Below the pieces are notes generated by a model, which was given only the letters and a program-made list of their open reading frames with translations, ran no database searches and was not told where the DNA came from. Below are positions 1 through 64,000 of a stretch of DNA of 64,000 nt, piece by piece (position 1 is the stretch's first letter; the number at the start of each line of letters is the position of its first letter). Both the position numbers and the translations under genes were made by a program. Origin of the DNA: Fimbriiglobus ruber (lineage in GTDB: Bacteria > Planctomycetota > Planctomycetia > Gemmatales > Gemmataceae); assembly GCF_002197845.1 (NCBI RefSeq), contig NZ_NIDE01000014.1, forward strand, positions 1,240,001-1,304,000, read 5' to 3'.

Positions 1-3000
1 CGGCGGGTTTGCCGGGGTCGGGGTGCGGACCGACCCGACCACCGGGTACGGGTACAACCTGGTGTTCACCGGAGCGAACACCGTCGAGTTCCTGGACGAC
101 GGGGTCGCGTGGGGGAACAGTTACACGTTCGCCTGGACGACCGGGACGGCATACCTGTTCCACCTGCGGGTGACCGGGACGGGAGCCGCGACCACCCTGT
201 CGGCCAACGTGTGGGCGGCCGGATCGCCGGAGCCGACCGGGTGGATGTACACGCAAACCGGGTGGTCGAACGCGAACGCGGGCGACCCGGCCGTGGTCGG
301 CCCCCCGGCCGGGACCGGGCGGGAACCGTCGTTTACCCAGGTGTCGGCCGCGTCCGTCCCGCCGGCGGTCGGAGACCCTGTGTCGGCCCCGCTGACCGCC
401 GGGTCGGCGCCCGAGTGGGCGTTTTTGGGCGGGGCGTGGGCCGAGGGAAGCGGGGTCCTCAGCCAGACGGCCGCGGCCCAGGCGTACCCGTACCGGGCGA
501 TGGTCCTCGCCCCCGGCGGGTGGGCGGCCGACCAACAGATCGTGGCCGACGTCCGGGTCGACTCGTGGGGGTCGGGCGGCGGCGACCTGGCCGGCGTGTC
601 GGTCCGCCTCGACTCGACGACCGGGTACGGGTACAGCCTGCTGTTTAACGCGGCCGGACAGGTCCAGTTCCTGGACGACGGGGTCGCGTGGGGGAACAGT
701 TATTCGTTCGCGTGGTCGGTCGGGACGTGGTACACGTTCCGCCTCCAGGTGGTCGGGAACACCCTGCTCGGCAAGGTGTGGGCGACCGGGTCGGCGGAGC
801 CGGCCGGGGATGTTCCGCCAGGACGGGTGGACGAACCGGACCGGCGGGGTGCCGGGGTTGGCCGGCGGGGCGAGCGGCGGCAGCGCGGGCGGGTCGGCCG
901 CGTCGTTCGCCAACGTGTCTGTGTATGACTTGTCCCTGCCGGCCGGGCAGACGACGACGACCGCGTACCAGTGGTTCACCGGGGCGGCCGCCCTCCAGTA
1001 CCAGCAGACGACCGTCACCACGCCGGCCGTGTCGGCGGCCGAGAACGGGTCGGGGGTGGCGGCGACCACAACCACCGTGTACGACGACCAGGGGCGGCCG
1101 GTTTGGGTGAAGGACGCGAACGGGTACCTCGACTACACCGCGTACGACCCGGCGACCGGGGCGGTGGTCACGGATATCACCGACGTCGACACGACCCGGA
1201 CGGGCGACTTCACCGGGTTGCCGGCCGGGTGGGCGACCCCGGCCGGGGGCGGAGCCCACCTCAAGACCGTCACCACCGTCGACGACCAGGGCCGGCCGAC
1301 CGAGGTCGTTTACCCGAATGGGTCAATCGACTATATGGTCTACGACGACGCGGCCCACGAGATGCGGACGCACCCGGGGTGGACCGGGACGACGACCACT
1401 GGGCCGGTCCGGGTCGACCGGACCAACTGGGTCGGTGGGAGCGTGACGGTCGGCGGCCAGACCGAGCAGTACACGTACACCGAAGATCTGACGATGGCCC
1501 CGACGACGATCCCGGTCGACGCCGAGGGGCGGCCGACCGGGGCCGAGCCGATTTCGAACATCCAGTCCCTGGTCCGCGACTACTACTCGCCGCTCGGCGA
1601 GTTGGTGTGGCACGACGTCTATTTCGACCTGACCGGGCTGACCTACGCCGACGGGAGCGGGAACCCGGTGTTCGCCCTGGGGACCGAGGGGACGAACTTC
1701 CTGCGGACCCGGTACGGGTACGATTCGTCCGGCCGCGAGGACCGGGTCCAGACCCCGGCCGGGACGATCACCCGGACGGTGTACGACGCCCTCGGGCGGG
1801 TGAGCAGCACGTGGGTCGGGACGAACGATTCGCCGGCCTCGTCCCCGGACGAGTATGTGACTGGCGACGCGTCCACTCTGGGGACGTGGGTCGGGACGTA
1901 CGGAAGCCAGGGCTACGTTCAGCCCGGGTCGTACGGGACCAGCCTGCCGGCGACCGCGACAGTGTCGGTCTCCGGGGCGTCGACGTACACGTGGGCGGGC
2001 GGGACGACCGACCCGCGGGCTCTGGAAACGCCCGACGAGAGCACCCGGAACGCCGCCTGCTGGTACTCGTACTCCGGGTTCACCATCGACGTCGACTTCA
2101 CCGACAGCGACTCGCACCTGGTCACCCTGTACTTCCTCGACTGGGACAACTCCGGGCGGGTCGAGCAGGTCGACCTCAAGGACGCGAGCGGGACGGTCGT
2201 CGATTCCCGGACGATCTCGAACTTCTCGGCCGGGCTGTACGAGTCGTGGGTGGTGACCGGGGACGCCCAGTTCGTCATCACGTTCGTGTCGAACGTGAAC
2301 GCGGTTGTCGGCGGGGTGTTCATCGATAATTACGTCCCCGTGTGGTCGCCGGCCGACAATGTGGCCCCGGCCGACATGGTGGACGTGGCCGATTACGTGT
2401 ACGACAACGGCGGGGTCGGGGACGGGAATCTGACCCAACTGACCCAGCACCCGGGCGGCGGGGCGGCCGACCGGGTGACCGATTACTGGTACGACTGGCG
2501 CGACCGTTTGGTGGCCGAGAAGGACGGGGTCGAGACGACCGAGACGGACGGGGTTAACCGCCCGCTGATGGTGTACACGTACGACAACCTGGACGAGGTG
2601 ACCGAGACCCAGGTGTATGTTGGGGACGGGATTACGCCGTCGATCGTGGACGGCGTGTTGAGCCTGCCGACCGGGGCCGCATCCGCCCTCCGGGCCCAGG
2701 CGACGACGAGCTACGACGAACTCGGGCAGGCGTACCGGACCCAGGTCTTCGACGTCGACCCGACCACCGGGGCGGTATCGACGTCGACCCTGACCACCAA
2801 CGACTATTACGACCCGGACGGGGATGTGATCGCTGAGAGCGCGCCCGGCGGCTTGTGGACGAAGGACGTGTACGACGGGGCCGGGCGGGTGATCATCGAG
2901 TACACGACCGACGGGGCCGGGGGGACCACCTACGCGGACGCCGCGAGCGTGTCCGGCGATCACGTGTTGACCCAGACCGAGGTGGTCTACGACGGGGACG

Positions 3001-5581
3001 GGAACCCGATCGAGACGATCACCCGCGACCGGTTCGCGACGGCGACCGGGACGGGTGCCCTGGGCACCCCGACGACCGGGGTGAATGCCCGGGTGTCGTA
3101 CGCGGCCAGCTACTACGACGCGGCCGACCGGGACGTGGCGGACGTGAACGTGGGGACGAACGGGGGCGCCGCGTGGACCCGGCCGGCGACCGTCCCGGCC
3201 CGATCGGCGACCGTCCTGGTCACGTCGACGGCGTACGACGCGGCCGGGAACGTGGCGTCGGTGACCGACCCGCTCGGGCTGGTCACGGCGTACTACTACG
3301 ATGTCGCGGGCCGGACGACGGAAGAGATCGATGACTACACGGACGGGACGCCGACGGCCGACTCGAACCAGACGACCCTGTACGCCTACGGTCCGGCCGG
3401 GCTGACCAGCCAGACGGCGGTCCAGGTGGGCGGTCCGAACCAGACGACGCAGTACGTGTACGGGGTGACGATCGCGGGCGGGAGCGGGATCGACGACAAC
3501 GACATCGTCGGGGTGACCGAGTGGCCGGACCCGACGACCGGGGCGGCCAGCACGTCTCTGGAAGACACGGTCACGGTCAACGCCCTCGGCCAGGTAGTCA
3601 CCAGTACGGACCGGAACGGGACGACCCACACGTACACGTACGACGTCCTCGGGCGGGTAACGTCCGATGCCGTCACGACGCTGGGGACCGGCGTCGACGG
3701 GAGTGTCCGGCGGATCGACACGGCGTACGACAGCCAGGGCAACCCGTACCTGGTCACCAGCTACGACACGGTGACCGGCGGCAGTATCGTGAACCAGGTC
3801 GAGGACGTGTTCAACGGGCTCGGCCAGTTGACCGGCGAGTACCAGGCGGTCGGCGGGGCGGTGAACACCTCGACCACTCCGGAAGTGCAATACACGTACA
3901 CCGAGATGGCCGGGGGACGAACGACTCCCGGCTCACGTCGATGACGTACCCCGATGGGTACGTCGTGAACTTCAACTACGCGGCCGGATTGGATGATGCG
4001 ATCGGCCGGCTGACGTCCCTGTCGGACGGGACCGGGACGCTCGAAGCGTACCAGTACCTGGGGTTGGGCACGGTGGTCGAGCGGGACCACCCGGAGTCCG
4101 GGGTCAACCTGACGTATATCAGCCAAACGGGGTCGACCGGGGACGCCGGGGACGTGTACGTCGGGCTCGACCGGTTCGGCCGAGTGGTCGACCAGAACTG
4201 GTACGACCCGGCCACCAGTTCGTCCGTCGTCGACTTGCAGTACGGGTACGACGCGGACGGGCGGGTGCTGTCCCGCATCGACGGGGTCAACGCAGCGTTC
4301 GGGGAGATGTACACGTACGACGGGCTGAATCAACTGGCGTCGTTCGCCCGCGGCACCGTGGCCGACGTGGGCCCAGGGGTCGGCCTCCTGGGCACTTCGG
4401 TCGACTCCCAGTCGTGGGCGTACGACGCCCTCGGGAACTGGACCGGTGTGACCACGAACGGAACGACCCAGACGCGGACGACGAACGCCCAGAACCAGTA
4501 CACGGGGGTGAGCGGGTCGGCGACCCCGACTTACGACGCGGACGGGAATATGACGGCCGACGAGACCGGCCAGCAGTATGTGTACGACGCCTGGGGCCGG
4601 TTGGTCGCGGTCAAATCGGCGGCCGGGGCGACGCTGGAGACAAACACGTACGACGGAATGAGTCGCCTCGTCACCCAAACATCTGGCGGCGTCACGACGA
4701 AGTCGTACTTCTCAGCGCAAGGGCAGGTGCTGGAGCAACAGGTCGGGACCCAGTACACGACGCGGAACGTGTGGAGCCCGGTGTACGTGAACGCCCTGGT
4801 CGACCGGGACACGGACACCAGCGGGACCGGGTTGACGGCGACCGGGGCCGGATACCAGCGGTTGTGGCCGGCCCAGGACGCGAACTGGGACACGGTCGCC
4901 CTGGTCGACGGGTCGGGGGCGGCGGTCGAACGCTACGTGTATTCCCCTTTCGGGGCTGTCACGGTAATGGACGGAAGCTACGGGGCGCGGACGTCGTCGA
5001 GCTACGCCTGGACGGTCCTGTTCCAGGGCATGGCCCACGACGCGGTCAGCGGGTTGGACAAGGCGGACCGTCGGTGGTATAGTGAGACCCTCGGGCGATG
5101 GACGACGACTGATCCGCTCGGGTTTGAAGGTGGAGACAACAATTTTTATAGAGCTTTCGCAAATAATACTTTGACCAACGCTGATTCTTCTGGGCTTGAT
5201 ATATATTTTTACTATGAAGACCCGAGCGGCCTAGGCATTGGATATCATATTAATGTTGCGGTCGTCGACAGTGAAGGAAGAATTCAAGCTATTTATTCGG
5301 GAGTTGGGCCAGGAGGACGGGCGGTATTCTGGCAATTCTTACCTTCAAAATCAACATACAACCGGGCAGCTGTTCGAATTCCAAAAGATCCAGGATATGC
5401 ACAGGTATTAATTGTAACAACTGAATATTCAAGTGAGCTAATTCAAGCGGGCGATTGGGTTCAACAGATGCAGGCACTTGATAAAGCTTATGGCAAAATG
5501 TCTCAGGTTCCAGAATATGATTTACTAGGACCGAATAGTAACACATATGCATATAACTTGCTAAAAAAATGCAAAAATTAA
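1..5581 (+). pseudogene. RHS/YD-repeat polymorphic-toxin-like protein, 5' end outside window, two frameshifts
   Basis: A giant secreted or surface YD-repeat protein of the RHS class, entering from the left edge. Two copies of a beta-sandwich-like unit (each with FLDDGVAWGNSY) fill the first ~900 bases. Dozens of YD-type repeats follow, interrupted near 2040-2330 by another possible beta-sandwich. The RHS core-terminating motif GRWTTTDPLGFEGG lies near 5090-5120. The frame changes twice: near 808, where repeat comparison suggests two missing bases, and near 3913, where one G is missing from a G run. Either the gene is broken or the sequence has errors. After the core motif the composition drops sharply to AT-rich for the last ~140 codons. 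That is the usual signature of an exchangeable toxin tip. The tip holds a YHIN motif and a PNSNT motif near its end, loosely like papain-fold hydrolase tips, but this is a weak guess. RHS assignment is firm; toxin activity is inferred. Confidence 0.85.
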
Positions 5582-5582
5582 A

Positions 5583-5783
5583 TTGCCTGACAAAATGAAA
5601 AAGAACGTTCCAGGGTTAAAATATGGCTGCGAGCCAGAAGACAAATACGGCTATGGAGGGCCACTTTACGATGAATACGGGAAAAAGCGACCCAAAGAAA
5701 AATCAAATAAACTTGAGTCACTAAGACAAAGACAGTTATTTGATAAAAATTTGCGATATTATAATAGGGGCGGAAAATATTGA
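5583..5783 (+). CDS. Small AT-rich ORF directly after the RHS tip, unknown function
   Basis: 66 codons from a TTG one base after the RHS stop, or 62 from the ATG at 5595. It is Lys- and Tyr-rich (PKEKSNK, final YYNRGGKY) and shares the low GC of the RHS tip. The position after a polymorphic-toxin tip is where an immunity gene usually lies, but the protein is short and basic and I recognise no immunity family. It could also be a displaced tail of an older RHS tip. There is no clear ribosome-binding site. It ends 88 bp before the ISAs1-type insertion. Confidence 0.4.
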   Translation: MPDKMKKNVPGLKYGCEPEDKYGYGGPLYDEYGKKRPKEKSNKLESLRQRQLFDKNLRYYNRGGKY

Positions 5784-6106
5784 CCCACACTGCACGCTAC
5801 TGGATCGAAAGCCGAGACCATTGGAAACGACAAACGGACGTGGCAAGCCCGGCTCGGCTTACGTACCCACCCAGGGCTCACGCACTATGATTCTGGGATA
5901 GCCTGGAGTACTTTCAGCAAATAATCTTCGTCCCAAGCGGCTTTTAGGATCTTACTCGGTAAGGTTTCTTTCCCGGGAACGCGACGGAGCAACGACACCA
6001 ACACCCGACGGATCAGGGCCAGATTCGCCCCCGCGTGTCCCGATTGCGTCCGACTCGCATCTTCCCGAAACACCACATCGAGAACCCAATGGAGTTGATT
6101 CTCGAT

Positions 6107-8621
6107 TGGCCTGTCACACTGACCTCCAAGTTACAAGTTGTGCGGGGTCCGGTCATCGACACCGTGACGATGACCGGACCCCGCCAAGCCATTACGCACG
6201 TACCGTCGGCACGCGCAACGCCGCCAGCCGATCCCGATTGGCCCAGACCCGCGGGCATTCCTTGAGCGCACGCAACCGGTCGACCTCCGTGCCACCCGCC
6301 CACACGGCCCACGGGCCGCCCCGCCCGCCGACTTGGCGGGCATGCAACCATCCCTTCGTCCGCCACCCGTGCAAGGTGTACGGCGACACGCCCAGGTGGC
6401 GAGCCAACTCGTGCAACCACCACTCGCCTTCTGTCAGCGGACCTGCCTCGTCGGGGACTCGCGACACCCGCGGCCGCACCCCCAGATCGTCCACTAACCG
6501 CCGCACCATTCCGGCCGTAAACCCGGTCGCCCGTTTCGGGGGTCGGAACCCGGCCTCCTGGAGAATGGTGGCGATCTCGGCCGGCGTCCGATTCTGTTCG
6601 TGGAGCGCGATCAACCGGGCGGACAACTGCGGCCAATCCCGCTGTTGCCGGTATCCTTGCACCGGGCGGTGGACCGTCTGCTGCTGGACGGCCCCACCGG
6701 ACCACTCGACGCGAATCGCGGCCCGGTCGCCGGTCGGGTCGACCGTCACCACGACCGTGTCGATCAGGAGTCGAACGATCTGCCGCCGGTCCGCCGGTGT
6801 CGTGGTCGACGCCCGCCACACCGCCGGCACATGTTCGGCCAACTGCCGGACGCGGTCCCGGTCGGCCTCCCCCAGGACGCGCGGTTGGGTTCGGCGGACG
6901 CGATCGAACTCCGCTTCCAGCCGCGCGACCTCCCGGAGTAACTCGTCCCACCGCTGCTCCAGGGTGCGGGCCACCAGCCGGTTCTCCGGCTCACAGGCGT
7001 GGTACTGGCGTCCCGCCCGATCCGCCTCGTACCGCGCCCGCTCGATCCGTTGCTCCCAGTGCCGGACCAGTTGCCGGCGTTGCTCCTCGACGGCGGCCGC
7101 GGCCGTCAGACTCGCATCCAGGGCGGCCGGTTGCAACGCCGACAGCACCTGCTCGGCCACCCACGTCTCGATGTCCGCGGCCGGAGTCGATTGGCACAGG
7201 GGCAGCCCGTAGTCGGACCGCAGGGTGCTGCACACGTACGACGGTCGCCCCGTCCGGGTATACCGGACGTACATTCGCTTGCCGCACCGCCCGCACCGTA
7301 CCACCCCGGCCAGGAGGGCGGTCCCGTTCCGAATCGCCCCGGGCGACCCCGCCCGCGATCGGTTCGCCGCGAGCCGCAGTTGGTTCGCCTCGAACCGCTC
7401 CCAACTGATGTACGCCGGGAATCGATCCCTGAGGAACACGAGGCACTCATCCGCCGCCAGGCCGGAGTTCCGACCACTCTTGGGATGTCCCGCCGTCTGC
7501 CTCCGCGGGTCGGTCGGCCGGTGCCCGTACCGGTACGCCCCCGCGTAGATCGGGTGGCGGAGGATCTGGCGGATCGTCTCCCGGCCCGGTGGCCGCCATT
7601 GCAACGGTCCGCCGCTCCCGCCGGCGGTCGAGCGCACCGGGAGTCGGATCCCGTGGGCGATCAGGTGGCGAAGGATTCCGTGGACGGTGCCCTGCCGGTC
7701 GAACTCGTCAAAGATCAACCGGACGACGCCCTGGGCCTGCTCGTCGGGATCGAGGGTGACCTGCCCGGACGGGTGCTTGAGGTAACCGACCGGGACGGAC
7801 ACGATCAACTCACCCCGGCGGGCTTTATTCAACTTCCCCTGGTGCATCCGCTGTTTGAGGACGTGCAGTTCGGCCTCATTCATCATCCCGTGCAACCCGA
7901 GCAGGAGGCGATCCGAATGGTCGGTCGGATCGAACACGCCGTCGGCGTCGGCCAGCAGAACGCGGAACCGGGCGCACAACTCCAGCAGTTGGTGCCCGTC
8001 CTTGCACGACCGGGCCCGTCGACTCATCTCGAGCCCGAGGATCAGGCCGATGCGATCGAGGGCGACCTCGGCCAACAAGCGCTGGAACCCCGGCCGCCCC
8101 TCGATCGACTGGCCGCTCTTGCCCAGGTCGTCGTCGATGACGGTCACCCGCTCACGGGTCCAACCGAGCGCGCTCGCACGATCGGTGAGGGCATACTGTC
8201 GGGCCGTCGATTCCTGGTGGTCGGCGACCTGTTGCGGGGTGGATTGCCGGACGTAGACGATCGCCCCGCGGTCGAGGTGCCACGGTCGGACCTTGGGGGA
8301 AGGCGAGAGATCACGCGGGGTGGCGGTCATGACGCGCCTCCCGTAGTGGGGGCACATCGGTCAGAATTGGCCGGGCGAGTAGGTCGGCGAGGAGTCGCTG
8401 GAGTTGCCGCCGGCGCTCGGGCGGGAGTTGCGCCCAGATCGCCGCCGGAGGGGCTAGCGACGGGGGGACCGAGGACGGGGTCGTTGTCGGACATGGGGTG
8501 CCTCCGTGGCCGGGGCGCTGGTCGCACCACGCGGCCAGCGCCAGAAGGGCCTCGAGTGCGATCGTAACCGGTCCCCCCGACCTCGCACAAGTTGTTGCTT
8601 CGCCAGTCGTCTGGCTGGGGG
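6107..8621 (-). mobile_element. Serine-recombinase mobile element nested in the ISAs1 transposase gene, copy A
   Basis: The 2,515-bp segment is flanked on both sides by the same 8 bp (ATCGAGAA on the minus strand, at 6099-6106 and 8622-8629). Removing the segment and one repeat restores the ISAs1 reading frame, which defines the boundaries. It carries one large serine recombinase gene. It also contains an inverted repeat near 6145-6185 (GGGGTCCGGTCAT and complement) just after the recombinase gene, which may act as a terminator or recombinase-binding site. A short overlapping frame upstream of the recombinase (WAQLPPERRRQLQRLL on the minus strand) runs into its start and may be a small accessory ORF, but has no obvious start codon. 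Confidence 0.78.
6192..8330 (-). CDS. Large serine recombinase (resolvase/invertase type)
   Basis: About 712 aa. The N-terminal resolvase domain has the catalytic context IVYVRQS (Ser near residue 30), followed by EMSRRARSCKD and a helix E-like segment. Next is a recombinase domain (GYLKHPSGQVTLDPDEQAQGV) and, near residue 360, a zinc-ribbon CGRCGKRMYVRY with a later Cys pair. A coiled-coil region (EEQRRQLVRHWEQRIERARY) and a C-terminal HTH-like domain complete it. The order matches large serine recombinases that move phages, ICEs and TnpX-like transposons. The preferred start is the ATG at 8330, because an ATG 27 bases upstream adds only MCPHYGRRV. This copy is intact; the copy near 55.7-57.8 kb has lost one G. 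It probably excises and integrates its own element using the 8-bp ATCGAGAA core. Confidence 0.88.
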   Translation of the reverse strand: MTATPRDLSPSPKVRPWHLDRGAIVYVRQSTPQQVADHQESTARQYALTDRASALGWTRERVTVIDDDLGKSGQSIEGRPGFQRLLAEVALDRIGLILGLEMSRRARSCKDGHQLLELCARFRVLLADADGVFDPTDHSDRLLLGLHGMMNEAELHVLKQRMHQGKLNKARRGELIVSVPVGYLKHPSGQVTLDPDEQAQGVVRLIFDEFDRQGTVHGILRHLIAHGIRLPVRSTAGGSGGPLQWRPPGRETIRQILRHPIYAGAYRYGHRPTDPRRQTAGHPKSGRNSGLAADECLVFLRDRFPAYISWERFEANQLRLAANRSRAGSPGAIRNGTALLAGVVRCGRCGKRMYVRYTRTGRPSYVCSTLRSDYGLPLCQSTPAADIETWVAEQVLSALQPAALDASLTAAAAVEEQRRQLVRHWEQRIERARYEADRAGRQYHACEPENRLVARTLEQRWDELLREVARLEAEFDRVRRTQPRVLGEADRDRVRQLAEHVPAVWRASTTTPADRRQIVRLLIDTVVVTVDPTGDRAAIRVEWSGGAVQQQTVHRPVQGYRQQRDWPQLSARLIALHEQNRTPAEIATILQEAGFRPPKRATGFTAGMVRRLVDDLGVRPRVSRVPDEAGPLTEGEWWLHELARHLGVSPYTLHGWRTKGWLHARQVGGRGGPWAVWAGGTEVDRLRALKECPRVWANRDRLAALRVPTVRA

Positions 8622-9713
8622 TTCTCGATCCCCCAATGCCCGCGGATCACACCGGCCATCATCGCCGCCGCACCGGCGTAACTGCTTAAGTAGTAATGGG
8701 TCGTGTGAGTCGTTTTCCCGTCGACCGTCCGCTCCCGATTCACCTGGACTACGGCCTTCACACCCTGCCACACGTCGGGGATTCCTTTCGGGTCATAAAT
8801 CACCGTCACATACCGCTCGTCGTGCCGCCCGTGCCCCTTCTCACTCGTGGCGTGCTGGTCGTACTTGACGCCCGCGAAGTCGGTCGCGCAGGCCGACGCG
8901 AACACGTCCTCGACGGCCGCCAGGAGAGTCGGTTGGTTGCCCTTCACCGTCAGCAGATAGTCACCCTCGCGGTCACGAATGATGCGGGCATTCTCGACCT
9001 GGCACCCGGCCGCGTCGATCGTCACCAGGGCACCCTTCAATTCCAGCACCCGGAGCAGTTCGGGCATGACGGCGATCTCGTTCGACCCGTCGGGCACGGA
9101 CACCTGGCCGAGGGTCACCCGGTTGGCCGTCGCCCACGCGCTCACCGTGTGCAGACACCCGGTCGCCGTCGCCTTTTTCGTCCCGCGGACGGACTTCCCG
9201 TCGATCGCGATCGGGATCAACCCCGTGGCCCGACACGCGGCCGCCATCCAGGCCCCGAACCGGGTCGCGAAGGCATCCGGATCGAGAGCCCGGAACACGT
9301 TATAAAACGTGTCGTGACTCGGGATTCCGTTCGGGAGGGCGAGGAATGTGCGGAAGAACGTCTCCTTGGTCCGTCCGTACAAGGCGATGGCTTCCCACGT
9401 CTGGGCACCAGCCAAGACGGCACACGTGGCAATCACCAGGATGTCGGTCAATTGGTGCTTCGTGTTCTTCGTTTGTTGGCGGGGATCCGGAACATCGGTG
9501 AACACGGTCGCCAGGGGCGTCGTCTTCGGGGCCAGGGGCGTCGTCATTGCGAACTCCTCCATGAGTTCCATCATGCTATCCATAACCCCTTACATCGTCA
9601 CTACTTCGTAGTGCGTGAGCCCTGCTCTCATGAGTGGGGCCAGAGATGATATGCAATTTACCAGAGCGACACTGCCTACATCGTGATCGCAATCGCCCTC
9701 GCTTGTTTAAGGT

Positions 9714-11193
9714 CTGTACTTTCCGCGAAATTGTGTAACGGAGTGTGGTAGCGAGCTCGGGTAGACAGAAGACCGGGCCGTCCGGGACGATGGGGGTTAC
9801 GACACCAACCCATGCCCCGAACGGACTCGGCCATGTCATCCTCGCACACAACCCCGTCCCCGTGCCACTGGTTTTCCCGCCTCGGCGGGGCTCTCGATTG
9901 CCGGTCCGGCGCCCGACTGGCCCGGTTGTTCGTCGGGGCGGTCGTCGCTCGGGGTCGGCGGACGGTCACCGGGTGGATTCGGGCGGCCGGGTTGAGCGAC
10001 CAGTTCCGGTCGTGTGACACGACCGTGGCGGCCGTCGGCCGGCGGACGGATGCGTGTGCGACCCGGCTCATGAACGCCGTCGTGAAGCCCCTGGTGACGG
10101 CCGACGAGTCCCTGACACTGGCTCTCGATGACACCCCAACCGAGCGGTACGGGCCGCAGGTCCCGGGGGCCGGCGTGCATCACAACCCGACCACCGGCCC
10201 GGCCGGGTCGGCGTACGTGTACGGGCACGTGTGGGTCGTCCTCGGGTTGCTCGTGACCCACCCGACGTGGGGGATCACGGCCCTCCCCCTCCTCGCCCGG
10301 TTGTACGTCCGGGCCAAGGACGTGGCGGGCATTCCGGCGGTCGACCGGCCGGTCTTCCGGACCAAGCACGCGATGGGCGTCGAACTCGTCCGGTGGGCGG
10401 TCGGGTGCCTGGGCGAGTGGGGGAAAGTCTTGTGGGTGGTGGCCGACGGGGCGTATGCCACGGCTCCGTTCCTGAAGCCGGTCATCGCCCTCGGGGTCCG
10501 GGTGGTGAGCCGCCTGCGGTCGGACGCGGCCTTGTGGACGGAACCGGGTCCGCGGCGGCCGGGCCAGCGGGGGCGGCGGCGGATCTACGGTGACCGGCGG
10601 ATGTCGCTGGCCAAGCGGGCCGCCCAGAAGGGCGGGTGGTCGACCGGGACGTTCGTCCTGTACGGGAAGCCGACGACCAAGCGGTATAAGACGTTCGTGG
10701 CCACGTGGCGGCCGGCCGGCGGGGCCATCCGGGTCGTCCTGGTCGACGAACCGACCGGGTGGCGGGCGTACTTCTGTACCGATCCGGCCGCGACCGTGGC
10801 CGACATCCTGACCCGGGTGGCCGGCCGGTTCGCCCTGGAAACCACGTTCCGCGACCTCAAGCAAGTGGTCGGCGCGGGTCACCAGCAAGTCCGCCGGTTC
10901 GCGGCCAACGTCGGGGCGTTCCACGTGTGCCTGTGGACGTTCGTGATGACCGAGGCGTGGGCGTCGACCGCGGCCTCGGAGGCCCTCGTCGGGCATCGGG
11001 CGACGGCTCCGTGGGACGACGCCGCCCGGCGACCGAGCCACGCCGACAAGCGGCGGGGATGGCAGCGGGAATGGCAGGGAAAAGAGATTCGGGCGGCTCT
11101 GCGGCCGGGCATGACCGAGGCGGAAATCCAGGCCGCCGCCGAGCGGCTATTAGACCTGGCGGCTTAACAGCGACAAAGTCATGGAAAGTACAG
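9714..11193 (+). mobile_element. DDE insertion sequence (IS701/DDE_5-like)
   Basis: Imperfect terminal inverted repeats enclose one transposase gene: CTGTACTTTCC at 9714 and GGAAAGTACAG ending at 11193, with weaker similarity continuing inward. Length is about 1.48 kb. I could not identify a convincing target duplication. The 89 bp between this element and the ISAs1 copy on its left (9625-9713) hold nothing recognisable. Confidence 0.72.
9812..11167 (+). CDS. DDE superfamily transposase (IS701/DDE_5-like)
   Basis: 451 aa if started at the ATG at 9812; a second ATG at 9833 is equally possible. The three acidic catalytic contexts are LALDDTPTERYG (first Asp), VADGAYA (second Asp) and LETTFRDLKQ (Glu, in the usual Y/x-REK-like position). 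Spacing fits the DDE endonuclease group that includes IS701. The HWFSRLGG and YVYGHVWVVLG segments are also typical of this group. It is the only gene of its element and looks intact. Family placement at the IS701 level is an inference from motifs. Confidence 0.78.
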   Translation: MPRTDSAMSSSHTTPSPCHWFSRLGGALDCRSGARLARLFVGAVVARGRRTVTGWIRAAGLSDQFRSCDTTVAAVGRRTDACATRLMNAVVKPLVTADESLTLALDDTPTERYGPQVPGAGVHHNPTTGPAGSAYVYGHVWVVLGLLVTHPTWGITALPLLARLYVRAKDVAGIPAVDRPVFRTKHAMGVELVRWAVGCLGEWGKVLWVVADGAYATAPFLKPVIALGVRVVSRLRSDAALWTEPGPRRPGQRGRRRIYGDRRMSLAKRAAQKGGWSTGTFVLYGKPTTKRYKTFVATWRPAGGAIRVVLVDEPTGWRAYFCTDPAATVADILTRVAGRFALETTFRDLKQVVGAGHQQVRRFAANVGAFHVCLWTFVMTEAWASTAASEALVGHRATAPWDDAARRPSHADKRRGWQREWQGKEIRAALRPGMTEAEIQAAAERLLDLAA

Positions 11194-11215
11194 GTAAGGT
11201 CTAGAATACCCGAAA

Positions 11216-11684
11216 TCATGTCTCGCGTCTGTAACGACTTGCGAGAACTCGCGGGCGGGCGGTGGCACCCCGCCGACGGGATGGTAAAGTCCAGGTGAAC
11301 CGCGGGTTCGCCCGCAGCCGGTAGACACACCCCACCCGGGTTCCCGCCCCGCGCTTCGAGTCCCCGCGTCGGGGTCGTCCCTCCCGTTGGCCGCCCTCCT
11401 CGCATCTCCGCCCGCGGCCGCCGATCCGCCGATCGAAGCCCGTGCGTTCGTCGACACCCGCCAAGCTAAACCGGATTAACGCCAACCCCGCACCGTGCGG
11501 CGGACTCGACCTCGCGACCTTCGCGACCGATCTCCGCAACCTGCTCGACGTCGCCGCCGGGGTTCGCGTGCTCAACCGGGTCCGGGTGGGGAATGCCGCC
11601 AGTGAGGAACCGCGGCCGGCCAGAACGGACGCCGACGCGTGTCGGGGGGACGTCGCCGGCCTCGGTGGCCGGATCCGAGAATAA
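11216..11684 (+). pseudogene. Decayed 5' remnant of a planctomycete cytochrome (DUF1592-type) gene with its promoter
   Basis: This stretch is a diverged copy of the promoter and first ~130 codons of the gene at 22709. The upstream parts align from ACGACTTGCGAG through the -35/-10 candidates TGGCAC (11263) and TAAAGT (11285), with the same 16-bp spacing. The translated part preserves ADPPIEARAFVD, GGLDLATF and RVRVGNA against the intact gene's DPPIDVRAFVD, GGLDLATL and RVRAGEM. The heme motif CAGCH has been lost and frames are scrambled. It stops shortly before the next element's target duplication at 11688. It is a relic of a second cytochrome gene or a partial duplication. Confidence 0.7.
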
Positions 11685-11694
11685 CAGGTGAGCC

Positions 11695-13400
11695 CTAGGC
11701 TGATCGGAAGTTGGGCTTGTCGCGGATTATTCGCGCGATTCTACTTCCGGGAACTGTTTCCCGCTTGTCGGGCACGAGGCTCGCATGGCAACCGCAACGG
11801 CATTCCACACCCCGCCCCGGATTCTGATCCCCAAACTGGTCCGCTCGCGGGACGCCTGGAAAGCGAAAGCGGCCGCCCGCAAAGCCGAACAGAAAGCCTT
11901 GACCATCCGCGTCCGGGATCTCGTCGCGTCCCGCCAACGTCATCGTCAGCGGGCCGAGGACCTGCAACAGCGGGTCGACCACCTGCAACAACGGGTCGAC
12001 CACCTCGAACAGGAAGTCGCCCGGTATCGCCCGGATGGGGCCGACGCGGGCGATGTCGCGCCCCCCAAAAAGATTTGTCCCCCCGCGGCGGCCAATACCC
12101 CGTCGCCGTCATCGGTCTCGCCGTCGCCCTCGTCCGGCAGGCCGGGTTGTCGTTCCGCGGAACGGCCGCCGCGCTGGCCGTCGTGGCCGCCGCCGGGCCG
12201 ACCGCCCTGGACACCGACCGGACGCCGTGCCCGACCACCGTCCGGTCGTGGGTCGTCCGACTCGGGTACGCCCACCTCACGCGCCCCCTGGCCCACGACC
12301 ACTCGTGGGCGTGGCTGATCGACCACACCCTCCAGATCGGTCACCAGAAATTGTTCGCCATCTTTGGCATCCCACTCGATCAGGTGCCGTTCGGGGTCCG
12401 CCCCCTCCCGTTGGCTGATGTGCATCTCCTGGCCCTGGTTCCGATGGCCACCACGAACCGCGCGCAGGTCGCCACCGCGCTGGCCGACGCGGTCGCCCGG
12501 ACCGGGCCGCCGCGGCAGATCGTGTCCGACGGGGCGACCGAATGGCGGGCCGGCATTCAGGACTTCCGGGTCCGGTATCCGGACACCGTCGGGGTGGCGG
12601 ACGTGACCCACGTCGCGGCTAACCTGCTCAAGCACTACTGGGAGGGCGATCCCCAGTGGGCGGCGTTCACCCGCCAGATGGCGGCCACCGCGGCGGCGAT
12701 TCGCCAGACCCGGTCGGCGCACCTGATGGCCCCAACGTTGCGGGCTCGGGGACGGTACCTGAGTGTGGCCGCGTTCGTCCGGTTCGGCCCGTTCGTTCTG
12801 CGGAAGTTGCAGGCCGCGGAACCGGATGCGGACGTGGTGGCGCACTACGGGTGGGTGGCCGGGTACGCGGCGGCGCTGCCGGTCTGGGCCGACCAACACG
12901 CGCTGGCCCAGGCGACCGTCCGGGTGGTCCGGGTCGAGGGGTTCGGCGCCCGGACCCCGGCCCTGGTCGCCGAGGCGTGGGAACCGTTGGCGACCCGCGA
13001 CCATCCGACCACGGAACGCTTGCGGAACCGGTTGCGGGCGTACGTCGGTCGGGAGACCCGGGCGGCCCACCCGGGCGAACGGCTGGTCGGGAGTACGGAG
13101 ATCGTGGAATCCGCGTTCGGGGTTCTCAAGCGCTTGTCCGGGGACCAATCGGCCAGTGGGTTGACGGGGTTGAGCGTGGGGTTGGGGGCCATGATCGGGA
13201 CGACTACCCCGGAGCAGATCCAGGGCGACCTCGAGCGGGTTCCCGAGAAGGTCGTTCAGACGTGGGCGAAACAGATGTTCGGGTCGACGGTCCAGTGGCT
13301 ACGGCGGAAGTTCCTCGGGACCGACTCGGCCCCGGGAAAAACCGTACCAGATCCGGGATGAACCCGAAACCACGGCCAGCCTGACTTCCGATCAGCCTAG
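11695..13400 (+). mobile_element. DDE insertion sequence of unassigned family, 7-8 bp target duplication
   Basis: 1,706 bp with terminal inverted repeats CTAGGCTGATCGGAAGT and the complement ending at 13400. It is flanked by direct repeats GTGAGCC at 11688-11694 and 13401-13407 (8 bp if one end base is shared). The clear duplication means both ends are intact and the flanks were once contiguous. It contains a two-frame transposase gene. The right end lies in the 3' part of the minus-strand gene at 13397-14217 and supplies that gene's present stop codon. Confidence 0.85.
11785..13361 (+). CDS. Transposase in two frames joined at a -1 shift
   Basis: The N-terminal frame starts MATATAFHTPPR at 11785 and contains a heptad-type coiled coil (DLQQRVDHLQQRVDHLEQEV). 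The continuation lies in the -1 frame from about 12070 and carries DDE-like contexts WLIDHTLQIG, IVSDGATEW and STEIVESAFGVLKRL. The switch point coincides with CCCCCCAAAAAG at 12061-12072, in frame as CCC CCC AAA AAG, so a -1 slip on the A run would fuse the parts. Programmed frameshifting is common in transposases, but a lost base is equally possible because such losses are frequent in this window. I do not recognise the IS family. The fused product would be about 525 aa. Confidence 0.72.
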
Positions 13401-14217
13401 GTGAGCCCCGAGGATGACGAGGCCGCGGACGGCGTCCGCCATCTCTGGTGGGGTGGCGGACGCGGACGAGCGGGAAGGCGATGGCCGGCGGCGTGTCCGG
13501 GCTGTAGGCCAACATCTCGGTCGTCGGCCGGCGGGTCCCGCCCAGTCGGTAGGCATCGCGGCCGCGGGCCGACAGTACGTGGGCCGGCCGGGTCAGGCGA
13601 GTCGAGCGACCCGGCGCCCGGGCAGCACGGGGAGCACGGGGAGCACGGGGAGCACGGGGAGCAGGAGCGGGTTCTGACAACGTACGGACTCTGGGTCACG
13701 TAGATCAGCGGGTCCCCGCCCAGGCACGTGAGTTCGAGCCGTACCTCTCCGGCGTCGGTCTTGAGGACGTGGCGGTAGTGGTAGCCGTCGACGGACTCGT
13801 AATCGTCCCACAGCCCGGCGTCGGCCAGGCTTTGACGACCGGCTCGGCCGCTTCCCGCGCCTCCGGCGTGAGTTCGTCGGGGTCACCCGAGAAGCCGTGC
13901 TCGACCGCGGCGAAGAAGTCGGTATGGTCGATCGCCGTGAGGACGCGGTCCGGGCACAGGTCCTTGACGGCCGCCTTGACCTCGGCTTCCATCTTCCTGG
14001 CCTTGGCCTCGTCGTCCGGGTAATCGGCCGGGGCGGACCGGGCGACCGTGACGGCTTCCTCAATCGCGGCCGCGACCCGGTTGAGGACGTCGGCCTGGTG
14101 GGCCTCGAACGTCAAGTCGGTCCCGCCGGTCTGGATGTCGTCGAGCAATTCGGGGACCGCGTTGCCGGCGAGGACGCCGTACCGAATGCCGGTCCGCGGG
14201 TGAATGTTGGCGGCCAT
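13397..14217 (-). pseudogene. Unknown protein gene, frameshifted and 3'-truncated by an insertion sequence
   Basis: The start ATG at 14217 overlaps the stop of the upstream gene (TGATG), so the two are translationally coupled. The first ~127 residues (MAANIHPRTGIRYGVLAGNA..., acidic and helical, DELTPEAREAAEPVVK) are in one frame. Near 13829 one C appears to be missing, after which the natural continuation GLWDDYESVDGYHYRHVLK and LELTCLGGDPLIYV lies in the next frame. That frame then runs through a 9-bp tandem repeat as Cys-Ser-Pro triplets and stops in the terminal repeat of the insertion at 13400. The original C-terminus is lost. No family recognised. Confidence 0.6.
13624..13659. repeat. 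9-bp tandem repeat (AGCACGGGG x 4)
   Basis: Four exact copies of AGCACGGGG followed by a degenerate fifth. The unit is a multiple of three, and read on the minus strand it encodes repeated Ser-Pro-Cys within the damaged gene at 13397-14217. It may be a slippage-prone variable-number repeat. There are no spacers, so it is not a CRISPR. Confidence 0.85.
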
Positions 14218-15473
14218 CACTTGCCTCCGGTGTGGGCCGCCCGCCGGGCAGCGGTGGCGGCCAGGGATTCGAGGCGGGCGACCTGGGCGGGGCTGACGGC
14301 CTGGGCCGCCTGGGCCTCTTTCAGGAGTTCGGCCACCTTGTCGCGGATCGTGATCCCGCTGCGGCCGTGCGGGGTCTGAGCCCCGGGCCCGCGCATAACG
14401 GCACGGGCCCGGACGCAGAAGTCGGGGAAGAGGTGCGGGGCTGGGGTCTTCGGGTCGGCGGGGGGCGGGTGCCGGCCGTGGGCCTCCCCGACCGGCCGGT
14501 GCGTGGCAAAGTTGATGAACGAGTTGAGCACGAGGGCCGCCTGGTCGACCGGTGCCGTCATCACCCACCCCGGGTACCGAAGGAGCGTCCCCAGGGCCCC
14601 GACGACCGTGTCGTCCGCGATCGGGGAGCCGCCGGGCTCCGGATCGCGGAAGGGGCGGCCGCGGCGGCCCGTCCGAGCGTGAGGGGGGTGGTACGGTTCC
14701 AGAACCGCCACGGCCGCCCGGCGCAGGCACAACGTCCGCACGCCTTCGATCGTGGCGACCACCGGCCACCGCACGGCGTACCCGGCGACGACGCCGCTCG
14801 GGCCGCCAGGGACGCGAGCGAAGTAATCCCGGCCGAGGGCCGGCTCGTCGGGGGCAACGAGGAGGGCGGCCAGGGCGTTGGCCGCGACCTCGGCCTCGTC
14901 GGCCGGCCACACCGGGATGCCACCCGTCGTAGTCCAGAGGCGGGCGCCCGGCCGGCAGTGCGCGTGACCGGCGACGAGGTCGTACACCTGCCGCACGAAC
15001 CGGCCGTGGCAGTGCGGGCAGAACCAGGCGTGACACGGCTTGTCGGGCCGGCCCACGCCGTCGAACGGCGGCCACCGGAGATAGAACTCGAACGATTGTC
15101 GGGAGATCGCGGCCAGCTTGGCCGCCCCGGCCGCGCGCAGGGCTTCCCACCGAAACATCCGGGTCCGGTACAAGCGGCCGGACCACTCGCCGAGGTCGGG
15201 CCCGGTACCAGTCGGGCCACTCGCAGAAACCGGCCGGTACCAGTCGGGGCCGAAGACTGTCGGGTAAACAGAAAGTCGGGCGGCCGACACGTCGGGGCCG
15301 TGAAGGGGGCGGATACAACTAGACCGGGCCTGGCCGGCCGACTCGTCGGGGCCGGACGAGTTACCGTCGCCGGCTTCGCCGGCTCGTGTTTCGACTCCAC
15401 CCGGCCCGGCTTTGGGGGCCGGTCGGGTGTCTTTGGTTTTGGATTTCTTCTGCGCGATAGCGTGCCCTCCCAA
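14217..15473 (-). CDS. CxxC...CxxC cluster protein, paralogue 1, unknown function
   Basis: About 418 aa. The conserved centre is CHAWFCPHCHGRFV near residues 146-158, followed by GHAHCRPGARLW, which looks like a zinc-binding Cys/His cluster. Later conserved segments are RAAVAVLEPYHPPHAR and LNSFINFATHRPVGEA. A broken paralogue with the same motif order lies at 16423-17175, so this is a duplicated family. The start is uncertain: TTG at 15473 gives the longest frame, and a GGAGGG sits right after it with no ATG nearby. The gene is followed without a gap (TGATG overlap) by the gene ending at 13397. A perfect hairpin and two direct repeats lie just upstream. The cluster suggests nucleic-acid binding, but I assign no function. 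Confidence 0.6.
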   Translation of the reverse strand: MGGHAIAQKKSKTKDTRPAPKAGPGGVETRAGEAGDGNSSGPDESAGQARSSCIRPLHGPDVSAARLSVYPTVFGPDWYRPVSASGPTGTGPDLGEWSGRLYRTRMFRWEALRAAGAAKLAAISRQSFEFYLRWPPFDGVGRPDKPCHAWFCPHCHGRFVRQVYDLVAGHAHCRPGARLWTTTGGIPVWPADEAEVAANALAALLVAPDEPALGRDYFARVPGGPSGVVAGYAVRWPVVATIEGVRTLCLRRAAVAVLEPYHPPHARTGRRGRPFRDPEPGGSPIADDTVVGALGTLLRYPGWVMTAPVDQAALVLNSFINFATHRPVGEAHGRHPPPADPKTPAPHLFPDFCVRARAVMRGPGAQTPHGRSGITIRDKVAELLKEAQAAQAVSPAQVARLESLAATAARRAAHTGGK

Positions 15474-15475
15474 TT

Positions 15476-15560
15476 TTCTCTTCTATTGCTTTGAATAGAA
15501 GAGAAATCCTAGAGTCGATCCCGGATAAAACCGCCAATAAAACCTAGAGTCGACCCCGAA
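15476..15560. promoter_or_regulatory. Perfect 12-bp inverted repeat and two direct repeats upstream of the Cys-cluster gene
   Basis: TTCTCTTCTATT at 15476-15487 and its exact complement at 15494-15505 form a 12-bp stem with a 6-base loop. Two copies of CCTAGAGTCGAYCCC follow about 36 bp apart (near 15509 and 15543), in locally AT-rich DNA. The arrangement resembles an operator or a small iteron set just upstream of the 14217-15473 gene. Function is inferred from position only. Confidence 0.55.
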
Positions 15561-15656
15561 ACAAATGCCGTTTTAGAATTCCCTACAAAACAAGGGCTCT
15601 CATCTCCGTCCCCGACGGGGCCCGTTTTGGGTTTCTACACGTTTACACGCGCGACC

Positions 15657-16391
15657 CTATTTCCGGCCCCCGACGTGGACCATTTCGGGGGTATCGTACG
15701 TCCGGTGGCGGTCGGTAATAACACCTGCTTCGACCCGACAATGGGCCAGGGCCGGGGCGTGCGGGACCAGCATGGTTACGGCCTGAAAGCGATCCACCCA
15801 GCCCTGCGTGATCGGCCCAGTGAACCGGACGAGCGAGACGCAGTGCGGGGCGGCCGGGACGTTGAGGAGCGCCTCCGCGTAGCGTTCCGGTCGCCACGTC
15901 GGGTGGACGCCGACTTCGAGGAGCCCGACCGGTTGCATCACGACGTCCTTGATCCGTTCGGGCGGGCGCTCGTGCGTCGTGGCCCGGTAGCGCAGGCCGG
16001 CGACCAGCGGGGACCGGGTCGCCCACTGGTTGGGGAGGTTGCCTGCTGAGGTTGTGGACACGACGAGCAGGCCACGCTCGAATCGATAGGTATCGTTCGA
16101 ATCGTGCCAGCCGCCGCCCGCCCAGCACCCGCCGTACGCGTTGCGGAGTTCCCAAGCCCGACGGTGGGCCGCGTCCCGCTGCGGCGTTTCGGGCTCCCCG
16201 GTCGCGTACGGCGGGCCGTCCCGGGCGACGATCGAGGCCCGGAGGAACGCGCCGTACGGCTCGCCCTGTTCGTCCCAGTGGTCGGCCAGCACGAGCCGCG
16301 GGGTGTCGTCCCGGTACGCGGCGACGCAGGCCTTGAGCAGGCCGGCGGTCGTGGCGTCGTAGTAGATCCCCCACATCAGTGGTTCGGACAC
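15657..16391 (-). CDS. TIGR02996-like domain protein
   Basis: 244 aa from a GTG at 16391 preceded by GGAGG at 4-nt spacing; an upstream in-frame extension has no such site. Near residues 28-45 it reads DDTPRLVLADHWDEQGEP, the signature of the TIGR02996 repeat-companion domain expanded in Gemmata-like planctomycetes. There are no leucine-rich repeats after it here. The rest (LRNAYGGCWAGGGW, PHCVSLVRFTG) resembles the tails of such proteins. It lies 31 bp downstream of the broken Cys-cluster paralogue, probably as an operon. Cellular role unknown. Confidence 0.65.
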   Translation of the reverse strand: MSEPLMWGIYYDATTAGLLKACVAAYRDDTPRLVLADHWDEQGEPYGAFLRASIVARDGPPYATGEPETPQRDAAHRRAWELRNAYGGCWAGGGWHDSNDTYRFERGLLVVSTTSAGNLPNQWATRSPLVAGLRYRATTHERPPERIKDVVMQPVGLLEVGVHPTWRPERYAEALLNVPAAPHCVSLVRFTGPITQGWVDRFQAVTMLVPHAPALAHCRVEAGVITDRHRTYDTPEMVHVGGRK

Positions 16392-16422
16392 GGGGCCTCC
16401 GCGGTCGGGGCCGGCCGGTTCA

Positions 16423-17175
16423 TCACTCAGCCTGAGTACCGCAGAACCCGCGCGTCGGCCGCGGTGATCGTCGCTGGGGTCGCGACCTCGCCGCCCGTTC
16501 GGGGTTCTGGCGGGGCTGCCCGCGGTCCGTGTGGAATCGCGGCGGGTGGTACGGTTCGAGGACGGCGATCGCGGCATGCCGCAATGCCCACGTCGGCTCG
16601 CGCTCGTTTTCGGTCAGGACCGGCCACCGGCCGGCGTACCCGGCCGGGGCGTCCGCGAAGTGGACCCGGCCGAGGGGAGGTTGGCCGGGGTCGACGAAGT
16701 GCGCGGCCACCGCTTCGGCCGATTGCTCGGTCTCATCAATAGTACCAAAGGTACGCCCGTCATCCCGGTCCACACGTGGGTCCCCGGCCGGCAATGGGCG
16801 TGGCCGGCCGGGAGGTCGTACACCCGGCGGACGAACCGGCTGTGACAGTGCGGGCAGAACCAGGCGTGGCACACCCAGACGGGCCGGCCGACGGCGTCGA
16901 ACGGCGGATGTCGGATGTCGGCGGCGAACGACTGACGGGAGATCGAGGCCAGCTTAACGGCCCCGGCGTCACGGAGCAGGTGCCACCGGCGGATGCGGTA
17001 CCCGGCACAGCCGAGCGGACCACACGGCCGATATCGCCCCATACGGCGAACCGGCCCCCTTGGTCGGGACAGCGATGGCCCAGGGCCAGTTGGGGCCGAG
17101 GACGGGCGGGAATACACACAGCCTGGCGCCAACACGTCGGGACCGAAGAGCGGTCGATCTCGTCGACCACGCACC
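16423..17175 (-). pseudogene. CxxC...CxxC cluster protein, paralogue 2, frameshifted
   Basis: Recognisable against paralogue 1 in order: GPDVLAPGCVYS, GAVKLASISRQSF, CHAWFCPHCHSRFVRRVYDL and GHAHCRPGTHVW in one frame. Then DETEQSAEAVAAHFV, GYAGRWPVLTE and RHAAIAVLEPYHPPRF follow in another frame, ending FCGTQAE at 16423. The shift lies near 16740. It is also shorter at the C-terminus than paralogue 1. The upstream limit is where similarity to paralogue 1 fades; a true start was not found. It is upstream of, and probably co-transcribed with, the gene at 15657-16391. Confidence 0.6.
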
Positions 17176-17700
17176 CCTCCGCGAACCCACCGACGACCAG
17201 GTTGGTGATCCGCCCCAGCACACTTTCGTAGTTGACCAACTCGGCCAGCGAAGCGCTCGCGACGGCCAGCAACCCGACGCCTCTCCCGTGCGCTTGCGGG
17301 GCGGTCACGGCCCGGAACACTTTCCCGAACGCACGTCGCACCGTCCTGGAGGGGGACCATGACCCCGTCGACGAAAAACCGGCTGCCGTCCTATTTCAGG
17401 TGCCCGATGAGGTTGGCCGGCGCGAACCCGGTGATGCTTCGGCGCCGCCCAGGCGGTCCAGTACGCGGCCGCCCGGGTCGGTGGTCCCGACGTCGCAGTC
17501 GGTCGCGTTCCCCAGAAGCAACTCCAGCCGCTGATCATTATCGCGAACCAGGAACCCCGCCCGTATGCGATCGGTTTGATCGATCCCATGCACGGCGAAT
17601 CCGGTTCCCGCCCCGGCCTCGTTCCGCACTGGCAGGCAAACTCCGATTGCCCCGCCCGACCGGTTGGAGGAGGAGCGGGGCATCTGGAGCGCATTCGGCG
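17176..17700 (-). pseudogene. Degenerate coding remnant, unknown family
   Basis: Three minus-strand stretches look like former protein but lie in different frames or are separated by stops: IRAGFLVRDNDQRLELLLGN, ITGFAPANLIGHLK followed by a stop and DGSRFFVDGVMVPLQDG, and LAELVNYESVLGRITNLVVG. The texture suggests one decayed gene upstream of the Cys-cluster paralogue. I do not recognise it. From 17701 to 18420 I see no convincing gene, only the interspersed repeat noted at 18127. Confidence 0.3.
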
Positions 17701-18126
17701 CGGGGGCGACTCGGCGACTTCGAGACGTTGCGGGCGACGCAAGGCGGCGGCCGGGTCGGCATTTCGCTCAGAGTCTTTGCTCGTTCGCGACACTACGGCC
17801 ACGTCATCGGCGCGTCGAAGGTCGCCCGCCACGTCCCCGCCGTCAAGCGGGGCGAGCGGGTCCTGGCCGAGCCCCACTGGCGGAGCGAAGCCGCCCTGCA
17901 GGCGGGCGAGGTTGGGACGTAATAACGGGATTCTCTGTCCGGCCGGATCGCCGGGGGCCGCAACTTCGCGGCCATGTTCGGCGTGCTCGCCGACGACCGC
18001 ACCTCGGCCCCGGTCGGCTCCCTCCGCGCGGCCGTACATCTCGACGACGGCGAGCGGGTGGGGACGGAGGTCGCAGTCGGCGTCCTGCGGTCCACACGAA
18101 TAGAGATGTCGGGCCGCCTGCAAGAC

Positions 18127-18295
18127 GTTCCGCCCCGCCCAAATCTCGGAGGCCAATCCGTATCGAGCGGGACCCGGTCGGCGCCATTGCGACCCGCGAC
18201 GCGACCCTGTCGGGATCAAGGACGAGCCCCGTCCGGTGACGGGGTCGACGCCAGCGTGGTGCAACGGGGGCCGGGACCGGGAGGGGCGACGCCCC
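18127..18295 (+). repeat. Interspersed repeat, copy 1 (upstream of kinase)
   Basis: About 170 bp, clearly alignable to 27030-27195. Shared blocks include CCCAAATCT, AGGCCAATC, CGACGCGACC versus CGACACGACC, CCGGTGACGGGGT, GTGGTGCAACG and GGGACCGGGAGGGGC. Both copies are intergenic, one upstream of the kinase and one downstream of the DUF1552 gene, so they bracket the 18.4-26.7 kb block in the same orientation. Confidence 0.65.
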
Positions 18296-18423
18296 GGAAC
18301 GGTCCGAACGCGGTCGGGGCAACGGCCCCACCCGCCCGCCCGGATCGGAGGGAAACCCGCGAGACGGATCGGTCGTCGGTCGGCTATACTCATTCGGACG
18401 TCGCCACGCACCCGGAGCCGACC

Positions 18424-21400
18424 GTGCCCGACCCCACCCTTCAGGCCGAGTCGGCTGAACAGACCGTCACGAAATCCGTCGCCGACCCGGCCGCCACCGC
18501 CAGCGGGCCCTCCGGCGCGCCGGCCGCCGCCACCCACGTCGACGCCCTCCCCACTCACGCCCCCGTTCCCCCGCCGGCCGCCCCGTCCGGCCGCTACGAA
18601 CTCGGTGACGAGATCGCCCACGGCGGGATGGGCGCCGTCTACCGGGCCACCGACACCGCCTTCGGCCGCGAGGTCGCCGTCAAGTTGCTCCTCGACCGGT
18701 ACGGGCCGCAGTCCGGGACCGCCCGCCGGTTTGCCGACGAGGCCCGCATCACCGGGCAGTTGCAGCACCCGAACATCCCGGCCGTGTTCGACCTCGGCAC
18801 GCTGCCCGACGGGCGGCCGTTCCCGGCCATGAAGCTCGTCAAGGGCGACACCCTCGACGCCCTGCTCAAGGCCCGCCCCGACCCGGCGGCCGCGCGGGGG
18901 CGGTTCGTGGCCGCGTTCGAGCTGGTGTGTCAGGCGGTGGCCTACGCCCACGCCCACGACGTCATCCACCGCGACCTGAAGCCGGCCAACGTCATGGTGG
19001 GGGCGTTCGGCGAGGTGCAGGTCATGGACTGGGGCCTCGCCAAGGTTCTCCGCACTGGCGGCGACGGGGCGGCCGACCCGGAGGCCACGTCCGTCGCCTC
19101 CGCGGTGGTCAGCCTGCGGGATGTCGACGACCTGCTCACCCAGGCCGGGAGCGTCCTCGGCACTCCGGCGTTCATGCCCCCCGAGCAGGCGGTCGGGGCC
19201 GTCCACAAGATCGACGCCCGGAGCGACGTGTTCGGCCTCGGCGGCATCCTGGCCGTGATCCTGACCGGGACCCCGCCGTTTGCGGCGAGCTCGGCCGAGA
19301 CGAGCCGGGTGAAGTCGGCCACCGGGGACGTGGCCGACTGCTTCGCCCGGATGGACGCGTGCGGGGCCGACCCGGAACTGGTCGCCCTGTGCAAGCGGTG
19401 CCTGTCCCCGAAAGCGGTCGACCGCCCGGCCGACACCGGGGAGGTGGCGAGGGCGGTAGCCGCGCTGCGGGCGGCAGCCGACGACCGGGCCCGGCAGGCG
19501 GAACTGGACAAGGTGCGGGTGGAAGGCGACCTGCGGGCCGCCGACGCCCGGACGGCCGAGCAGCGGAAGCGGCGGAAGGTGCAGGCCGCGCTCGGGCTCA
19601 CGGTCGCCGCCCTGGTGGTGCTCGGGGGCGCGGTCGCCTGGCGGGCTCGGGAGCACGAGCGGGGACGCCGCGAACAGTCCGAGCGGGAGGTGAATGACGC
19701 CGTCGGGGCGGCGGTCGCCCGGTACGCTCAGGCCCGCGGGGCGGACTGCGACCTGGCCCTGTGGGCCGAGGCGCGGGCGGCCGCGCTCCAGGCCCGGGAC
19801 CTGGTTGAACGCAGCGCGGCACCGGTCGACGCCCAAGACCGCGTCCGCGACTTGCTCGTCGAGATCGAGCAGGTCGAGAAGAACCGCCGGCTGAGCGGCA
19901 CCCTCCTGGAAATCCAGGCCGGCATGGGCGACGCGCTCGCCTTCAACAACAACCAGGACTTCGACGGGGCCGACGCCCGGTACGAGGAGGCGTTCCGCGA
20001 TTACGGGACCGACCTGTTCGCCCTCTCCCCGGAGGCGGGCGCCGACCTGCTCCGGTCCCTCGGCAGCAACCGGACGGTTGAACTGGCGGCCGCCCTCGAC
20101 GACTGGGCGTACGTCCAGCGGTTCGCGATCGACGCCAAGCCGGGCCGGGACGCCCACCTGTTCCGGGTGACCCGCGCGCTCGACCCGGACCCGGTCCGCA
20201 ACCGGATCCGCGACGCCGTCACGGCCGCCGACCCGGCCGCCCTGCTCGCCATCGCCGACGAGATCGACCCCGCCCGGCAGCCGGTCCAAACGGTGAATTT
20301 GGTTCCCGTCTACCTGTACATCTTAACCGGCGCCCCCGACCACGCCGCTTCGATCCGGTTCCTGACGCGGGCCCAGCCGCACCACCCCGGGGATTTCCAG
20401 ATCAACCACAACCTCGCCTGGTTCTTGATCGGCGACGGGAAGTACGCGGAAGCCCTCCCGTACTGCATGGCGGCGATCGCCGTGCGGCCGACCGGCGCGG
20501 CGGCCTGGCTCGATTACGCCCGGGCCCTGGACGGGCTCGGCAGCACCGCCGACCGGACCCCCGTCCTGCGGCGGATTTGCGCCCTCGCCCCGAAGTCCGC
20601 AGCCGCCCGCCGCGAACTGGCGAACGCCCTCTTTCGTGCCGGCGACCGGCCCGGCGGCGTCGCGGCCCTGCGGGACGCCGCCGCCGTCGCCGGGGCGGCC
20701 CTCCGGCACCGGCCGGCCCACGGCCCGCTCGTCCAGTTGACGCGGGACGTGACGGCCGACCTGGCGGGGGCTTTTCGCACCGACGGCGACCTCGTCGGGG
20801 CGATCGCCGCCTACCGGAGTGGTCCGGCTCGACCCCGAGGACCTCGGCTCGCTCACCGAACTGGCGAACCTGCTCCGCGCCCGGGGGGACGAGGGCGGCG
20901 CCGCCGAGGTCGCCCGCCGGGCCGAAACGCTCCTGGACGCGCGTGCGATGGACGCGCTGTGCGACGAAGCCGTTGCCCTGCTGGAGGCCGAGAAGCACGA
21001 CGCGGCCCTCGCCCTGCTCCCCGAATCACCGACGTGTGGAAGCGCCAACCGAAGGAGACCATCGCCCTCTCGAACGCCCTGGCCCGCGTCGGCGAAGGGT
21101 TGGTGGACAACGACCGGCCGGCGGAGGCCGAGCCCTTCCTGCGCGACTGCCTGGCGATCCGCCTGGCGCTCGCGCCGGGCTCCTGGATGACGGCGTACAC
21201 CCGGACCTACCTGGGGGAGGCGTTGGCGGCCCGCATGCGGTTCGCGGAGGCCGAGGCGGTCACGCGGCAAGGCTTCGAGGCGCTCGTCGGGGCGAGTTAC
21301 CCGGACGACTGGCGGTCCTACGTCCGCTACCGCCTGTGGCAGGCGGCCGGCACGCTGGCCGCCCTCGCCGACGCGGCCGGGAAGGCGGACGAGGCCCGGA

Positions 21401-22418
21401 AGTGGCGGGCCGAAGCCGATAAGTACGAACCCCCGCAGGCCCGGGGGTATACGCTGGATGAGAAGGGGGACCTGGAAGGGGCCATCGCGGCTTTCCGGGC
21501 GGCCGTCCGGCTCGAGCCGACAGACGCCTCCGCTCAGATGGACCTGGGGCAGGCTTTGGAGAAGAGAGGGAACTGGGACGAGGCGGCGGCGGCGTTCCGG
21601 GCGGGGCCCACCTCGACCCGACGGACGCGGCCGCCCCCCTGCGGATCGCCATGATCTGTATCACCCGCGCGCACAATTGTGCCGCCGCGCTGCCCTTTGC
21701 CGAGAAAGCGGTCGAACTCGCCCCGGAAGACGCCCGGGCGTTCGAGACCCTGGGACGAGCCCGGATGGGGGTCGGTAACCTGACCGGTGCCGTCGCCGCC
21801 TTCGAGAAAGCCCGCCGCCTCGACCCGAAGCATGCCGGCGCCCAAAAGGGGCTCGTCCAGGTCAGGTTACTCGGTCGTCTCCCGGCCGTTGTTGCGGGGA
21901 CGGCCCGACCCGCCACGCCGGCCGAGACCCTCCGCTTCGCCGAGCTGTGCGGTCTGCCGTACCAGAAGCGATATCTGGCCGCCGCCCAACTCTCTGAGAA
22001 GGCGTTCGCCGCGGCCCCGAAACTGGCCGTCGATCTGGTCACCGCCGCCCGCTATACCGCCGCCTGCTCCGCGGCCCGGGCGGCCAGCGGGGATGGGGTG
22101 GGCGCCCCGTCCGACCCGGCCGCCCGGGCGACGTGGCGGGCCAAGGCCCTGGGCTGGCTACGGGCCGATCTCATCCTGGGGCAGAAGTCGGCCGCGTCCT
22201 CCCGCATCCCCGACCGGCAGGCCGCCGCCGCCGCGCTCACCCACTGGCTGGGCGACGCGGACCTGTCGGCCGTGCGGCCGGGGCTGGCCCGGATGGCCAT
22301 GACACCGGTCGAGCGGTCCGACTGGGACGCCGTGTGGGCCGACGTGCGGGCGACCATCGTCGCCGCGCGCCAACTGCCCCCGCCGCCGGACACGGCCCCG
22401 CCACCGCGACCGAAATAA
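18424..22418 (+). pseudogene. Membrane Ser/Thr protein kinase with TPR-like C-terminal domain, frame broken three times
   Basis: The kinase domain starts near residue 58: GGMGAVYRATD glycine loop, VAVKLLLD lysine, HRDLKPANVM catalytic loop near residue 182, MDWGLAKV as the DFG equivalent, and GTPAFMPPEQ. Gly/Asp contexts typical of PknB-like planctomycete kinases follow. A single transmembrane helix (ALGLTVAALVVLGGAVAW) lies near residue 390, then a long helical TPR-like region. Frames shift near 20818, return near 21022, and shift again near 21605, while homology-like TPR text continues through all of them to 22418. The chosen start is the GTG at 18424 (MPDPTLQAES). A TATACT at 18385 is a plausible -10. 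It would sense signals through its TPR face and phosphorylate cytoplasmic targets. The shifts may be sequence errors. Confidence 0.8.
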
Positions 22419-22606
22419 CCCCCGGCCCGCGTGCCGATGGGGTAGGCGACGGTCGGCGGGACGGGGGCGACGGAACATGATCGCTACCCTGGCCGTCCGG
22501 TCGGGAGAAAGCCGGGGCGACCGCAAGGGGTTGCGCCACACAATTCGACGGCCAACCGGCCGATCATTCCGTCTGTGACGACTTGCGAGCACTCGCGGTC
22601 GGGCGG

Positions 22607-22634
22607 TGGCACTCTGCCGTCGAGATGGTAAAGT
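22607..22634 (+). promoter_or_regulatory. Candidate promoter of the cytochrome gene
   Basis: TGGCAC at 22607 and TAAAGT at 22629 with 16-bp spacing. The same pair with the same spacing is preserved at 11263/11285 in the decayed paralogue although surrounding bases have changed, which supports function. An imperfect palindrome (TTGCGAG...CTCGCGG) just upstream is also shared. From 22419 to this point there is no gene. Confidence 0.5.
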
Positions 22635-22708
22635 CATGATTGCCGTGGGGTCGCCCACACCCGACGAACACCCCGCCCGGTTTCCTCCCCGTGCTCCGAG
22701 TTCCCCCG

Positions 22709-25378
22709 ATGCGGTCGTGCCTCCCGTTCGCCACCGTCGCCGCGCTCGCCGCCGTCTTCACCTCCCCGTCCCCGGCCGCCGACCCGCCGATCGACGTCCG
22801 CGCGTTCGTGGACGCCCACTGCGCCGGGTGCCACGCCGGCGCCACACCGGGCGGCGGGCTCGACCTCGCGACACTCACGACCGATCCCCGTGATCCGGTC
22901 ACCGTCGCGGCGTGGGTCCGCGTGTTCGATCGGGTTCGGGCCGGGGAAATGCCGCCCGCGAAAAAGCCGCGGCCGGCCAAGGCGGACGCCGACGCGTTCC
23001 TCGCGGCCGTCGCGACCGGGGTCACCGCCCGGGAGCGCGAGCGATACCGGGTCGACGGCCGGGCTACCGTCCGTCGGCTCAACCGGGGCGAGTTCGAGAA
23101 CACCCTCCGCGACCTGCTCGATCTCCCGTGGCTCCGGGTGCAGGATCTCCTCCCGGACGACGGCCGGGCCGGCGGGTACACGAAGTCGGCCGCCGCCCTC
23201 GACGTCTCCCCGGTTCTGCTCGCAAAATACGCGGACGCGATCGACAAGGCGCTCGAGGCGGCCACCGCGAAGTACGCCGTCCCACCCGAACTCGAACGGA
23301 AGACGCTGTACGCGAACCACCAGTACGACTTCAAGGTGCTGATGAGCGGCGGCGACGCGGTCATGCTCACCCCGGATAAGACCTACGACGCTACCCGGTT
23401 CCCGATGCCGTCGGCGACCGACGCGGGCGGGAAGTACCCGGGCGGGCAGTGGTCGTTCGGCGGCAAGTACAAGGGGCTCGGCGAAGCCGAGAAGGGCGGG
23501 GCGTTCAAGGAGCCGAGTACCGTCGGGATGACCCGGACGTTCGGCGAGGCGTTCGGCGGGCGGTTCGACTTCGCCCCGCTCCACCCCGGGCGGTATCGGA
23601 TCGGGGTGTCCGCGTGGTCCTACTGGTGGGACAAAGGCGAGGTCAAGCCGGCCCCGCGAACGGGAGCGGTCGGGGTGTACTGCGGCAGCCGGGTGATCGG
23701 GTTCTTCGACGCTCCCTCCCTGACCCCGACGTGGTCCGAGACCGAGGTCGACCTCGAACCGACGATCGACAACTCGCTCCGGGCCGCCGGGGCGTCGTTC
23801 CTCGACGCGCATGTCTACTTCTCGCAGGGGCAGGTCAAGGGCTACTCCGGCCCCGGCGTCGCGATCGACAAGCTGTTCGTGGAAGGCCCGCTGTACGACG
23901 AGTGGCCGCCGCCGAGCCACCGGCACCTGTTCGGCACCCTGCCGGTCGTGCCGGTCACGAAACTCCCGGCCGCTTCTCCAAGGCCGAAGCGGGAGGTGCC
24001 GCAACAACACACCCGGGGGGCGAGCAACGGCCCCGGGCGGCTCGTCCCCGGCACGACCGTGTCCGACGACCCGGCCGCGGACGCCCGCCGGCTCCTCGGG
24101 GCGTTCCTCCCGCGGGCGTTCCGCCGCCCGGTGGCGGCCGCCGAGGTCGAGCGGTACGCCGTCGTCGCCGATGCCCGCACCCGGGACGGGGCCTGCTTCG
24201 AGGACGCGCTGAAGGCCGCGTATAAGATCGCCCTGCTCAGCCCGGACTTTCTGTTCCTGAACGAGCCGGCCGGGAAACTCGACGGGTACGCGGTCGCGGC
24301 CCGGCTGTCGTACTTCCTGTGGAACTCGTGCCCGGACGACGCCCTGCTGGCGGCCGCCAAGGCCGGCCGACTCGCCGACCCGGCCGGGCTCAAGGCGGCG
24401 GCCGACCGCCTGCTCGCCGACCCGAAAGCGAACCGATTCCACCAGGACTTCCTCGACCAGTGGCTCGACCTCCGGGACTTCGACGCGACCAGCCCGGACA
24501 AGCAACTCTACCCCGACTTCCAGCCGAACCTCGAAGACGCGATGCGCCGCGAGCCGGCCGAGTTCTTCCGCGAGGTCGTCCGCCACGACATGGCCGCGAC
24601 CCACCTGTTCGCGACGAGTGTGAACGTCGTCAACCAGCGGCTCGCCGAACACTACGGCATCCCCGGGGTGGCCGGCACCCGGTTCCGGCGGGTCGACGTC
24701 GACCCCAAGGTTCTCCCCCGCGGCGGGCTATTGACGACGGCAGCCGTGTGCAAGGTGACCGCGAACGGCACGACGACCAGCCCGGTCAAGCGAGGGGCGT
24801 GGGTCATGAAGAAAGTCCTCGGCACCCCGCCGCAGGCCCCGCCGCCCGACGTGCCGGCCGTCGAGCCGGACGTGAAGGGGGCGACCACCATCCGCGAACA
24901 ACTGGCGAAGCACCGGGAGAATCCTGGGTGCGCATCCTGCCACGCGAAGTTCGACCCGCCCGGGTTCGCCCTCGAAAGTTACGACCCGATCGGCGGGTGG
25001 CGGGATTTCTATCGGGCGACCGAGGGGAAGAAGGCCCCGGACTTCGCCCGCATCTTCCGCTCGTACCTGTCTCCGGACGGAAAATTCGTCAACCACGCCG
25101 GGTTCCGCGACGGCCGCCCCGTCGACCCGAGCGGGGAACTCGCCGATGGGCGGAAGTTCGCCGGCCTCCGGGAGTATCAGACCCTGATCCTCGCCGACCC
25201 GCGGGCCGTGTCCCGCAACCTGGCGAATCAGCTCGTCGCCTACGCGACCGGGGCCTCGGTCGGATTTGCCGACCGGGACGCCATCGAGGCGGTCCTGACG
25301 CGGGCCGGCGGCGCCAACCCGCGGGTCCGGTCACTGATCAGCGAAATCGTCCAGAGCCCACTGTTCTTGAACAAGTAA
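22709..25378 (+). CDS. Planctomycete cytochrome-type protein (heme CxxCH, DUF1587/1592/1588/1585-type)
   Basis: 889 aa. It starts at the ATG giving a signal peptide (MRSCLPFATVAALAAVFTSP, cleavage near SPA-ADPP), so it is exported. CAGCH near residues 37-41 is a c-type heme site. The middle carries DUF1587/1592-like text (RLNRGEFENTLRDLL, AARLSYFLWNSCPDD, HQDFLDQWLDLRDF). Near residue 741 is CASCHAKFDPPGFALESYD, a second CxxCH within the DUF1588 region, and the C-terminus ends SEIVQSPLFLNK as in DUF1585. This order is a planctomycete hallmark. It is followed 44 bp later by a DUF1552 gene, its usual partner. The pair probably acts in the periplasm in a redox process; the substrate is unknown. 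Confidence 0.9.
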   Translation: MRSCLPFATVAALAAVFTSPSPAADPPIDVRAFVDAHCAGCHAGATPGGGLDLATLTTDPRDPVTVAAWVRVFDRVRAGEMPPAKKPRPAKADADAFLAAVATGVTARERERYRVDGRATVRRLNRGEFENTLRDLLDLPWLRVQDLLPDDGRAGGYTKSAAALDVSPVLLAKYADAIDKALEAATAKYAVPPELERKTLYANHQYDFKVLMSGGDAVMLTPDKTYDATRFPMPSATDAGGKYPGGQWSFGGKYKGLGEAEKGGAFKEPSTVGMTRTFGEAFGGRFDFAPLHPGRYRIGVSAWSYWWDKGEVKPAPRTGAVGVYCGSRVIGFFDAPSLTPTWSETEVDLEPTIDNSLRAAGASFLDAHVYFSQGQVKGYSGPGVAIDKLFVEGPLYDEWPPPSHRHLFGTLPVVPVTKLPAASPRPKREVPQQHTRGASNGPGRLVPGTTVSDDPAADARRLLGAFLPRAFRRPVAAAEVERYAVVADARTRDGACFEDALKAAYKIALLSPDFLFLNEPAGKLDGYAVAARLSYFLWNSCPDDALLAAAKAGRLADPAGLKAAADRLLADPKANRFHQDFLDQWLDLRDFDATSPDKQLYPDFQPNLEDAMRREPAEFFREVVRHDMAATHLFATSVNVVNQRLAEHYGIPGVAGTRFRRVDVDPKVLPRGGLLTTAAVCKVTANGTTTSPVKRGAWVMKKVLGTPPQAPPPDVPAVEPDVKGATTIREQLAKHRENPGCASCHAKFDPPGFALESYDPIGGWRDFYRATEGKKAPDFARIFRSYLSPDGKFVNHAGFRDGRPVDPSGELADGRKFAGLREYQTLILADPRAVSRNLANQLVAYATGASVGFADRDAIEAVLTRAGGANPRVRSLISEIVQSPLFLNK

Positions 25379-25422
25379 TCCTGCCCTGGCAAGTGACCGC
25401 CACTGCCGACCCGGAGACGCCG

Positions 25423-26721
25423 ATGCCCGCCTCGTTCTTCTTCCCGTCCCGCGGCCCGCTGTCCCGCCGCGCGTTCCTTCGCGGGGCCGGGGTCACCCTG
25501 TCCCTGCCGCTGCTCGACGCCATGTCCCCGGCGTTCGCCCGGGCCGCCCCCGCCGCTCCGCCGCGGCGGATGATCGCGATCCAGACGAACATGGGCATCC
25601 TGTCCCAGCACTTCTTCCCCGCCGAGGCGGGTTTGGACTACAAACTGACCACGTACCTCGAAATCCTGAAGGCGTTCAAAGATCGGATGACGGTGCTGAG
25701 CGGGGTATCGCACCCGGCCGTCGACGGGGCGCACGAGGCCGAGAAGTCGTTCCTGTCGGCCGCCCCGCACCCCGGCGGGGCCGGGTTCCGGAACTCGATC
25801 TCGCTCGACCAGTACGCGGCCGAGCAGCTCGGCCCGGTCACCCGGTTCCCGTCATTCGCCCTGGACGTGAACGCCGAGGGGACGCAGGGGATGGTCTTCT
25901 CCCGGAGTGGGGTCAAGGTGCCGACCGAAAAGAGCCCGGCCGCCCTGTACCGGAAGATGTTCGTCCAGGGGAACCCCGCCGAGGTCGAGGCCCGCGTCGC
26001 CGACCTGGGCCGCGGCCGCAGCGCGCTCGACTTCGTGTCCGCCGACGCGAAGCGGCTCGGGCGGTCGGTCGGCCCGGCCGACAAGGCCCGGCTCGACCAG
26101 TACTTCACCGCCGTCCGCGACCTCGAACGGCAACTCGAACTCGGTCAGGAGTGGGAGCGGAAGCCGAAGCCCAAGGCGTCCGCCCCGGCCCTGACTGACG
26201 TGACCGAGAACAAGAAGCTGATCGACAAGATCCGGCTGATGCTGGACATCGCCCGGCTCGGGTTCGAGTCGGACAGCACCCGGGTGGTGTCGCTGTTCGT
26301 GAACACGTTCAGCATCGTCGCCGACCTGCCCGGGGTGAAGGACGAGACGCACAGCATCACCCACCACGGCGGGCGGAAAGAAGCGCTCGACCAACTGGTC
26401 ACGATCGAGAGCGCCCAGTTCCGGGCCCTGGCCGGGTTCCTGGCCAACCTCGCGGGGGTGAAAGAGGACGGGGAGGCGTTGCTCGACCGGACGATGGTCC
26501 TGTACGGCGCCCCGATGGGCAACGCGGCCAGTCACGACAACCGGAACCTGCCGGTGTTGCTCGCGGGCGGCGGGTTCCGGCACGCCGGCCACCTGGCGTT
26601 CGACGCCAAAAAGAACTACCCGCTCCCGAACCTGTTCGTGTCGATGCTCCAGCGGCTCGGCGTCCCCGCCGACCGGTTCGCGACCAGCACCGGCACGCTG
26701 ACGGGATTGCGCTCCGGTTGA
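25423..26721 (+). CDS. DUF1552 family exported protein
   Basis: 432 aa. GGAG lies upstream of the ATG at suitable spacing. The N-terminus SRRAFLRGAGVTLSLPLLDA is a Tat-type twin-arginine signal. The body matches DUF1552 in order: MIAIQTNMGILSQHFFP, LSGVSHPAVDGAH, SLDQYAAEQLG, ARLGFESDSTRVVSLF, SITHHGGRKEALDQL and LYGAPMGNAASHDNRNLP. These resemble metal-binding segments of DUF1501/DUF1552 alkaline-phosphatase-like folds. It is encoded directly after the cytochrome gene as in most planctomycete genomes, and the two are likely co-transcribed and co-secreted. The biochemical role is not established. Confidence 0.9.
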   Translation: MPASFFFPSRGPLSRRAFLRGAGVTLSLPLLDAMSPAFARAAPAAPPRRMIAIQTNMGILSQHFFPAEAGLDYKLTTYLEILKAFKDRMTVLSGVSHPAVDGAHEAEKSFLSAAPHPGGAGFRNSISLDQYAAEQLGPVTRFPSFALDVNAEGTQGMVFSRSGVKVPTEKSPAALYRKMFVQGNPAEVEARVADLGRGRSALDFVSADAKRLGRSVGPADKARLDQYFTAVRDLERQLELGQEWERKPKPKASAPALTDVTENKKLIDKIRLMLDIARLGFESDSTRVVSLFVNTFSIVADLPGVKDETHSITHHGGRKEALDQLVTIESAQFRALAGFLANLAGVKEDGEALLDRTMVLYGAPMGNAASHDNRNLPVLLAGGGFRHAGHLAFDAKKNYPLPNLFVSMLQRLGVPADRFATSTGTLTGLRSG

Positions 26722-27029
26722 TGTCCGCCGGCGCCAGGCCCGAGCTCGCTACCACGGGTGACCGGTCCGCGACGATCGGGTGATGGGTTCCCTGGGGCGC
26801 TCGAAGAAACGGGAACGTGCCGTGGGGTTGTGTCCCAGGTCGAACGAAGCGACAGTCGTGGCGGCGAACAACTCGGCCGGTGGGCGGCCCTCGCCGTCTC
26901 GCACGACACCACGAGGGCCGCGGCAAATCATGCGTTCGGGGAGGGGCCGATCCCCGCCTCGGGTCGCGGCACCAGGTTGAAGCCCGGCGTACCTCACAGG
27001 GACCGTGTCCGGCCGCTCACGAGACGTTT

Positions 27030-27195
27030 AGCCCCACCCAAATCTTGCAGGCCAATCCTCATCGAACCGGACCCGGTTGGCGGTGTTGCGAACGGCGACA
27101 CGACCCCGTCGAGATCAGAGATTAAGCCCGCCCGGTGACGGGGTAGTCGCCGGCGTGGTGCAACGAGAGCTGGGACCGGGAGGGGCAGGGGCCCG
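27030..27195 (+). repeat. Interspersed repeat, copy 2 (downstream of DUF1552 gene)
   Basis: The partner of 18127-18295 in the same orientation. The rest of the 26722-27220 gap shows no convincing gene on either strand. Its ends do not show obvious terminal repeats, so I cannot say whether it is a decayed mobile element or a regulatory repeat. Confidence 0.6.
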
Positions 27196-28441
27196 ACGGA
27201 GTTTCTACGGGGTTAGACTCTGGTAGTCATCATCGGGAAGGAAAACACGAACAGCACGAAAGGAAAACGCCGGGGCCTCTCCCTACGATCGGGATTTTCA
27301 CCGCTCGTAGGGGAACAGGATGCTCACGGTGGACCAGCACGCTCGCATTCGGCAATTGCACCGGGACGGGTGGACCGTCGGCCAGATCGCCGCCCAACTG
27401 CACCACTCGTCGAAGACCATCCTCAAGGTTCTGGCCGGTCCGGCCCCGGACCCACTGGCCCCGGCGGCCACCCGTGCGGCCCCGGTGTTCGATCCGGTTC
27501 GCGGGATCGTAGATGCGATCCTGGCCGCGGATGAGACGGCCCTGCGGAAGCAGCGGCACACCGCCCAGCAGATCTTCCGCCGGTTGGTCGCCGACCACGG
27601 GTACGCCGGCAGCTACGCCCCGGTCCAGCGGTACCTGAAGGGCCGCCGCCTCGACCGCCGGGAGACATTCGTCCCTCTCGACCATCGCCCGGGGTCACGG
27701 GCCGAAGCCGACCGCGGACACATCGCGGTCGACTTCCCGGGCGGCCGGCGATCGGTTCCGGTCCGGATCGTCACCTGGAGTGACTCGAACGCCCCGTTCG
27801 CTCTCGCCCTGCCGACCGAGCGGACTGAGGCGATCCTGCACGGATTGGTCGAGGCGTTCGGGTTCTTCGGGTGTGTCCCGGCGGAAGTCTGGTGGGACAA
27901 CCCAACGACCGTCGCCGTCCACGTCCTGGCCGGCCGGGAGCGGACCGTCCACCCGCGGTACGCGGCCCTCGCGGCCCACGACCCGTTCACCCCGAAGTTC
28001 TGTCTCCCGGTTACCCCCCGGGAGAAGCCGCGGGTCGAGAACCGGGTGTTCGACCCGCAGCGGCAGTGGGCCACCCCGGTTCCCCAGGTGGTCGACTTGG
28101 CCGCGTGGAACACGCATCTCCGACCGTGCTGTGTCGCGGCCCGCGGGCGGACGTGTGGCGGGAACCCCGAGACCGTTCAGGTCCGGTTCGACCGGGAGCG
28201 GGCGGCCGCCGCCCCGGTCCCGGCCCGCCCGTTCGACCCGTGCGTGTTCCACCCGGCCATGGTCGACAAGTACCAGACGGCGCGGTTCGACCACAACGCG
28301 TACAGCGTCCCCCGCCGGTGGGCGTTCCGCCCGGTCACCGTCACAGGGTACGTGGATCGGGTCGCAGTCGTCGCCGACGGGCAGGTGATCGCGACCCACC
28401 CGCGGTCCTACGGTCGCGGGGACAAGATCCTCGATCCGTTA

Positions 28442-29613
28442 TTCTCGGACTCGCCTGAAGTGACACAAGTCGGCCTTGAGCAACCAGGCCTGGATAGCGG
28501 AGGATAGATCCTTCACCGATCCGTCTGCGGGAGGGCAAGGATGCGTCCCCAATATTCGTTTCCCGAACCCGTGGTCCAAGCGATCGCGGACGCGCGCTAT
28601 CGGCACCCGGACCCGCGTGTCCAAGAGCGGATGGAGATTCTCTGGCTCAAGACCCGGAACGTGACGCACAGTCGGATCGCGGAGTTGGCCAACGTGTCGC
28701 GCTCCACGGTGCAGCGGACCCTGCGGATCTATGCGGCGAAGGGTCTGGATGGGGTCCGATCGTTCGGCTGGAAGGGCCAACCCAGTGCGCTGACACCGCA
28801 TCACGGGACGATCGAAGACGCGTTTCGCCGGCACCCGCCGCACACGGCCCACGAGGCGGCGCGGCGGATCGAGGACCTGACGGGCGTCCGACGCAAGGCG
28901 TCGCGGGTGCGCCAGTTCTTGAAAGAGGATCTGGGGATGAAATGCCTGAAGGTGGCACCCATCCCGGTGCCGCCCAAGAAAACGGTCGACGAACACGCCC
29001 GCACGCAGGCGGATTTTTTAAAAGACGGAACTGGAACCGAAGTTGGCGGAAGCCCGCGACGGTAAGCGGACGGTGTACTTCGTGGACGCGTCGCACTTCG
29101 TCTTGGCGTCGTTCCTGGGGTGGGTGTGGTGCTTCGTCCGGTTACATGTCCGGGCCGCGTCGGGACGGCAGAGGTACAACGTGCTGGGTGCGCTGAACGC
29201 GGTCACGCACGAGCTGGTGACAGAAATCACACGACGTACATCACGGCCACCTCGGTGTGTGCGTTGCTTCCGCAAGATCGCGGCCCTCGGTGGGTCATTG
29301 CCGATCACGCTGGTACTCGACAACGCCCGCTACCAGCGGTGCGCGCTGGTGGAGCACACGGCCAAGGCACTCGGGATCGAGTTGTTGTTCCTGCCGTCGT
29401 ATTCGCCGAACCTGAACTTGATCGAGCGACTCTGGAAGTTCGTGAAGAAGGAGGCGTTGAACAGCCGCCACCATCAGGACTTCAAGAAGTTCCAGGAGGC
29501 CATCGACCATTGCTTGGCGGATCTGCCGACGAAACACCGAGAGAAACTGGCGACCCTGATGACCCACAAATTCCAGACGTGGGACAATGTGTCACTCCTG
29601 GACGCGTAAAGTA
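28442..29613 (+). mobile_element. IS630-family element, copy a, in istA
   Basis: 1,172 bp between duplicated TA dinucleotides (28440-28441 and 29614-29615), the IS630/Tc1 hallmark. A second copy of exactly the same length lies inverted at 58313-59484. Subterminal GTGACACA boxes occur at both ends. Confidence 0.9.
28541..29609 (+). CDS. IS630-family transposase in two overlapping frames
   Basis: The first frame (28541-29065) carries the HTH half: HSRIAELANVSRSTVQRTLR and the winged helix ending KKTVDEHARTQADFLK. The second (to 29609) carries the catalytic half: VYFVDASHFVLASF (Asp), LPITLVLDNARYQ (Asp) and LPSYSPNLNLIERLW (Glu). The frames meet at TTTTTTAAAAG near 29016, identical in the other copy, so a programmed shift there is likely. 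Relative to copy b this copy lacks one A near 29230 and has an extra T near 29269. It is therefore out of frame for about 14 codons between them (ITRRTSRPPRCV) before recovering, which could inactivate it. Confidence 0.82.
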
Positions 29614-29999
29614 TACATTTCCTGGTCGTCCTGGAGCGGAAGCCGGCCGCCCTCGACCACGCCCCGTGTACCGGGACGGGCAGTTGCCGCCCGCCCTTCC
29701 GGCCCTCCGGCGCGCTCTGGAGGAGCGGGTCGGGCCATCCGCCGGGGCCAAGCCGTACATTCGCGTTCTCCAGTTGCTCGCCCGCCACCCGATGGGCCGG
29801 GTCGAGCAAGCGGTCGCGTCCGGGTTGGCCGCCGGTGCCCCCGACGCCGCCCGCATCATCGCGACCGCCGAGCGTCTGGCGGAGGCCGACCGGGGAACGT
29901 CGGCCGAGACAATGACCCGGCCGGCCGCCACCGCCGCCCTTCCCGACTTGTCCCGGTTCGACCACTTGTTAACCCGTTCCTCCCGAGGAGATGAAACCG

Positions 30000-30776
30000 A
30001 TGACCGACGCGAACGCCCTGCTGGTGACGGCCAACCTCAAGACGCTCAAACTTCCGGCCCTGCGGGCCGAGTGGGACCAGCTGGCCCGTGAGGCGGCGGC
30101 CGCCAACGAGCCGTATGACGCGTACCTGGTCCGCCTGACCGAGGTCGAGGTGACGGCCCGGGCGGCCAACGCCGTCGCCGCCCGCATCCGGGCGGCCGGG
30201 TTCCCGGTGGTCAAGGATCGGGACACGTTCGACTTCACCGCGTGCCCGTCCGTCCCCAAGCACAAGATCCTCGAACTCGCCCGCGGGGCCGGGGTCGACC
30301 AACAGACCAACCTGTGTCTGATCGGGGGGAGCGGAACCGGGAAGACGCACCTGGCGACGGCCCTCGGACTGGCCCTCGGCCGGGCCGGCCAGCGGGTCCG
30401 GTTCGTGACCGCGGCCGGACTCGTCACCCAGTTGGAGAAGGCCCAGCAGGAACACCGGCTGGACCGGATGCGGGCCACCCTCGACCGCCTCGACCTGCTG
30501 ATCGTGGACGAACGCGGGTACCTGTCGTTCAGCCGGGCCGGGGCCGAGTTGCTGTTCCAGGTATTCGCCGACCGGTACGAGCGACGGAGCCTGTTGGTCA
30601 CCCGCAACCTGCCGTTCGGCGAGTGGGGCCAAGTGTTCCAGGGCGAGCGGATGACGGCCGCCCTGCTCGACCGGTTGACCCACCAATGCGACATCTTTGA
30701 GATGTCGGGCGAAAGTTACCGCTTCCGCGAGTCGATGAAAGCCAAAGCGGGCAAGGACCCGAAGAAGGGGAAATAA
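30000..30776 (+). CDS. istB: IS21 helper ATPase IstB
   Basis: 258 aa. The AAA+ fold has Walker A GGSGTGKTHLA near residue 110 and Walker B LLIVDERGYL. The N-terminal TLKLPALRAEWDQLA helix is typical of IstB. Two ATGs are available: 29991 touches the GAGGAG ribosome site, whereas 30000 sits 9 nt from it and is preferred. IstB loads IstA on target DNA. This copy looks intact, while its partner istA is broken. Confidence 0.9.
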   Translation: MTDANALLVTANLKTLKLPALRAEWDQLAREAAAANEPYDAYLVRLTEVEVTARAANAVAARIRAAGFPVVKDRDTFDFTACPSVPKHKILELARGAGVDQQTNLCLIGGSGTGKTHLATALGLALGRAGQRVRFVTAAGLVTQLEKAQQEHRLDRMRATLDRLDLLIVDERGYLSFSRAGAELLFQVFADRYERRSLLVTRNLPFGEWGQVFQGERMTAALLDRLTHQCDIFEMSGESYRFRESMKAKAGKDPKKGK

Positions 30777-30847
30777 CCCTCAACCTCACGGCCGTCGCGT
30801 TTTCCTTTCGTGCTGTTCGTGTTTTCCTTCCCGATGATGATCACCAA

Positions 30848-30956
30848 CGGCCGCGGCAAGGGGCTGTCGATCTTCGCGCACACGCTCGGCCGGGTCGTGT
30901 ATCACCTGCTGCGAACCAAGAAGGTGTTCGACGTGGACCGCTTCGTCCGCGGGTGA
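30848..30956 (+). pseudogene. C-terminal fragment of an IS110-family transposase
   Basis: About 33 codons ending at the TGA at 30954: GKGLSIFAHTLGRVVYHLL and KKVFDVDRFVRG, typical of the extreme C-terminus of IS110 transposases. The rest has been removed or displaced by the IS21 insertion whose right end abuts it. It is not from either IS110 type found intact in this window. Confidence 0.55.
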
Positions 30957-31387
30957 GCCGACGGGAACAGGGGGGATCGGCGAGCCGGTGCCGAACGGGA
31001 GCCAGACGCGTCAACCCGAGTGACCACGCACGCTCACCATGGGGCCACGAGTGACGACCAACGTCACGATGAGCCCGAGCCGTGCGTCGGGGTGGTGTCG
31101 CGGGCAGCCCGTCGTTTTGATGGGACGCCGATCCGTCCCGAACAAATCCGAAGAGCCTGCGAAGGAGAAAACCGATGTGAACGCGTGACGAGAACACCCG
31201 GTCGCGAGGGCGGGCGGGGACACGTGACACGGGCTCCGGTCGTTCGACCGGTCCACGAGTCCGCACGGCACCGCCGGCGGCTCGATGAGCGGCGGCACCC
31301 CAATGCCACCCTCACACGCTCCCCGCCCCCCTCGCCACCGAGGACGAGACCTCGACGTCTGCCCCGCAACCCGAGCCCCTAGAAACG

Positions 31388-31610
31388 GGACACCCCTTCG
31401 GGGGTGAGCCAGCCGCCTTGAATGGCCGGGACCGCGGGAACGGAATGGCATCGGGCCGGTCCGGGAGCCGTGTGCCCGGACACAGCCGCCGGACCCTTCG
31501 GGGTCTCGGCCGCCAGAGTCCCAATACGTGTTGGGTGCAGCCGCCGAGTATCGGCGCGTGACACCGCGGCGTGAGCGCCAGAAGCAGACCGCAAGAGAAA
31601 CTCGTCCCCA
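31388..31610 (+). ncRNA. Candidate structured RNA with UUCG-capped hairpins
   Basis: A run of strong hairpins on the plus strand: CACCCC-TTCG-GGGGTG at 31391-31406, GTGT-GCCCGG-ACAC near 31470, GGACCC-TTCG-GGGTCT at 31491-31506 inside an outer GCCG/CGGC, CCCAA...TTGGG near 31530, and CCGAGTATCGG near 31550. UUCG loops on one strand suggest a stable RNA. No convincing protein frame covers it, and 30957-31387 upstream also lacks a recognisable gene. It ends just before a terminator-like hairpin at 31621. I do not recognise the RNA class. Confidence 0.35.
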
Positions 31611-31620
31611 CCCCTGGTAA

Positions 31621-31666
31621 CCACGCTTTGTTGAACCAACAAAAGCCGTGGGCTTGGAGATTTTTT
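31621..31666 (+). terminator. Intrinsic terminator-like hairpin
   Basis: CCACG-c-TTTGTTG and CAACAAA-agc-CGTGG form a stem with a 3-base loop, followed about 10 bases later by TTTTTT. It would end plus-strand transcription coming from the structured region. It lies only ~30 bp from the broken attC of cassette 6. Confidence 0.55.
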
Positions 31667-31707
31667 CTCTTGACTACCGGAACCTTATACGTGTTCGGCC
31701 TGCCCGC

Positions 31708-32238
31708 TCAGTAGTTCAACGCCAGCGCATCCCCAGAACCAACTACGATGCCCTCGGCCGCCCAGTGTCGCGTGATGGCAGCGATGTCGACCTGCACCGG
31801 CGACAGGTCCGGCGGCGATCCCAGTGAAATGTCTCGTGTGCGGTATACCACTCTCGATCCAAGGACCGCGAACTCTTGCACGCATCGGAGGAAGTGGTCA
31901 ACCCTTCGCTCGGGGTTGCGGAGGACATTGTATGACAGTCGCACTCCGTCGAACGGGCCGGGATGGTGATCGATGACTTGGCCTCGGGCAAGTGGGAACA
32001 GCCACACCGGCACGTCATCCCCTTCCTCGGACAGTGACCGCACCCCAAAGTAATCGTCCACCTGCTCGAACTGCAAGTCAGCCAATCGGTCGAATCCATA
32101 TTCGCCGGTCGGTGGGAAGTGAGGGTGGGTGTCGCCGCAGATCCGGAATAGGTCGCCGAAAGATGGGCGGCGGCTGTCAAACAGGATGTCCACGCTCACA
32201 CACTGGTAGAACACCTCCTCCTGCAACACCTTCGCCAT
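31708..32238 (-). CDS. Integron cassette 6 protein, unknown function
   Basis: 176 aa from the ATG at 32238 (MAKVLQEEVFYQ), 17 bp inside the cassette's leading GTTCGGC box at 32255-32261. It is acidic and soluble-looking, with RLADLQFEQVDDYFGVRSL, VPVWLFPLARGQVIDHHPG and VRLSYNVLRNPERRVDHFL segments. It ends LALNY, then an attC R'' box GCCGAAC at 31693-31699. The rest of that attC is missing, replaced by the unrelated terminator region. Reading direction is leftward, the same as intI. Such cassettes often encode orphan proteins and I recognise no family. Confidence 0.65.
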   Translation of the reverse strand: MAKVLQEEVFYQCVSVDILFDSRRPSFGDLFRICGDTHPHFPPTGEYGFDRLADLQFEQVDDYFGVRSLSEEGDDVPVWLFPLARGQVIDHHPGPFDGVRLSYNVLRNPERRVDHFLRCVQEFAVLGSRVVYRTRDISLGSPPDLSPVQVDIAAITRHWAAEGIVVGSGDALALNY

Positions 32239-32254
32239 CCTTACACCCTCTGCG

Positions 32255-32345
32255 GCCGAACGCCCAAGCTCAGCCGCCCCGCCGCTCAAGCGACCCCACT
32301 ACGATAACGCCGTCACGCGGCGGGGTCTGCTGCAGCGCCTTGTTC
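32255..32345 (-). other. attC site 5 (of cassette 5), cut in its R'' box by IS110b
   Basis: GCCGAAC at 32255, then the inverted pair CAGCCGCCCCGCCGC / GCGGCGGGG-T-CTGCTG with an unpaired T, then CAGCGCCTTGTTC up to the insertion. The remaining GGCGCGCC lies at 34206 on the other side. This is the array's distal attC still carrying both stems. Confidence 0.75.
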
Positions 32346-34205
32346 AACGTGCGGCCGGGCCGCCCGCTGTCGCCAGGAACTTGGGGGCGAGCCCGCCCGG
32401 TCGTATCTCTGACTCCGCGGGCGGTGACCGATCCCGTCTCGTTTCTGGTGTCCCGAGCGTTGCGCTCGTCCCGTTTGTTCGATTGGGAGGGGGAGCGTTG
32501 TCGGCTCATGTCATGGCGACCACCCGGGCGGACATCCCGCGTGTGGATCCCGTTGGGACGGCTGATCCCCGTGCCGACTCCCCCGCCGCCCGCACTTCGT
32601 CACCCGCACCATTGTGGACCCGAACAGGACCCCTCGCAAGTCGGAAGTTGCGCCCCCCACGACCCCCGCACCGGCCGAGGCATCCGGCCGCCTGGCCGCA
32701 GACCCGGTCCCCGGCCGGCGGGCCGCCGGGATCGATGTCGGGGACGCCACCCACTGGGTGTGCGTCGACGCCGCCCCGGACGGCGGGGACACGGTCCGCG
32801 AATTCCCGGCCCACACCCCCGGGGTCCGCCAACTCGTCGCCTGGCTGATCGCGTGCGGGGTCACCACCGTCGCCCTCGAAGCCAGCGGGGCGTACGGCCA
32901 GGTCCTGTTCCTGACCCTCCTGGAGGCCGGCCTCGATGTCCTCATGACGGCCCCCCACTTCACCCGCCAGATCAAGGGCCGGCCGAAGACCGACCGCCGC
33001 GACTGCCAGTGGATCCAGCGCCTCCACCAGCACGGCATGCTCCCGTCCGTGTTCCAACCCGACGACCCCACCCACACCCTCCGCGACTACGTCCGCCAGC
33101 GGGCCAACCTGGTCCGCTTGAGCGCCCATCACATCCAGCGGATGCAGAAGGCCCTGGCCCTGATGAACCTCAAGCTCACCCGGGTGGTCGGGGACGTGAC
33201 CGGGGTGACCGGCCTCAAGATCCTCCGGGCCATCGCCGCCGGCGAGCGGGATCCCAACGTCCTGGCCGCCTTCCGGGACCGCCGGTGCCGGCACACGGCG
33301 GCCGACATCGCGACCGCCCTGGACGGCCGGTACCGGCCCGAGCACGTGACCGAGTTGCGGCTCTGCCTGAAGATGTGGGACGCCTACCAGGAGGCCATCG
33401 CCGACCTCGACCCGAGCATCGCCGCCCACCTCCGCGAGATGCGGCGGGCGAGCACCCTGCCGCCCCTCCCCAAGCAACCCCGGGTCCGCGGGCGGAAGCC
33501 CCACGACCCGAAGTTCGACGTCCGCGAAGCCCTGTACCTGGCGACCGGGGTTGACCTGACGGCCATCGACGGGATCGACGCCATTCACGCCCTCACCCTG
33601 GTCAGCGAGTTGGGCTCCGATTTCACCAAGTGGCCGACCATCCAGCACTTCACCAGTTGGCTCGGCCTGTGCCCGAACGGGAAGAAGACGGGCGGCAAGG
33701 TGCCGTCGAGCCACACCCGGAAGGGCAAGAACCGGGCGGCCGCCGCCCTCCGGTTGGCGGCCTGGAGTCTGATGCGGAGTACGAGTGCCCTGGGCGCATA
33801 CCTGCGGCGGCAGCGGGGGCGGTTGGGGAGCCCGAAGGCGATCACGGCGACGGCCCACAAGCTGGCCCGGATCGTGTACGCCCTGCTGCGACACGGGGTC
33901 GGGTATGTGAAAGAGACGGCCGAGGCCCACGCGGACGAGGTCCGCCGGAAGATGGAGAAGCAGTTCCACCGCCGGGCCAAGGAGCTGGGGTACGAGGTCC
34001 GGAAGATCGAACCCGCCACGCCGGCCCCCGCGGTGGTGACCTGAGACCGGGGACACGCCGAACCGAAGGGAGGTGTTGAGGCCCCAACGACCGATCGCCG
34101 GAATTCGCGGGACACCGACGATGTCGGCCGCCCGTGGGAGGGTGCGCGCGGACAGACCAACCACACGGACATCAACACTCACGACTCATTTGAAGTTCCT
34201 GGGGC
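32346..34205 (+). mobile_element. IS110-family element, type b, inserted in attC site 5
   Basis: The element separates CTTGTTC from GGCGCGCCTTTA, which are contiguous (CTTGTTC-GGCGCGCC) at the attC end of cassette 1. Like other IS110s it lacks inverted repeats. It has ~270 bp of 5' non-coding sequence and ~160 bp after the gene. A CGAGCG-TTG-CGCTCG hairpin sits in the 5' part, but I could not match guide-like sequences to this target. Confidence 0.75.
32614..34044 (+). CDS. IS110-family transposase (DEDD recombinase), type b
   Basis: 476 aa, only distantly related to the three type-a copies. RuvC-like DEDD contexts: AAGIDVGDATHWV, VALEASGAYG and KTDRRDCQWIQRL. C-terminal transposase_20-type region IDGIDAIHALTLVSEL, FTSWLGLCPNGKKTGG, and the Ser context VPSSHTRKGKNRAA. 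It is intact. The longer C-terminal tail (RRKMEKQFHRRAKELGYEV) is like that of some long IS110 members. It is transcribed opposite to the cassette genes. Confidence 0.88.
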   Translation: MDPNRTPRKSEVAPPTTPAPAEASGRLAADPVPGRRAAGIDVGDATHWVCVDAAPDGGDTVREFPAHTPGVRQLVAWLIACGVTTVALEASGAYGQVLFLTLLEAGLDVLMTAPHFTRQIKGRPKTDRRDCQWIQRLHQHGMLPSVFQPDDPTHTLRDYVRQRANLVRLSAHHIQRMQKALALMNLKLTRVVGDVTGVTGLKILRAIAAGERDPNVLAAFRDRRCRHTAADIATALDGRYRPEHVTELRLCLKMWDAYQEAIADLDPSIAAHLREMRRASTLPPLPKQPRVRGRKPHDPKFDVREALYLATGVDLTAIDGIDAIHALTLVSELGSDFTKWPTIQHFTSWLGLCPNGKKTGGKVPSSHTRKGKNRAAAALRLAAWSLMRSTSALGAYLRRQRGRLGSPKAITATAHKLARIVYALLRHGVGYVKETAEAHADEVRRKMEKQFHRRAKELGYEVRKIEPATPAPAVVT

Positions 34206-34214
34206 GGCGCGCCT

Positions 34215-34478
34215 TTACTCCTGCAACGGCTCCCAGAGCTGGCCCGCCCAGTCCACATACTCGCCCTGGCCAGGTATACACGCCTCCGCTGCCCGCAGCA
34301 CCACGGCCGGCACCTCCCGGCCACCGACTTGCAGCCCGGATGCGCCGGCCGCGAACGCCACATGACCGACACTGCGCCGGTGCCGCTCGTCCAACAGATC
34401 GACCTCGAATGGCCCAGCTGGATCAACATGGGCGTCCCACGACCGCGAGACAAACCACACTGTCAGGTGCTCGTCCAC
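34215..34478 (-). CDS. Integron cassette 5 protein, unknown function
   Basis: 87 aa from a GTG at 34478 (MDEHLTVWFVSRSWD), 17 bp inside the leading R box at 34495-34501. It ends WAGQLWEPLQE, then meets the GGCGCGCC remnant of its attC. The small all-in-one size with the start near the R box is typical of cassette genes. It has no signal peptide or membrane segment. Not recognised. Confidence 0.6.
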   Translation of the reverse strand: MDEHLTVWFVSRSWDAHVDPAGPFEVDLLDERHRRSVGHVAFAAGASGLQVGGREVPAVVLRAAEACIPGQGEYVDWAGQLWEPLQE

Positions 34479-34494
34479 TTGGAAGCCCTCTTCC

Positions 34495-34580
34495 GCCGAA
34501 CGGCCGAGCTCAGCAGCCCCGCCGCTCGAACAACTCCACTATTGTAGCGCCGTCATGCGGCGGGGTCTGCTGCAGCGTTT
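34495..34580 (-). other. attC site 4 (of cassette 4), interrupted by IS110a copy 1
   Basis: GCCGAAC, then AGCTCAGCAGCCCCGCCGC, a ~20-base loop segment and GCGGCGGGG-T-CTGCTGCAGCG, broken at 34581 by the element. The other end CCTTGTTCGGC is at 35827-35837. The unpaired T lies on the plus strand, which is the bottom strand relative to the cassettes. That is where attC sites carry extrahelical bases. Confidence 0.82.
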
Positions 34581-34765
34581 CACATGTTACTGTGAAGTAG
34601 TCGTGAGGACGAGCCCGGCGGTCGGATAACCGCATGCAGCGGATGAGGCTCCGACCTCGTGAACAAGGTCGCGGACCGACCGCCGGCGCTCCTCGACTTC
34701 GGACGCTACCCTGCGGGCCACCCCGTGTGGACCCCGCATTCGTGAAGCTGTAAGGGAGGGACGCC
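34581..34765 (+). ncRNA. Bridge-RNA-like region of IS110a copy 1
   Basis: Almost identical to the intact copy at 39911-40095. Presumptive target guides TGCAGCG (34635-34641) and GAACAAGG lie on opposite sides of an internal loop closed by CGGTCGG/CCGACCG and capped by GAGG/CCTC. Confidence 0.55.
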
Positions 34766-35816
34766 ATGGGCACCACCACCACGACCACGTTCGTCGGCAT
34801 CGACGTCAGCAAGAAGACCCTCGACGCGTGCCTCCTGACCCCGGACGGGAAGGCCCGCGACCACGCCTTCGCGAACGACCCGGACGGGCACGCGGCCCTG
34901 GTCGCGTGGGTCGACGGGCACGCGAGCGGGGCCGACGTCCACTACGGGATGGAGTCGACCGGCGGGTACGAGGATGCTCTCGCCACCCACCTGCACGCAG
35001 CCGCCCGGCGGGTCAGTGTGATCAACCCGGTCCGGGTCAAGTACGCCGGGGTCGTCCGCGGGCGGGGAACAAGACGGACAAGGCCGACGCCCGCCTGATC
35101 GCCGGGTACGTCCGCGATCACCGCCCCCCGGCCTGGGTCCCGCCGACCCCCGCGGTCCGCGAACTCCAGGCCCTGGTCCGCCGCCGGGACGACGTCCGGG
35201 CCCTAGCCGCGCAAGAAAAACGCGGCTCGATAGCCCGCTCCTGACCCCGGCCGCCCGCAAGTCCGTGGCCCGCGTCATCAAGCTCCTGGGCAAGGAGGCC
35301 GACGCCATGCAGGCCGCCGCCGACGCTCTCATCGCGGCCACCCCGGAGATGGCCGCCGACCGGGTTCTGCTGGCGTCCATCCCCGGAGTCGGGGACCAGA
35401 CCGCGTCGACCGTCCTGGCCGAACTCCCGCCCGTCGCCCACATCCCGTCGGCCCAGGCGGCGGCCGCGTACGCCGGGTTGGCCCCCCGGGAGCACCGGAG
35501 CGGGACCAGTGTCCGCACCCGCACCCGCCTGTCCAAGACCGGGAACGCCCGGCTCCGGAAGGCCCTGTACCTGCCGACCCTAACGGCGATCCGGTTCAAC
35601 CCCCTGTTGAAACGGTTCTATGATCGCCTGGTGGCCGCCGGGAAGGCCAAGATGCAAGCCGTCGGGGCGTGCATGCGGAAGTTGGTCATGATCTGCTACG
35701 GGGTCCTCAAGAACCGGGCTCCGTTCGACCCGGCGTGGAGCATGGTTCGGCCGCCGGTCGGGGGTGCGCCCGACCATCCCCGACCGGCGGATGAATCATG
35801 CGTTTTTGCCCCTTGA
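34766..35816 (+). pseudogene. IS110-family transposase, type a, copy 1, frameshifted
   Basis: Same protein as copy 3, but one G is missing near 35063, one A near 35217 and one C near 35777. The first loss turns GRGNKTDKADAR into GRGTRRTRP; the last changes the C-terminus to RPADESCVFAP. All three are in homopolymers. It is non-functional as written, but could be intact if these are read errors. Confidence 0.85.
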
Positions 35817-36275
35817 CAACACGCTACCTTGTTCGGCGTCTGGTGTCGCGGGGAACTCCCACAGCACGACCTCCGGCGGGATCGGCTCCGGGTGCAACCG
35901 GCACCAGTGGTAAGCGAGCCCGTCCAGCCGAAACATCGCCTCGTACAACCCGGCGTAGTCCTGCGTCTCGCGGTCCATCCAGCGATGCAGGTGGGCGAAC
36001 GTCCCGCGGACAAACTCGGCGACCCAACCGCCCATCGTCCCGTCGCAGAGGTGCCGGGCGACGAACTCCTCGCACGCCGCGAACAGCTCCGGCTTGTCGT
36101 CCCAGTTGGCCCCAGCATTCCGCACTTCCCAAAACAGCGTGGACGCCGCCACTAAGAGCTGCCCTTGGCGCGATGTTGCCGGGCTGAACATGTCCTCTGG
36201 GACCAACCGCTTGAGCAGTTTGTCGCACCAGACCAGCCAAGCGGGGTCCGGCCCGTTGGGATACTCGTCGTCCAC
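35796..36275 (-). CDS. Integron cassette 4 protein, tail rewritten by IS110a
   Basis: About 159 aa from a GTG at 36275 (MDDEYPNGPDPAWL). Native sequence runs to about PATPD, then the frame enters the attC R'' box (AEQG) and continues into the IS110 right end as SVLSRGKNA before stopping. Without the insertion it would have ended within attC. It has a helical, tryptophan-rich composition (LVWCDKLLKRLVPEDMF, FAHLHRWMDRETQDYAGL). No family recognised. Confidence 0.62.
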   Translation of the reverse strand: MDDEYPNGPDPAWLVWCDKLLKRLVPEDMFSPATSRQGQLLVAASTLFWEVRNAGANWDDKPELFAACEEFVARHLCDGTMGGWVAEFVRGTFAHLHRWMDRETQDYAGLYEAMFRLDGLAYHWCRLHPEPIPPEVVLWEFPATPDAEQGSVLSRGKNA

Positions 36276-36290
36276 CTCGCGCCCTCCCCC

Positions 36291-36376
36291 GCCGAACGCC
36301 CAAGCTCAGCAGCCCCGCCGCTCGAGCGACCACGCCCATACGACGCCGTCACGCGGCGGGGTCTGCTGCAGCGCCT
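36291..36376 (-). other. attC site 3 (of cassette 3), interrupted by IS110a copy 2
   Basis: GCCGAAC, AAGCTCAGCAGCCCCGCCGC, loop, GCGGCGGGG-T-CTGCTGCAGCGCCT, then the element. The junction here reads GCAGCGCCT-CACATG, giving the clearest left breakpoint. The other side, CCTTGTTCGGC, is at 39184-39194. Confidence 0.82.
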
Positions 36377-36424
36377 CACATGTTACTGTGAAGTAGTCGT
36401 GAGGACGAGCCGGCGGTCGGATAA

Positions 36425-37967
36425 TGTCACGCCCCATTAGAAATGTCCGGGGTTTGGCCCCAATAGAAATGTCCTCCCCCCGGGACATATTTCCACTCAT
36501 CATAGACGTTTTCGCCAAGGATGATTTGGAGCTGGACGGTACGATCGCTTCGGGTTATCTACCTCCTCGCCGCCGGAAGGATAGGGCTCCGCAGGAGTGC
36601 GACCCGAGCGTCCGGCAGTCGGCTGCATGCCCGCGGGACGGGAGTCCTTGACCGGCTCCCGTCCCGTCGTCTCCGCACTGGCATCGGCCGCTGATGCGCT
36701 AAACTCCGGGGTTTGGGGCAGAGCCCCCAAGGCTGCCCCCCACGGTGATCTCCTGGTACGGCAAATGACGCTTCCCGAACCGAATGTGCAGCGTCCCATC
36801 CAGTCTCTGCTCAATCACCACCCGGCCGCCACGCTCTCCCGGGTACGCTGGCGGCAACAATTGGTAGAACGTATTCGCGAAACGCACCACGTAGTCGTTG
36901 CTCACCACCCGCTCGCTCTGAATCGACAGGATCGACGCCAGCTTGTGATCTCGACCCAACGGTCGATGGGCATCGTTTGGCTGACGCGCCGGCTTGGCGA
37001 ACCGCTTGTTGTGGTCGGGAAGGAGTTTCGCCAACAACGCGTTGGCGTCCTCGCAGGTCGTGACCTTGGCCAACCGCAGTTCCTTGACCCACCGATCCTG
37101 AGCCGTGCCAAACGAACGCTCGACACGTCCCTTCGCCTGGGGACTGTGCGCCCGAATCAACTCTATGGCCAGTTCGCCGAGCGCTCGGCCAAACTGCGTT
37201 TGCGCGTCGGGATCGGCGAGCGGACGTCCCTTCTCGTGCGGCTCGAAGATGCTGTGTCGATCCGTGTAAACCGCCAGCGGTCGGCCGTATTTCCGCAGCC
37301 AGACCCCCAACAAATCCAGGTGCGATTCCACGCTCCCATGCCGGTAAAACTTCGCTTCGACGCGGCTGGTGGCGTCATCGATCATGGTGATCAGAACGAT
37401 CGTCTCGCCGCGACCCTCCAGCCACTCATGCACCGAGGCGTCCATCTGCACCAACTCGCCCAAACAAGCCCGTCGCGGCCGACGACTGCGATGCGGGTCA
37501 CGGCGACGTTGGCGTTCCCACAAGCCCTCGGCCAGCAACCAGCGACGCAGCGTTTCGACGCCCACCTTCAACCCTTCTTCCGCCAACTTCTCGCACGCGA
37601 AGGTGGGGCCGAAGTCGCGGTAACGCTGGCGGTACGCCGCCAGCACCTGCGTTCGCAGCTTGGCTTCCAGGCAGCGATTCGACGGCTGACCTCGAAGGCC
37701 ATGCACCAGGGCGCTGTCACCCTGGGTCTTCAGTTTGCCCTTCAGTCGCCGGACCTGACGCGCGCTCAACTTCAACAAACCAGCGGCTTCCGTAACCGTC
37801 CGATCTCCCGATACCACCGCCTTCAGAATCGCCAAAACGTCACGCTCGCGCTGACTCATGGCTAGAATGCCCCAATCTTGTAGCTCGGTAGACATACGTC
37901 CTCCTTGGCATGAACAAGGAGGACATTTCTAACGAGTTAAGGCCGGACATTTCTAATGTGTTTCAAC
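36425..37967 (-). mobile_element. IS1202-like (ISNCY) element with 17-bp target duplication
   Basis: Both ends carry CATTAGAAATGTCCGG and a second TAGAAATGTCCTCC box in inverted orientation. It is flanked by AGCCGGCGGTCGGATAA at 36408-36424 and 37968-37984. Long duplications of this size are known in the IS1202 family. It sits in the 5' non-coding part of IS110a copy 2, and the duplication rebuilds that element's first stem. Confidence 0.85.
36699..37895 (-). CDS. IS1202/ISNCY-type transposase
   Basis: 398 aa from 37895, or 386 from the second Met (MSQRERDVLAIL). The N-terminal HTH pair reads RTVTEAAGLLKLSARQVRRLKGKLK. The integrase-core DDE contexts are LVQMDASVHEWLEG, VYTDRHSIFE and KGRVERSFGTAQDRWVKEL. 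The C-terminus has SNDYVVRFANTFYQLLP, common in this family. It is intact. Confidence 0.85.
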   Translation of the reverse strand: MSTELQDWGILAMSQRERDVLAILKAVVSGDRTVTEAAGLLKLSARQVRRLKGKLKTQGDSALVHGLRGQPSNRCLEAKLRTQVLAAYRQRYRDFGPTFACEKLAEEGLKVGVETLRRWLLAEGLWERQRRRDPHRSRRPRRACLGELVQMDASVHEWLEGRGETIVLITMIDDATSRVEAKFYRHGSVESHLDLLGVWLRKYGRPLAVYTDRHSIFEPHEKGRPLADPDAQTQFGRALGELAIELIRAHSPQAKGRVERSFGTAQDRWVKELRLAKVTTCEDANALLAKLLPDHNKRFAKPARQPNDAHRPLGRDHKLASILSIQSERVVSNDYVVRFANTFYQLLPPAYPGERGGRVVIEQRLDGTLHIRFGKRHLPYQEITVGGSLGGSAPNPGV

Positions 37968-37984
37968 AGCCGGCGGTCGGATAA

Positions 37985-38120
37985 CCGCATGCAGCGGATG
38001 AGGCTCCGACCTCGTGAACAAGGTCGCGGACCGACCGCCGGCGCTCCTCGACTTCGGACGCTACCCTGCGGGCCACCCCGTGTGGACCCCGCATTCGTGA
38101 AGCTGTAAGGGAGGGACGCC
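37985..38120 (+). ncRNA. Bridge-RNA-like region of IS110a copy 2
   Basis: Same guides as in copy 3. The upstream stem strand CGGTCGG is provided by the right copy of the IS1202-like target duplication (37968-37984), so the fold could survive although the native upstream end is 1.5 kb away. Confidence 0.5.
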
Positions 38121-39151
38121 ATGGGCACCACCACCACGACCACGTTCGTCGGCATCGACGTCAGCAAGAAGACCCTCGACGCGTGCCTCCTGACCCCGGA
38201 CGGGAAGGCCCGCGACCACGCCTTCGCGAACGACCCGGACGGGCACGCGGCCCTGGTCGCGTGGGTCGACGGGCACGCGAGCGGGGCCGACGTCCACTAC
38301 GGGATGGAGTCGACCGGCGGGTACGAGGATGCTCTCGCCACCCACCTGCACGCAGCCGCCCGGCGGGTCAGTGTGATCAACCCGGTCCGGGTCAAGTACG
38401 CCGGGGTCGTCCGCGGGCGGGGGAACAAGACGGACAAGGCCGACGCCCGCCTGATCGCCGGGTACGTCCGCGATCACCGCCCCCGGCCTGGGTCCCGCCG
38501 ACCCCCGCGGTCCGCGAACTCCAGGCCCTGGTCCGCCGCCGGGACGACGTCCGGGCCCTAGCCGCGCAAGAAAAAACGCGGCTCGATAGCCCGCTCCTGA
38601 CCCCGGCCGCCCGCAAGTCCGTGGCCCGCGTCATCAAGCTCCTGGGCAAGGAGGCCGACGCCATGCAGGCCGCCGCCGACGCTCTCATCGCGGCCACCCC
38701 GGAGATGGCCGCCGACCGGGTTCTGCTGGCGTCCATCCCCGGAGTCGGGGACCAGACCGCGTCGACCGTCCTGGCCGAACTCCCGCCCGTCGCCCACATC
38801 CCGTCGGCCCAGGCGGCGGCCGCGTACGCCGGGTTGGCCCCCCGGGAGCACCGGAGCGGGACCAGTGTCCGCACCCGCACCCGCCTGTCCAAGACCGGGA
38901 ACGCCCGGCTCCGGAAGGCCCTGTACCTGCCGACCCTAACGGCGATCCGGTTCAACCCCCTGTTGAAACGGTTCTATGATCGCCTGGTGGCCGCCGGGAA
39001 GGCCAAGATGCAAGCCGTCGGGGCGTGCATGCGGAAGTTGGTCATGATCTGCTACGGGGTCCTCAAGAACCGGGCTCCGTTCGACCCGGCGTGGAGCATG
39101 GTTCGGCCGCCGGTCGGGGGTGCGCCCGACCATCCCCCGACCGGCGGATGA
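38121..39151 (+). pseudogene. IS110-family transposase, type a, copy 2, frameshifted
   Basis: Identical to copy 3 except for one C missing from a C run near 38482 (HRPPAWVPP becomes HRPRPGSRR). The frame then continues normally to the usual C-terminus at 39151. Confidence 0.86.
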
Positions 39152-39152
39152 A

Positions 39153-39503
39153 TCATGCGTTTTTGCCCCTTGACAACACGCTACCTTGTTCGGCGCTCCG
39201 AATCTCATCGCAAACCGCCTCGAACAGATCGAAATACCGCTCCTCAAGTGTCCCGGGAGGCAGTCCGAACGCGTCCCGGGTTATGGGCAGAGACAACGCA
39301 TCGGCGGCGTGGAATGCGATCGACTGGAAGTCGGTGAATACGTCCCTGGCGGTCCCCAAGTTACCGGCATTCCGCATCCCGTAGTCAGCAACCCAAAGCG
39401 AGTATACAAGTCGTTCCCAGGTCGCGAGGTGTTCAAACTCGTGTCGGGCCTTCTTCTGGATGACCCGATCGCCCTCTTCGATAACCCAGGTTTCGTTGTC
39501 CAT
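39153..39503 (-). CDS. Integron cassette 3 protein, tail rewritten by IS110a
   Basis: 116 aa from the ATG at 39503, 20 bp inside its R box at 39523-39529. The core (ATWERLVYSLWVADYGMRN, FQSIAFHAADALSLPI, ERYFDLFEAVCDEIR) is helical, with a faint DMP19/DUF4375-like look around ERLVYSLW. The frame passes through the R'' box as SAEQG and ends SVLSRGKNA inside IS110a, exactly like cassette 4. Function unknown. Confidence 0.62.
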   Translation of the reverse strand: MDNETWVIEEGDRVIQKKARHEFEHLATWERLVYSLWVADYGMRNAGNLGTARDVFTDFQSIAFHAADALSLPITRDAFGLPPGTLEERYFDLFEAVCDEIRSAEQGSVLSRGKNA

Positions 39504-39522
39504 CGGTCAAGCGCCCTCTTCC

Positions 39523-39616
39523 GCCGAACGCCCAAGCTCAGCAGCCCCGCCGCTGGAGCAACTACACCCACATGGAGCCGTCATGCGGCGGGGTCTGCTG
39601 CAGCGCCTTGTTCGGC
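39523..39616 (-). other. attC site 2, intact
   Basis: 94 bp, the only uninterrupted attC. Outer boxes are GCCGAAC (39523-39529) and GTTCGGC (39610-39616). The inner stem is CAGCAGCCCCGCCGC / GCGGCGGGG-T-CTGCTG with one unpaired T, plus a second unpaired base in CTGCTG-C-AGC. The ~26-base central part is not conserved between sites. The fourth base of GTTCGGC departs from the canonical GTTRRRY. Confidence 0.88.
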
Positions 39617-39738
39617 CTGCCCCCCGTCCGCAGCGACCAAGCCGCCACCCCGGGCCAGCGACTACGACTACTCCGCGACACACCACCGGGACCCGACCCT
39701 GGCCGAACATACTCGGCCAGAGCCAACGCCACACTCAT
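39562..39738 (-). CDS. Cassette 2, possible short ORF
   Basis: Cassette 2 spans only ~210 bp between R boxes. The best frame starts at the ATG at 39738 (MSVALALAEYVRPG) and reads through the R'' box and stem as NKALQQTPPHDG, ending inside attC. The attC-encoded tail has nothing to do with function. The cassette may equally be non-coding. Confidence 0.25.
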   Translation of the reverse strand: MSVALALAEYVRPGSGPGGVSRSSRSRWPGVAAWSLRTGGRPNKALQQTPPHDGSMWV

Positions 39739-39824
39739 CAGCGGGCGGGTTTTGGAACAGCACACTCGGCCCGACGTTAACCCCCATTCCCCGACTTCGC
39801 GTGTCCCGCATCGCCCCTGCCGGA

Positions 39825-39910
39825 GCCGAACGGCCAAGCTCAGCAGCCCCGCCGCTGGTGCGACCTAACCTATGAGGAGCCGTCATGCGGCGGGGTCTGC
39901 TGCAGCGCTT
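39825..39910 (-). other. attC site 1 (of cassette 1), interrupted by IS110a copy 3
   Basis: GCCGAAC, AAGCTCAGCAGCCCCGCCGC, loop, GCGGCGGGG-T-CTGCTGCAGCG, then the element at 39911. The other end CCTTGTTCGGC ends at 41170. It is the site nearest intI. Confidence 0.83.
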
Positions 39911-40095
39911 CACATGTTACTGTGAAGTAGTCGTGAGGACGAGCCCGGCGGTCGGACAACCGCATGCAGCGGATGAGGCTCCGACCTCGTGAACAAGGTC
40001 GCGGACCGACCGCCGGCGCTCCTCGACTTCGGACGCTACCCTGCGGGCCACCCCGTGTGGACCCCGTATTCGTGAAGCTGTAAGGGAGGGACGCC
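39911..40095 (+). ncRNA. Candidate bridge RNA of IS110a, programmed for attC
   Basis: A first hairpin is closed by CGGTCGG / CCGACCG and capped by GAGG-CTCCGA-CCTC. On its 5' side TGCAGCG (39965-39971) equals the attC left half. On its 3' side GAACAAGG (39991-39998) is the exact complement of the attC right half CCTTGTTC. In a second loop ACGCTACC (40033-40040) equals the element's right end plus core, and GTGTGG (40055-40060) pairs with five of six bases of CCTCAC at the left junction. This is the two-loop, four-guide layout established for IS110 bridge RNAs. The fold and guides are read from sequence; expression is not shown. Confidence 0.7.
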
Positions 40096-41127
40096 ATGGG
40101 CACCGTCACCACGACCGCGTTCGTCGGCATCGACGTCAGCAAGAAGACCCTCGACGCGTGCCTCCTGACCCCGGACGGGAAGGCCCGCGACCACGCCTTC
40201 GCGAACGACCCGGACGGGCACGCGGCCCTGGTCGCGTGGGTCGACGGGCACGCGAGCGGGGCCGACGTCCACTACGGGATGGAGTCGACCGGCGGGTACG
40301 AGGATGCTCTCGCCACCCACCTGCACGCAGCCGCCCGGCGGGTCAGTGTGATCAACCCGGTCCGGGTCAAGTACGCCGGGGTCGTCCGCGGGCGGGGGAA
40401 CAAGACGGACAAGGCCGACGCCCGCCTGATCGCCGGGTACGTCCGCGATCACCGCCCCCCGGCCTGGGTCCCGCCGACCCCCGCGGTCCGCGAACTCCAG
40501 GCCCTGGTCCGCCGCCGGGACGACGTCCGGGCCCTAGCCGCGCAAGAAAAAACGCGGCTCGATAGCCCGCTCCTGACCCCGGCCGCCCGCAAGTCCGTGG
40601 CCCGCGTCATCAAGCTCCTGGGCAAGGAGGCCGACGCCATGCAGGCCGCCGCCGACGCTCTCATCGCGGCCACCCCGGAGATGGCCGCCGACCGGGTTCT
40701 GCTGGCGTCCATCCCCGGAGTCGGGGACCAGACCGCGTCGACCGTCCTGGCCGAACTCCCGCCCGTCGCCCACATCCCGTCGGCCCAGGCGGCGGCCGCG
40801 TACGCCGGGTTGGCCCCCCGGGAGCACCGGAGCGGGACCAGTGTCCGCACCCGCACCCGCCTGTCCAAGACCGGGAACGCCCGGCTCCGGAAGGCCCTGT
40901 ACCTGCCGACCCTAACGGCGATCCGGTTCAACCCCCTGTTGAAACGGTTCTATGATCGCCTGGTGGCCGCCGGGAAGGCCAAGATGCAAGCCGTCGGGGC
41001 GTGCATGCGGAAGTTGGTCATGATCTGCTACGGGGTCCTCAAGAACCGGGCTCCGTTCGACCCGGCGTGGAGCATGGTTCGGCCGCCGGTCGGGGGTGCG
41101 CCCGACCATCCCCCGACCGGCGGATGA
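40096..41127 (+). CDS. IS110-family transposase (DEDD recombinase), type a, intact copy
   Basis: 343 aa. RuvC-like residues in FVGIDVSKKTLDACLL (Asp), YGMESTGGYED (Glu) and NKTDKADARLIAGY (Asp-Asp). The C-terminal domain has SIPGVGDQTASTVLAEL, AAAYAGLAPREHRSGTS with the nucleophile-type Ser, and GNARLRKALYLPTLTAIRFNP. GGGAGGG lies upstream of the ATG. It would use the adjacent RNA to join its circular form to attC. It is the only undamaged copy of three and could supply the others in trans. Confidence 0.92.
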   Translation: MGTVTTTAFVGIDVSKKTLDACLLTPDGKARDHAFANDPDGHAALVAWVDGHASGADVHYGMESTGGYEDALATHLHAAARRVSVINPVRVKYAGVVRGRGNKTDKADARLIAGYVRDHRPPAWVPPTPAVRELQALVRRRDDVRALAAQEKTRLDSPLLTPAARKSVARVIKLLGKEADAMQAAADALIAATPEMAADRVLLASIPGVGDQTASTVLAELPPVAHIPSAQAAAAYAGLAPREHRSGTSVRTRTRLSKTGNARLRKALYLPTLTAIRFNPLLKRFYDRLVAAGKAKMQAVGACMRKLVMICYGVLKNRAPFDPAWSMVRPPVGGAPDHPPTGG

Positions 41128-41176
41128 ATCATGCGTTTTTGCCCCTTGACAACACGCTACCTTGTTCGGCGCGCCT

Positions 41177-41428
41177 TCACTCGGGGAGTTCGTCCGGGTG
41201 GGGCGGGCGGACGTTAACCAGCATGGCCATTTCGCACGCCCCAAACGCCCGGTAGTTGGCCCGCGCCTGGGTCAGGCTCAGCCACCCGTTCGGGCCACCC
41301 AGCACCGCGTCGGCGTTGTGGTCATCCTGCCCGTCGTCCTCCCAGTAGCACACCTCGCAGATGTCCCATCCGCACCGCTCGCTCAGTGTCAGACAGCCGC
41401 AGCAGGGGCACCGGAACCGCTCCGTCAT
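41177..41428 (-). CDS. Integron cassette 1 protein, cysteine-rich CPCC family
   Basis: 83 aa from the ATG at 41428, 18 bp after the attI/attC junction box. It opens FRCPCCGCLTLSERCGWDIC then EVCYWEDDGQ, GGPNGWLSLTQARANYRAFGACE, a close fit to the Cys-rich CPCC family (zinc-ribbon-like). It has its own stop before attC, unlike cassettes 3 and 4. As the first cassette it is nearest the array promoter and probably best expressed. Family known, molecular role not. Confidence 0.8.
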   Translation of the reverse strand: MTERFRCPCCGCLTLSERCGWDICEVCYWEDDGQDDHNADAVLGGPNGWLSLTQARANYRAFGACEMAMLVNVRPPHPDELPE

Positions 41429-41445
41429 TCACGTGCCCCTCTTCC

Positions 41446-41590
41446 GCCGAACTCTTAATTAGGTCACACATGCGCAAGCTATCACGTCTCGACAATAAGA
41501 CAAGCTAAATCTGCTCACCGCAACGCCTTTCGATCATTCGGCGATGATGTTCTCGCGTCACCTATCCCACTAACGGACCGTGCGCGGACG
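41446..41590 (-). promoter_or_regulatory. Putative attI and cassette promoter
   Basis: This lies between the intI stop and the first cassette. Reading leftward, TTGTCT (41498-41503) and TAGCTT (41476-41481) are 16 bp apart and point into cassette 1. The junction box GTTCGGC is at 41446-41452. No second stem is visible, as expected for attI rather than attC. Placing attI after the 3' end of intI is the inverted-integron layout. Confidence 0.6.
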
Positions 41591-42583
41591 TCAATCGTCC
41601 AGGGGACTCTTCACCCCGAGCCCACCCCGATTCAGGACGTGCGTGTAAATCATCGTGGTACTCACGTCCTCATGTCCGAGCAACTCCTGCACAGTCCGGA
41701 TGTCGTACCCGGCCTCCAACAGGTGCGTCGCGAAGCTGTGCCGGAACGAATGGCTGGTCGCCCGCTTGCCGATCCCCGACGCCCGCACGGCGGCCGACAC
41801 GGCCCGGCTCATCGAACCCTCGTGCAGGTGGTGGCGACGGACGGCACCCGATCGTGGGTCCGTCGACCGCACGGGCGACGGGAACACGTACTGCCACTTC
41901 CACTCGGCCGCCGCCGCCGGCAGTTTCCGGTCCAGGGCGGCCGGCAGGTACACCGTCCCGCCCCCGGCCGCCAGATCCTTCTCGTGGCCCCGCCGGACAC
42001 CGTCCAGGTGGTGAAGGAGTTCCGGCTCCAGCGACGACGGCAGCATGGTCACCCGGTCCTTGTTCCCCTTGCCCTCGCGGACCGTCAACTCGCGGCGGGC
42101 GAAGTCCAGATCCTTGACCCGGAGTCGCAACGCCTCCAGGAGCCGCAGGCCGGACCCGTACAGCAGGTGGGCGACCAGTCGGTACGGGTCGTCGAGCTGG
42201 CGGAGGACGAGCCGGACCTCCGGTTTGGTGAGCACGACCGGCAACCGCTTCGGCCGGTGGGCCCGGACGACCCCGGCGATCACCCCCGGGTCCGCGCGGA
42301 GGACGTGCCGGTAGAGGAACAGGATCGCGCTGTACGCCTGGTTCTGGGTCGACGCGCCCACGCCCCCGTCGACGGCCAAGTGGGTCAGGAAGGCGGTGAT
42401 CTCGGCCGCCGCCATGTCGGCCGGGTGCCGCTTGTCGTGGAACAGAATGAACCGCCGGACCCAGTCGTGGTACGCGTCTTCCGTCCGCAGACTGTAGTGC
42501 CGGACCCGACACGCCGCCCGCAGGCGGTCGAGCAACTTGGGCTCGCCCGGTGGGTGTTCAGGTCTGGACAGGCGATCACTCAT
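41591..42583 (-). CDS. intI: Integron integrase (tyrosine recombinase IntI)
   Basis: 330 aa from ATG 42583 ([15 protein letters not shown]). A longer upstream frame exists but adds non-homologous residues. The SAM-like N-terminal domain reads [20 protein letters not shown]. Catalytic residues are R147 ([10 protein letters not shown]), H278 and R281 (SHSFRHSF), H304 (LGHEDVS) and Y313 (TMIYTHV). Between R147 and H278 lies the IntI-specific extra segment ([15 protein letters not shown] and [10 protein letters not shown], residues ~200-236) that separates IntI from Xer and phage integrases. C-terminus [10 protein letters not shown] is typical. It recombines single-stranded attC hairpins with attI. 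It is transcribed toward and in line with the cassettes. Confidence 0.95.
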
Positions 42584-42860
42584 TCCCCGATTGAACCAAA
42601 CCCGCCGACCGAATGCAATCCATCTCTTTTCACCCCATCGGATTTTTGCAGCGACCATGAACGCGCCGGTATGCCCGAAAGGTCACGCGAAGGTTGTGAC
42701 TCGTGGCCGAACGTCACCCGCTTCGTCAGTCCGTTGCCCTTTCTTTTCTGCGATAGAATGTCCGCTCGGGTGCTTACGTGATTGCCGTTTCTCGGCCGTT
42801 CATTGCGTAACGGAGCCGGACAAATAAAGCCCGAATCACACCCGCCGCTCGGGAGAGCCC

Positions 42861-43052
42861 ATGAACCCGACCGATCGCATCTCGATCACGGTCAATGACG
42901 TCGGCGAATACATCCGTCATCAATCCTGCGATCGGCGGTTCTTCCTCAAGACCCACCCGGACGAGGTCGCGCGCCTGCCGTTCTTCGAACGACTGCTCGA
43001 TAGCGTCGAACCCGTCAAGCAAGCCATAGGACGCGACCGCGAGATCCCGTAG
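42861..43052 (+). pseudogene. Short N-terminal fragment, possibly of a RecB-like nuclease
   Basis: 63 aa (MNPTDRISITVNDVGEYIRH, SCDRRFFLKTHPDEVARLPF). The pattern of an ITxxDVxxYxxxxxCxRRFxL opening resembles N-termini of PD-(D/E)XK RecB-family proteins, but the catalytic part is absent and the frame stops at 43052. It could be a remnant left at the integron edge or a small gene of its own. The 277 bp upstream (42584-42860) contain only the intI upstream region. Confidence 0.35.
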
Positions 43053-43069
43053 GCGAAACAACTCGTCGA

Positions 43070-43531
43070 TCACGGCGTTCGCGCGCTCGCGTCGGGCGGG
43101 CGGACGTAGTCGGCGGCCGCGGGGGAGAAGAAGACGAGCCCGATCACCACCCCGGTGACCACGTCCGCCGCCCCGCCGACGGCCCCCGGCAACCCCCACT
43201 CGTACGCGAACCCGACCGCCCCGGTCGCCAGCGCGAGCACCTTGCCCGCGACGGTCGTGCCCAGGTAGGCCCACGGGGCCCACCACCGCCGGCGGAACAG
43301 CCCGACCCAACTCGCGACGATGGCCGGCAGCAGGATCACGGCCGCGCAACACGACAGGCCGGCGACGACCGCCTCCGCGTCCGTCGGTTCGAGTGTGACC
43401 CCCCGACTCGCCAGCCGTTCCTCGGCCAGCGCCGTGCCCCCGAGGCTCAAGGGAACCGCCGACAGGAACAACAGGATCTCGACGACTAAAAACCCGCGGA
43501 GGGCGAACGGGGCGTGATCGAGGGTGGGCAT
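43070..43531 (-). CDS. Small integral membrane protein
   Basis: 153 aa with four predicted hydrophobic helices: GFLVVEILLFLSAVPLSLGG, AAVILLPAIVASWVGLF, YLGTTVAGKVLALATGAVGF and AADVVTGVVIGLVFFSP. The C-terminus is short and polar. No family recognised. The start ATG at 43531 follows a GTCCTCTC tract with no strong ribosome site. Confidence 0.6.
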   Translation of the reverse strand: MPTLDHAPFALRGFLVVEILLFLSAVPLSLGGTALAEERLASRGVTLEPTDAEAVVAGLSCCAAVILLPAIVASWVGLFRRRWWAPWAYLGTTVAGKVLALATGAVGFAYEWGLPGAVGGAADVVTGVVIGLVFFSPAAADYVRPPDASARTP

Positions 43532-43642
43532 GAGAGGACCAAAAGCGGGGAAGGGGTTTGAATCGCGTCGAACACGGGTCGGGTCGGCAACCGTGGCCGG
43601 GTCGGGAGCCCTTGATGTGCGGCCGCGGCCGGACGCAGGACG

Positions 43643-43891
43643 TCACCCGGCCTTTCGTCGCCGGGACAACACCGCGGCCGATGACTTGCCGCCGTGGCCG
43701 GGGAGCGCGTTCACGAGATTGACCGCGGAGGCGATCACACCACCGACCAGGCAAATCGCCGTGAACCAGCCCCAGTAACCGATGGGGAGGGGATCAGTGC
43801 CCGCGTCGGCGGGTCCGGTGTAGTCATCGTTCGGTATCCTGTTCCCCCGAGTCGGAACGGGCGCGATCTCGCACGGAACGCCCAATCCCAC
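43643..43891 (-). CDS. Small single-pass membrane protein, hypothetical
   Basis: 82 aa from ATG 43891. One transmembrane segment (GYWGWFTAICLVGGVIASAV) is followed by a basic tail (LSRRRKAG). The first 30 residues are low-complexity and the true start may be internal, but no other in-frame ATG exists. Oriented like the neighbouring small membrane genes. Confidence 0.4.
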   Translation of the reverse strand: MGLGVPCEIAPVPTRGNRIPNDDYTGPADAGTDPLPIGYWGWFTAICLVGGVIASAVNLVNALPGHGGKSSAAVLSRRRKAG

Positions 43892-43931
43892 GAGGTCGGA
43901 ACGCGAACGCGGACCCGCGGCCCGAGTCCCG

Positions 43932-44249
43932 TCATCGGGCGGGCTTCTGGCCCGACCCGTTGCAGTACCGGCAGACGTGTTCGACCTTGCCCGATCCCCC
44001 GCACGTCACGCAGCGGGCGCCGCCGTAGTAGCCGTGGCCGTGGCAGGTCGGGCACGCGTCCCGGACCTTGCCGTCGCCGCCGCACGCGTCGCAGTAGTGG
44101 GCGAAGTGGCGGCCGACGACCGGGAGCATCTTCCCGCACGACGGGGGCAGGAACCCGCACCCGATCAGTCCGAGGACCACGGCGATGAGGATCGCCACCC
44201 CCGCGTGGGCGTTTTTGGGGTTCGCGGGCGGCGTCGGCTCGTTCGCCAT
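43932..44249 (-). CDS. Membrane-anchored DnaJ-type zinc-finger protein
   Basis: 105 aa. A hydrophobic N-terminal helix (AGVAILIAVVLGLIGCGFL) anchors it. The rest is four CxxCxGxG repeats: CDACGGDGK, CPTCHGHGY, CVTCGGSGK and CRYCNGSGQ, as in the DnaJ cysteine-rich domain. GAAGGTG precedes the ATG. There is no J-domain, so it is probably a thiol- or zinc-binding accessory rather than an Hsp40. Confidence 0.75.
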   Translation of the reverse strand: MANEPTPPANPKNAHAGVAILIAVVLGLIGCGFLPPSCGKMLPVVGRHFAHYCDACGGDGKVRDACPTCHGHGYYGGARCVTCGGSGKVEHVCRYCNGSGQKPAR

Positions 44250-44349
44250 TCGGGCACCTTCGCGGAGGAGTGGAGGGCGGCCGCCGGACGGGCCGAGACG
44301 ATCGTCTCGGGCCGCCGGGCTGGGGGTACTATACCCGCCGCGAGCTCTT

Positions 44350-44363
44350 GAGACAACTGTCTC
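44350..44363. promoter_or_regulatory. Palindromic operator candidate upstream of the XRE gene
   Basis: GAGACA-AC-TGTCTC is a perfect palindrome, with further half-sites CAGACA and TGTCTC in the next 35 bp. XRE regulators bind such sites and often repress themselves. Confidence 0.5.
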
Positions 44364-44426
44364 CAGACAACAATCTGTAGACCGCTGTCTCGGGATGGTG
44401 TCGAGTACCGATTTCGGTGCCGCCCC

Positions 44427-44714
44427 ATGCCCGCCGATCCGCTCCAACTACAGTTCGCCCGGGTGGTCGCCCGCCGCCGGGCCGCCGCCGGCTTGTCCCA
44501 GGAAGCCCTGGCCGCCGCCGCCGGCCTCCACCGGACGTACGTCGGGCTGCTCGAACGGGGCCTCCGGATGCCGTCCATCCTGGTCGCCCAGAAGGTCGCC
44601 CGAGCGCTCGGAGTCACCACGAGTGAATTGCTGGCGGAGGTGGAGGGAGAACCCCTCGACCGGCCCGGTCGTCGGGCGCGGAAGAAAGCGGATGACAGGA
44701 ACCCCGGCGCGTGA
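44427..44714 (+). CDS. XRE-family transcriptional regulator
   Basis: 95 aa consisting almost wholly of one HTH: FARVVARRRAAAGLSQEALA, AAGLHRTYVGLLERGLRMPS, ILVAQKVARALGVTTSELL. It ends with a basic tail (RRARKKADDRN). A GAGACA/TGTCTC palindrome upstream is a likely autoregulatory site. No toxin or antitoxin partner is adjacent. Confidence 0.85.
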   Translation: MPADPLQLQFARVVARRRAAAGLSQEALAAAAGLHRTYVGLLERGLRMPSILVAQKVARALGVTTSELLAEVEGEPLDRPGRRARKKADDRNPGA

Positions 44715-44869
44715 CGGGGCGATGCGGAAGTGGCCGAGGGTCGGATCGCCCCTGGGGGGGGGAATCCGTGAGCCTCTTCGCTCGGTGAGGGAGGTGGCGT
44801 TACGACCCGGGGGTGTCGGGTGGGATCACTTTTTTACCGACCGCCCTGGGGCAACCGTCCGGTTCGATT

Positions 44870-44921
44870 CGGGCGGCACGCAGTCTCGTGGAGCGGGCGA
44901 CGCGAGACTGCGTGCCGCCCG
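44870..44921. terminator. Large hairpin between convergent genes
   Basis: A perfect 19-bp inverted repeat (CGGGCGGCACGCAGTCTCG at 44870-44888, complement at 44903-44921) with a 14-base loop. It separates the plus-strand XRE gene from the minus-strand giant gene, so it could end transcription from both sides. The rest of 44715-44972 holds no gene. Confidence 0.6.
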
Positions 44922-47218
44922 TTCGCCCCGCGGTTAACGCCGGTCGTGCCGAACGTGTGCTCGAATTGTTGCTTACTGCTGAGGCGGGGCGGTATCGCGG
45001 ATGGTTGCCCCGCGGTCGTCGCTCAGCACGAGGATCGCGAACCGCTCGATCGGTTGCCGCTCGGGGGTGCTGACGGTCGCGTAGTCGAACCGGCCACGGA
45101 GGTCCGTGTACCCGTCCTTGTGGAACTTCACCTCGCCGTTCGCCAGCTTCGAGTACACCTTCACGTACACCTTCGGCAGGGCCGCCCCGTTGGTCGCGTC
45201 AGCCACGCGCACCTGACCGTAGTTCTCGGTCAGCTTCACGTCCATCGCGTTCGCGTAGTACGCCTTCGACCGGGTCACTCCGCCGGCCGTGATCTCGACC
45301 AGCACGTTCCGCTTGACAAGGTCAGCCGGCAGCGGGACGGCGAGTTTGCTTTTGCCGGCCGGGAGCTTGACGACCTGTGTCGCGTTCGGCTTGATCGACG
45401 CGAACTGCCCGCCGGACTGTTGAACGAACGGGTTCCGGCTGAACAGAAGCTCCACGTCCATCAGGTAGAAGTTCACGCGGACCATGTCGGCGTTCTGCCA
45501 GGTCATGTTGATTTGCCCGGCGTCGATCGTGAACTCGACCCCCGGCTCGGTCGCCGCGAGCTGGCCTTGCTGTTGGCCGCGGTCCGTCGGGTCAACGACC
45601 TTCGGCCCCTTCTCCTCGATCTCGTCCAGTTGAGCGGACAGGGCGCCGAACGTGTTCCGCCACCGGTCGACCGGGTGGTTGGCGTACCGCAGGGCGATCT
45701 CCCGGGCCTTGAGCGGTTCGCCGGTGTACAGGTCGAGGTAGGCGGCGCAGTAGTCGTACTGGACCCGCGTCGCAACCTTGTCCGGGTTCACCCGGGCGAA
45801 CGTCGCCAGGGTCTCCTCGACCCGGTCCTGGAGGAGCAGGTAGTAGACGACCGCGAGTTCGTCGGCGTCGTCGAGCGACTGACGGTACGACAGCACCTTC
45901 AGGTATCGGTGGTACTGCTCGCTGAACCGGTCGTTGACGATCTGCCGCCGGTGGCCGAGGGCGTGAGCCCGGGCGTTGACGAGCGGCTTGTACTCCAGGT
46001 GTTCGTACTGGTGCCGCTCGACCGGGTCGACGGTCAGCAGCGGGCTGACGATCGGCCCGCCGCACTCGTTCACGATCTGATCCGTGTGGAGCAGGTACTG
46101 GCGGGCGGCCGGGACGTTGGCGTGCAGGAGGGCGTACGACCAGAGCGTCGGCTGGTAGACGTGGCGCTCGCGGAGGAGCGTCACGATCGACTCGAACGCC
46201 GCCCGGTCGCGCATGCGGAACGCGATCTTGTCCAGGTTCAGGGCGTTCACGTTCTCGCGGTCCAGGAACGAGATGACCTCCTCCGTCGTCCCGTGTTGGG
46301 AGACGTAGTCCCACGAGGTCGTGTCGAGTTTGGTCGGCTTCTTGACCACGTCGAACGTCGTCGCCTGGGCGGCCGCCACGAACTGCTCGTTCTTGGCCAC
46401 GTGGGCCGGGAAGTGGGCGAACCGGCCGGGCCTGGGGAAGTAGAACAGGTAATCGAGGGTGTGCGTCCGGTACGGCTCCAGGTCGACCACCACGGTCTTC
46501 GTGAACTGGCCGTTGGCTACCGGGATCGCCCCGATCGGCAACTGCACGAGGACGGAGAGTTTTTGCCGGGACGAGGTCGGGTTGGTGACGACGACCTGGC
46601 ACCCGTAGACCGTGTTGATCACGAACTCGCCGGTCACGAATTTGTCGAACCGCTCGCCGTTCTCCTCGCGGAACCGGTCGCCGTTGCGATAGGTATTCTC
46701 GCTCACCAGGATGTTGATCGGGGCGCCCTTGGCGACGACCGGGCGGACTTCCTCGTGGAAGGCGACGACCGGCCCCTTGGGCGTCAGGGTCATCTTCCCG
46801 CCGTCGAACTTGACCTCGTGCTTGGCGGCCTCGAACGGCAGGTCGAGGACCGCGAGGGCGAACATCATTTCGGTGAAGTTACGGGACGCGTCGGCCAGAT
46901 TCTTCGACAGGAACGGGCCGTCGCCGGTGTGGCTCGCGTAGTCCCGCCAGAACGAATTGACCGGGACGAGGTCGGCGATTTGCTGTTGAATGGGCAAGTG
47001 GTAATAGTTGTTCTCGGCCCACTCCTGGGTCGGGTCGACCTTGCGGTACAACTGACGCACGGTTTCCCGCCGTGCATGGTCTACATCAACATACGGTCCT
47101 TCTCTCTCAGCTGCGTTGAGCCCGTTGAGGATCATCCTTTCCTTGTCTACTTTCAATGCCCGGTATGCCTCTTCGGCCTCTTTTTTCCCTTGGCTCGCGC
47201 CGTCGCGGGTTCGGGATA

Positions 47219-48363
47219 TTACCTCGGCATGAAATCTGCTCACGTATTTATGGATTCTTAGATCCGGTCGCCCGGTGGGAGACGTCCCCATGGCCATCAC
47301 ATTACCGGACGCCCGTCAGCTGTCGGATGAGGTCCTCGACGCCCTTCGCCTGCGGGCGCTGCGGGGGTGCGAGTTGGGATTCACGGAAGCCGACGTGGCC
47401 GACCTCCTGGGCGTCTCCCGGGAGACCGTCTGCCGGTGGTGGTCGGCGTATGCGGCGGGTGGGGTGAACGCCCTCCCCGGGGATCGCCCCGGCCGTCCAC
47501 TCGGGTCCGGCCGCCTCCTGTCCGACGACCACGCCGCGGTCGTCCAACAACTCGTCCGGACGACGGTCCCGGACGACCACGGGATTGCGGCCCCGCTCTG
47601 GACCCGCCGGGCGGTCCGGGAGCTGATCCAACAGGTGTGCGGGGTCGACCTCGCAATCCGGACGGTCGGCCTGTACCTCCAGCGGTGGGGATTCGCACCG
47701 AAGCGGCCGGCCCGTCGGTCCCGGGACCAAGACCCGGACGAGGTGGCCGAGTGGTTAGACGAAATTTACCCGGCGATCGCCGCCCGGGCGGCCGACGAAG
47801 GAGCCGAGATCCACTGGTGCGACGAAGTCGGAGTGGCGGCCGACGAGGTCCCGGCCCGGGGGTATGCTCCGGAAGGCCAACCGCCCATCCTCGACGTCTC
47901 CGGCCCACACGTCCGGGCGAACCAGATCTCGACCATCACGAACGACGGGACCATCCGGTTCATGACGTACACCCAAACCATGACGGCCGCCCTGTTCCTG
48001 GTCTTCTTGGACCGACTCCTGCGAAGTACGACGGGGAAACTGTTCCTCATCGTCGACCGGTTGTCGGCCCACCAGACACCCGCCGTTCTCACCTGGGTGG
48101 AAGCCCACCAGGACCGGATCGAGGTCTTCCTGTTGCCCCGGTACGCCCCCGAGCGGAACCCGGTCGAGTACCTAAACCACGACCTGAAAGGGCAGGTCAA
48201 CGCGTCCGGGTTGCCGCACACGACGTCCGAGGTGCGGTCCCGGATTCAGACGTTTATGCGGAAGTTGCTCCACCTCCCCGAGCATGTCATGAGCTATTTC
48301 CAGCATCCATGTGCGCAATATGCATCCGCCATCAATGTGTGAGAATATTTCATGCCGAGGTAA
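47219..48363 (+). mobile_element. IS630-type element in the giant gene
   Basis: 1,145 bp with inverted ends TTACCTCGGCATGAAAT and complement, between duplicated TA (47217-47218 and 48364-48365). Unrelated to the 1,172-bp IS630 copies. Confidence 0.88.
47290..48342 (+). CDS. IS630-family transposase, second type
   Basis: 350 aa from ATG 47290 (MAITLPDARQ). The N-terminal HTH is GFTEADVADLLGVSRETVCRWW. DDE contexts: EIHWCDEVGVAADE, LFLIVDRLSAHQTP and LPRYAPERNPVEYLNHDLK. Single uninterrupted frame; appears functional. Confidence 0.88.
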   Translation: MAITLPDARQLSDEVLDALRLRALRGCELGFTEADVADLLGVSRETVCRWWSAYAAGGVNALPGDRPGRPLGSGRLLSDDHAAVVQQLVRTTVPDDHGIAAPLWTRRAVRELIQQVCGVDLAIRTVGLYLQRWGFAPKRPARRSRDQDPDEVAEWLDEIYPAIAARAADEGAEIHWCDEVGVAADEVPARGYAPEGQPPILDVSGPHVRANQISTITNDGTIRFMTYTQTMTAALFLVFLDRLLRSTTGKLFLIVDRLSAHQTPAVLTWVEAHQDRIEVFLLPRYAPERNPVEYLNHDLKGQVNASGLPHTTSEVRSRIQTFMRKLLHLPEHVMSYFQHPCAQYASAINV

Positions 48364-51300
48364 TAGACGGTCTTCGCCCTTGGCTCCGGCTTTTTGGTCC
48401 ATTGCGGGAGCAGAGTTACCAGCGTTCCCAAATCCAGATTGCGGGTCAGCGGGCCGATTGGTTGGAGACTTCAACTTCAACTCGCCTTGTGGAATCGTTA
48501 TTCTCATACCGACTTGCCATGCATCATTCTTGTTATTCACCAATGACAGTAACGCATTGTGTGAAAGGCTACTGTTGCTGAGGGCCGTGTCGAACAGGAC
48601 GAGCATGCGGTCGGTCTGCGGCGGGAGCAGGCGGAGCATGTCGTTCAGGTGGCGGGCCGTCTTGCCCGGCTCGCCCGTGATCCGCTGGGCGAGAAGTACC
48701 CGCTCGACCGAATTCAGCCGGCCGTACTCCCACGACTGGAGGTACCGGCCCACATCGTTGCCAAGGAACCAGTGGTCGAGGAACGTCTTGTCCTTCTTGT
48801 TCGCCAGGTATGGCTTCACGGCCGCGGCGAAGAACGCCGGGTCCTTTTTGAGCAAGAAGAAGTGCAGCTCGTGACACGCGTACTTCGAGTACAGCGCCTT
48901 CTTCTCCTCAGGCTTGAGCGTCGGCCAGGTCGTCACGAACGCGAATTCGCTCAGCTTCGGGTCTTTCGACAGCGTCGCGTAGAGCGAGTAAACCTTGGGC
49001 AGCGAGTCGTACGCCTCGAACCGGCTGGCCGTCACGTCGGCCAGGGTGAACGCCTTGCCTGGCTCCAGGATCGTCACCTGCTTCTGCTGGGTGTAGTGTT
49101 TGGCCGGGTCGAGCCCGGTCCGCAGCCGTAGGTCGGCGAACTGGGCTTTCACTTCGGGCAGTGACACGAACCGCGAGGTCGTGTTCAGCGGGTCGACGGC
49201 GACAGCGTGGAGCAGCGCGTGCGGCCCGACATCCTTCCGGGCCACCCGGACGACGCCGTCTTTATCAGGCACGAGGTTGAGAACGACGGCCGACGGGTCC
49301 GCCAGGAAGTTGAGGTCGGCGAAGTCGCCGTGGCCGGATTTGGCGGCGGGCGGCGGGGAAGCGTTCCCTCCACCGCTTCGGAGCGAACGTTCGACCTCGA
49401 TACCGCCCCGCGAGCCAAACATCTCACCCCTCTCGGCGGCCTGTTCGCCCGTCTCAGTCGACCGCACGGCCCACGGGTTGAGCAACAGCATGGGCCGCTC
49501 GAGCATGTTCCCGGGGAACTTCTTCTGGCCCCGCCGGTCGAGAACGTACCGGTACTCGTCCCCGATGTTCCGCCCGGTCAGATAGACCGACTCCGAATAC
49601 CCGAGTTCCATCCCTTCCAGCCCGGCCGCCCGCACGTGGGCGAGGTCGGCGAACGCCGAGTACGCAGGCCGGTAGCGGGTCGCGAACAGGTGGACCCGGG
49701 TGAACTTCGAGGCGTCCGTCAGCCGGATCGTCACCACGTCGGCGTCGGCCGCGATCGACCGGATCTGGACCGGCTTGAGCGGCGAGGTCTGGAGATACCG
49801 CGTCTTGCCCAGGACGAACCCGGCTACCACCGCCCCGTCTGTGACCCGGACCCGCACCCGCTCGCCCTGTCGCTTGAGCCACAGGTCGTAGTCGCCGGCC
49901 GCCAACCCGCGGAGTTCGAGCATCCCGTCCTTCACGGCCAGGGCGTCGAACTTGTCCGCCCGGATCGTGTCGCCGCGGACTTCGAAGAGCGCAACCTCGG
50001 ATCGCGCCGGGGGCATGCTGCCGAAGTACGGGAAGGCGATCGCCTCCCCGACCTTGGCGTGGGCGGCCGCCGCGTATGTGTGGTGGTCGGTCGGCGGCGA
50101 CCACGTGTGAGACGTTCCTTCTGGGCCGGTCGCGGTCACGGTGTCAATGTCCGCCAGCGGCCCGAGAACCACCCGGCCCCGGGCGTCGCTCTTGAGGGTG
50201 ACATGGACCTGCTGCTTGAAGTCCCGGTGTTTGAGTGACAGCGCGACCGGCCGGTCCGGCTTGGCCTCGCCGGTGCGGCCGAGCAGTTCGATCACGAACT
50301 CGTCGCCGAACCGGGCGAAGTGCAGGTCCTCGATCTTGTCCGTCCGGTCGATCTCGTTCAGGGCAAACGTCTGGCTCGCGGCGAGGTTGACCGGTTGGCC
50401 GGTGGCCAGGCTCTTGACCTTGGCCGTCAGGGTTACGTTCAGGGCCGCGAGCCGGGCTGGGACGCGGAACTCATGAACCGATTCGCGATCTTCGAACAGC
50501 TTGAAGTCCGGCACCTCGATCGACGACGAGATGTTGTTCAGGTCGGTCGAGGTGATCCGCAGGCGGACATCGTCGAGCAGCTTGACGGACACCGGGGTCG
50601 TGTTCAGAAACACGCACGGGCGGACGAGGACGGACGCCAGCCGCTGGTCAAGTAGTGCCTCCCGGTCGACGTGGATGCCGGCCGACAGGTGGTAGTTCTC
50701 GGGTTGGTGGTGCAGGTAGTCGAGGCTGGAGAAGTCGCCGCGGGAGACGACGATCGGGTGCCGGCCGGGCTGGGCCGTGAACGGGACGACGATCGTCCCA
50801 TCCGGGTCCGCCTTGTACTCCTGGCCGCCGAGCCAGACGGTCGCGTCGGTCACGAGCTTGCTCGCGTCGTCGACGACGCGGACGACCTGGCCGGCGGTGC
50901 CCGTGGTCACGACCGGGCGGAGGCGGCCCTTGCGGACGAGCGCCCGGCTGCTCTTGCCCGCCCCAATGAAGTCGATCACGTACACGCCGGGTTTGGTCAT
51001 CTCCGAGAAGGTGAACCGGCGGGCCACCCGGCGGAGGGGCGGATCGTCGTACTTGTGGGCGGCCTCGGCGTTGGCCACCAACCCGTCCAGGTTGATGTCC
51101 GTGTCGACCTCGTGGAGTTGGGTCCGGTACACCGTCCGGGTGTTGATCTCGAACACCTTCACGAGCAACGTCGGGACGTTCTTGACGAAGAGATCGAGGG
51201 TGACCGGCTCGGCCGTGGCGAAGTCGGTCTTGTTGGTGGCCGCGAAGTCGATGTCGATGCGATCCTTTAGCGCCCGGAACTGTTCCGGGGGGAGCTGGGC

Positions 51301-52618
51301 GGCCCACGCCTCGGCGTCGCCCAGACCGTTCTCGATCTTGGTCTCGGCGAACAAGTGTCTGAGGTACGTGTCGTTGACGTACGGCTCGTACTCCTTGGGC
51401 GAAGTCGCGGTCAGGAAGAAGTGCTGCAGGACAATCCGGACCAGCGGCTCGTCCGACCCGACCCGGGGCATCAGGGTAATCGGGGTGAAGTCGGCGTTCA
51501 GGTCGGCCGGGAACCGCCGGGACTCGTCCTTCTCGCTCAGGACGCGAGCCATGTACGGCTGGTGCCGCGGCAGTTTGAGGTACGCCAGGAACCGGACCGC
51601 GTCGTACACGCCCTGAGCCCGGTCGAACGCGAGCCGATGGTAAAGGACGTGGGCTTTGAGGGCGTTGTGGACCGGGTCGAGTCGGTCGACGAACGCCTGG
51701 AGGCGTTCGAGATACGCCCGGGTGACGGCCCGGTCGCGCTTCCAGTCGTCGTCGGCCCCGGGCTGAAGCTTGGTGACGTAGGCCCAGACATAGGCCGTCT
51801 CGTTCAGGAGGGCGGGCCGGAGCTTGACCAGCTCGTCGAGCTGGGCGAGTGTCAGCATCGTGTGGACGGGATACGAGCCGAACCCGGGGGCGTTCTGGGC
51901 GGTCAGGTCGTCGACGATGAGCTGCGGCAGGTTCGGCAGGTCCGGGCGGTGGAGCCGCTGGAGCAGGTTCCGGCGGCGCTGCCAGGTCAGGTCGGCGGCC
52001 GCGAGCCAGTCGAGGGCCGCGTCCTCGAAGTTGTCGAGCCCTTGCCACCGGGTGAACGAATCCGTCCGGAGGGTGTCGCGGGAGATCAGCTTCGGGTCGA
52101 GGGCGGTCGGCAGGTTCGGCGCGGCCCCGACCACTTCCTTCTGGTGGTCGAACCGCAAGCCGAGGCGCGTCTTGAGGTACGAGAGCGTTTTGGTCTGGTT
52201 CTTTTCGAAGGTGAGTAGGGCGTACCGGGTCTGGATTTCGGTCAGCCGGGGCGTCTGGTTGAACCGCTGGTGCCACGGGCTGGTGAGGGCTTCGACCTTG
52301 TCGAACTGCTCAGTGTTGAGGCAGTGGAGGGCGTGATAGTAGTAGTAGTCCTCGGTGCCCGGGATGAGTTGCTGGAGGGGTGCCGCCCGGTCCCGCGACA
52401 GGGCGAACGCTTCGATGAAACCCACATCCGCCGCGGTGGCCACGGACACGAGGGCGAGGGTGACTGCCAGGCCGGCCAGTTCCTTCTTCATCGGGCACCT
52501 CGGGAGAGGGGGCAAAAGGCTCGCTTACGAATCAAGACGACTTTGGCCCGTTGACCGCCCGTCTAGACCTTAACCAAGCGTCGCCATTGGCAAATGGACG
52601 TTGGAGAAAAACGAAAAG

Positions 52619-52695
52619 CTTGAAATCCTTCGTGTTTTCCGGTGTTTGTAGGGTTGCAGAGTCCACAACCACCGGAAAACACGAAGGATTTCAAG
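52619..52695 (+). promoter_or_regulatory. 26-bp inverted repeat covering the IS1380 transposase start
   Basis: Arms at 52619-52644 and 52670-52695 are exact complements. The second arm ends in the GTG start codon, so in mRNA read in from outside, the ribosome site and start would be locked in a stem. This is a known way for ISs to damp expression. The right copy has a degraded arm. Confidence 0.6.
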
Positions 52696-54224
52696 TGAAA
52701 CCTATCTTCCGCCGCTGGTTCCAAAAAGGCAAGGCCCGCATCGATCGCCGACTCGATCAAACGCGCAATCCGCTCAGCCCCGAGCCCGTGCTCAAAGCCC
52801 GCAACATCCACTATGAGGTCTCCGACAAAGCCCAGGCCATCCACTGCGGTGGCATCGGCCTCATCCACGCGCTGGGTCAACGATTCGGGCTCGCCAAGAC
52901 CATCGACCAAAAACTTCATCTGCTCAAATTCCACGTCCCGTATCACGAATCCGATCACGTCCTCACTCTCGCCTACAACCCGCTCTGCGGCGGCACCTGC
53001 CTTCAAGACCTCGAACTCCTCCGCAACGACGAGACCTTCCTCAACGCCCTGGACGCGCGACGCATCCCCGACCCCACCACCGCCGGCGACTTCTGCCGCC
53101 GCTTCTTGGCGTCCGACGTCGAAGCGCTGATCGACGCGATTAACGAGGTTCGCCGGCGCGTCTGGGCCGAGCAACCCGAGTCGTTCTTCGACTGCGCGAC
53201 GATCGACATGGACGGTACCCTCGTCGGGACCACCGGTCAGTGCAAGGAGGGAATGGACATCGCCTACGACGGCACCTGGGGTTATCACCCGCTGGTCGTT
53301 TCGCTGGCCGAGACCGGGGAGGTCCTCAGCATCGTGAATCGTCCGGGGAATCGCCCGTCGCACGAGGGCGCGGCCCGGGAAGTCAACCGCTCGCTGGTGT
53401 TGTGCCTCGAGGCCGGTTTTCGCACGGTCCTCTTGCGGGGCGACACCGATTTCTCGCAGACCCAGTATCTGGATGGCTGGAACGCCATCCGCAAGACGCG
53501 GTTCATTTTCGGTTACGATGCCGTGCCCACTCTGGTGCGGAAAGCCGAGGAACTCCCGGACCACGCGTGGCGGCGGCTGACCCGCCCCGCCCGTTATCAC
53601 GTGAACACGCAACCGCGGCGGACGCCGGAAAACGTCAAGGCCAGGATCGTGACGGAGCGGGAGTACGAGACGCTCCGTTTGGACTCGGAGGACATCGCCG
53701 AGTTCGAGTATCAGCCCACCGCCTGCCGCCAGAAGTACCGGATGGTGGTGATCCGCAAGAACATCACCAAGGCGAAAGGCGAGGCGGCGCTGTTCGATGA
53801 CGTGCGTTACTTCTTTTACATCACCAACGAGCGGGAGTGGTCGGCGGACGCGATTGTGTTCTCGGCCAACGACCGGTGCCACCAGGAGAACCTGCACGCC
53901 CAGTTGAAGAGCGGCGTGCGGGCGTTGCGGGCCCCGGTGGACACGCTGGAAAGCAACTGGGCGTACATGGTGATGACGGCACTGGGCTGGAACGTGAAGG
54001 CGTGGTGGGCGTTGTCGTTGCCGGAACCGCCGGGCCGCTGGCGAGACAAGTATCGTCAGGAGAAGCGGTGGGTGTTGGGTTTGGAGTTCCGGAGTTTCGT
54101 CCACGCATTCGTCGGGCTGCCGTGCCAGGTTCTCCGGACGGGCCGCAAGCTAGTTTATCGTCTGTTGAGTTGGAACCCTCATTTACGGGTCTTCTTCCGA
54201 CTGGTCGAGACGTTGAACTGTTGA
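52695..54224 (+). CDS. IS1380-family transposase
   Basis: 509 aa from a GTG at 52695 (VKPIFRRWFQKGKARIDRR). The frame is open upstream but that part lies in the hairpin. DDE contexts: ATIDMDGTLVG (Asp), LLRGDTDFSQTQYLDGW (Asp) and ANDRCHQENLHAQLK (Glu). C-terminus SWNPHLRVFFRLVETLNC. Intact. It differs from the right copy at several residues (TGQ/TGP, EAL/ETL, IRKTRFIF/IHKTRFLF), so the two are not a fresh duplication. Confidence 0.88.
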   Translation: MKPIFRRWFQKGKARIDRRLDQTRNPLSPEPVLKARNIHYEVSDKAQAIHCGGIGLIHALGQRFGLAKTIDQKLHLLKFHVPYHESDHVLTLAYNPLCGGTCLQDLELLRNDETFLNALDARRIPDPTTAGDFCRRFLASDVEALIDAINEVRRRVWAEQPESFFDCATIDMDGTLVGTTGQCKEGMDIAYDGTWGYHPLVVSLAETGEVLSIVNRPGNRPSHEGAAREVNRSLVLCLEAGFRTVLLRGDTDFSQTQYLDGWNAIRKTRFIFGYDAVPTLVRKAEELPDHAWRRLTRPARYHVNTQPRRTPENVKARIVTEREYETLRLDSEDIAEFEYQPTACRQKYRMVVIRKNITKAKGEAALFDDVRYFFYITNEREWSADAIVFSANDRCHQENLHAQLKSGVRALRAPVDTLESNWAYMVMTALGWNVKAWWALSLPEPPGRWRDKYRQEKRWVLGLEFRSFVHAFVGLPCQVLRTGRKLVYRLLSWNPHLRVFFRLVETLNC

Positions 54225-54347
54225 GGCCTGGCAACCCGAAGTCGGGATCTGGATGTCCCGATCCGCAACGGCGCCGAAAGCGATCGCGCGAAACGGAGGC
54301 TGAATACTCGGGTTGTTGAAGGAGATATAACAATGAAGAAGCCCACT

Positions 54348-54355
54348 CTCATGAG
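54348..54355. repeat. Left 8-bp target duplication of ISAs1 copy B, centre of a palindrome
   Basis: CTCATGAG here and at 58108-58115. Removing the element leaves a perfect palindrome of at least 34 bp, GAAGAAGCCCACTCTCAT and its complement, centred on this site. The arms continue perfectly for about 200 bp as the inner parts of the two IS1380 copies. Confidence 0.88.
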
Positions 54356-55358
54356 CAGGGCTCACGCACTACGAAGTAGTGACGATGTAAGGGGTTATGG
54401 ATAGCATGATGGAACTCATGGAGGAGTTCGCAATGACGACGCCCCTGGCCCCGAAGACGACGCCCCTGGCGACCGTGTTCACCGATGTTCCGGATCCCCG
54501 CCAACAAACGAAGAACACGAAGCACCAATTGACCGACATCCTGGTGATTGCCACGTGTGCCGTCTTGGCTGGTGCCCAGACGTGGGAAGCCATCGCCTTG
54601 TACGGACGGACCAAGGAGACGTTCTTCCGCACATTCCTCGCCCTCCCGAACGGAATCCCGAGTCACGACACGTTTTATAACGTGTTCCGGGCTCTCGATC
54701 CGGATGCCTTCGCGACCCGGTTCGGGGCCTGGATGGCGGCCGCGTGTCGGGCCACGGGGTTGATCCCGATCGCGATCGACGGGAAGTCCGTCCGCGGGAC
54801 GAAAAAGGCGACGGCGACCGGGTGTCTGCACACGGTGAGCGCGTGGGCGACGGCCAACCGGGTGACCCTCGGCCAGGTGTCCGTGCCCGACGGGTCGAAC
54901 GAGATCGCCGTCATGCCCGAACTGCTCCGGGTGCTGGAATTGAAGGGTGCCCTGGTGACGATCGACGCGGCCGGGTGCCAGGTCGAGAATGCCCGCATCA
55001 TTCGTGACCGCGAGGGTGACTATCTGCTGACGGTGAAGGGCAACCAACCGACTCTCCTGGCGGCCGTCGAGGACGTGTTCGCGTCGGCCTGCGCGACCGA
55101 CTTCGCGGGCGTCAAGTACGACCAGCACGCCACGAGTGAGAAGGGGCACGGGCGGCACGACGAGCGGTATGTGACGGTGATTTATGACCCGAAAGGAATC
55201 CCCGACGTGTGGCAGGGTGTGAAGGCCGTAGTCCAGGTGAATCGGGAGCGGACGGTCGACGGGAAAACGACTCACACGACCCATTACTACTTAAGCAGTT
55301 ACGCCGGTGCGGCGGCGATGATGGCCGGTGTGATCCGCGGGCATTGGGGGATCGAGAA

Positions 55359-57872
55359 CCCCCAGCCAGACGACTGGCGAAGCAACAACTTGTGCGAGGT
55401 CGGGGGGACCGGTTACGATCGCACTCGAGGCCCTTCTGGCGCTGGCCGCGTGGTGCGACCAGCGCCCCGGCCACGGAGGCACCCCATGTCCGACAACGAC
55501 CCCGTCCTCGGTCCCCCCGTCGCTAGCCCCTCCGGCGGCGATCTGGGCGCAACTCCCGCCCGAGCGCCGGCGGCAACTCCAGCGACTCCTCGCCGACCTA
55601 CTCGCCCGGCCAATTCTGACCGATGTGCCCCCACTACGGGAGGCGCGTCATGACCGCCACCCCGCGTGATCTCTCGCCTTCCCCCAAGGTCCGACCGTGG
55701 CACCTCGACCGCGGGGCGATCGTCTACGTCCGGCAATCCACCCCGCAACAGGTCGCCGACCACCAGGAATCGACGGCCCGACAGTATGCCCTCACCGATC
55801 GTGCGAGCGCGCTCGGTTGGACCCGTGAGCGGGTGACCGTCATCGACGACGACCTGGGCAAGAGCGGCCAGTCGATCGAGGGGCGGCCGGGGTTCCAGCG
55901 CTTGTTGGCCGAGGTCGCCCTCGATCGCATCGGCCTGATCCTCGGGCTCGAGATGAGTCGACGGGCCCGGTCGTGCAAGGACGGCACCAACTGCTGGAGT
56001 TGTGCGCCCGGTTCCGCGTTCTGCTGGCCGACGCCGACGGCGTGTTCGATCCGACCGACCATTCGGATCGCCTCCTGCTCGGGTTGCACGGGATGATGAA
56101 TGAGGCCGAACTGCACGTCCTCAAACAGCGGATGCACCAGGGGAAGTTGAATAAAGCCCGCCGGGGTGAGTTGATCGTGTCCGTCCCGGTCGGTTACCTC
56201 AAGCACCCGTCCGGGCAGGTCACCCTCGATCCCGACGAGCAGGCCCAGGGCGTCGTCCGGTTGATCTTTGACGAGTTCGACCGGCAGGGCACCGTCCACG
56301 GAATCCTTCGCCACCTGATCGCCCACGGGATCCGACTCCCGGTGCGCTCGACCGCCGGCGGGAGCGGCGGACCGTTGCAATGGCGGCCACCGGGCCGGGA
56401 GACGATCCGCCAGATCCTCCGCCACCCGATCTACGCGGGGGCGTACCGGTACGGGCACCGGCCGACCGACCCGCGGAGGCAGACGGCGGGACATCCCAAG
56501 AGTGGTCGGAACTCCGGCCTGGCGGCGGATGAGTGCCTCGTGTTCCTCAGGGATCGATTCCCGGCGTACATCAGTTGGGAGCGGTTCGAGGCGAACCAAC
56601 TGCGGCTCGCGGCGAACCGATCGCGGGCGGGGTCGCCCGGGGCGATTCGGAACGGGACCGCCCTCCTGGCCGGGGTGGTACGGTGCGGGCGGTGCGGCAA
56701 GCGAATGTACGTCCGGTATACCCGGACGGGGCGACCGTCGTACGTGTGCAGCACCCTGCGGTCCGACTACGGGCTGCCCCTGTGCCAATCGACTCCGGCC
56801 GCGGACATCGAGACGTGGGTGGCCGAGCAGGTGCTGTCGGCGTTGCAACCGGCCGCCCTGGATGCGAGTCTGACGGCCGCGGCCGCCGTCGAGGAGCAAC
56901 GCCGGCAACTGGTCCGGCACTGGGAGCAACGGATCGAGCGGGCGCGGTACGAGGCGGATCGGGCGGGACGCCAGTACCACGCCTGTGAGCCGGAGAACCG
57001 GCTGGTGGCCCGCACCCTGGAGCAGCGGTGGGACGAGTTACTCCGGGAGGTCGCGCGGCTGGAAGCGGAGTTCGATCGCGTCCGCCGAACCCAACCGCGC
57101 GTCCTGGGGGAGGCCGACCGGGACCGCGTCCGGCAGTTGGCCGAACATGTGCCGGCGGTGTGGCGGGCGTCGACCACGACACCGGCGGACCGGCGGCAGA
57201 TCGTTCGACTCCTGATCGACACGGTCGTGGTGACGGTCGACCCGACCGGCGACCGGGCCGCGATTCGCGTCGAGTGGTCCGGTGGGGCCGTCCAGCAGCA
57301 GACGGTCCACCGCCCGGTGCAAGGATACCGGCAACAGCGGGATTGGCCGCAGTTGTCCGCCCGGTTGATCGCGCTCCACGAACAGAATCGGACGCCGGCC
57401 GAGATCGCCACCATTCTCCAGGAGGCCGGGTTCCGACCCCCGAAACGGGCGACCGGGTTTACGGCCGGAATGGTGCGGCGGTTAGTGGACGATCTGGGGG
57501 TGCGGCCGCGGGTGTCGCGAGTCCCCGACGAGGCAGGTCCGCTGACAGAAGGCGAGTGGTGGTTGCACGAGTTGGCTCGCCACCTGGGCGTGTCGCCGTA
57601 CACCTTGCACGGGTGGCGGACGAAGGGATGGTTGCATGCCCGCCAAGTCGGCGGGCGGGGCGGCCCGTGGGCCGTGTGGGCGGGTGGCACGGAGGTCGAC
57701 CGGTTGCGTGCGCTCAAGGAATGCCCGCGGGTCTGGGCCAATCGGGATCGGCTGGCGGCGTTGCGCGTGCCGACGGTACGTGCGTAATGGCTTGGCGGGG
57801 TCCGGTCATCGTCACGGTGTCGATGACCGGACCCCGCACAACTTGTAACTTGGAGGTCAGTGTGACAGGCCA
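55359..57872 (+). mobile_element. Serine-recombinase mobile element, copy B
   Basis: 2,514 bp between ATCGAGAA repeats. Near both ends are similar sequences around ACAACTTGTGCGAGGTC / ACAAGTTGTGCGGGGTC in inverse orientation, possible recombinase-recognition ends. Confidence 0.78.
55650..57787 (+). pseudogene. Large serine recombinase, copy B, frameshifted
   Basis: Same protein as at 6192-8330, but one G is missing from a GGG near 55983 (KDGHQLLEL becomes KDGTNCWSC). This splits the catalytic domain from the rest. Probably inactive here unless the base loss is a read error. Confidence 0.85.
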
Positions 57873-58312
57873 ATCGAGAATCAACTCCATTGGGTTCTCG
57901 ATGTGGTGTTTCGGGAAGATGCGAGTCGGACGCAATCGGGACACGCGGGGGCGAATCTGGCCCTGATCCGTCGGGTGTTGGTGTCGTTGCTCCGTCGCGT
58001 TCCCGGGAAAGAAACCTTACCGAGTAAGATCCTAAAAGCCGCTTGGGACGAAGATTATTTGCTGAAAGTACTCCAGGCTATCCCAGAATCATAGTGCGTG
58101 AGCCCTGCTCATGAGAGTGGGCTTCTTCATTGTTATATCTCCTTCAACAACCCGAGTATTCAGCCTCCGTTTCGCGCGATCGCTTTCGGCGCCGTTGCGG
58201 ATCGGGACATCCAGATCCCGACTTCGGGTTGCCAGGCCTCAACAGTTCAACGTCTCGACCAGTCGGAAGAAGACCCGTAAATGAGGGTTCCAACTCAACA
58301 GACGATAAACTA

Positions 58313-59484
58313 TACTTTACGCGTCCAGGAGTGACACATTGTCCCACGTCTGGAATTTGTGGGTCATCAGGGTCGCCAGTTTCTCTCGGTGTTTCGTCGG
58401 CAGATCCGCCAAGCAATGGTCGATGGCCTCCTGGAACTTCTTGAAGTCCTGATGGTGGCGGCTGTTCAACGCCTCCTTCTTCACGAACTTCCAGAGTCGC
58501 TCGATCAAGTTCAGGTTCGGCGAATACGACGGCAGGAACAACAACTCGATCCCGAGTGCCTTGGCCGTGTGCTCCACCAGCGCGCACCGCTGGTAGCGGG
58601 CGTTGTCGAGTACCAGCGTGATCGGCAATGACCCACCGAGGGCCGCGATCTTGCGGAGCAACGCACACACCGAGGTGGCCGTGATGTACGTCGTGTTGAT
58701 TTCTGTCACCAGCTCGTGCGTGACCGCGTTCAGCGCACCCAGCACGTTGTACCTCTGCCGTCCCGACGCGGCCCGGACATGTAACCGGACGAAGCACCAC
58801 ACCCACCCCAGGAACGACGCCAAGACGAAGTGCGACGCGTCCACGAAGTACACCGTCCGCTTACCGTCGCGGGCTTCCGCCAACTTCGGTTCCAGTTCCG
58901 TCTTTTAAAAAATCCGCCTGCGTGCGGGCGTGTTCGTCGACCGTTTTCTTGGGCGGCACCGGGATGGGTGCCACCTTCAGGCATTTCATCCCCAGATCCT
59001 CTTTCAAGAACTGGCGCACCCGCGACGCCTTGCGTCGGACGCCCGTCAGGTCCTCGATCCGCCGCGCCGCCTCGTGGGCCGTGTGCGGCGGGTGCCGGCG
59101 AAACGCGTCTTCGATCGTCCCGTGATGCGGTGTCAGCGCACTGGGTTGGCCCTTCCAGCCGAACGATCGGACCCCATCCAGACCCTTCGCCGCATAGATC
59201 CGCAGGGTCCGCTGCACCGTGGAGCGCGACACGTTGGCCAACTCCGCGATCCGACTGTGCGTCACGTTCCGGGTCTTGAGCCAGAGAATCTCCATCCGCT
59301 CTTGGACACGCGGGTCCGGGTGCCGATAGCGCGCGTCCGCGATCGCTTGGACCACGGGTTCGGGAAACGAATATTGGGGACGCATCCTTGCCCTCCCGCA
59401 GACGGATCGGTGAAGGATCTATCCTCCGCTATCCAGGCCTGGTTGCTCAAGGCCGACTTGTGTCACTTCAGGCGAGTCCGAGAA
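58313..59484 (-). mobile_element. IS630-family element, copy b
   Basis: 1,172 bp between TA dinucleotides at 58311-58312 and 59485-59486. It matches copy a at 28442-29613 apart from the two compensating indels. Confidence 0.9.
58317..59385 (-). CDS. IS630-family transposase in two frames, copy b
   Basis: The HTH frame is 58861-59385 and the catalytic frame runs down to 58317. This copy reads VTEINTTYITATSVCALLRKI where copy a is scrambled, so it is the better reference. The frame junction is the same T6A4G run. The fused product would be ~355 aa. Confidence 0.85.
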
Positions 59485-61068
59485 TAGCTTGCGGCCCGTC
59501 CGGAGAACCTGGCACGGCAGCCCGACGAATGCGTGGACGAAACTCCGGAACTCCAAACCCAACACCCACCGCTTCTCCTGACGATACTTGTCTCGCCAGC
59601 GGCCCGGCGGTTCCGGCAACGACAACGCCCACCACGCCTTCACGTTCCAGCCCAGTGCCGTCATCACCATGTACGCCCAGTTGCTTTCCAGCGTGTCCAC
59701 CGGGGCCCGCAACGCCCGCACGCCGCTCTTCAACTGGGCGTGCAGGTTCTCCTGGTGGCACCGGTCATTGGCCGAGAACACAATCGCGTCCGCCGACCAC
59801 TCCCGCTCGTTCGTGATGTAAAAGAAGTAACGCACGTCATCGAACAGCGCCGCCTCGCCTTTCGCCTTGGTGATGTTCTTGCGGATCACCACCATCCGGT
59901 ACTTCTGGCGGCAGGCGGTGGGCCGATACTCGAACTCGGCGATGTCCTCCGAGTCCAAACGGAGCGTCTCGTACTCCCGCTCCGTCACGATCCTGGCCTT
60001 GACGTTTTCCGGCGTCCGCCGCGGTTGCGTGTTCACGTGGTAACGGGCGGGGCGGGTCAGCCGCCGCCACGCGTGGTCCGGGAGTTCCTCGGCTTTCCGC
60101 ACCAGAGTGGGCACGGCATCGTAGCCGAAAAGGAACCGCGTCTTGTGGATGGCGTTCCAGCCATCCAGATACTGGGTCTGCGAGAAATCGGTGTCGCCCC
60201 GCAAGAGGACCTTGCGAAAACCGGCCTCGAGGCACAACACCAGCGAGCGGTTGACTTCCCGGGCCGCGCCCTCGTGCGACGGGCGATTCCCCGGACGATT
60301 CACGATGCTGAGGACCTCCCCGGTCTCGGCCAGCGAAACGACCAACGGGTGATAACCCCAGGTGCCGTCGTAGGCGATGTCCATTCCCTCCTTGCACGGA
60401 CCGGTGGTCCCGACGAGGGTGCCATCCAGATCGATCGTCGCGCAGTCGAAGAACGACTCGGGTTGCTCGGCCCAGACGCGACGACGGACCTCGTTGATCG
60501 CGTCGATCAGCGTTTCGACATCGGACGCCAAGAAGCGGCGGCAGAAGTCGCCCGCGGTGGTGGGGTCGGGGATGCGTCGCGCGTCCAGGGCGTTGAGGAA
60601 GGTCTCGTCGTTGCGGAGGAGTTCGAGGTCTTGAAGGCAGGTGCCGCCGCAGAGCGGGTTGTAGGCGAGAGTGAGGACGTGATCGGATTCGTGATACGGG
60701 ACGTGGAATTTGAGCAGATGAAGTTTTTGGTCGATGGTCTTGGCGAGCCCGAATCGTTGACCCAGCGCGTGGATGAGGCCGATGCCACCGCAGTGGATGG
60801 CCTGGGCTTTGTCGGAGACCTCATAGTGGATGTTGCGGGCTTTGAGCACGGCTCGGGGCTGAGGGGATCGCGCGTTTGATCGAGTCGGCGATCGATGCGG
60901 GCCTTGCCTTTTTGGAACCAGCGGCGGAAGATAGGTTTCACTTGAAATCCTTCGTGCATTCGGTGGTTGTGGACTCTGCAACCCTACAAACACCGGAAAA
61001 CACGAAGGATTTCAAGCTTTTCGTTTTTCTCCAACGTCAATTTGCCAATGGCGACGCTTGGTTAAGGA

Positions 61069-61680
61069 CTAGCCCGGGCCCGCGAAACGCCCGCCCTCGG
61101 GTGGTTGGCCCCCGTCCTGGCGACATTGGCGTACACCGGCATGCGGATCTCCGAAGCCATCCAACTCCGGTGGACCGATCTCAACTTGGCGACCGACACC
61201 ATCCAGCTCGCGGACGAGTCGGGGTCAGCCCGCCGGACCCCACAGGCGGCCCGGACGTTGAAAGGGGGAGAAGGACGGGTGTTACCCCTGAACGCCGAAT
61301 TGAAACCGGTCCTGGCGGCCCTCGCCCGAAACCCCGACGGGTTCGTCTTTCACGGCCCGGCCGGCGGTCGGTTGAACCCCGATCTGGTCCGCCAGACGCT
61401 GATCCAAGACGTTCTGGAACCGCTGGCCACCAGATTCCCGACCCCATCTGGCGAGATCGGGTTCGCGGACGGCCGATTGCATAGCTTCCGACACTTCTTC
61501 GCGTCCCTGTGCGCCAACAACGGGATTGCGCAGCGGGTGGTGATGCGGTGGCTAGGGCACAAAGACAGCCGGATGGTCGAGCACTATTATCATCTACACG
61601 ACGACGAAAGTCGTCGGCAGATGCAGCGGATTCGGCTGGCCGACGAGTCAGATCCGCCCGGTCGCGAACCGCTACCGTAA
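61069..61680 (+). pseudogene. C-terminal part of a tyrosine recombinase, 5'-truncated by IS1380
   Basis: About 200 codons with the catalytic set YTGMRISEAIQLRW (Arg), LHSFRHFFASL (His, Arg), MRWLGHKDS (His) and MVEHYYHLHDDES (Tyr). It lacks the IntI-specific insert, so it is an Xer- or phage-type integrase rather than a second intI. The open frame begins at the IS1380 end with no start codon of its own. The N-terminal DNA-binding domain is missing. Confidence 0.8.
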
Positions 61681-61751
61681 CGCGTATTCCCAATCGGTGC
61701 CGGGAGGGAATGGGAAGGCGTGAGGGAAGGGGTGACATGGGGTTTTGGCAC

Positions 61752-61781
61752 AGTCTTGACCCAGTCGACTGGGTCAAGACT
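61752..61781. terminator. Perfect 30-bp palindrome
   Basis: AGTCTTGACCCAGTC directly followed by its exact complement, with no loop. It lies between the recombinase fragment and purH. It could be a bidirectional terminator or a recombinase site. No T-run follows. Confidence 0.5.
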
Positions 61782-61800
61782 TTCCGCCCATCATAAACCA

Positions 61801-61833
61801 CGATATGCCAATGCCTTCGGAATCGGCATATCG
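61801..61833. repeat. 9-bp inverted repeat downstream of purH
   Basis: CGATATGCC and GGCATATCG separated by 15 bases that include CCTTCGG. It is about 65 bp beyond the purH stop on the minus strand, so it may help end purH transcription. Nothing else is recognisable in 61681-61896. Confidence 0.4.
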
Positions 61834-61896
61834 ATCACCTGGAGAGGCCGGGACTCCAACGCAGACAATCCCCGCGAGCCAGGCCATTTCTTGCTT

Positions 61897-63477
61897 TTAA
61901 TGCCGGAAGTGCCGGACGCCAGTGAAGAGCATCGGGATGCCGTGCCGGTCGCAGGCGTCGATCGATTCCTGGTCCCGCTGTGACCCGCCCGGCTGCACCA
62001 TCGCCACCACGCCGGCCGCCGCCGCCGCCTCGACGTTGTCGGCGAACGGGAAGAACGCGTCGGACGCGAGGACGGCTCCCTTCACCCGCTCGCCCGCCTT
62101 CTTGATCGCGATCTGCGTCGAATCCACCCGCGACATCTGCCCTGCCCCGACGCCGACGATCTGCGTGCCCTGCGCGAGTACGATCGCGTTCGACTTCACG
62201 TGCTTACACACCAGCCACGCGAACCAGAGGGCCGCCCGCTGGGCGTCGGTCGGCTCGGTCTTCGTGACCACCCGCCACGCAGCCGGGTCGTCCGCGCCAA
62301 CGTCCCGCGCCTGGACGAGAAGGCCGCCGTCGACCCTGCGGTAGTCGGTCCCCTGAGGGCTGCCGAACAGCGGGCCGACTTTCAGCAGGCGGACGTTCTT
62401 CTTCCAGGTCGGCTTGGTAATCAGGATCTCGAAGGCGTCCGCGTCGAAGTCCGGGGCGATGATGCACTCGACGAACCGCTGGCCGGTGGCGAGCGCGTCA
62501 GCCGTCGCGGGATCGACGGTCCGGTTGAACGCCAGGATGCCGCCGAAAGCCGAGAGCGGGTCGCCTTCCCACGCGTGGGCGAAGGCGTCGGCCAGCGTCG
62601 GGGCGGTGGCGGCGCCACACGGGTTGTTGTGCTTGATCACCACCGCGGCCGGGTCGGCGAACTCGCGGGCGAGGTTCAGCGCGGAGTCGAGGTCGAGGAT
62701 GTTGTTGTAACTCAGCTCCTTGCCGTGGAGCTGCTGGGCCGTCGCCACGCAGGGCCGGGCCACGCCGGGCTCCGTGTAGAACGCGGCAGTCTGGTGCGGG
62801 TTTTCGCCGTAGCGGAGGGTCTGCTTGCGGATGAGCGAGACTTGCAGGACGTCCGGCTGGGCGTCGCCCGTGTCGCCGTGGTGGAGCCCGTCGAAGTAGC
62901 CGGCGATGGCCGTGTCGTACTGCTGGATGCGGGCGAACGCTTCTTTCGCTGAGGTCAGCCGCATCAGCCGGGTGACGCTCCCGCCATTTTGAGCGAGTAC
63001 GTCCAGGAACGGCGTGTACTGCTTCGGGTCGACGAGGACGGAGACGGCCTCGAAGTTCTTGGCCGCCGCCCGGATCATGCACGGGCCGCCGATGTCGATG
63101 TTCTCGATCGCCTGGGGCACGGTCACGCCCGACTTCGCCACCGTCTGCTCGAACGGGTAGAGGTTGCAGACGACGAGGTCAATTTCCGGCAGGTTGTGTT
63201 CGGCCAGGGTGGTCATGTGTTCGGGCTTGTCCCGCTTGGCGAGCAGGCCGGCGAACACGGCTGGGTGGAGCGTCTTGACGCGGCCGTCGAGGATCTCCGG
63301 GAAGCCGGTGAGGTCGGCCACGTCCTTCACTGCCAGCCCGGCGTCCGCCAGTGCTCTCATCGTGCCGCCGGTCGCGATCAGCTCGACGTTGTACTTGATC
63401 GCCAGGACGCGGGCGAAGTCGACGAGCCCGGTCTTGTCGGACACGCTGAACAGGGCGCGGCGGATGGGACGGAGCAT
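61897..63477 (-). CDS. purH: Bifunctional AICAR transformylase / IMP cyclohydrolase
   Basis: 526 aa, normal length. It catalyses the last two steps of IMP synthesis: formylation of AICAR with 10-formyl-THF and ring closure of FAICAR. The cyclohydrolase domain opens RRALFSVSDKTGLVDFAR with ATGGTMRALADAG and GRVKTLHPAVFAGLL. The transformylase domain has RYGENPHQTAAFY, VIKHNNPCGAA, the SAFGGILAFN loop and SDAFFPFADNVEAAAAAGV. Start ATG 63477. An AT-rich inverted repeat fills its upstream region. It is the only clear central-metabolism gene besides tilS, marking the border of the accessory region. Confidence 0.97.
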   Translation of the reverse strand: MLRPIRRALFSVSDKTGLVDFARVLAIKYNVELIATGGTMRALADAGLAVKDVADLTGFPEILDGRVKTLHPAVFAGLLAKRDKPEHMTTLAEHNLPEIDLVVCNLYPFEQTVAKSGVTVPQAIENIDIGGPCMIRAAAKNFEAVSVLVDPKQYTPFLDVLAQNGGSVTRLMRLTSAKEAFARIQQYDTAIAGYFDGLHHGDTGDAQPDVLQVSLIRKQTLRYGENPHQTAAFYTEPGVARPCVATAQQLHGKELSYNNILDLDSALNLAREFADPAAVVIKHNNPCGAATAPTLADAFAHAWEGDPLSAFGGILAFNRTVDPATADALATGQRFVECIIAPDFDADAFEILITKPTWKKNVRLLKVGPLFGSPQGTDYRRVDGGLLVQARDVGADDPAAWRVVTKTEPTDAQRAALWFAWLVCKHVKSNAIVLAQGTQIVGVGAGQMSRVDSTQIAIKKAGERVKGAVLASDAFFPFADNVEAAAAAGVVAMVQPGGSQRDQESIDACDRHGIPMLFTGVRHFRH

Positions 63478-63501
63478 GGCGGTTCCTCGAACAGAAAATC
63501 A

Positions 63502-63641
63502 GTTAAAAATGAAAAGTTAAAAATTAAAAAATGAGGCAAAACATAAAGGGCAACGAGATGAACATCTCTCCCAAGTTAAAACATCTTCGGCCTTAATGTT
63601 CTTGTTTTCATTTTTTTAATTTTTAACTTTTCATTTTTAAC
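63502..63641. repeat. AT-rich inverted repeat upstream of purH
   Basis: Arms 63502-63534 and 63608-63641 (GTTAAAAATGAAAAGTT... and complement) are ~33 bp and nearly perfect, differing by one A in a run, around a 73-bp centre. The composition is extreme for this genome. It resembles a miniature inverted-repeat element and could alter purH transcription. Confidence 0.7.
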
Positions 63642-63667
63642 TTTTGGTATGGGGCTTTACCAATGGT

Positions 63668-64000
63668 TTACAAACGCCGCCCGAGTTGAACCACCCGGCC
63701 GACCCGCCGGGCGGTCACGCCGCCGGGGAAATCGACGGCCGAGGCGTCGTCCCGCGTCATCCCGTGTAGCCGTTCCCAGTGGGCCGCCGTCATCGCCCCG
63801 CCGGGCCAGCCCTCGCGCTCCCACGCCAGCCGGAACATCGCGCGGACAAGATGCGGCGGCGCGGCAGTCAACGTGTCCGCGGCGAACACGAGAAGGTGCC
63901 CGGCCCGGGGGCGCTCGGCCGCGGCGAGCAGGTCGGCCGCGGCGCGGTCGACGACCTGCTGGGCCTCGTCCGCCTGCCCCGCGAGCCGGCCGAGGGCGCT
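63668..64000 (-). CDS. tilS: tRNA(Ile)-lysidine synthetase, C-terminal part (runs off window)
   Basis: The frame is open from the right edge to the stop at 63668 (about 110 codons). It shows the TilS middle and C-terminal pattern: ADEAQQVVDRAAADLL, PPHLVRAMFRLAWEREGWPGG, MTAAHWERLHGM, FPGGVTARRVGRVVQLGR. TilS modifies C34 of the AUA-reading tRNA. The N-terminal ATPase domain with SGGxDS lies outside the window. Confidence 0.8.
   Translation of the reverse strand, partial: SALGRLAGQADEAQQVVDRAAADLLAAAERPRAGHLLVFAADTLTAAPPHLVRAMFRLAWEREGWPGGAMTAAHWERLHGMTRDDASAVDFPGGVTARRVGRVVQLGRRL

Follow-up and report, generated by a model that had tools for sequence, protein, structure and literature searches.

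What directs an insertion sequence of the IS110 group into the attC site of an integron cassette? The question is raised by a locus of Fimbriiglobus ruber (GCF_002197845.1; genome size 12.36 Mb, 20 contigs), where such an element splits an attC site close to an integron integrase gene. The stretch analysed here, referred to as the window, comprises 64,000 nt (NZ_NIDE01000014.1, positions 1,240,001-1,304,000, forward strand). An earlier note on this DNA had proposed that the element encodes an RNA of the bridge type, with target guides corresponding to attC. We arrive at the same reading, to which we give a probability of about 0.9: the element would be an IS621/ISCro4-like member of the IS110 group, guided to attC by its own 5' bridge RNA, with every cassette as a target. 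At the level of sequence, this is borne out by the position of the element, the guides, the fold of the RNA region, the repeated insertion, the pattern of core bases and the covariation of the donor guide. The features are collected in Table 1.

Table 1. Features of the IS110-group element and the surrounding integron (positions in the window)
Feature	Position	Strand	Remarks
Intact attC, second	32255-32348		TGCAGCG-CC-TTGTTC
Second copy of the element, in attC	34580-35828	+	recombinase gene broken by frameshifts
Third copy of the element, in attC	36376-39185	+	interrupted by an ISNCY-type IS (transposase at 36699-37895); gene frameshifted
Intact attC	39523-39616		TGCAGCG-CC-TTGTTCGGC; empty-site reference
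Interrupted attC, left part	39825-39909		GCCGAACGGCC...GTCTGCTGCAGCG to left core CT, holds the left target; from sequence and intact neighbour attC
Left target TGCAGCG	39901-39907		base-by-base check
Left core CT	39908-39909		base-by-base check
IS110-group element	39910-41161	+	1252 bp including donor core CC; ends common to nine own-genome copies and homologues
Predicted bridge-RNA-coding 5' non-coding region	39910-40095	+	5' stem-loop, target-binding loop, donor-binding loop; from alignment and consensus fold
TACTGT	39918-39923		in left end (LE)
Left target guide TGCAGCG	39965-39971	+	same sense as left target; 7/7 match
Right target guide with core-pairing bases, GAACAAGG	39991-39998	+	reverse complement of CCTTGTTC; 6/6 against right target (RT) TTGTTC
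Left donor guide with core, ACGCTACC	40033-40040	+	equals element right end plus core; covaries with right end in homologues
GTGTGG	40055-40060	+	3' arm of variable apical hairpin in donor loop
Candidate right donor guide CGTGA with core-pairing AG (CGTGAAG)	40071-40077	+	faces left donor guide in internal loop
IS110 recombinase, 343 aa	40096-41127	+	DEDD_Tnp_IS110 and Transposase_20 domains
TTGACA	41146-41151	+	in right end (RE)
Right core CC	41160-41161		base-by-base check
Interrupted attC, right part	41162-41170		RT TTGTTC (41162-41167) and R box GTTCGGC; from sequence
Integron integrase intI, 355 aa	41591-42658	-	TIGR02249 446.5 bits (cut-off 265)

The element and its insertion site

The 3' end of intI points towards the cassette array and a set of attC sites lies beside the integrase gene, to its left. 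A base-by-base check places the start of the element at TCACATG (39910) and its end at ACGCTA-CC, with ACGCTA ending at 41159. It splits a single attC, leaving TGCAGCG and CT on its left and CC and TTGTTCGGC on its right; the 15-bp attC target sequence is TGCAGCGCCTTGTTC. In standard cassette orientation, which is the minus strand here, the insertion point is the R''/L'' end of attC, and the crossover box R' lies at the opposite end. Since this attC end is conserved within the array, every cassette offers a landing site, as had been suggested before.

The recombinase exceeds the profile cut-offs for PF01548 and PF02371 and matches NCBIfam NF033542, named 'IS110 family RNA-guided transposase', with 226.8 bits (cut-off 140). 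Its nearest relatives of solved structure are ISCro4 (9t56, E 1.8e-65) and IS621 (8wt6, E 1.2e-60), and the D, E, D/D and SG motifs line up with ISCro4. Homologues above approximately 60% identity were found within the Gemmataceae, a family with records including Limnoglobus roseus, and other Gemmataceae carry homologues at 64-79% identity. In a sample of 392 genomes from across the phylum, a close homologue was present in one, which is the F. ruber genome itself. Outside the phylum the nearest homologues have approximately 42% identity and lie on plasmids, with no integron annotated nearby in the one region inspected.

Insertion into attC is already known from elements of the IS1111 type, which have the same DEDD recombinase family and the same kind of target (PMC11187229), and one could assume that the F. 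ruber element belongs to this described group and takes its seekRNA from the 3' region. We regard this as very improbable. The long non-coding region of the element lies 5' of the recombinase gene (186 nt), whereas the 3' one measures approximately 33 nt, and inspection of the sequence at the element ends did not show long subterminal inverted repeats. In addition, the left (bottom-strand) guide precedes the right (top-strand) guide, which is the order of the IS110 group, and the nearest solved relatives are the two named above. Finally, a true IS1111-type element occurs in the same integrons, but at the opposite attC end.

The predicted bridge RNA

Ten 5' regions (the element and nine homologues) were aligned. 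In the consensus fold, the target stem is formed by columns 40-48 with 101-109 and encloses an internal loop in which TGCAGCG faces GAAC[AC]AG[GA]. The donor stem (columns 110-126 with 180-196) encloses a second internal loop, where ACGCTA[CT]C faces CGTGA. Changes on both sides were found in seven pairs, compared with 2.6 in shuffles (0/500), and the consensus fold beats all slid versions. Covariance folding with homologues, which the earlier note had put forward as a check, yields two guide loops. The fold of the single sequence is no better than that of shuffles (z = -0.81) and is uninformative in this GC-rich region. A search of Rfam gave no real match to any described RNA family.

Both target guides, TGCAGCG and the right guide listed in Table 1, stand as they were first read when checked base by base, and so does the identity of the donor-loop sequence with the right end. 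The match of the target guides to the insertion site recurs in all nine copies of the F. ruber genome and in homologues. A pair of this kind, with a 7-nt same-sense guide and a downstream 8-nt antisense guide, fits 32 of the 127,970 15-mers of the window (0.025%), of which 14 or more belong either to unoccupied attC sites or to copies of the element itself. The positions of handshake guides gave a mixed result.

One assignment had to be changed. GTGTGG, previously taken as the right donor guide, belongs to an apical hairpin (columns 137-145/158-166) that varies in length and sequence, and we reject it in this role. CGTGAAG is probably the right donor guide, as it fits better in position, pairing and conservation: CGTGA is retained opposite the left donor guide in nearly all homologues, and in this element GTGAAG is complementary to the left-junction sequence CT-TCAC. 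In most homologues CGTGA is followed by GC as the core-pairing bases; GC is also the left core of L076, L104, L105 and L165.

The stem of the donor loop (40020-40095) also involves the purine-rich sequence ahead of the start codon in its pairing, and the RNA fold could thereby mask the ribosome site of the recombinase itself.

Repeated insertion into attC

A DNA search detected nine elements in the F. ruber genome. All nine are flanked on both sides by attC and have the same position and orientation. A tenth, internally deleted remnant (L010) also lies in a divergent attC. Further homologues were found with a covariance model built in this analysis, and 16 insertions in seven other Gemmataceae genomes adjoin attC at the same place, each with at least one readable end; the degraded copies L157 and L167 additionally adjoin an attC end. 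A simple program for attC detection reported many sites that were not real, and attC status was therefore judged by eye from the flanks.

The exceptions to the attC position are all truncated or degraded (L150, L152 and the remnants L011, L013/L171 and L017). Homologues with the same guides outside attC had been named as the observation that would speak against attC targeting, and L150 (G113:C116:23270-23469) comes closest to it: the RNA region is intact, the left guide is the same and the left flank is not attC. However, this element is truncated and its gene is broken, and it therefore does not refute attC targeting. L013/L171 (G000:C2:254080-254300) and L017 are degraded, short derivatives that lack attC on the left and in which the left-guide region is a different one, TGCCGTGG; they are possibly a retargeted or decayed form.

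The arrays of the F. ruber genome (contigs C2, C14, C17 and C18) have nine occupied attC sites of this type against eight listed empty ones, an unusually heavy load. In the third copy, a 16-bp repeat (GCCGGCGGTCGGATAA) on either side of the ISNCY-type IS suggests the target duplication of the latter.

Correspondence of guides with targets and ends

The right target guide matches RT at six of six positions in nine of 13 elements and at five of six in the other four. Its variable base follows the host, being A in the lineage of the window, where targets have T, and C in the others, where targets have G: the F. ruber element has GAACAAGG at TTGTTC sites, and homologues elsewhere have GAACCAG[GA] at TGGTTC sites. 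In a pattern search, the home arrays showed TGCAGCG-NN-TTGTTC, while TGGTTC was the form in the listed G066 arrays and in the majority of those listed for G001 and G073. RT position 2 is T in eight of eight listed empty home-array sites and G in 24 of 24 sites of the G066 arrays, counts to be read in the light of the common ancestry of attC sites within one array. Swapping right target guides and RT between elements gave no significant difference (P = 0.15), there being essentially a single co-change, and we therefore do not claim a broad target covariation. The donor guide and the right end differ at 11 of 104 positions compared with 17.5 when swapped (P about 0.001), a significance mainly due to the L101 type, in which the right end is ACACCA and the guide ATACCA. 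The left target guide is looser in some homologues, with TGCCGCG or GGCAGCG instead of TGCAGCG. The homologues are related by descent, and the joint conservation of guides and site among them is therefore evidence that is not wholly independent. These comparisons suggest that guide and host attC type have remained in step.

The same observations bear on the possibility that it is protein contacts by which the recombinase reads attC, either as a folded hairpin or as a sequence, and that the resemblance of the guides is a by-product. Every insertion lies in attC, and site constancy alone cannot tell such contacts from RNA guidance. Nevertheless, this explanation is very improbable, since the guides stand at the expected facing positions of a covarying fold, the target guide fits a different attC type in each of two sets of hosts, donor guide and right end covary, and the close relatives IS621 and ISEc21 are RNA-guided. 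Least probable of all is a spread of the copies through shuffling of cassettes or through duplication of attC sites that were already occupied. In its favour, attC is a hot spot of recombination and the copies L005 and L007 have the same attC centre. Against it, the centres and neighbouring cassettes of the nine occupied sites mostly differ, which indicates separate insertion events, there are three left cores, and elements elsewhere occupy the attC types of their own genomes.

Core bases and a possible insertion cycle

The preferred reading, RNA-guided insertion, also accounts for the core bases. Because these vary among attC sites (TT, AT, CC and CT in the empty sites of the F. ruber genome), natural insertions reveal which core goes to which end. 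The left core of the nine copies is CT (four), TT (two) or CC (three), and the right core is CC in all nine; random repair of a mixed core would give CC on the right in all six non-CC cases with a chance of approximately 1.6%. In IS621 the top-strand cuts fall immediately 3' of the core (PMC11208158). With cuts at this position, the left junction should keep the core of the target and the right junction that of the donor, which matches the nine copies. The filled core types (CC, CT and TT) are those able to form normal or G-T pairs with the GG in the right target guide.

Nearly all homologues have TTGACA in RE. In a joined circle it would lie 18 bp upstream of TACTGT in LE, and TAnnnT is found at that spacing in 12 of 14 left ends. 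Junction promoters have been reported for IS110/IS1111 circles, and TTGACA and TACTGT would likely form the junction promoter of a circular form.

From these observations, the following cycle can be proposed. The 5' non-coding region would be transcribed into the bridge RNA, whose donor loop would pair with the RE-LE junction of the excised circle, and the circle itself might express both RNA and recombinase from the junction promoter. Directed by the RNA, the recombinase would cut each top strand immediately 3' of the 2-nt core, and the circle would insert into attC in one orientation, so that the core of the target comes to lie to its left and that of the donor (CC) to its right. Such an insertion may lock the cassette by parting R'' from the rest of attC.

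Relation to known elements

The earlier note held that selection for such a guide had not been described. This is too broad, since the IS1111 elements ISKpn4 and ISPst6 already show RNA-guided targeting of one attC end, with RNAs that match both target strands, and RNA-guided attC targeting has been predicted for ISPa25 (PMC11187229). For the IS1111-attC group that paper cites Tetu & Holmes (2008) and Post & Hall (2009). ISPa21 interrupts attC in blaGES-5 integrons (PMC11616780). Our literature search, which extended to few subscription journals and preprints, yielded no report of attC targeting by a 5' RNA in the IS110 group, nor any on planctomycetes. What seems to be newly seen here is thus the combination of an IS110-group element, a 5' RNA, the R'' end of attC and guides that track the attC of the host.

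With the IS1111-attC group (ISKpn4, ISPst6, ISPa25 and ISPa21) the element would share the RNA-guided insertion into one attC end. This group differs in its 3' RNA, subterminal inverted repeats and opposite guide order, and the end used by ISKpn4 may be the same or the other one. With IS621 and ISCro4 there is agreement in the homologous recombinase, the long and here predicted 5' RNA, the target and donor loops with a left and a right guide each, and the 2-nt core. However, the core is CC/YY here and CT there, and our element inserts into integron attC sites, theirs into sites of the REP type. Pairing of the right target guide would extend over 6 nt and the core, as in IS621/ISCro4 orthologues with a longer guide of this kind. 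ISEc21, also of the IS110 group, has the 5' RNA and the guide order in common with our element, but its target is a conserved codon region of IS3-family transposase genes. For ISEc21 a circle with a junction promoter is known, whereas here the promoter layout is read from the sequence.

The element and its homologues can be regarded as a natural experiment on the programming of bridge RNAs, in which the guides of one recombinase family match two attC types in different hosts. A practical gain is a further IS621/ISCro4-like recombinase, which combines a relaxed core with a long right target guide.

Companion elements at the same attC sites

The attC that holds L007 also carries, at its far end, an IS1111-type element of 353 aa (L178, G000:C18:71500-73042). 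Its ends adjoin GCCGAA and the remaining attC arm, which is the crossover point of the integrase, GCCGAA|C. Similar ends are present in G034 (two), G073 and G088 (loci including L174, L181 and L103). In contrast to the IS110 element, this companion lies at the opposite attC end and has its guide-like matches in a long 3' non-coding region, not in a 5' one. The 3' region contains CGGCCGAACG and a variable stretch, which in the F. ruber genome reads AGCTTGGG at its own attC CCCAAGCT. In G034 the stretch is AGCTTTGT at A[AT]AAAGCT, with about one mismatch, and in G073 and G088 it is AGCTGGGT at GACCCCGCT, with about one mismatch each. Compared by eye over five copies, this looks like host-tracking guidance here, too, and the companion probably belongs to the known IS1111-attC kind.

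It is a reasonable, if far from certain, assumption that in Gemmataceae RNA-guided insertion sequences of the IS110 and IS1111 types, perhaps together with a second IS110 lineage, settled independently at the two ends of attC with guides that track the host, so that the integron would be pressed from both ends and occupied cassettes would be frozen. For the integron cassettes of planctomycetes the findings on the IS110 element suggest a heavy load of RNA-guided parasites.

The second IS110 lineage (L172, 2805-4000; L095, 130-1320; genomes G088 and G002) is nested between the right end of the first element and the attC R box. Its 5' region contains GAACCAGC, which matches GC-TGGTTC.
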